From a virus, in IMG/VR virus record IMGVR_UViG_3300037191_001660, positions 1 to 24,400 of that record: 24,400 bases of DNA, one strand, 5' to 3'. How positions within the stretch are numbered: position 1 is the first letter of the stretch; each line of letters starts with the position of its first letter. The notes below the pieces were generated by a model that searched no databases, was not told where the DNA came from, and worked only from the letters and a program-made list of their open reading frames with translations. This document shows positions 1 to 24,400 of the stretch, in pieces. Both the position numbers and the translations under genes were made by a program.

Positions 1-3000
1 CCAATGCTCCAGAGCAGACACGCTATGCTCATTGAATTTTTAAGCGACCTTGTTGATCCAAACATTGGGCCTTATCCGTGGGAAGGTGATCCAGCAGGTA
101 AGACGATATTCCTCGATGGGGTGAAACATCTCCGTGAAATAGCCGGTCTGCCCGGTGAAAAGGAGCTTCTTCTTAAACTAAGACGCAACCTAGATGCCGT
201 TGACTATAACGTGACATCAGCCAACCTAGCTGAACTCACTCAAAGCTCCGTGGAAATTTCAGGAGCAGCTTTACGTTCAAAGGGGATGGTGCAAGAGGGT
301 GGGCTTGATGTGAGTATGGATGTTGAGGAGGCTGTGGTAGCCGTAAGACAGGAATTGTCTCCTACCAAGGCAGTACGTATTAAAAGTAAACCGTTTAACC
401 GAAAACTACCGGCGTTAAACTTATCTTTCCATAAGAAGCAAGCTGCTGTTAACATTCTGGATGGCGCAAGTAAGTGGGACGAACGTAAGGGGAATTTCAA
501 CACCGCTCTAGAACAGGAAACTTTCCGTCTCGCTTTCCAAGAGGACATTAAGAGTGTGACGAGAAAGCTGGAAACGATACGAAAAGCCGTCTGGTTGGCT
601 ACTAACCTAGAACCTGAGTTAAATGCTGGTAGGAAATCGAAAGTTCCTTTTGACAAGTCCCTAACGGCAATGGGTGGTGTTTTAGAAAACGTCGAGACTA
701 TTGAAGGTGTGCAAGCTGTCGTAAACAAACTCATAGCTAAAGCTAAACACAACCGGGGGTGGAAGGAAGGGCAGCAAGACGGAATACAGGCCCAACTAAG
801 AACCTTCTTGGAACTTCACCGGAATACTGATATCTCAAACATTGAAAGACTCGCGCAAGAAGGGTTTGGAGCCTTTGGAAGTGGTAAGGGTAGGTTCTGG
901 AAAACCCCAGACAACACTAGCGGCGTGACCTTTGAAGACCCCAACCAACCAACGGGTAACTTCTACGCATCTAGGATAAAAATGCGAGAGCTTATAGATG
1001 CGGTTAAAGGACTCGCTAACATGAGCGGCGTAGTGGTTATGAACATACCGTTCAACATTGGGGCTATTCCACAAATTTTTAAAGCTTTGGTGAAACTAGC
1101 TATTGCCTTTGCCGCCGACACTGGAAAAGGTTTTGTAGATTTTGCCAAAGCTATACGACAAAAACCAGACAACGAGGCAGCTAAGGTTGCTTGGGAAGAC
1201 GCTAAAACTGGGAAGGTGCGAACCACCGAAAGCTACACCACCCGCATGTTGGAAGATATCGTTAAGATTATCCAAAACAGAAATGCCGACCGTGCCGGAT
1301 ATAAACAGGCAGTCGCACTCGATGGATATGTAAACGCAAACTGGGCTAGGTTCTTGGATCGGTTCAGTCTCCAGCAGTATAAAGACTCTGGAATAAAAGC
1401 CCCTATCAAAGCTCTCTTCAACCGATATTTCATTAACGAGTATATCGACCTAGCCGACATAATGGCGAGGGTTGCTAAAGGAAGTTCTGGTGGAAAACCC
1501 CTAACCGCCTCCGAAGTAGAGGACATTATTAGGAAAGTTCCCGATTCCAAAAATGCGTGGTACTTGCAAGACGGTCTGGAAACTTTAACTAGTGAGAAGG
1601 GCTTGGACATGGACAAGTTCCAGAAAGAATTCTTTGCACAAATGCTGGAGCAGAAAGTTGATCCAGTGAAGTTTGTTGAATACCTAGTTGCCAAACATGC
1701 CCCGGAAAGAAACGCACAAATCGCTGCCAAGAACAAGAAGACCGGGGAGTTTCAAGATGTTGAGAACGATCCAGAAGGCACAACCAAAGGTGGCGGATCA
1801 GGCATGGGGAACCGAAGGGCTAGGGAAATCATAGAGAAAGCTAGGGCCGAAGGTAAACAGAGTGTGTATGAGAAGCTTAACGAGACCTACGTTCGGCCCG
1901 TTATTCGGAATACCTTAGACATGGCTAGAGATGGTGGCTTAATCGATGAAGCCAACCACACCAAACTATCTAGTTTTTATAAACACTACGTGCCGCTTCG
2001 TGGCCTCGAAGACTCCGACGAGATAATGCGGACAACCGGGAACGGGATGGATATCCGAGGTAAGGAAGATGTTCAAAAAAGAGCTATGGGTCGAAAAACC
2101 GAAGCGACCGAAGTGATTCCATATGTTTTCCAGCAGTGGAGTAATATGCTTGTTCGGTCTGAGAAAGTTAAGGTTATGCAAGCCTTGGCTAATTTCATTA
2201 AAACTAATCCTAACCAAGAAATAACTATCGCTAATCCAGACTACGTTAGGAAACTAAAACAAACTAAAGGGTTTGGGGAGCAAGTTACTTGGATACGGAA
2301 TCCTGAGTGGGTTAATGATACTGACTTAGTTGGTTTCAAGGTAGCTGGGAAACAGCACTACATACGTTTTAAAAACAAAGAACTCGCGCATTCACTTAGA
2401 AATCAAGGAGTGTCTGGTTTAAACAGTATGCTCCGCACTATGGGGAAAGGCACTAGGTATTTGAGCCGGGTCAACACGCAATATAATCCGGGATTTACTA
2501 TCCCCAACTTTATCAGAGACATAGGTCTTGCGAGGATGACTTTAAAATCGATGGACAAAGCCGAGATGGCTAAAGAGCTAGCCAACATCCGAAACATACC
2601 CGGCCAATTCCACCACAAACTTTTTAGAAAGAAGAAGGGAGCCGTTTACGATGCGCTTGCTGCGGCATTTAGGGCGGACTACCTCGCAAAACGAGATTCC
2701 AAAACACTGGCTAAGTTCTTCACTTCTGGTGATGCTAAAGTAGATGCTGAGTGGGATGCCATGTACACGGAAATGAAACAGCATGGTGGGAGAATTCAAT
2801 TCCGGGGTGTCTTGGATATGGAATCCCGAATGGATGATCTTTCCAAGCTTGCTAATAAAATAAACAACCTCTCATCCAAAGCTAAATCAGGCACTAAGGA
2901 CAGCATGGTGAAAGGTTGGGGAGTAGCGGTAAAGGAGTTTCTGGAAGATGTGAATACGTCGGTTGAAAGCTCTACTCGATTAGCTGTTTATAAACTAGCG

Positions 3001-4236
3001 AGAGATCGCGGGGCAACTCCACAGAAAGCAGCCTACTTATCCAGGAACAGCACCATTAACTTCACTAGGCGAGGCAAAGCGGGAGCAGGACTGAACAGCT
3101 TGTTTATGTTTTACAATGCTAGTGCTCAAGGAGCGTCTCAGATTCTTGGCAACATAAACCACACTTCCAAAGGGAAACGAATCGCTATGGAAGTTATTGC
3201 TACTGGCTTCGCAGTGGAAATGTTTAACCAAATGTTTTCGGGCGAGGACGAGGACGGTGTTTCAATCTATGAGAAAATTCCTGAGTGGAAGAAGAACACC
3301 AACCTTATAATAGTGAGTCCGTTCGGAGGGAAAACATTCACCTTCCCTCTTCCATATGGATACAACGCTCTGCACTACACTGGACAGAAGCTATTTAAGG
3401 TGGGGAAATCTGCCTATCTTGGTACGGATAAAGCACCCGGCGCACAAGCCACTTTCCCCGCTGCGGCAGAGTTGGTAAATACTTTCGCAAGTGCCTTTAA
3501 TCCAATCGGTGGAGCTACGAGTTTAGCGAGAATGATTACTCCAGATATTGGAGACGTTATCATCGACCTCAACGCAAACAAAGATTGGAAGGGAGCCGAT
3601 ATTTATCCTGAGCCGAGTCCGTTTTCTCCATATGCTGGGCCTGATTCAAGTAGGCACTGGTCAACGGTTAACCCCGGACTAGAGTATATTGCCAAGAAGG
3701 TAAATGAAATTACTGGTGGAGACGCGGTTAGTTCTGGGTTTGTAGATGTTAGTCCAGAAACCCTAGAACACGTGTTCGGGCATATTTTTGGAGGCGCGGG
3801 TTCCACCGCTATTCGGACAGAAGGAGTGTTTCACGGCATGTACAATAAAGAAGTTCCCGCCGCGAACGACATCCCAATAATGAGGCGTTTCATAGCTGCT
3901 CCATCATCCTTCTACGCACTGGAGAAGTTTAAGAATTTAAGAGCGTTGTCTGAACAAGCCAACGACATGTATCGACTCTATGTGGAAAATGGAGAATACG
4001 AAGATGCTAAAGAGTATCGTAAGGTGAATGAGGTATTGTTTAAAATCCACCCACACGTGAAGAATGCTGGGTCGCTAATACGGAAAATAAACAAATCCAT
4101 GCGTGTGATTGGGGCTTCTGAAGGACTCTCCCCGTCTGATAAAGCAATACGGTTGCGAAGATTTAAGCTCCAAAAAAACAAAGCGATGAGTGACGCAAAC
4201 TCGCGGTTTGTGGATTTGCTTCTTCCAATAGAATAA
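1..4236 (+). CDS. Giant polyvalent-type phage protein, C-terminal part (5' end outside the window)
   Basis: The reading frame is open to base 1, so the first visible ATG at 4 is probably internal and the gene is 5'-truncated by the window. At least 1,410 residues are visible. Around residues 820-845 the pattern NPGFTIPNFIRDIGLARM resembles the core of the large polyvalent protein-associated domain usually called LPD38. The C-terminal 'IPIMRRFI...FY' segment (about residues 1295-1310) and the charged helical tail fit the same family. A hydrophobic stretch lies at about residues 346-385, and long charged helices fill much of the rest. Known of the family: these very large multi-domain proteins are thought to be carried in the virion and delivered with the DNA. 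No enzyme motif is seen in the visible part; any enzymatic domain would lie upstream. The polyvalent assignment is fairly secure, the domain name less so. Confidence 0.75.
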   Translation, partial: PMLQSRHAMLIEFLSDLVDPNIGPYPWEGDPAGKTIFLDGVKHLREIAGLPGEKELLLKLRRNLDAVDYNVTSANLAELTQSSVEISGAALRSKGMVQEGGLDVSMDVEEAVVAVRQELSPTKAVRIKSKPFNRKLPALNLSFHKKQAAVNILDGASKWDERKGNFNTALEQETFRLAFQEDIKSVTRKLETIRKAVWLATNLEPELNAGRKSKVPFDKSLTAMGGVLENVETIEGVQAVVNKLIAKAKHNRGWKEGQQDGIQAQLRTFLELHRNTDISNIERLAQEGFGAFGSGKGRFWKTPDNTSGVTFEDPNQPTGNFYASRIKMRELIDAVKGLANMSGVVVMNIPFNIGAIPQIFKALVKLAIAFAADTGKGFVDFAKAIRQKPDNEAAKVAWEDAKTGKVRTTESYTTRMLEDIVKIIQNRNADRAGYKQAVALDGYVNANWARFLDRFSLQQYKDSGIKAPIKALFNRYFINEYIDLADIMARVAKGSSGGKPLTASEVEDIIRKVPDSKNAWYLQDGLETLTSEKGLDMDKFQKEFFAQMLEQKVDPVKFVEYLVAKHAPERNAQIAAKNKKTGEFQDVENDPEGTTKGGGSGMGNRRAREIIEKARAEGKQSVYEKLNETYVRPVIRNTLDMARDGGLIDEANHTKLSSFYKHYVPLRGLEDSDEIMRTTGNGMDIRGKEDVQKRAMGRKTEATEVIPYVFQQWSNMLVRSEKVKVMQALANFIKTNPNQEITIANPDYVRKLKQTKGFGEQVTWIRNPEWVNDTDLVGFKVAGKQHYIRFKNKELAHSLRNQGVSGLNSMLRTMGKGTRYLSRVNTQYNPGFTIPNFIRDIGLARMTLKSMDKAEMAKELANIRNIPGQFHHKLFRKKKGAVYDALAAAFRADYLAKRDSKTLAKFFTSGDAKVDAEWDAMYTEMKQHGGRIQFRGVLDMESRMDDLSKLANKINNLSSKAKSGTKDSMVKGWGVAVKEFLEDVNTSVESSTRLAVYKLARDRGATPQKAAYLSRNSTINFTRRGKAGAGLNSLFMFYNASAQGASQILGNINHTSKGKRIAMEVIATGFAVEMFNQMFSGEDEDGVSIYEKIPEWKKNTNLIIVSPFGGKTFTFPLPYGYNALHYTGQKLFKVGKSAYLGTDKAPGAQATFPAAAELVNTFASAFNPIGGATSLARMITPDIGDVIIDLNANKDWKGADIYPEPSPFSPYAGPDSSRHWSTVNPGLEYIAKKVNEITGGDAVSSGFVDVSPETLEHVFGHIFGGAGSTAIRTEGVFHGMYNKEVPAANDIPIMRRFIAAPSSFYALEKFKNLRALSEQANDMYRLYVENGEYEDAKEYRKVNEVLFKIHPHVKNAGSLIRKINKSMRVIGASEGLSPSDKAIRLRRFKLQKNKAMSDANSRFVDLLLPIE

Positions 4237-4252
4237 CTGCGAGAGGTTTCAT

Positions 4253-4669
4253 ATGGCTGACGAAAAAGTAACACAAGAGGATATGGAGACCTTCCACAAG
4301 TTGGTGCAGGAAAGTTGGAAGAAAAACCCAAGCTCCCCACTTTTCGAGAAAGGTGTGCCGGGAACTGACTCTTCATTTAAAACCCCAGTTATTAGCCCTG
4401 AAGACTACTTGGAATTAACTAAGAAGCTGCGCGAGCAATACGGTAAGAAACTAAGACCTTGGGAGAGGGAGCCAAGTGAGAATCCATTCAAGGGGCCAGT
4501 TAAAAAACTAGAGGAAGAGAGCGAGATGAAGAAGTGGGATAAGTTTATAGAAGAAACCGACAAGATCGAAGACCCTGAGAAACGCAACTTTGAAGAGTAT
4601 AAGTGGAACTTTGAAAAGTGGTATTTAGACACGTTGAAAAAGCAGGGATCGAAGGTTAGGCAGGTGTAA
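4253..4669 (+). CDS. Small charged hypothetical protein
   Basis: The product has 138 residues. It starts at an ATG preceded by GAGAGG at 4241-4246, 17 nt after the stop of the polyvalent gene. It is rich in Lys and Glu, has no Cys and no membrane segment, and appears mainly helical, with Pro-rich linkers around residues 25-50 and 70-85. I do not recognise a family. Being next to the polyvalent gene and in the same orientation, it probably shares its transcript and could be a virion or accessory protein, but this is inference from position only. Confidence 0.7.
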   Translation: MADEKVTQEDMETFHKLVQESWKKNPSSPLFEKGVPGTDSSFKTPVISPEDYLELTKKLREQYGKKLRPWEREPSENPFKGPVKKLEEESEMKKWDKFIEETDKIEDPEKRNFEEYKWNFEKWYLDTLKKQGSKVRQV

Positions 4670-4688
4670 AAAAAAGATTTGTTTTTTT
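4668..4688 (+). terminator. A-tract/T-tract inverted repeat, weak terminator candidate
   Basis: A run of eight A (4668-4675) and a run of seven T (4682-4688) are separated by 6 nt, directly after the stop of the 138-aa gene. They could form an A:U hairpin with a U tail. There is no GC stem, so this is a weak candidate marking the end of the left transcript. Confidence 0.25.
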
Positions 4689-4728
4689 GTTGACTCCCCT
4701 CCCCTCCCATGAGAAACTGTCCTCCGAC

Positions 4729-4935
4729 ATGGGAAGGAACGTACTAATAACCATCGAAATCCCGATCTCCTTACGAGAGAGGGTGCGGGCGCATTGGAAG
4801 AAAAGGAAGTCTGCGCCTGACTACAAAACCTCTCTTAGGGGGTTCTACTCACAAGTCTTTAAACTCGGAGTCGAAACAAATGAGGAAGCGAAGCATATTG
4901 GAAACTCGGTTCCTAACCATCTGGGGGAGAATTGA
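4729..4935 (+). CDS. Small ribbon-helix-helix-like DNA-binding protein
   Basis: The product has 68 residues from the ATG at 4729. A TTG at 4687 would add 14 residues, but they fall in the T-rich, C-rich leader and look non-coding. The N-terminus has a short hydrophobic strand pattern (VLITIEIPISL) followed by two basic helices (RERVRAHWKKRK, then SLRGFYSQVFKLGVE), the shape of ribbon-helix-helix repressors. It overlaps the next gene, a nuclease, by 56 nt, so the two are probably translated from one message. It may autoregulate the replication operon that starts here (inference). Confidence is good that it is a gene and moderate for the fold. Confidence 0.6.
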   Translation: MGRNVLITIEIPISLRERVRAHWKKRKSAPDYKTSLRGFYSQVFKLGVETNEEAKHIGNSVPNHLGEN

Positions 4936-5227
4936 TGGGCCTGAACTTGTCGAAGAACTCAAATTCCACCCCAAGCGGAAGTGGAGATATGACTTCGCTC
5001 ATCCAGCCACAATGGTTGCGATTGAAATTGAGGGGGGTATCTGGGATCAAAGTAGACACACCCGCCCGATTGGATTTATCAAGGACTGCGAAAAATACAA
5101 CGCTGGCACGAACCTTGGCTGGCACATATTTAGATTACCGGGGGTGCTGATCACCTCCGACTCACTGGAAGAAATAAAGAACACCATATGCCATCGGAAC
5201 ACGCAAAACACAGCCCCTCCCAATTAA
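4880..5227 (+). CDS. DUF559/VSR-like small endonuclease (PD-(D/E)XK fold)
   Basis: The product has 115 residues, with its start preceded by GGAG at 4867-4870. The core is E8, then RKWRYDFAHP with D38, then the strand AIEIEGG with E49 and E51, followed by a conserved block with H60, D69, K72 and Y73 and then 'GWHIFRL'. This is the layout of very-short-patch-repair/DUF559-type nucleases, which are often found singly in phage replication modules. The role is presumably DNA cleavage in replication or recombination, or host DNA attack; the substrate is unknown. It overlaps the ribbon-helix-helix-like gene upstream (56 nt) and the DUF2800-like nuclease downstream (40 nt, another frame), so two nuclease genes are physically interlocked. 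Confidence 0.82.
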   Translation: MRKRSILETRFLTIWGRIDGPELVEELKFHPKRKWRYDFAHPATMVAIEIEGGIWDQSRHTRPIGFIKDCEKYNAGTNLGWHIFRLPGVLITSDSLEEIKNTICHRNTQNTAPPN

Positions 5228-6276
5228 AATACAAGGCAGCTTGTCCTAACTGGGAAAACGACAACTCTTCCAACAGCTACGCTGCTAACGTAGGCACAAG
5301 GCTCCACGCTATCATGGAGTTATATGCCAAGTTTATTGCTGGAGGCTCGGAGGAATTCAACCTTGAGGATTACTCAGAAGAGGATCAAGCACTCCTAGGT
5401 TGGTGCATGAAAATCATCGAACCGTATCTTCGGCAAACGCAAAACTCAGACGTTCATGTGGAAAAGAAACTATCCATCCCGTACACCACTTGGGGTACAT
5501 GTGACTTAGTTCTTGTGCAGGGAAAGCGGGTTATAATGTTTGACTACAAGTTTGGTCAGGGAGCAGTAGATGCTCCGAGCGAAAACCATCAGGCAAGAGC
5601 GTATGCGCTTGGTGCGGCTTTTGGATTTGAACCTGAGGCTATTGAATTTCACTTTCTACTGCCTAAAAGAAACGAGCACTTAAAACACAACTGGTTAGTT
5701 GGTGAAGTGTTTGGTTGGTTGGAAGAGTTTAAGGAGATAGTGCGGAAAGCCGACAGTGATGGGGAACCGAACCAGCCCTCTTCAAGCACCTGTGTGTACT
5801 GTGGAGCGAAGGCTACTTGTCCAGATGTTGTGAATACCGCGATGCAAGTAGCTAATCGGTTTGAAGGGTTGCCAATTCCTGCGGAACCTAACTTGAATGC
5901 CCTCACCAGTCCTTCAGACATTAGTCTGGCACTGGAGCTAGCTGCCGTAATGGAGAGGTTTAGCAAGAGCGTTAAACACAAAGCTTTAGAGATGGTCTTA
6001 GATGGTCAGGAAATACCCGGCTATGAGTTAAAAATTAGGAAAGCTAACCGGAGAGTCAAAGATGTGCTTGAAGCATGGGACGCTCTCCAAGACAAAATAG
6101 AACTATCAGATTTTCTTCCGGCGTGTAAAGTATCCATTACTGAACTCGAAAGAGCAGTTAAGGATAAAGTTCCACGGGGAGAGAAAGCGAAGTATGCCGC
6201 TTCTGTGCTTGGTGATCTAACGAGTGTTGGAATTATCAGTCGCGGAGAAGACATACCCTATATTGGAAAAGCATGA
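5188..6276 (+). CDS. DUF2800-family RecB/Cas4-like PD-(D/E)XK nuclease
   Basis: The product has 362 residues. The N-terminal 'SPSQLKYKAACPNW' is typical of DUF2800/RecB-like phage nucleases. The active-site series is visible in order: H40 (GTRLHAIME), E92, D106 (GTCDLVL), D119 and K121 (FDYKFGQG) and Q135 (NHQARAYA). C19 together with C202, C205 and C211 would suit a four-Cys metal or [4Fe-4S] centre as in Cas4/AddB relatives. Known of the family: it sits next to DNA polymerase in phage replication modules and probably acts as an exonuclease or single-strand nuclease in recombination. The last 100 residues are helical. It overlaps the next gene by ATGA. The assignment is strong, the exact polarity of cleavage unknown. 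Confidence 0.88.
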   Translation: MPSEHAKHSPSQLKYKAACPNWENDNSSNSYAANVGTRLHAIMELYAKFIAGGSEEFNLEDYSEEDQALLGWCMKIIEPYLRQTQNSDVHVEKKLSIPYTTWGTCDLVLVQGKRVIMFDYKFGQGAVDAPSENHQARAYALGAAFGFEPEAIEFHFLLPKRNEHLKHNWLVGEVFGWLEEFKEIVRKADSDGEPNQPSSSTCVYCGAKATCPDVVNTAMQVANRFEGLPIPAEPNLNALTSPSDISLALELAAVMERFSKSVKHKALEMVLDGQEIPGYELKIRKANRRVKDVLEAWDALQDKIELSDFLPACKVSITELERAVKDKVPRGEKAKYAASVLGDLTSVGIISRGEDIPYIGKA

Positions 6277-6965
6277 AAACAGAAAAACAAACAGAAAAAC
6301 AAACACAGACCGAAGCGGCAGTTGCCCCAGCAATGCCTGTCGGTACAATAGAAGTACATGGAGAAAGTGTGAGTGGCGAGATTTGCAAAAGCGATTTGCA
6401 GATTCCATCACTCAAACTAGTCCAGCAAGTAGGCGACCTAGGCGAGCTATTCACGCCGGGGTCTTTCGTGTTAAACAACGAACACGCAATAAGTGATGGA
6501 ACCGCAGAAACAGTTATCACGGTAGCTCACTGGCACAAATACTATATCGAAAACCTCGAATATGGTACGGAGCAAGTGCCTGACACGGCTAAGACCATGC
6601 AGGAAGTTGTCATGAAAGGCGGAACCACTGAGTGGAAGGATAGAACTCCCCCCACTTGGACTCCTGTTGGAGTGGCAACCTGCATCGTAGAGGGAGAGGA
6701 TGACCTCCACTTCCCCTTATCCTACGAAAACAAGCAGTATGCCATCTCCTTGTGGACGATGCGTAACACCGCATATCGTCGGGCAGGGAGAGTCGTTATG
6801 ACTGCCGCCGCTTACAACCTTAAAACAGGGTTGGAGTTTGGTAACTGGGTTCTTACCAGCAAACGGGAAACTATGGGTAAGAACAAAGTTTTCGTTCCAG
6901 TGCTTAAAACTGGTGGCCGCAATAGTGACGAGTTTGCTAGTTGGGTTAGACAGATGACCCGATAA
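6273..6965 (+). CDS. Phage replication-module protein of unknown function
   Basis: The product has 230 residues and its start overlaps the nuclease stop (ATGA). The N-terminal 25 residues are a low-complexity Lys/Thr/Gln tail encoded partly by a 12-bp tandem repeat. The remainder looks like a compact beta-rich domain, with blocks such as 'LKLVQQVGDL', 'PGSFVLNN', 'CIVEGEDDLHFPLSY', 'GNWVLTSKR' and 'GGRNSDEFASWV'. I recognise no named domain. Phages with this gene order often carry a single-strand binding protein (DUF2815/gp2.5 type) between the nuclease and the polymerase. This could fill that role, but that is inference from position only; no aromatic-acidic gp2.5-type tail is present. Confidence 0.8.
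   Translation: MKTEKQTEKQTQTEAAVAPAMPVGTIEVHGESVSGEICKSDLQIPSLKLVQQVGDLGELFTPGSFVLNNEHAISDGTAETVITVAHWHKYYIENLEYGTEQVPDTAKTMQEVVMKGGTTEWKDRTPPTWTPVGVATCIVEGEDDLHFPLSYENKQYAISLWTMRNTAYRRAGRVVMTAAAYNLKTGLEFGNWVLTSKRETMGKNKVFVPVLKTGGRNSDEFASWVRQMTR
6277..6300 (+). repeat. 12-bp tandem repeat in a coding N-terminus
   Basis: AAACAGAAAAAC occurs twice head to tail, with a partial third copy, just after the start codon of the 230-aa gene. It encodes a Lys-Thr-Glu-Lys-Gln type tail. It could vary in copy number by slippage in multiples of four codons without breaking the frame. Confidence 0.8.
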
Positions 6966-6969
6966 ATAA

Positions 6970-7018
6970 TTAGGTGGAGTGGGTTTAGTCCTCCACCTAA
7001 CTGTATAGTCAGTATACA
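6970..7018 (+). promoter_or_regulatory. Two consecutive hairpins in the polymerase leader
   Basis: The 141-nt gap before the DNA polymerase gene holds a perfect 10-bp inverted repeat, TTAGGTGGAG (6970-6979) and CTCCACCTAA (6991-7000), with an 11-nt loop. A perfect 6-bp repeat, TGTATA (7002-7007) and TATACA (7013-7018), follows. A T7 run follows only at about 7058, after the weak CTGC/GCAG pair around 7033-7050. This is either a terminator/attenuator for the nuclease operon or a 5'-leader structure of the polymerase message. No -10/-35 pair stands out here. Confidence 0.5.
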
Positions 7019-7106
7019 ACACGGGGTACAGACTGCTACTAAGACGCAGCATGGGAGTTTTTTTGGTATCTTATCTTCCAGCATTGATCGCCCCTACTTA
7101 TATAAA

Positions 7107-8906
7107 ATGTCAATAACAAAAAAACGCAACGACTTGTTGTGTCAGCCTACAATAGCCATCGACTTTGAAACCTTTTACAGTAAGGAATATTCCATACGTG
7201 ATACGGGGAACCAAGGATACGTGGCGCACAAAGAATTTGATGCGTATTTAGTTTCGTTAGTTGGTGAAGAAATTCAATATGTTGGGTCGCCGACCGAAGC
7301 ACCTTGGGAAAACATTTCAGACTCTCCACATTTTATTGCCCACAACGCTGGATTTGATTCCACCGTGTTTAAGGCATGTCAGAAACTAGGCACTATTCCA
7401 GATCGCATTCAACCTGTTTGGGATTGCACCGCAAACCTAGCCGTTTACATCCAAGCACCTCGCAGCCTTGCCGGGGTGAGTGAACAAATGTTTGGAGAGA
7501 AACCTGACAAAACAGTTAGGGATAAAATGAAGGGTCGTACATACGAGTCGTTAAACGATGAGGAAATAAAAGACCTACACCACTACGCACTCCAAGACTC
7601 AAAACTCTGCCTCAAAGTGTGGGACACCTACCACGAACATTGGCCCATCCAAGAAAAAACCATAGCTAGACACACAATGAATAGTGGGTTTAAGGGAGTT
7701 AGGGTTGATCAGACCCTGCTTACTGCTGGATTAGCAAAGCTTCGGGAGGAAAAGCAGAAGGCTCAGGTTAAAATTCCTTGGGCAGAGTCCGCTCCCCCCA
7801 CATCACCTTTGCAATTGAAAAAATATTGCACTGAGCAGGGCATAGCGGCTCCAAAAAGCACTGCTATGGGTAACGAGGACTGTGATAGGTGGGAAGTTGA
7901 ACATGCCGAAAAATACCCCATCGTTGCGGCGTTGCGGAACTGGCGAAGTTCCAACCGTTTAATCCGACTACTGGAAACCATCGAGTATCGGGTGTCTAAT
8001 AATTTAGTTGGTGAGGGAATTCTCCCATTCAATCTCAAATACTTTGGGGCAAGCCTCACGGGTCGTTGGAGTGGCGACACTAAGGTGAACATGCAGAACA
8101 TTCCAAGGGGCGAAGTGTTTGGAGTTGACGTTAGAAAAATGTTTATTCCTAGGCCGGGTAAAAAATTCATCATTGCTGACTTAGCTCAAATCGAACCTAG
8201 GTGTTTGGCTTGGTGGAGTGGAGACACCGACCTGTTGGAATTTGTGAAACAAGGCCGGGACATTTACGAGGCACACGCCTTAACTACTATGCTCCCTGTA
8301 GGAACTACTGTGGTTGACAAGCTCACCCGGCAACTGGCTAAGACAAGGGTGTTGGGGTTGGGCTATGGCTGTGGGGCTAAAAAGTTCAAACTGGTCGCCA
8401 AAAACATGGGCATTGAAATGTCTGAGGCGGAAGCCAAAAAAGTGGTGCGGGAATATCGGAAGTCTAACCGGAAAATAGTGGATTTCTGGAAGGCACGGGA
8501 AAAACTATTCCTTGCCGACATTGGACAGGACAACCGGGTTCAGCTACCTAGTGGTCGATGGATATCCTACTTCAACTGCAAATCCTCACGCACAGAGTCA
8601 GGTTTTCCACAGCACTTCGGCTCCATCACTCGCGGCGCACCTCCAAGAACCTTCTACGGAGGAAAACTATGTGAGAACTTAATCCAAGCCACAGCCAGAG
8701 ACGTATTTTCAGATGCATACTACCGAGTATTAGAAGCCGGATATGAAATTATCTGGACAGTCCACGATGAATTTATTGTTGAAGTAGACGAGGACGATGG
8801 AGAAGCAAGACAAGCTATTGAAAACCTAATGTCAATCACTCCTGATTGGCTACCGGGTTGTCCAATCGGTGCGGAAGCAATGGAAACAAACCACTACACA
8901 AAATAA
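7107..8906 (+). CDS. Family A DNA polymerase with 3'-5' exonuclease
   Basis: The product has 599 residues. A DEDD proofreading domain occupies about residues 15-190: motif I D19/E21 (AIDFETF), motif II HNAGFD with D84, and motif III Y160 to D164 (YALQD). The family A palm and fingers follow: motif A with D358 (IADLAQIEPR), motif B R408, K412 and Y420 (RQLAKTRVLGLGYG) and motif C H553, D554, E555 (VHDEFIVEV). All catalytic residues are present. The position matching E. coli Pol I Phe762 is Leu416. There is no 5'-nuclease domain. It replicates the phage genome, probably with the primase and helicase encoded downstream. The start has an A/T-rich leader without a Shine-Dalgarno. Confidence 0.96.
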   Translation: MSITKKRNDLLCQPTIAIDFETFYSKEYSIRDTGNQGYVAHKEFDAYLVSLVGEEIQYVGSPTEAPWENISDSPHFIAHNAGFDSTVFKACQKLGTIPDRIQPVWDCTANLAVYIQAPRSLAGVSEQMFGEKPDKTVRDKMKGRTYESLNDEEIKDLHHYALQDSKLCLKVWDTYHEHWPIQEKTIARHTMNSGFKGVRVDQTLLTAGLAKLREEKQKAQVKIPWAESAPPTSPLQLKKYCTEQGIAAPKSTAMGNEDCDRWEVEHAEKYPIVAALRNWRSSNRLIRLLETIEYRVSNNLVGEGILPFNLKYFGASLTGRWSGDTKVNMQNIPRGEVFGVDVRKMFIPRPGKKFIIADLAQIEPRCLAWWSGDTDLLEFVKQGRDIYEAHALTTMLPVGTTVVDKLTRQLAKTRVLGLGYGCGAKKFKLVAKNMGIEMSEAEAKKVVREYRKSNRKIVDFWKAREKLFLADIGQDNRVQLPSGRWISYFNCKSSRTESGFPQHFGSITRGAPPRTFYGGKLCENLIQATARDVFSDAYYRVLEAGYEIIWTVHDEFIVEVDEDDGEARQAIENLMSITPDWLPGCPIGAEAMETNHYTK

Positions 8907-8908
8907 AC

Positions 8909-9271
8909 ATGTATAAAACAACAAACCAATTCCTCAAATTCCACAAAAGCAATCCAAAAGTGTATGATATGTTTTGCCGAATAACCTTTCGCGCCATGCA
9001 AAAAGGTCTTCAAAACTTCGGGTCATCCGCTGTGTTTGAGATCATGCGCTGGGAAACTAGCCTAGTTAGTAATACAACTAGTCAAACACTTTGTAACACT
9101 TTTAAACCCTACTACGCTAGGCTGTTTGAAATGCAGCACCCAACATATCAAGGGTATTTTAGAAACAAAACTTCAATTGCCGATGAAATCCTAGAATATG
9201 CAAACATGTTTAACCTAATTAACGGTAAACTTAAAAACCAAAAAAATGAACAACTTGAACTTACCTATTAG
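8909..9271 (+). CDS. Small conserved-looking phage protein of unknown function
   Basis: The product has 120 residues. I chose the ATG at 8909, 2 nt after the polymerase stop; an earlier ATG at 8846 would lie inside the polymerase gene. The product is helical with many aromatic residues. The phrase 'FKPYYARLFEMQHPTYQGYFRNKTS' (near residues 66-92) has the character of a family common beside phage polymerases and nucleases, to my recollection without known function. It overlaps the primase-like gene by 26 nt. A replication accessory role is possible from position alone. The start lacks a Shine-Dalgarno and probably depends on coupling to polymerase translation. Confidence 0.75.
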   Translation: MYKTTNQFLKFHKSNPKVYDMFCRITFRAMQKGLQNFGSSAVFEIMRWETSLVSNTTSQTLCNTFKPYYARLFEMQHPTYQGYFRNKTSIADEILEYANMFNLINGKLKNQKNEQLELTY

Positions 9272-10103
9272 TCCCTGCCCTGAATCAGGGGAAGGTGTGC
9301 ACAAATGGGTGTATCATGTTTGCTGTATTTTTCTAGATGCCGGAAACTCGGCTCAGGATGCGGAGGAATATTGCGTTGAACGTGCCTCCCGTGCCTTACA
9401 GATAAACGAAGTTCAAAACGCCTGTGCGTCAATCCAGAAAACTGGAATTGTCAAGCGTTATCGGTGGGAAAAACCACAAAAAGAATATGTTGACTTTGTG
9501 AAAAGAACCGCAGTTGGGGGCTTATATCAGAAACTGGTTAACCAGATAGTTCATCCCAGAGCACTGAAAGCAACCGGCTTTGACATATTAGAGCTTCTTT
9601 TTCCAGATGATATTGCAAGTGGAAACTGGTCTTTGCTGTGTTGCGGGGCAAGTCAAAGTGATTTTCGCACCGCCCCCCTATCTTTCTTCCAAGATTTGTG
9701 CGAAGACCTGCAATTCATTGTGCCTTCCCCAATGTCCAGTATTTGGGGAGTGGGGCAAAGTGGAAAACGAAGCCAACACACCTTAGACAACACCGGAAAC
9801 CGGAAATACCTAGTCGTGGAATTTGACACGGGCGCACACATCGACCATGCCGCCTTCCTCCACAACCTAAATCGCATTATCCCCATAACTATGGTTGTGC
9901 ATTCTGGAAACAAATCTTTACACGGTTGGTTTTACGTGGAAGGCATGTCTGAAGCCAAGCAAGCAAACTTCTTCATGGAGGCGACTAAGCTTGGGGCCGA
10001 CACAGCTACGTGGAACAAATCTCTGTTTGTTAGAATGCCCAAAGGAACACGTGCTGACGGCACACGCCAAGAAATCTTATACTTCACACCACCTAATGTT
10101 TAA
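9246..10103 (+). CDS. Stand-alone archaeo-eukaryotic-type primase (RepB/prim-pol-like)
   Basis: The product has 285 residues. The C-terminal half carries the marks of the archaeo-eukaryotic primase superfamily: an acidic strand 'VVEFDTG' with E192 and D194, then 'VVHSGNKSLHGWFYV' with H219 and H226 as the S-x-H-like motif, then a strand ending 'FVRMPKGTR...QEILYF'. The N-terminal 100 residues look helical and may recruit a partner. Its role would be synthesis of primers for the family A polymerase. Its stop overlaps the start of the SF3-like helicase by 8 nt, giving a two-gene version of the primase-helicase that many phages and plasmids encode as one chain. A third acidic residue of the active site could not be placed with certainty. 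Confidence 0.75.
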   Translation: MNNLNLPISPCPESGEGVHKWVYHVCCIFLDAGNSAQDAEEYCVERASRALQINEVQNACASIQKTGIVKRYRWEKPQKEYVDFVKRTAVGGLYQKLVNQIVHPRALKATGFDILELLFPDDIASGNWSLLCCGASQSDFRTAPLSFFQDLCEDLQFIVPSPMSSIWGVGQSGKRSQHTLDNTGNRKYLVVEFDTGAHIDHAAFLHNLNRIIPITMVVHSGNKSLHGWFYVEGMSEAKQANFFMEATKLGADTATWNKSLFVRMPKGTRADGTRQEILYFTPPNV

Positions 10104-11382
10104 AAAAATAACCCTCCAACACCAACTACAACTCCCCATATGGTTTTATCCTCCATCAGAAAAATACTATGTGCAGGATGAAAACATGGAGTACGTGCCG
10201 TACACTAAAACAACCCTAAAGCTAATCCTAAAATCATGGGGTTTACGAGGCCGGGCACACGATGACGAACTTCTCTCACCAATTGACGCGTTAATAGCCG
10301 ACGTGTCTTATGGGAAAGTGGTAGCTTATGCTGGAAGGCTCGCTGGAATTAAAACCGGGTGCTACTCCATGAATGGTAAGCGTGTTTTAGTAACAGCCGA
10401 TCCAATAATCATTCCTTCCAAAGAGGGGAAGTTTCCCATGATTGAGTCCATATTGGCCCAACTATTTAATGGCGGGGAAATAGACCAACGTCCTTACGTC
10501 TATGGATGGCTCAAGCTGGGGCGTAAGGCTGTGCTAGAGGCGTTTCCAATGCCGGGGCAAGCCCTAGTGCTAGCTGGGCCTAGAAATGCCGGAAAAAACC
10601 TATTCCAAGACATGATAACGGAGCTTCTTGGCGGTCGTGCCGAAAAACCCTACCGCTACATGGTCGGCAAGAGCGAATTCAATGGTGATTTGTTTGGCGC
10701 AGAACACCTTTGCATTGCTGATGAAGTGCCGTTTTATGACATGCCGTCTAGGCGAGTGTTTGGTTCCAAGATTAAAGACATGTGTGTTAATGCGCTACAA
10801 AGTTGTCATGGGAAGCATAAGGAAGCACTAGCCTTATACCCGTTGTGGCGATTATCCATAAGTGTTAATGATGAGGCTGAGAATCTAATCATGCTTCCCC
10901 CCCTCGAAGATTCTATTGAGGACAAAATCATGCTTCTGAAGGTTCATCAGGCAATTATGCCCATGAAATCCGATACTCCACGATGCCGAGTGGAGTTTTG
11001 GGAGCGTGTACGTGCCGAAATGCCGGGGTTTGCACATTTTATTGAGAACTTCCAGATACCGGACGAACTTCAAGAGTCTAGGTTTGGCATCAAAGCCTTC
11101 CAGCATCCAGAACTCGTAGAAATCCTGAAAGAAATGACTCACGAAAACAGACTCATGGCACTCATGGAAATTATCGTGATTCCAGAAAATGGGTCGTGGA
11201 AAGGTACTTTGGAAGAGCTTGAAACCACCCTTTTAGAAGACTCCACCTACAAAAGACAATTGGAAAAATTATTATACTACCCAACTGCCTTGATGACTTA
11301 CCTTAGACGGCTCCAAAAGGCTATGCCAGAGAGAGTTACCTCGTTCAAATCCAACAGTAAGAGGGGTTGGGAGCTAAAATAA
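10096..11382 (+). CDS. SF3/D5-like replicative helicase (DUF5906/VapE-type ATPase)
   Basis: The product has 428 residues. I chose the ATG at 10096, which overlaps the primase stop; the frame is open further upstream to 9895, but that stretch lies within the primase gene and has no family-like sequence. Walker A is GPRNAGKN with K167 near 'ALVLAG'. Walker B is the acidic strand 'HLCIADEVP', and the sensor Asn is in 'LSISVNDEAENLIMLPP' followed by 'DKIMLL', a typical SF3 superfamily order. The N-terminal 150 residues resemble the linker that joins the primase part in fused relatives. It unwinds DNA at the fork, probably as a ring. It is the last gene before the candidate origin region. Confidence 0.85.
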   Translation: MFKKITLQHQLQLPIWFYPPSEKYYVQDENMEYVPYTKTTLKLILKSWGLRGRAHDDELLSPIDALIADVSYGKVVAYAGRLAGIKTGCYSMNGKRVLVTADPIIIPSKEGKFPMIESILAQLFNGGEIDQRPYVYGWLKLGRKAVLEAFPMPGQALVLAGPRNAGKNLFQDMITELLGGRAEKPYRYMVGKSEFNGDLFGAEHLCIADEVPFYDMPSRRVFGSKIKDMCVNALQSCHGKHKEALALYPLWRLSISVNDEAENLIMLPPLEDSIEDKIMLLKVHQAIMPMKSDTPRCRVEFWERVRAEMPGFAHFIENFQIPDELQESRFGIKAFQHPELVEILKEMTHENRLMALMEIIVIPENGSWKGTLEELETTLLEDSTYKRQLEKLLYYPTALMTYLRRLQKAMPERVTSFKSNSKRGWELK

Positions 11383-11473
11383 AGGGCGGCAAGGGCGGCA
11401 ATTATTAACTTATTCCACAGAAAAGAAAGTAATAATAGGTAAGGTTCCTGATAATTGCCGCCCTTGCCGCCCT
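11383..11473. repeat. 23-bp perfect inverted repeat, 45-nt loop
   Basis: The left arm at 11383-11405 starts with the base after the helicase stop codon; its exact reverse complement is at 11451-11473. The right side carries one further TTGCCGCCC copy, to 11481. The A/T-rich loop contains TTATTCCACA. In RNA the arms would form a very stable hairpin, but no T-run follows, so an ordinary terminator is less likely. Confidence 0.95.
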
Positions 11474-11481
11474 TGCCGCCC
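11455..11481. repeat. Three head-to-tail TTGCCGCCC iterons
   Basis: TTGCCGCCC is repeated at 11455-11463, 11464-11472 and 11473-11481. Two inverted copies (GGGCGGCAA) are at 11384-11392 and 11393-11401. The 9-bp spacing, slightly less than one helical turn, is iteron-like. Confidence 0.9.
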
Positions 11482-11542
11482 TGCTGATATCACCCACATC
11501 TGGAATATTAGTGGGCAGTCTGTGGAAAAATAAAAACGAAAA

Positions 11543-11776
11543 ATGAAACACGAAAGAGACAAAAAACGGTGCATGTTATCCTGTAGGGTGACACAAGATG
11601 CAAAAGACCAGTTAGTGAGGTTTTCCTCCCTGCGAGATAGTTCGATGAGTGCTGCTGTGGATACTTCTTTGAAGATACTCATACGTTTTACTCCCACCGA
11701 GCTACTTCGTATGGCTCACCGGGTGGATGTTGGTGATATGCGGGACAAGTTAACTGAACTGGAGGGTAGTATATGA
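11543..11776 (+). CDS. Ribbon-helix-helix-like small protein next to the candidate origin
   Basis: The product has 77 residues. After a basic N-terminus (KHERDKKR) comes the strand 'CMLSCRVTQDAKDQL' and then helices 'VRFSSLRDSSMSAAVDTSLKILI', the typical arrangement of MetJ/Arc or MobC-like DNA-binding proteins. It lies directly after the interlaced inverted repeats, with an A-rich leader and no Shine-Dalgarno, and its stop overlaps the DnaA-IV-like gene by ATGA. It probably binds the repeats next door, as iteron-binding or autorepressor proteins do (inference). The gene call is firm, the fold probable. Confidence 0.7.
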   Translation: MKHERDKKRCMLSCRVTQDAKDQLVRFSSLRDSSMSAAVDTSLKILIRFTPTELLRMAHRVDVGDMRDKLTELEGSI

Positions 11777-12117
11777 GTAAACTGGAGATATTAGCTACCG
11801 CAGCCGCCGAGTTTTATGGAGTGGCAATTGAAGACCTGCGGAGTCCGTGCCGGAAAGCTATTTTCACTAAGCCCCGCCACACATGCCAATGGATTGCCGA
11901 TAATGCGGGGATCAAGCGTGGGGTTATCGCTAGATTCTGGAAGGTAGACCATGCTTCCGTGTTCTATGGGTGTAAGATTGTAGCGGCTAGGATTAAGGGC
12001 AGTGGTTGGGAGAGACATGAGCTTGGTTTGTTTTCCAAGATAGTCGCTAAACTGATGGAAGAGGACAGGTTGCGGCGGCAGACTGTTGAAGGTAGGTTTT
12101 TGGCGATAGAAAAATAA
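11773..12117 (+). CDS. Stand-alone DnaA domain IV-like DNA-binding protein
   Basis: The product has 114 residues, with GGAGGG ahead of the ATG. Residues 5-75 follow the C-terminal DNA-binding domain of DnaA. The opening helix pattern is 'AAAEFYGVAIEDLRSPCRKA', then 'PRHTCQWIADNAGIKRGVIARFW', and the signature loop appears as 'KVDHASVFYGCKIV' in place of DnaA's 'GRDHTTVLHA'. There is no AAA+ domain, so it can bind DNA but not drive origin melting. Stand-alone proteins with this domain are known in phages. Here it sits 250 nt from DnaA-box-like sequence, which suggests either a phage initiator or specificity factor, or a competitor of host DnaA (inference). Confidence 0.82.
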   Translation: MSKLEILATAAAEFYGVAIEDLRSPCRKAIFTKPRHTCQWIADNAGIKRGVIARFWKVDHASVFYGCKIVAARIKGSGWERHELGLFSKIVAKLMEEDRLRRQTVEGRFLAIEK

Positions 12118-12205
12118 AAAATAAAACTAGACAAAGTGAAAAAGCGGGTGTTAAATGTGGGTTAGCGGGTTAGCAACCGCCTAGGACACCAACAAAAAAC
12201 TTCAT
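12118..12205 (+). other. Short intergenic spacer with GGGTTAGC tandem repeat
   Basis: This 88-nt gap holds GGGTTAGC twice in tandem (12159-12174), followed by AACCGC, which could pair with the upstream GCGGGTT (bulged). No promoter pair is convincing. Confidence 0.4.
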
Positions 12206-12412
12206 ATGCACAAACAACGAAACATCGACAACGAACAGGGTGAATTGCCCAACCTATGCTTTGACGGCAAAAACACATCAAAGCACCTATCGGATCGTAT
12301 TAACCTGCGGGTTCTTCAAGGGGCATACCCCCCAGAAAATCGCCGGGAAGAGGACATGATCCGAGACTTCAGGGCATCTGGCCTTACAATAGAAAAGTTT
12401 TTAGCTTTATGA
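12206..12412 (+). CDS. Small hypothetical protein
   Basis: The product has 68 residues and its stop overlaps the next start by ATGA. The N-terminus is polar; the middle contains 'LSDRINLRVLQGAYPPENRREEDMIRDFRASGLTIEKFL', a helical, charged stretch. I do not recognise a family. The overlap and common orientation place it in the small operon that ends with the dCMP deaminase. The A-rich leader has no Shine-Dalgarno. Confidence 0.65.
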   Translation: MHKQRNIDNEQGELPNLCFDGKNTSKHLSDRINLRVLQGAYPPENRREEDMIRDFRASGLTIEKFLAL

Positions 12413-12624
12413 CAGACGAACAAATTAGAGATGCTGGGTTAGCCGCTTTTAGGGCGCGCGCAGCCGATAAATTCAACTTGGGAATTAAAGAACACAACCC
12501 TAGTGGAGATAAAGGTCTGATTAAAATGACCCGGCTACAGAGAATCAAAGCTTCACAGGAAGAAGTTATGGATTTGTGGTTTTATCTGTATGCCGAGGAA
12601 GTGGCCTGTATCCGAGAGATGTAG
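12409..12624 (+). CDS. Small hypothetical protein, possibly a MazG-like NTP pyrophosphohydrolase relative
   Basis: The product has 71 residues. The C-terminal helix has E51, E52 and D55 in 'QEEVMDLWFYLYAEE', which resembles the acidic EE-x2-D metal-binding helix of all-alpha NTP pyrophosphatases. 'DKFNLG...LIKMTRLQRIKASQEE' also fits small phage relatives. It is shorter than a typical MazG domain, and only one acidic helix is clear, so the activity is uncertain. It sits 3 nt before the dCMP deaminase, which would suit a nucleotide-pool role. Confidence 0.55.
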   Translation: MTDEQIRDAGLAAFRARAADKFNLGIKEHNPSGDKGLIKMTRLQRIKASQEEVMDLWFYLYAEEVACIREM

Positions 12625-12627
12625 CTT

Positions 12628-13053
12628 ATGCGAGTATCGTGGGAGGAATACGCTCTTCTATTAGCGGAGACCGGAGCAGCTAGAAGCGAAGACCCCTTCG
12701 AGAGGGTTGGAGCATGTGTGCTACGAGAGGATCATTCCGTAGCCGGGATTGGATACAACGGTGCACCACCGGGAATTAAAATTGATTGGACTAACCGAGA
12801 TCGGCGGCGCGAGAGGGTTGTACATGCGGAGGTTAATGCTTTGCGGTATGTTCGTCCTGACGAGGGGTTTCTACTGGCCTGTACTCTCATGCCTTGTCAG
12901 GACTGTATTAAGATGGCGGCGACTTATGGAATTAAGAGCGTGTACTTTCGAGAGTTTTACTCCAGAGACGGATCAGCCACTGAACTCGCAAAAGAGTTCG
13001 GAATTAAGTTGTTACACCTGCCGAAAGAAAACCGCTTTCGCAGCACTGCATGA
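12628..13053 (+). CDS. dCMP deaminase (zinc-dependent cytidine/deoxycytidylate deaminase family)
   Basis: The product has 141 residues. The zinc-binding and catalytic residues are in place: H66-A-E68 (VVHAEVNAL) and P89-C90-x2-C93 (MPCQDC). 'RVGACVLREDHSVAGIGYNGAPPG' near residues 26-49 is the usual substrate-pocket region of dCMP deaminases. It converts dCMP to dUMP, supplying precursor for thymidylate synthesis during phage replication. GAGAG lies ahead of the ATG and overlaps the end of the preceding gene. It is the last gene of the plus-strand replication block and ends 97 nt before a convergent minus-strand gene. The family is clear; dCMP rather than another cytosine substrate is inferred from the phage type. 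Confidence 0.92.
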   Translation: MRVSWEEYALLLAETGAARSEDPFERVGACVLREDHSVAGIGYNGAPPGIKIDWTNRDRRRERVVHAEVNALRYVRPDEGFLLACTLMPCQDCIKMAATYGIKSVYFREFYSRDGSATELAKEFGIKLLHLPKENRFRSTA

Positions 13054-13063
13054 GATGGTATTT

Positions 13064-13142
13064 TGCCGGAGGCTATCACACAAATAGTGGGTTGGGCAAC
13101 AACCTCCGGCAGCCCCCGGCCCACGATTGTGGTGTTCGGGGG
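13064..13142 (+). terminator. Convergent-junction hairpins, probable transcription terminator
   Basis: Two inverted repeats lie between the ends of convergent genes. One is TGCCGGAGG (13064-13072) with CCTCCGGCA (13103-13111). The other is a compact hairpin: CCCCCG (13113-13118) pairs with CGGGGG (13137-13142), with inner CCAC (13121-13124) and GTGG (13129-13132), followed by AATTTTCTT on the plus strand. It fits a terminator for the deaminase operon; the minus-strand side lacks a T-run. Confidence 0.6.
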
Positions 13143-13149
13143 AATTTTC

Positions 13150-13380
13150 TTAGTTGGATAAGTCTTTAACTCCCCAGCCGATATGCCGAATAAGCGGGTA
13201 CACGGTTTTCCCTTTGGATGGGAGCCGCTTTATATCGTCCAGCACCATCATGTTTATTCTAGCTTCTAAATCATCCAGATATTCTTCCGAAATTATGGAG
13301 AACTTGTGAGCGCGAGCGGTCTCTGCGATAGCTTTGAATTGAGCTTTTGACTGTTTTCGATTTAATATTGATTTTCTCAT
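13150..13380 (-). CDS. Small hypothetical protein, possible histone-fold-like DNA-binding protein
   Basis: The product has 76 residues, basic and without Cys. The N-terminus 'SKAQFKAIAETARAHKF' is a basic helix. It is followed by 'ISEEYLDDLEARINMMVLDDIKRLPSKGKTVYPLI', a short strand-turn, a long helix, a basic loop and 'GKTVYP'. This resembles the small archaeal-histone/CBF-NF-Y-like proteins found in some phages and bacteria, where the long helix ends at a '(R/K)KTV' loop. The similarity is by eye and weak; it could equally be an unrelated helical protein. It is the last gene of the minus-strand island. The spacing from the gene before it is 12 nt, and no Shine-Dalgarno is seen. Confidence 0.6.
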   Translation of the reverse strand: MRKSILNRKQSKAQFKAIAETARAHKFSIISEEYLDDLEARINMMVLDDIKRLPSKGKTVYPLIRHIGWGVKDLSN

Positions 13381-13392
13381 GGTTTTGTAGGT

Positions 13393-13623
13393 TTAATACC
13401 CGTAGTGATTAGAGTCAGAATCCACTTCGCTCAGATAGAGCATCTCGTCGCAGTCGGTGGGGAGTACCCCGGAGGCGTGGACGATCTGCGCGTAGGTTAA
13501 CCCGTAGCGACAGCGCAGTTTCTGGGCAAGCCTGCCCACTTCAGGCAAGTTGTGTTGGGAGCAGGCCCACGAGAATTCTGAAGATGTTTTCCCTACGGCT
13601 TTTTGGTAGTCTTGTTTATTCAT
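13393..13623 (-). CDS. Small hypothetical protein
   Basis: The product has 76 residues from the ATG at 13623. A longer frame reaches 13692 but would overlap the preceding gene by about 60 nt. The start chosen leaves a 7-nt gap after that gene's stop. The centre 'EVGRLAQKLRCRYGLTYAQIVHASGV' has a helix-turn-helix flavour, and the tail is acidic (SEVDSDSN). I recognise no family. It belongs to the run of short genes downstream of the DUF7227-like gene. Confidence 0.6.
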   Translation of the reverse strand: MNKQDYQKAVGKTSSEFSWACSQHNLPEVGRLAQKLRCRYGLTYAQIVHASGVLPTDCDEMLYLSEVDSDSNHYGY

Positions 13624-13630
13624 TTTGCTT

Positions 13631-13858
13631 CTATTGGATTTTGTTACCTTTTCCGTCTGTCTGCACGTACCCCTCGTGATCGAGTAGGGCAACCAGCATG
13701 TGAAAGGTGTTTGCGTTGTGGCTGTGGTCTATTCGGAGGTAATGTTTTCCTCCTAGGTTTGTCCACGAGAGGTCTGTGCAACGTGGCGGGGCCAAGTCAA
13801 TGCCCCCGTCAGATGGCGCGGTTTCTACTTGGTATGTTTTATAGTTATTGCAGTTCAT
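13631..13858 (-). CDS. Small hypothetical protein
   Basis: The product has 75 residues and its start overlaps the stop of the preceding gene by ATGA. It looks beta-rich, with 'DLSWTNLGGKHYLRIDHSHNANTFHMLVALLDHEGYVQTD'; the many His and Asp residues are notable but form no motif I know. The translational coupling supports it as real. Function unknown. Confidence 0.62.
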   Translation of the reverse strand: MNCNNYKTYQVETAPSDGGIDLAPPRCTDLSWTNLGGKHYLRIDHSHNANTFHMLVALLDHEGYVQTDGKGNKIQ

Positions 13859-14082
13859 TGTGGTTTTGGGTTGTTAATTTCTCCGTGGATTAGTGCCACA
13901 TCTCCCCAGACATCGTTGACGTATGTTTGAACAGCCTCACGGGCGATCTCAATATGTTGTTGCCTCGCCCTTTGCCAGTCCCAAACGTCCCAGTCTTTTG
14001 TGGTGGAGTGGAAAGGCGGATCACAGTCTGCGATTAGGCGGAGGGTTTTTAGTAGTTCGGTTTCTGCTTGTTTTTTATTCAT
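13855..14082 (-). CDS. Small hypothetical protein
   Basis: The product has 75 residues, helical, with aromatic-rich 'FHSTTKDWDVWDWQRARQQHIEIAREAVQTYV'. It starts with MNKKQAETELLKTLRLIADC. Its upstream side on the minus strand holds the GCCGTGC/GCACGGC hairpin, and its stop overlaps the next gene by ATGA. No family is recognised. Confidence 0.62.
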   Translation of the reverse strand: MNKKQAETELLKTLRLIADCDPPFHSTTKDWDVWDWQRARQQHIEIAREAVQTYVNDVWGDVALIHGEINNPKPQ

Positions 14083-14093
14083 GGTTTAAGATT

Positions 14094-14117
14094 GCCGTGC
14101 TTCAAGGGCGGCACGGC
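14094..14117 (-). promoter_or_regulatory. Hairpin with an origin-like CAAGGGCGGCA site
   Basis: GCCGTGC (14094-14100) and GCACGGC (14111-14117) form a perfect 7-bp inverted repeat. Its loop and right arm contain CAAGGGCGGCA (14103-14113), an 11-mer identical to the one in the 23-bp repeat at 11390-11400. It lies 12 nt upstream of the minus-strand ATG at 14082. It is a plausible operator or attenuator; no T-run follows on the minus strand. Confidence 0.4.
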
Positions 14118-14128
14118 TCGCCCGTTTT

Positions 14129-14203
14129 TCAAAGTAGCCCCAACCAGCTTGCGACCAGAAGACCAACAAACCACGCGAGGAATCCGAAGCCCATTACGAG
14201 CAT
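14129..14203 (-). CDS. 24-residue single-pass membrane peptide
   Basis: The product is MLVMGFGFLAWFVGLLVASW followed by LGLL, almost entirely hydrophobic, enough for one membrane span with no charged residue. Its ATG overlaps the stop of the DUF7227-like gene as TAATG, and AAGGA lies about 8 nt upstream on the minus strand. Both are strong signs of real, coupled translation despite the length. Its role is unknown: a membrane-acting host-takeover peptide, holin-like disruptor or anchor are all possible. A chance hydrophobic stretch cannot be excluded. Confidence 0.55.
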   Translation of the reverse strand: MLVMGFGFLAWFVGLLVASWLGLL

Positions 14204-14877
14204 TAATTTGTCCTTGTTAATACTTCCAGCCTTTCATTCACTAACTTTTTGCGGCTTCCGTGAGCAGGAAAACCGACGATAAAGTTCCGCTTGGACACGG
14301 AGCATATTCGGCAGTTTTGACAGTTCACTTGCGGGTTGAGTGTTGCCGGGCATACCACAACCCTCCGCCCTTTTGGCGTTGTCGTGGCAAGCGTTGTGTG
14401 GGAGGGCACGACAACCGTTACAGGCCCGATCCCTAGGTCTGCTTTCCGATCCGCCTCATCCAAACTATCGGCGGACAGGTTAATCGTAAACGGGGTTGAC
14501 TCGTTAATCCGTTTTACTGTGTCTGCGTAGTGTTTCGACATTGGCTTGTGCGTGTACGTGAAGCCTCTTGATTTGCCGTTGGCATCGACCAACTGCCAGA
14601 GTTCTTGCGTGTTGATTGAATTCCCTTTTCCGGGCAAGTCACCAGCAACAGCGTATCGCCAGAGCACCCTGTGAGGAATGGCCCGCACATGGCCCAGAAA
14701 GGCCCGCCACGGCGTTTTTGTCTTTCCCCAGTGGATTGACACCGGCCCCAGTTCAGCGTAGCAGCCCGCCCCTTTTAAGGGGCAAGCCGGTGGGCAAGTT
14801 TCACGTTCTACGTAGGCGGCAGGCATTGGCCCAAGTTTCACGTTGGAAGAGCGCGCCACGAATTTTGTTAAGGGCAT
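14203..14877 (-). CDS. DUF7227-like phage protein, Cys-rich, unknown function
   Basis: The product has 224 residues from the ATG at 14877. The frame runs on to 15009, but that part lies inside the preceding gene. The sequence has the marks of a widespread phage/plasmid family: 'ETCPPACPLKGAGCYAE' near residues 25-41, 'WRYAVAGDLPG', 'GFTYTHKPM', 'FTINLSADSLDEAD', 'VVVCPAT', 'CQNCRICS' and 'IVGFPAHG' at the C-terminus. The N-terminal C-x3-C-x6-C and the C-terminal C-x2-C-x2-C clusters suggest metal or iron-sulfur binding. I recall the family as DUF7227; the label is not checked. It overlaps the 89-aa gene by 10 nt and the 24-aa peptide by TAATG. Confidence 0.8.
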   Translation of the reverse strand: MPLTKFVARSSNVKLGPMPAAYVERETCPPACPLKGAGCYAELGPVSIHWGKTKTPWRAFLGHVRAIPHRVLWRYAVAGDLPGKGNSINTQELWQLVDANGKSRGFTYTHKPMSKHYADTVKRINESTPFTINLSADSLDEADRKADLGIGPVTVVVPSHTTLATTTPKGRRVVVCPATLNPQVNCQNCRICSVSKRNFIVGFPAHGSRKKLVNERLEVLTRTN

Positions 14878-15137
14878 GCTGTTTTGGATATTGTCACATT
14901 CACAGTGAAGCGGTCTGTGCTTTCCACACCAGCCAAGGCAAGGGCGGCGCGGGCAGCAGCTTTGAAAGCTTCGCTGTTTTGTTCCGTGTTGATCTTTCGG
15001 CATTCCCACCGCGCTTCCCTGTGCCAGATCGAGGGTATCGGGGAGAAAGGCTTGTAGTTATCCCTTGCCCATTGCCGGAATTCAGACGCCTCGGTTTGAT
15101 TTAGTTTTTTGAACATAGTTTTTGAATAATATTTCAT
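14868..15137 (-). CDS. Small hypothetical protein
   Basis: The product has 89 residues, or 82 if the second Met at 15116 is used. It is basic at the N-terminus, then has 'EASEFRQWARDNYKPFSPIPSIWHREARWECRKIN' and a helical Ala-rich segment 'EAFKAAARAALALAGVE'. I recognise no family. It follows the terminator-like hairpin at 15145-15175 and overlaps the DUF7227-like gene, so it probably heads the second part of the minus-strand operon. No clear Shine-Dalgarno. Confidence 0.6.
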   Translation of the reverse strand: MKYYSKTMFKKLNQTEASEFRQWARDNYKPFSPIPSIWHREARWECRKINTEQNSEAFKAAARAALALAGVESTDRFTVNVTISKTACP

Positions 15138-15144
15138 TTAATGG

Positions 15145-15175
15145 AAAAGGCCGGGCAGCTATTAACCGCCCAGCC
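15145..15175 (-). terminator. Minus-strand intrinsic terminator candidate
   Basis: On the minus strand, GGCTGGGC (15175-15168) can pair with GCCCGGCC (15156-15149) with one G-U wobble and an 11-nt loop, followed by TTTT (15148-15145). It stands between the DUF932-like gene and the 89-aa gene. The U tract is short, so it may be partial and attenuate rather than stop. Confidence 0.55.
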
Positions 15176-15185
15176 TTGTTTCGGT

Positions 15186-16028
15186 TCAAACTTCGACAAC
15201 ATCCTCCCGGAGTTCTTTTTCGTACATGTCGCGCGCCGTGATATCGACCCATTTAACGCCACAAACTTTATCAAGTTCAGTGTGGAGCTTTTGCGTCCGG
15301 GTGCACATCTCAGCCGTTGGAACGGTTTTCAAAACTTCCGTGACAGCGTTGAACAGATTCCAAACTTTAGAGTCCATTTTGTGATCTGCGGATGGTTTGA
15401 GATACTCGTCGTGTATGGCCACTGCTTTGCCCGGCGGCACACTTCCCGATCTGATCAACTGGATTAGTTGGTCACCAAGCCCAAACTTGTCAAAGCTTGT
15501 TTCCTTGTAGGCCGCGATCCGGGTATCTTGAAATCGGAACGCATCGCTCATTTTGGAAACTGCGGTGGTTATCATGCCCGGCAATTTCTCGTAAATGTTT
15601 TTAGTGTGCCTGTGGTTTGCGGTTACGTCTCCCGCAAAACTTAGGTTGTCGCACACAAAAACCTTTGCCCCGATTGCAAGCCCGGCACTCATCGATTTAT
15701 CGAAAGAGTTCCGCAGCCCCACCAACCTTGAATAACCCCGGTCATTGCCGTTGCCGTCTAAGTCCTTGTTTTCTACCTGCAAAAGGCCAAAAAAACGTGT
15801 TCCCATTGCCGTGGCTCCAAACTGGGAGTCTGTGACTTTGAAGCCTTGGTTTTCCAGTGCCTTTTCCGTGTATCTGAGAAGAAACTCGTGCTCGACAGGT
15901 TGCCAAACAGACTCTCCTTTGATCTTCCCTGTTCTCTGGGTTGTCACCGCGTCAGGCACGGCGAAGTTTTTGACAGCTTCTCTCGTTATCTCAGAAGCTC
16001 CGCAATGCAGCATCATTCCAAGGGCCAT
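15186..16028 (-). CDS. DUF932-family phage/plasmid-like protein
   Basis: The product has 280 residues, with GGGGGA about 8 nt before the ATG on the minus strand. The centre 'LRNSFDKSMSAGLAIGAKVFVCDNLSFAGDV' with 'HTKNIYEKL' is the hallmark of DUF932 (plasmid/phage-like protein). The length is within the family range. The family is widespread on phages and plasmids, mostly uncharacterised. The C-terminal half is helical. It follows the 75-aa gene by 1 nt and is followed by a terminator-like hairpin, so these two genes may be the strongly expressed first part of the island. The assignment is strong, function unknown. Confidence 0.88.
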   Translation of the reverse strand: MALGMMLHCGASEITREAVKNFAVPDAVTTQRTGKIKGESVWQPVEHEFLLRYTEKALENQGFKVTDSQFGATAMGTRFFGLLQVENKDLDGNGNDRGYSRLVGLRNSFDKSMSAGLAIGAKVFVCDNLSFAGDVTANHRHTKNIYEKLPGMITTAVSKMSDAFRFQDTRIAAYKETSFDKFGLGDQLIQLIRSGSVPPGKAVAIHDEYLKPSADHKMDSKVWNLFNAVTEVLKTVPTAEMCTRTQKLHTELDKVCGVKWVDITARDMYEKELREDVVEV

Positions 16029-16029
16029 A

Positions 16030-16257
16030 TTATCGATCCCCCTTTCCGCTCATGCCTAGGACATCAAGCGCGTTGTCGCAAGCGACCCGTTCCCAGACGA
16101 GCTTCGGCGCGTATGCTCCTGCGGTTAGTTTAGTTAAAACGCGCAACGCGGTTGCCAAAGCTTCCTCCTGTGTGCGGTTTAATGCTCTGCCGATTCTATC
16201 GTCAGCCCAGCGGCTTCCGGTTGTTTTCGGCCCTATCTTGTTTTTTTGTTTTGTCAT
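16030..16257 (-). CDS. Small hypothetical protein heading the minus-strand island
   Basis: The product has 75 residues from the ATG at 16257. The frame extends to 16431, but the upstream part crosses the divergent intergenic region and overlaps the plus-strand HTH gene. It is basic and helical: 'GSRWADDRIGRALNRTQEEALATALRVLTKLTAGAYAPKLVWERV'. It is separated from the DUF932-like gene by a single base, so the two are surely co-translated. No family recognised. Confidence 0.65.
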   Translation of the reverse strand: MTKQKNKIGPKTTGSRWADDRIGRALNRTQEEALATALRVLTKLTAGAYAPKLVWERVACDNALDVLGMSGKGDR

Positions 16258-16388
16258 TTTACTTAACTTGCCCCGCCCTGAATGAACGCGGCAAGACCCA
16301 GCAAATAGACACCTTGCCACGCAGTCAACTTTTATTTTGTCTTTTTTATTACTTCCCAAACTACCCCACACGGTGGGACAATCCTTGC
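16258..16388. promoter_or_regulatory. Divergent intergenic region with alternative hairpins
   Basis: This 131-nt region between divergent genes must contain start signals for both directions. CTTGCC (16267-16272), GGCAAG (16290-16295) and CTTGCC (16313-16318) permit two mutually exclusive 6-bp hairpins. On the minus strand TTGACT (16328-16323) could be a -35 box, but the best -10 at normal spacing is poor (TTTGCT). No convincing plus-strand pair was found. Confidence 0.4.
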
Positions 16389-16814
16389 ATGGCGGCAAAA
16401 GAGCGGCGCGGCGGACACAACAAAACACCAAGGATTAAGGTTGACGCTGTGATCCGTGGGTTGAAACAGGGCAAAGGCATTAACCAGCTTGCCGTTGATC
16501 TGGACATCGGGCGGACAACAGTCGGCCTCATCAGGGAACAGAATCGCGACGTTGTGCCAAACTGGCGGCGTAAAACGGCACAGTCTATGATGGAGCTTTC
16601 TTCTAAACTAGTGGCGCACCTTACCGACACTTACCAAGACTTGCCGCCCCATTCTAAACCCATTTTGTTGGGCATTTTATCTGACAAAATACGAGACCTA
16701 ACTTCTGAAGGCGGGCAGGTTGTGCAACACCAACACGTGCACATCGACCACGGCGACATAAACGCGATGATCTCAGGCACGAAAGGCACGAAACAAATGC
16801 CACCGCGCGAGTGA
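16389..16814 (+). CDS. HTH DNA-binding protein, candidate small terminase subunit
   Basis: The product has 141 residues. I chose the ATG at 16389, since the open frame upstream covers the divergent promoter region. After a basic start, residues 31-51 (INQLAVDLDIGRTTVGLIREQ) are a clear helix-turn-helix. A helical segment containing 'PILLGILSDKIRDLTSEG' (residues 91-108) resembles phage small terminase and related HTH proteins, and a His-rich strand with H114, H116, H118 and H121 follows. Its place a few hundred bases before the large terminase fits a small subunit that selects the packaging site. A transcription regulator is the main alternative. AGGCACGAA is repeated in tandem near its 3' end (16775-16792). 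Confidence 0.62.
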   Translation: MAAKERRGGHNKTPRIKVDAVIRGLKQGKGINQLAVDLDIGRTTVGLIREQNRDVVPNWRRKTAQSMMELSSKLVAHLTDTYQDLPPHSKPILLGILSDKIRDLTSEGGQVVQHQHVHIDHGDINAMISGTKGTKQMPPRE

Positions 16815-17045
16815 TCTTTTTTGCTTACGCCATGACACACGCGCAACGCAAAATATGCGGTTTTCGCACAGTAAATGTTATATTTCGTTTGGCGGCTGAC
16901 TTGTCGCGCGGAGGGGCGGGGGGGGTCTGCGCGCGCGCGAGAGTAAAATACTAATAATGGTTTCTGACACGGAAAATTTTTTTACAAAAAGGAGTAGTAA
17001 AAACCCTGGAACTAGGGTAGAACTAGTTCGGAGGTGGAAAGAACA
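16815..17045 (+). other. Non-coding spacer with G-tract and CG repeat, possible packaging site
   Basis: About 230 nt lie between the candidate small terminase gene and the next strong start. They contain T6 right after the stop, TGCG/CGCA pairs at 16856-16868, a G-rich run with an 8-base G tract (about 16909-16925), then alternating CGCGCGCGCG (about 16930-16939), then an A/T-rich stretch. Such a mixed GC/AT spacer beside a terminase gene is a reasonable place for a pac/cos or regulatory region, but no known site was recognised. Confidence 0.4.
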
Positions 17046-17049
17046 ATGA
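16957..17049 (+). CDS. Possible 30-residue ORF coupled to the acidic protein
   Basis: The frame from the ATG at 16957 encodes 30 residues, basic, beginning MVSDTENFFTKRSSKN, and its TGA overlaps the next ATG as ATGA at 17046-17049. The coupling is suggestive, but there is no Shine-Dalgarno upstream and the frame contains the next gene's ribosome-binding site. It may be chance. Confidence 0.25.
   Translation: MVSDTENFFTKRSSKNPGTRVELVRRWKEQ
17003..17029. promoter_or_regulatory. Operator-like palindromes before the acidic protein gene
   Basis: ACCCT (17003-17007) and AGGGT (17014-17018) flank a 6-nt loop. GAACTAG is repeated at 17009-17015 and 17020-17026; the second copy lies in the perfect 10-bp palindrome GAACTAGTTC (17020-17029), next to the GGAGG ribosome-binding site. 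Confidence 0.4.
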
Positions 17050-17267
17050 CCCCCGAAAAACAAGTAACTGCGTTTAGGTCGGAAATTTCTACCACCGTAG
17101 AGCGTTATGCTCTTGAGTTCGATATATCATACACTGAGATGGTCGGAGTTCTGGAGGAAGCTAAGTTTTGGGTGTTGCTCGACTCTGCTGGACTCATAGA
17201 AAAGGAGGAGGAGGAAATGGAAGAGGAGGAAGAAGATGACTCAGAAGGTGATAGTTGGAAAAACTAA
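17046..17267 (+). CDS. Small acidic-tailed hypothetical protein
   Basis: The product has 73 residues from the ATG at 17046, which has GGAGG at 17030-17034 nearby; a GTG at 17034 overlaps that ribosome-binding site and is unlikely. Residues 5-48 look helical (KQVTAFRSEISTTVERYALEFDISYTEMVGVL), and residues 52-68 are an almost pure Glu/Asp tail. I recognise no family. The GAGGAGG-rich codons of the tail also supply the ribosome-binding sequence for the next, overlapping gene. Confidence 0.68.
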   Translation: MTPEKQVTAFRSEISTTVERYALEFDISYTEMVGVLEEAKFWVLLDSAGLIEKEEEEMEEEEEDDSEGDSWKN

Positions 17268-17421
17268 TTGTAAAGCTAAGTGTGGCTGTAAACAGAAGAA
17301 AAAAACTCGCGATTTGGAAAACAAGGTTTTATCGGAGGAAGACTTAGCTTACCTATCTCTTCAAAAAAAGTGGAAGAACAGCATGGATATGCGAAGGAAT
17401 TCTTCACCAAATAAAAAATAA
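17236..17421 (+). CDS. Small Cys/Lys-rich hypothetical protein
   Basis: The product has 61 residues, overlapping the acidic protein by 32 nt in another frame, with GAGGAGGAAG just upstream of the ATG. The N-terminus has a Cys cluster (C12, C16, C18) in 'NCKAKCGCKQKKK', possibly metal-binding, and the whole is strongly basic, in contrast to its acidic neighbour. It ends 28 nt before the large terminase gene. No family recognised. Confidence 0.6.
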   Translation: MTQKVIVGKTNCKAKCGCKQKKKTRDLENKVLSEEDLAYLSLQKKWKNSMDMRRNSSPNKK

Positions 17422-17449
17422 TTACCACCTTCGGTAAGCCTGTTTAAAC

Positions 17450-19063
17450 ATGGCATTTCAACCAACGGAGCATCCGGTCTTAGCTCTCCCCTCACAGGAG
17501 AGGATGCTGGAATTTCAAAGTCGTGGAAAAGAAGGTCTGGATGAGCTAGTTGATATTTTTAAAAAAAGGGAAGACCTAATCCAACTTGAAAGGAGCGACC
17601 CTTTTAGATATGGATTTGAACCTTCCAACTGGGGCGATGCGGATAAGTTGTGGGCCGACGTTTCGGAATTGCTGATTCAGGGAGGCAACCGGGCTGGAAA
17701 ATCGGAGTATGCGGCCAAGCGGATAGTTAAGCAGTTAGCCAAAAAGAAAAACTCCAAGGTGTGGGTGCTTGGAATGACCTCCCAATCTTCCATTCGAGAT
17801 CAACAGCCTTTGGTTTACAAATATATTCCAGAAGAGTGGAAGAATCTAAAGAAAACCAAGGTTCAAAACGTAAGCTACAGTCAGAAAAACGGCTTCACCG
17901 AAAACACCTTTGTTTTTCCCAATGGTTCGCAGTGTTGGTTCATGAATTATTCGCAGGAGATGCGGGTGATTGAGGGTGGAGAGGTTGATTTAATTTGGGC
18001 GGATGAGCTTGTTCCTCTCCAGTGGATTGAAACCTTGAGGTATCGGCTTATTACTCGGAGTGGAAAACTCCTAGTTACCTTCACTCCAGTGGATGGCTAC
18101 ACCCCCACAGTTAAGGAGTACATAAACGGGATGAAAATTCTGGAGACGAAGGAAAGCCCCCTTCTCCCAGACACAGTGAACGTGCCGGGCTGTAAGGTTG
18201 GGCACATGCCATACACTGCCGAAGGGAGAACGACTAAAAGTAAGATAATTTGGTTCTTCACCTCCATGAACCCGTACAACCCGATCTCAGAGATGGAAAA
18301 GACTCTGAAGGGGGAGACGAGTATCCAGATTAAACTAAGGGCTTATGGATTTGCCCAGAATCTGACGGGTAACCAGTTTCCAAAGTTCTGTCACGTGCAT
18401 ATATTAGAACCTGAAGACATACCTTCGGCTGGAACCAACTACTTCTGTGTTGATCCAGCATGGAGTAGAAACTGGTTCATGCTTTGGTTGAGGGTGGATG
18501 AGAAAGGCCGGAAATACATTTATCGAGAATGGCCCGACCGAAAAACCTATGGAGAGTGGGCTATCCCCGGCGAGAAACCAGATGGAACGATAGGCCCGGC
18601 CCAAAACATTGGGGGAGGTCGGGGTGTTGGGGAGGTGAAAGGCATTATTGTCGAAGCGGAAGCTAAGGAGAAAATCGAAGAGCGATATATTGATCCACGT
18701 GCTGGAGCCACACAAGCCGCTGGAAGAGATGGTGGAACCAGCATAATTGACTTGCTTGCGGAGGAAGAAAATGCTATGCACTTCCTTCAGGCGGCTGGGA
18801 TATCAATCGCCAATGGGCTGACGATAGTTAATGATTGGTTGAACTACGACCAGAATGAACCCATTTCGGTTTTAAACGAGCCGAGTTTGTTTGTAAGTTC
18901 TGAGTGTGGTAATTTAATCTATTCACTCCAAGAATGGACAAACAGAGATGGAGAAAAGGGAGCCACCAAAGACCCAATAGACACGCTTCGATATTTAGCA
19001 GTGATGGAGCCTATTCATGTAACGAGTAGCACTTTTGCCGCATCAGATGTACGAGGATATTAG
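17450..19063 (+). CDS. terL: Terminase large subunit
   Basis: The product has 537 residues. The ATPase has Walker A GGNRAGKS at residues 78-85 (K84), and Walker B 'VDLIWADE' with D185 and E186. The C-terminal RNase H-like nuclease shows D335 (YFCVDPAW), D415 (RYIDPRAG) and the closing 'DPIDTLRYL' with D508 and D511. All expected parts are present and the length is normal. It cuts concatemeric DNA and drives it into the prohead through the portal encoded 2 nt downstream. The ATG follows a GTTTAAAC palindrome and has no obvious Shine-Dalgarno. Confidence 0.95.
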   Translation: MAFQPTEHPVLALPSQERMLEFQSRGKEGLDELVDIFKKREDLIQLERSDPFRYGFEPSNWGDADKLWADVSELLIQGGNRAGKSEYAAKRIVKQLAKKKNSKVWVLGMTSQSSIRDQQPLVYKYIPEEWKNLKKTKVQNVSYSQKNGFTENTFVFPNGSQCWFMNYSQEMRVIEGGEVDLIWADELVPLQWIETLRYRLITRSGKLLVTFTPVDGYTPTVKEYINGMKILETKESPLLPDTVNVPGCKVGHMPYTAEGRTTKSKIIWFFTSMNPYNPISEMEKTLKGETSIQIKLRAYGFAQNLTGNQFPKFCHVHILEPEDIPSAGTNYFCVDPAWSRNWFMLWLRVDEKGRKYIYREWPDRKTYGEWAIPGEKPDGTIGPAQNIGGGRGVGEVKGIIVEAEAKEKIEERYIDPRAGATQAAGRDGGTSIIDLLAEEENAMHFLQAAGISIANGLTIVNDWLNYDQNEPISVLNEPSLFVSSECGNLIYSLQEWTNRDGEKGATKDPIDTLRYLAVMEPIHVTSSTFAASDVRGY

Positions 19064-19065
19064 AC

Positions 19066-21162
19066 ATGGACACACACACGGATAGTTTAGTAGAACACAC
19101 CGACACCCCGGACGTTGCAGAGTTGACTGCGGAATATGTTAGAAGCCTGAACGAGGGGTATTCTATGGCAAAGGTTTCGCAATCGGACGACATTAGGCTT
19201 ACCCGGTGGTCTGGCCAAAGTGACGATGGTAAGAAGCATAGTGAGAATCTTACTGAGGGGAAACAGGCTTTTCCTTGGGAAGGAGCAAGCGACACTAGGA
19301 TTCCTCTTGCCGACTCCATAATAAACGATTGTGTGGATGTGTTAACCACTTCATCCAGTCGGGCGACATTGAAGGTGGTCGCTACGGAGATAGGAGATGT
19401 GGAACAGGCGGCAGTGGCTAATAAGATTATGCACTGGCAACTGGACACGAAGCTGTACCACACGATCAACCGGGAGGCTGAACTTTTAGCGCAACACGGT
19501 TTGCAGTATGGATGGAGTGCTTTGTTTGTGGGTTGGGATCAGAAGGTTTCGTTAAAGCCGGTGGTTATCACGATGGAGCAGATCATGCAGATGATTGACC
19601 AACTGGAGAGAGACGACCCTTTGCGGGACTTTCCAGAGATCATTGCTAATCCAGATCGTGAGGATGAGGCAGTGGCAATTATTAAGGCCCAACACCCAAA
19701 TGCTACGTTTAAGGAGGCGAAGAAAGCCGTTGGGGATTTGAGAGAGACGGGGCAGACTGAAATGCCCGTGGCTTATGTTTCGGTTAATCAGCCATCTGTT
19801 GTGGCACTAAAACCTTGGGAAGACATCATGTTCCCACCGGAGACAACTGATCTTCAGGCGGCTAGGGTTATTTTTAGGAGAGTTTTTCTAACCGAGGCCG
19901 AGCTTCGCGCCAAGACAGTGGAGGAAGATTGGGACGAGGATTGGGTTGAGGAAGTAGTGAACACGGCTGGAAAGTCAGTTGAGTTTGCCCAGAGTGTGAC
20001 TAACCTTTCAATAAACGGCACGGTGGATAGGCAGGACAATCTCATTGAGGTTGTGTATGCGTACACTAGGCAGATCAACGAAAACAACATACCGGGAATC
20101 TACTACACAGTTTTCAGTCCGACATATGCGAAGAACGGTTCTGGAACCGAAGTCTATGCTAAACATGAGCTTTTGGACTATGCCCACTGTCGATACCCAT
20201 TTATTGAATATCGGCGGGAGAGGCTCAGGCGAAGGGTTGTGGAATCTCGCGGAGTTCCTGAGATATGTGAAACGTGGCAGAACGAAATTAAAACGCAGCG
20301 GGATTCAATCTTTGACTCTACGTCGTTTGAAACGCTGCCACCTATCATGGTGAATAAGCGACTTGGATTGGCTAATAAGGTTGGCCCGGCTGTTCAGCTT
20401 CCCGTAACCAAACAGGGGGATTATGAGTTCATGAAGCCGCCGCCGAGAACACCCAACACGGCACTAAACCTTATTCAAATCGTGGAACGACAAGCGGACG
20501 GTTATTTTGGAAGAGCTAATCCGGCAGTGCCGCCCGTTCAAACCCAGTTGAAGCAACAACGCATGGTGAATAACTGGTTAACAACTTGGACTGAAGCTTA
20601 CCAGCAGATGTTTACTTTGTGCCTTCAGTTTCTGTCTCCAGAGGAAATGCAGAAAATTTCAGGGTCTGGGTCAGTTCCAAGATCAGACATGATGCAGTTT
20701 GACTTTGTGTTGAAGTATGACGTTAGGGAGTTGGACAATGAGTATGTGGATAAGAAGCTTGCCACGATAAGCCAATACGTTATTCCGCAGGATGCTGGAG
20801 GCGTTTTGGATAGGAACAAGCTAATCACGATGGTGGTAAAAGCCATTAGTCCAGACATTGCTGACGAGTTAATCATAGACCAGTCTACCGCCAGCCAAAA
20901 GATGTATGGAGAAGTTAAGAATGAAATTGGAATGATGATGTTGGGCAATGAAGCCAACTATGTGGAGAACGACCCTGCTGCAAAAACAAAGATGCAATAC
21001 TCGCAGGAGATTGTGTCGAGAAACTCCAGAGCACAGGAGGCTTTACAAGGCGACGAACTTTTCCAGAAACTGTTTGAAAACTACTCTAAGAACCTCCAAA
21101 TGTCTATTATGCAGGAAGAAAACAAGACTGTTGGTAGAATCGGGGTTAGTCAGTTGACATGA
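19066..21162 (+). CDS. Portal protein
   Basis: The product has 698 residues, 2 nt after the terminase, with GAGG about 9 nt ahead of the ATG. 'FPWEGASDTRIPLADSIINDCVDVL' near residues 69-93 is the typical N-terminal block of large portals in podovirus-like and related phages. The middle has 'VALKPWEDIMFPPETTDLQAARVIFRR', and the crown and helical C-terminus follow. It forms the twelve-subunit ring at one vertex through which DNA passes. The length is close to P22-type portals. Its stop overlaps the next gene by ATGA. Confidence rests on these blocks and on the position between terminase and scaffold. Confidence 0.9.
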   Translation: MDTHTDSLVEHTDTPDVAELTAEYVRSLNEGYSMAKVSQSDDIRLTRWSGQSDDGKKHSENLTEGKQAFPWEGASDTRIPLADSIINDCVDVLTTSSSRATLKVVATEIGDVEQAAVANKIMHWQLDTKLYHTINREAELLAQHGLQYGWSALFVGWDQKVSLKPVVITMEQIMQMIDQLERDDPLRDFPEIIANPDREDEAVAIIKAQHPNATFKEAKKAVGDLRETGQTEMPVAYVSVNQPSVVALKPWEDIMFPPETTDLQAARVIFRRVFLTEAELRAKTVEEDWDEDWVEEVVNTAGKSVEFAQSVTNLSINGTVDRQDNLIEVVYAYTRQINENNIPGIYYTVFSPTYAKNGSGTEVYAKHELLDYAHCRYPFIEYRRERLRRRVVESRGVPEICETWQNEIKTQRDSIFDSTSFETLPPIMVNKRLGLANKVGPAVQLPVTKQGDYEFMKPPPRTPNTALNLIQIVERQADGYFGRANPAVPPVQTQLKQQRMVNNWLTTWTEAYQQMFTLCLQFLSPEEMQKISGSGSVPRSDMMQFDFVLKYDVRELDNEYVDKKLATISQYVIPQDAGGVLDRNKLITMVVKAISPDIADELIIDQSTASQKMYGEVKNEIGMMMLGNEANYVENDPAAKTKMQYSQEIVSRNSRAQEALQGDELFQKLFENYSKNLQMSIMQEENKTVGRIGVSQLT

Positions 21163-21392
21163 TTGACTTGTCTCACTTTCAGTTTGAGTCAAGCCCTCTT
21201 TGGAACGACGTTATAAAACGCTTGGAAGACATGATTGATTCGGAAGTGTCTGAGGCGTTAACTCAAAACATTAGTTCAGAGGCTAGAAGCCATCAGTGCG
21301 GGCGGGCCGAAGCCCTAACAGATTTTAAGCACTCGCTAATGGAGTCGTGGGAGAAAGCCAACTCCGGTAAAAACATGTCTTTTAATCCTTGA
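21159..21392 (+). CDS. Small hypothetical protein between portal and scaffold
   Basis: The product has 77 residues, translationally coupled to the portal by ATGA. It is helical and mildly acidic, with 'WNDVIKRLEDMIDSEVSEALTQN' and then 'GRAEALTDFKHSLMESWEKA'. Small proteins of this shape often occur at this place in phage head operons and may assist assembly, but I know no defined function. Its stop codon TGA lies within the TTGACA of the candidate capsid promoter. Confidence 0.72.
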   Translation: MIDLSHFQFESSPLWNDVIKRLEDMIDSEVSEALTQNISSEARSHQCGRAEALTDFKHSLMESWEKANSGKNMSFNP

Positions 21393-21417
21393 CAGGGTTT
21401 GCAAAACATGTTTTTAT
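21389..21417 (+). promoter_or_regulatory. Candidate sigma-70-type promoter for scaffold and capsid genes
   Basis: TTGACA (21389-21394) is a perfect -35 box. At 17-nt spacing TTTTAT (21412-21417) matches four of six positions of TATAAT. The spacer contains most of the perfect 12-bp palindrome AAAACATGTTTT (21403-21414), and a second AAAACATGT lies 33 nt upstream at 21370-21378, an operator-like arrangement. The scaffold ATG is about 100 nt downstream. Confidence 0.5.
21403..21414. repeat. 12-bp perfect palindrome AAAACATGTTTT
   Basis: The palindrome lies in the spacer of the candidate capsid promoter; a half copy is at 21370-21378. The shorter palindrome AAACATGTTT also occurs inside the small gene at 9202-9211. 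Confidence 0.9.
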
Positions 21418-21518
21418 TTCCGTAGCTTTTGATTTCCATAGGGAATCGTTAGACTTTTGTGGGTTTCTGCGTATCCAAAAAAACGCTGTTTGCCTAACTT
21501 GCAGGGCTTGAAACTGGC

Positions 21519-22550
21519 ATGAGTGAAAAAACAGTAGAGGGAGAAAGCAGCACTCCCAAATCGACGGAAGCTGCACAAACGAGCATTGGTGAACTTTTGG
21601 ACACTGATGGATTGGCAAACCAACTGGAAAGGATGTTTGGTGAGCCGGACGAACCCGCTGCGGAAAGTGCGGGAACTGAGGAATCGCCTCCTATTGAGGA
21701 TGAGCCGAGTGGTGAGTCTGAAGGAGAAGCTGAAAGTGATCTTTCTCAAGTTGAAGAAGAACCTTCTGCGGAAGTTGAACAGGCAGATGAAGTAGTTGAG
21801 GAAACGAAGGAGAATCCCCACAAAGGACTCCTGAAAAGAATTGACAAACTGACTGCCCGACGAAAAGAAGCTGAAGGTAGGGTCGATGGTCTGGAAGACG
21901 AGATCAAAGGACTCCGCACGGAATTGGATAGCAAGGAAGATTTAAGTGATCTTCCAAGAGTTGCAAAAGATAATCCATATTCCCATTTGAAATCTGTATC
22001 GGCAGTAGCTAAAGAAATTGAACAGGCCGAAGAGATTATGGAATGGGCAGAGGATAATGCTGATGGAACTGATGTTACTAATTCTGAGGGGGAGGAAGTG
22101 TCATACTCTAGAGAGGATGTGACACAGATTAAGCGAAATGCCCGAAAAGCACTTCGCACACATCTTCCAGAACAGGGAAACTACCTTCGAGAAGAAACTG
22201 ACGTTAACCAGAGAGTGGAGCAGATTTTCCCATATTGGAAAGATCGGAGTTCTACGGGATATCAAGAAGCTATGGAGATTGTGAAAAATCGCCCCGGCTT
22301 AAAAACATATCCAACATGGAAGGCAGATGTGACTATGTTCCAGTTGGGACTACAGGCTTATAAGGAGATGACAACGGATAAACAATCGAAGCCGCAAGGC
22401 AAGGTTGCCCCGAAACAACCGTCTGCTCCAAGCCAAGCCCCAGTTTTGAACAAGCCTCAAGAAGCACGTTCAAACTCCGCTAGAAAAAGCTTCAACAACT
22501 CAAAAGACGCAGACGCTTTAGCGAAAATATTGGAAAATGATTATTTATAG
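21519..22550 (+). CDS. Capsid scaffolding protein
   Basis: The product has 343 residues, very rich in Glu. Residues 30-95 are a disordered acidic region. 'HKGLLKRIDKLTARRKEAEGRVDGLEDEIKGLRTELDSK' (near residues 100-138) is a strong coiled coil, a helical middle follows, and the tail is basic and Pro/Gln/Ser-rich, the usual capsid-binding end of scaffolds. It lies immediately before the major capsid gene. Its role is to template prohead assembly and then leave. The identification rests on composition, coiled coil and position; no protease motif was seen. Confidence 0.82.
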   Translation: MSEKTVEGESSTPKSTEAAQTSIGELLDTDGLANQLERMFGEPDEPAAESAGTEESPPIEDEPSGESEGEAESDLSQVEEEPSAEVEQADEVVEETKENPHKGLLKRIDKLTARRKEAEGRVDGLEDEIKGLRTELDSKEDLSDLPRVAKDNPYSHLKSVSAVAKEIEQAEEIMEWAEDNADGTDVTNSEGEEVSYSREDVTQIKRNARKALRTHLPEQGNYLREETDVNQRVEQIFPYWKDRSSTGYQEAMEIVKNRPGLKTYPTWKADVTMFQLGLQAYKEMTTDKQSKPQGKVAPKQPSAPSQAPVLNKPQEARSNSARKSFNNSKDADALAKILENDYL

Positions 22551-22563
22551 GAACTAAAATATT

Positions 22564-23652
22564 ATGGCACTTCTTTTAGAAAGAGGATATAACGGCACTC
22601 AATCGGGTGGCCGCGAGGATTTGTCCAACCTCATCTCAAATGTCGATAGTCGCTCTACTCCTTTCTGCTCAATGGCAAAAAAAGGGTCGAAGCCGGGTAA
22701 CGCATTGATGAGTTGGCAGATGGATGCAATGGAAGACCCGAAGGTTACGGGGTTTGTTGACGGCACAGACGTTGACATGACCCAAGCGAGTACAACGGAA
22801 ACTTCAGCAAATCCGGTTTTTGTCAGCCCGGCTGCGAAACGTGTTTTGGCATCGAACTATGTTCAGATGTTTAGGCGCACGTTTCGTGTTTCGAGTTTGG
22901 CAAACGAGATTCAAGTAGTTGCTGGCGTTAAGTCGGAGCTTGCGAACGGCATTGCTAAGAAACTGGTTGAGATTAAGCGCGACATGGAAATGACGTTCTT
23001 AAACGACGGAGATGCACAGGCTGATGCTGGAGGTACAACTCCATATTTGACCAAGGCACTGGGTTCATTCTTGGACGCTGATGGTGAAACGGGAACGTGT
23101 CCGCAACAGGTGAACTCAAACTTCTACACCACTGCAATCGAAAGCACGTTGCTGACTACCACACTCACAGAAGAGGCGGTGCAGAACGTCTTGAAGACGT
23201 TGTTTGAGAACACTGGGAATATTCGTGATTATGATTTGCTTCTTGGAACTTCCTTGAAGCGAGCCTTCACGAACTTCACGCAGAGTACCAGCAACGTCCT
23301 TGCTGGAGCAGGTTCTGGCGCAACCCTTATCGTGGATGCGACGGCAAGCCCAATCAAGACGTTTAGCCAAGATGCAGCGTCTAAATCATATATCAATGCG
23401 ATTGATATGTTCGAGGGTGACTTCGGGCGGTTGAAACTGCATCCATCGACCTTCATTGCAAGGGCGGGAGCCGTTGTTCAGTCGGTTGGCTATGTCATTC
23501 CGTTTGACCAAGCAGAGATTCGTTATGGAAAACTACCGCAGATCAAGGAATTGACTGACAACGGTGGTGGCCCAGCGAGGCTCGTCGAGGCAGTGGCAGC
23601 ACTAGTTGTTCACAATCCGAAATCGTTCGGGATTTTTGACCTCGCAAGTTAA
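22564..23652 (+). CDS. Major capsid protein, DUF5309/SU10-like HK97 fold
   Basis: The product has 362 residues, 13 nt after the scaffold, with AGGAA about 9 nt before the ATG. The N-terminus 'GGREDLSNLISNVDSRSTPFCSMAKKG' and the following 'NALMSWQMDAMEDP', then 'FRRTFRVSSLANEIQVVAGVKSELANGIAKKLVEIKRDMEMTFL', follow the DUF5309 (SU10-like) major capsid pattern. 'IDMFEGDFGRLKLHP' and 'VGYVIPFDQAEIRYGKLPQIKEL' near the C-terminus fit the same family. It forms the icosahedral shell. The codons look slightly richer in GC and more regular than in neighbouring genes, as expected for a highly expressed protein. Confidence 0.92.
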   Translation: MALLLERGYNGTQSGGREDLSNLISNVDSRSTPFCSMAKKGSKPGNALMSWQMDAMEDPKVTGFVDGTDVDMTQASTTETSANPVFVSPAAKRVLASNYVQMFRRTFRVSSLANEIQVVAGVKSELANGIAKKLVEIKRDMEMTFLNDGDAQADAGGTTPYLTKALGSFLDADGETGTCPQQVNSNFYTTAIESTLLTTTLTEEAVQNVLKTLFENTGNIRDYDLLLGTSLKRAFTNFTQSTSNVLAGAGSGATLIVDATASPIKTFSQDAASKSYINAIDMFEGDFGRLKLHPSTFIARAGAVVQSVGYVIPFDQAEIRYGKLPQIKELTDNGGGPARLVEAVAALVVHNPKSFGIFDLAS

Positions 23653-23658
23653 TTAGAT

Positions 23659-24078
23659 ATGTATGCCCCAGAAGGTTTAAGTGATGAAATGACTTCCCTT
23701 GTGGGGGCAGCACTTCGGAAACAGTTGGTTCGTGAGCATCAAACCTCACGAACCAACCAATCCGGTGGTGTGGCTAAAGATTCCAATAAGGAGTCCCACA
23801 CAACTAGTTTTGGACAACACAAAGCTAGGATCGAGTCTACTTCCTACCACCACTGGGGGAAACGGCTTGGATACGAATGCTGGAACGACCGCAAGTTTAT
23901 TAAAGAGTATTTGCGTGACAATCCAGAGAGTAGAGTTAAGAATGTTGGTGGTAAGAACGTGAAAGTCGGATATGGAGGACAAAAACCCCACGGCTATTAC
24001 GACACCCCAGTTGGCCGCGTTACATATCGAAAAGTGTACGGGTCAAACGAGCGCGTTGAAGTAGATGCGAACGCTTAA
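23659..24078 (+). CDS. Hypothetical protein after the major capsid gene
   Basis: The product has 139 residues, 6 nt after the capsid gene. The first 50 residues are polar (Ser/Thr/Gln/Asn) and look unstructured. Residues 52-139 are basic and aromatic-rich: 'HHWGKRLGYECWNDRKFIKEYLRDNPESRVK' followed by a Gly-rich 'GGKNVKVGYGGQKPHGYYD' segment. It may be a minor head or decoration protein by position; I recognise no family. It overlaps the next gene by 14 nt. Confidence 0.72.
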   Translation: MYAPEGLSDEMTSLVGAALRKQLVREHQTSRTNQSGGVAKDSNKESHTTSFGQHKARIESTSYHHWGKRLGYECWNDRKFIKEYLRDNPESRVKNVGGKNVKVGYGGQKPHGYYDTPVGRVTYRKVYGSNERVEVDANA

Positions 24079-24400
24079 ATTCAGCAATGTAATTTATGGA
24101 GTAGCGCAGTTGGCCGGTTTAGATCGGGACAACTTGCCCGGCCATTTCTTTAAACAAGTTCGGGACTTGGCTAATCCCCGCATGTCATTTGCGTGGGAGA
24201 CAGAGTATTGGCCTGACCTTTTACGAATTTCAGAGCTTACCGTTACAACTACGAGTGACGTAAGCACAATAGACTACCCGACAGATGCTGGAGAAATCCT
24301 GGAAGTATATAATAAAAACCCTAGAAAAACCACTCTTCATTCTAGTGTGGGTTTTGTATTGTACGATGATGGTACTGATAGCGACACTAATTCTGGCAAA
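24065..24400 (+). CDS. Probable head-tail connector/adaptor protein, 3' end outside the window
   Basis: The frame opens with MRTLKFSNVIYGVAQLAGLD and stays open through 112 codons to the window edge. 'RDLANPRMSFAWETEYWPDLLRI' is a pattern I associate with the small structural proteins that follow capsid genes in phages with this type of head (neck or adaptor proteins). It overlaps the preceding gene by 14 nt. The assignment comes from position and pattern and is only moderate. Confidence 0.65.
   Translation, partial: MRTLKFSNVIYGVAQLAGLDRDNLPGHFFKQVRDLANPRMSFAWETEYWPDLLRISELTVTTTSDVSTIDYPTDAGEILEVYNKNPRKTTLHSSVGFVLYDDGTDSDTNSGK

Follow-up and report, generated by a model that had tools for sequence, protein, structure and literature searches.

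A perfect inverted repeat made up of short repeated units lies directly behind a putative helicase gene in the phage DNA analysed in this work, and the question that it raises is whether it represents an origin of replication, a structured RNA, or a symmetrical element of another kind. The window (i.e., the whole stretch of 24,400 nucleotides) is a phage fragment, as indicated by matches to portal, terminase, and major head proteins. A preliminary description had proposed that two interlaced inverted repeats at this locus, provided with iterons and DnaA-box-like sites, might act as an origin. On the basis of the sequence comparisons reported below, we propose, with a probability of about 0.8, that the element is a stem-loop origin of phage replication of the pRN1 type, the arms of which would be iterons of the initiator.

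Results

Genes surrounding the element

The genes preceding and following the element are listed below.

7107-8906: family-A DNA polymerase, from profile matches; upstream of the stem-loop
9246-10103, plus strand: putative AEP-type primase, 285 aa; conserved AEP-like motifs YLVVEFD and SGNKSLHGWF
10096-11382, plus strand: putative SF3/D5-like helicase, 428 aa from its ATG; Walker A GPRNAGKN, Walker B CIADEVP, motif SVNDE
11543-11776, plus strand: ORF of 77 aa; no family match
11773-12117, plus strand: stand-alone DnaA domain IV homologue, 114 aa, without an AAA+ domain; Bac_DnaA_C

The assignments of the AEP primase and of the SF3/D5-like helicase are weak but consistent, and the names given to the two proteins rest on the whole family, since the matches of the window's own sequences fall below the curated cut-offs. 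Pfam AEP-TOTE gave weak matches to the primase in 4 of 12 relatives (best E 3.4e-4), and DUF5906 matched the helicase in 11 of 12 (best E 4.1e-7), while five relatives showed a weak match to the papillomavirus-E1 helicase profile (PPV_E1_C); the PHROG label of the 428-aa helicase protein is "primase". The C-terminal region of the helicase appears to resemble a winged helix. The AlphaFold models, built on four-row alignments, were poor (mean pLDDT 37 for the helicase and 53 for the primase). Between 13150 and 16028 the longer ORFs (including those of 268 and 280 aa) lie on the minus strand, breaking the otherwise plus-strand gene order. The cumulative GC skew, suggested beforehand as a check, rises throughout the window with no turning point at the stem-loop; it was uninformative and gave no clear origin signal.

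Anatomy of the stem-loop

The inverted-repeat search delimited the following parts.

11382-11405, plus strand: 5' arm of the stem, beginning on the helicase stop codon
11406-11450, no strand: spacer (loop) of 45 nt, 69% A+T versus 53%
11451-11474, plus strand: 3' arm, the exact complement of the 5' arm
11384-11392 and 11393-11401, minus strand: two inverted 9-bp units TTGCCGCCC, exact matches
11455-11463, 11464-11472, and 11473-11481, plus strand: three direct 9-bp units TTGCCGCCC, exact matches

The repeat is perfect over 24 bp, one more than the 23 previously attributed to it, and its 5' arm reads AAGGGCGGCAAGGGCGGCAATTAT. It is the sole inverted repeat of its rank in the 24.4-kb record, with a score of 24 versus 13 for the next unrelated one. 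The fold of the stem-loop as single-stranded DNA has a z of -7.6, none of 200 shuffles being as good, and as RNA it is also very stable (z = -8.1). The long arms are indeed built of iterons, three direct and two inverted, as had been noticed from the letters, and the units follow a specific 9-bp period; the spacer is presumably the melting region. One extra exact copy of TTGCCGCCC falls within a plus-strand ORF (16641-16649) and is probably due to chance. Predictions returned neither a terminator nor a promoter at the stem-loop, and no known RNA family of Rfam matched it in the window or in the three closest relatives (L004-L006); a match to mir-2513 in L005, on both strands and with 29 bits against a cut-off of 89, is a generic hairpin match.

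The stem-loop in related phages

The helicase search retrieved the three close relatives (L004, L005, and L006, sharing with the window 81%, 79%, and 68% helicase identity, respectively), while the polymerase and wider helicase searches retrieved more; helicase identity to the window among the relatives ranges from 50 to 81%. Neither named phages nor the genome contigs searched contained close relatives of the helicase or of the DnaA-like protein. An inverted repeat of different sequence occurs 3' of the helicase gene in every testable relative harboring the primase-helicase pair; in the window and its relatives alike, the replication gene is directly followed by a large stem-loop, conserved in form but not in sequence. 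In L004, L005, and L006 the helicase gene is followed at once by an inverted repeat (TGGACGGCAAGGACGCCAA, CGGGTGCTACCAATGATACCA, and ATAGTGTCGTCAAGTGCTTCAATT, respectively) that outranks all others in the entire record; the same is true of L019-L022, L024, L025, L028, L041, L105, and L110, and in L027 the repeat is displaced by about 96 nt. This repeat is top-ranked in almost every locus, mostly at 25 nt or less from the stop codon. The A+T content of the loop is 65-69% in the window and in L004-L006 versus 53-55% locus-wide, and the other loops are visibly AT-rich. Most of the phages of the set with a fused primase-helicase show no clear stem at that site; among annotated or named P4-family replicons nothing similar was found in 5 of 11, and one more has direct 9-bp repeats only.

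Some further features were observed around these sites. CTGGA pentamers are repeated after the 3' arm, within about 150 nt, in L019, L020, L105, and L110. In Streptococcus phage Javan465 (L116, 2677-2850) a similar stem-loop lies 3' of the primase gene, its unit being of 8 bp (AGTTACCA AGTTACCG) and its AT-rich loop of 55 nt, and in a Vagococcus plasmid (L123, 2588-2608) direct 9-bp repeats (GGGATAGTA GGGATAGTT) lie 3' of a P4-family primase gene, adjoining a very AT-rich stretch and with a clear stem being absent. Past the stem-loop of L004 (6750-6918), L005 (6418-6530 and 6548-6722), and L041 (10308-10398), though not in the window, there is a structured-RNA-like element with the layout TTTTGGYAGGATA...hairpin...YTRCCWTCCCCGG...CGGGGAGAATT; two-sided changes affect 6 of its 20 predicted pairs in four sequences, and no Rfam match above threshold was obtained for L004 and L005.

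The 9-bp period

Within the arms of 11 phage loci, identity at lag 9 is 0.69 versus 0.2-0.3 at other lags; in the arms of five pRN-type plasmids it is 0.52 versus at most 0.29, the period being evident in pRN1, pRN2, and pHEN7, only weakly so in pDL10, and not seen in pSSVx. An independent scan covered the 500 nt that follow the helicase stop, looking for two units in tandem accompanied by an inverted copy; the remainder of each locus supplied the expectation. Period 9 was found at 16 loci versus 0.21 expected; the figures for period 8 are 3 versus 0.9 and for period 7 are 11 versus 6.4, and periods 10, 11, and 12 gave 1, 0, and 0 loci. The 16 loci include near-duplicates (L020/L021, L024/L025, and L062/L063), and L073, L081, and perhaps L029 look different; the contrast in favor of period 9 remains at the roughly ten cases that are independent. 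Short repeats in units of 9 bp thus form an array behind the gene of the putative initiator helicase. In 11 of the 11 elements compared, CA closes the inner unit beside the loop, in a register picked to show CA, which makes it a description and not a test.

The short arms and the DnaA domain IV homologue

The order of the two pairs of arms, A1-B1-A2-B2, was correctly described and both pairs are present. The short arms B (TTCCACAGA at 11413-11421 and TCTGTGGAA at 11519-11527) reach 12 nt with one mismatch if extended, and 29 of 4000 shuffles produced a pairing of 9 bp or longer between the loop and the 3' flank. Each of them overlaps a DnaA-box-like site, as had been suspected.

11411-11419, plus strand: DnaA-box-like site TATTCCACA, situated in the loop and differing from TTWTNCACA at one position; overlaps arm B1
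11521-11529, minus strand: DnaA-box-like site TTTTCCACA, exact TTWTNCACA; overlaps arm B2

For the exact box, which lies 3' of the window stem, P is about 0.04. In L006 the loop, of 80 nt, contains three exact TTWTNCACA boxes 20 bp apart, out of seven record-wide (P about 5e-7).

The two downstream genes had been thought to encode small DNA-binding proteins. This fits the 114-aa product, a homologue of DnaA domain IV that bears out the hint to DnaA; the 77-aa product gave no match in family profile searches. The 114-aa protein matched Bac_DnaA_C with an E of 3.3e-7 and 30.7 bits (the genome search gave 31.5 bits, which is at the cut-off) and belongs to this family also by its signature helix of the DHTTV type, which reads DHASV; its counterpart in L006 matches the solved DnaA domain IV (1.4e-7). 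In the 16 records searched, the others of which are mostly fragments, the DnaA_C gene was found in the window and in L006 only. Since the box matches overlap B1 and B2, the window and L006 both carry the DnaA_C gene, and the loop of L006 contains boxes, the B arms are best read as two inverted DnaA-box-like sites.

Discussion

Comparison with known origins

The closest known counterpart of the element is the stem-loop of the Sulfolobus plasmid pRN1, with a 21-bp stem and a 58-nt loop directly behind the AEP/SF3 gene, which is required for replication (PMC4234260, PMC3869888). The isolated 100-bp element restores replication when relocated, its loop is not deletable, and one stem mutation was tolerated only once the symmetry was restored (PMC4234260, PMC3869888). 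The phage shares with the pRN1 family (pRN1, pRN2, pHEN7) the position directly 3' of the AEP-primase/SF3-helicase gene(s), putative in the phage, a form conserved without its sequence, the 9-bp period of the arms, and the inner unit ending in CA beside the loop; the sizes are also comparable (stem of 24 versus 21 bp, loop of 45 versus 58 nt, both AT-rich). The 9-bp period is not reported for pRN1 in PMC4234260 or PMC3869888, and the authors of the former described the plasmid as being without the iteron structure typical of many plasmids. Unlike pRN1, the phage has its own family-A polymerase, its primase and helicase genes are separate, and it carries a gene for a DnaA-domain-IV protein; its element has, in addition, DnaA-box-like sites and a third unit on the 3' side. 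A pRN1-like stem-loop has also been proposed for phage BIP-1, near-identical to BPP-1 (PMC4234260); our examination of BPP-1 revealed only a 9-bp perfect stem.

The origins of SaPI and SCCmec resemble the phage element in position, D5-like helicase, and iterons. In SCCmec, the helicase Cch2 uses its C-terminal domain to bind iterons (AAGTG) that lie just downstream of the gene encoding it, and the SaPI iteron origin likewise lies just behind its helicase gene (PMC7581432). The binding of iterons by the C-terminal domain is a feature of Cch2 that can only be predicted, by analogy, for the phage; the AAGTG core is also present in L006, L019, L024, and L041. SaPI and SCCmec differ in not being phage genomes, and Cch2 does not need the inverted repeats of SCCmec in order to bind in vitro (PMC7581432). 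Finally, plasmids of Pediococcus damnosus and Lentilactobacillus buchneri, with split genes for a "bifunctional primase/polymerase" and a P4-family helicase, have, in a layout like that of the phage, a 17-bp stem of 9-bp-spaced units around an AT-rich loop of about 80 nt, 3' of the helicase; the units differ from those of the phage (TGTTCCATA AGTTCCAA; TATCCATAA TATCCAAC), and no origin is annotated there.

Alternative explanations

The interpretation put forward in the preliminary description stands in part. Its origin reading is supported, in that the hairpin directly follows the putative genes for an AEP primase and an SF3-like helicase, is found again in all testable relatives with that pair, resembles the pRN1 stem-loop, and is made of iterons, while the pseudoknot associated with it is not upheld. 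It is possible, though improbable, that the stem-loop acts as RNA, by terminating, processing, or protecting the 3' end of the helicase transcript or by regulating the next genes. The genes on both sides of the hairpin are co-directional, its fold as RNA is very stable, and pairing rather than sequence is conserved, all of which would suit such a role. However, an intrinsic terminator is not detected, no T-run follows the stem, and a 9-bp period with head-to-head iteron arrays would have no reason in an RNA stem; moreover, the same layout occurs in pRN1, where the origin works when relocated and a separate terminator hairpin is dispensable (PMC4234260). The preference for one strand that might be read from G-T wobbles in imperfect stems offered too few cases to use.

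We consider it similarly unlikely that the arms are only inverted protein-binding arrays, such as an operator or partition site for a repressor like the 77-aa protein, and that the hairpin never forms. The arrays themselves are evident, the arms of L019, L020, and L110 repeat better than they pair and may be only inverted iteron arrays rather than a true stem, and Cch2 of SCCmec binds direct repeats, with the inverted repeats dispensable for binding (PMC7581432). However, in L005 the arrays are not followed directly by any comparable ORF, the constant neighbor is the upstream helicase, and in the window group the symmetry between the arms exceeds the similarity of the units. Indeed, where units differ within an arm, pairing across the arms is still kept in 47 of 50 cases (window, L004, L005, and L006) and in 20 of 20 (pRN1 and pRN2), counts that are biased upward by the choice of the arms as complementary stretches; pairing is looser in L019, L020, L105, and L110. 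Because of this bias, stem length (19-28 bp in the window group) provides the sounder argument, and we conclude that pairing matters in this group.

The folding of the A and B pairs into one structure, as a pseudoknot or interlaced cruciform, appears very unlikely. Both pairs do exist in the interlaced order and a B pair arises in less than 1% of shuffles; nevertheless, the inverted repeats of L004-L006 include no conspicuous pair comparable to B, the B arms can be explained as DnaA-box-like sites, and the minimum-energy RNA fold, from a program that cannot predict pseudoknots, leaves them unpaired with each other. The comparison of the arms in relatives, suggested beforehand, had a divided outcome, the long repeat recurring with changed letters and the B arms not being conserved. 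Lastly, a mobile or chance palindrome (a MITE-like insertion or a recent duplication) would account for sequences wholly different between close relatives, but it is hardly credible, as all testable relatives with the gene pair have the element in this position and with this architecture, and as no copies occur elsewhere in the window.

A possible mechanism and the relationship among these origins

Taking the stem-loop as an origin, and starting from its observed anatomy and position, its form conserved without the sequence, its 9-bp period, and the families of its neighboring genes, we infer a mechanism that would involve binding, melting, priming, and a DnaA step. Immediately after the primase-helicase genes, the AT-rich spacer of 45 bp is flanked by two head-to-head arrays of 9-bp iterons. 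By analogy with the systems discussed above, the C-terminal domain of the SF3-like helicase might read the iterons, one subunit per 9-bp unit, and the helicase might load as two opposed rings, one per arm. Melting or cruciform extrusion would then expose the AT-rich loop, where, judging from their protein families, the AEP protein would prime and the phage family-A polymerase would extend. The DnaA-domain-IV protein could act as an accessory factor or a regulator by binding the DnaA-box-like sites in and beside the loop, and it is a candidate accessory in two phages (the window and L006). The DNA-binding domain and the TTWTNCACA-type sites are common to oriC and the phage; unlike DnaA at oriC, the phage protein is without the AAA+ domain, and, if used at all, it would be an accessory at a different kind of origin.

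The shared 9-bp period suggests that the pRN1 stem-loop and the SaPI/SCCmec iteron origins of AEP/SF3-type replicons are one kind of element, distributed across archaeal plasmids, bacterial plasmids, and phages and consisting of two inverted 9-bp iteron arrays with a conserved CA end beside an AT-rich loop. The letters would drift fast between close relatives while symmetry and period are kept, and some phages would have captured a DnaA domain IV and added it, along with DnaA boxes, to the element. We regard the chances of this wider idea as even. The rapid drift of the letters, with symmetry and period maintained, in turn suggests a fast co-evolution with the initiator.

Conclusions

For lack of sequence conservation, the origins of phages and plasmids that depend on a primase-helicase initiator are seldom recognised. 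Inverted 9-bp arrays that enclose an AT-rich loop and closely follow the helicase gene would offer a signature with which they might be found computationally, and would explain why the pRN1 stem needs its symmetry and yet tolerates changes of sequence. A DnaA domain IV outside DnaA, together with matching boxes in the loop, would represent an uncommon borrowing of the DNA-reading part of the host initiator. With such a signature, the co-evolution of initiators and iterons becomes testable.
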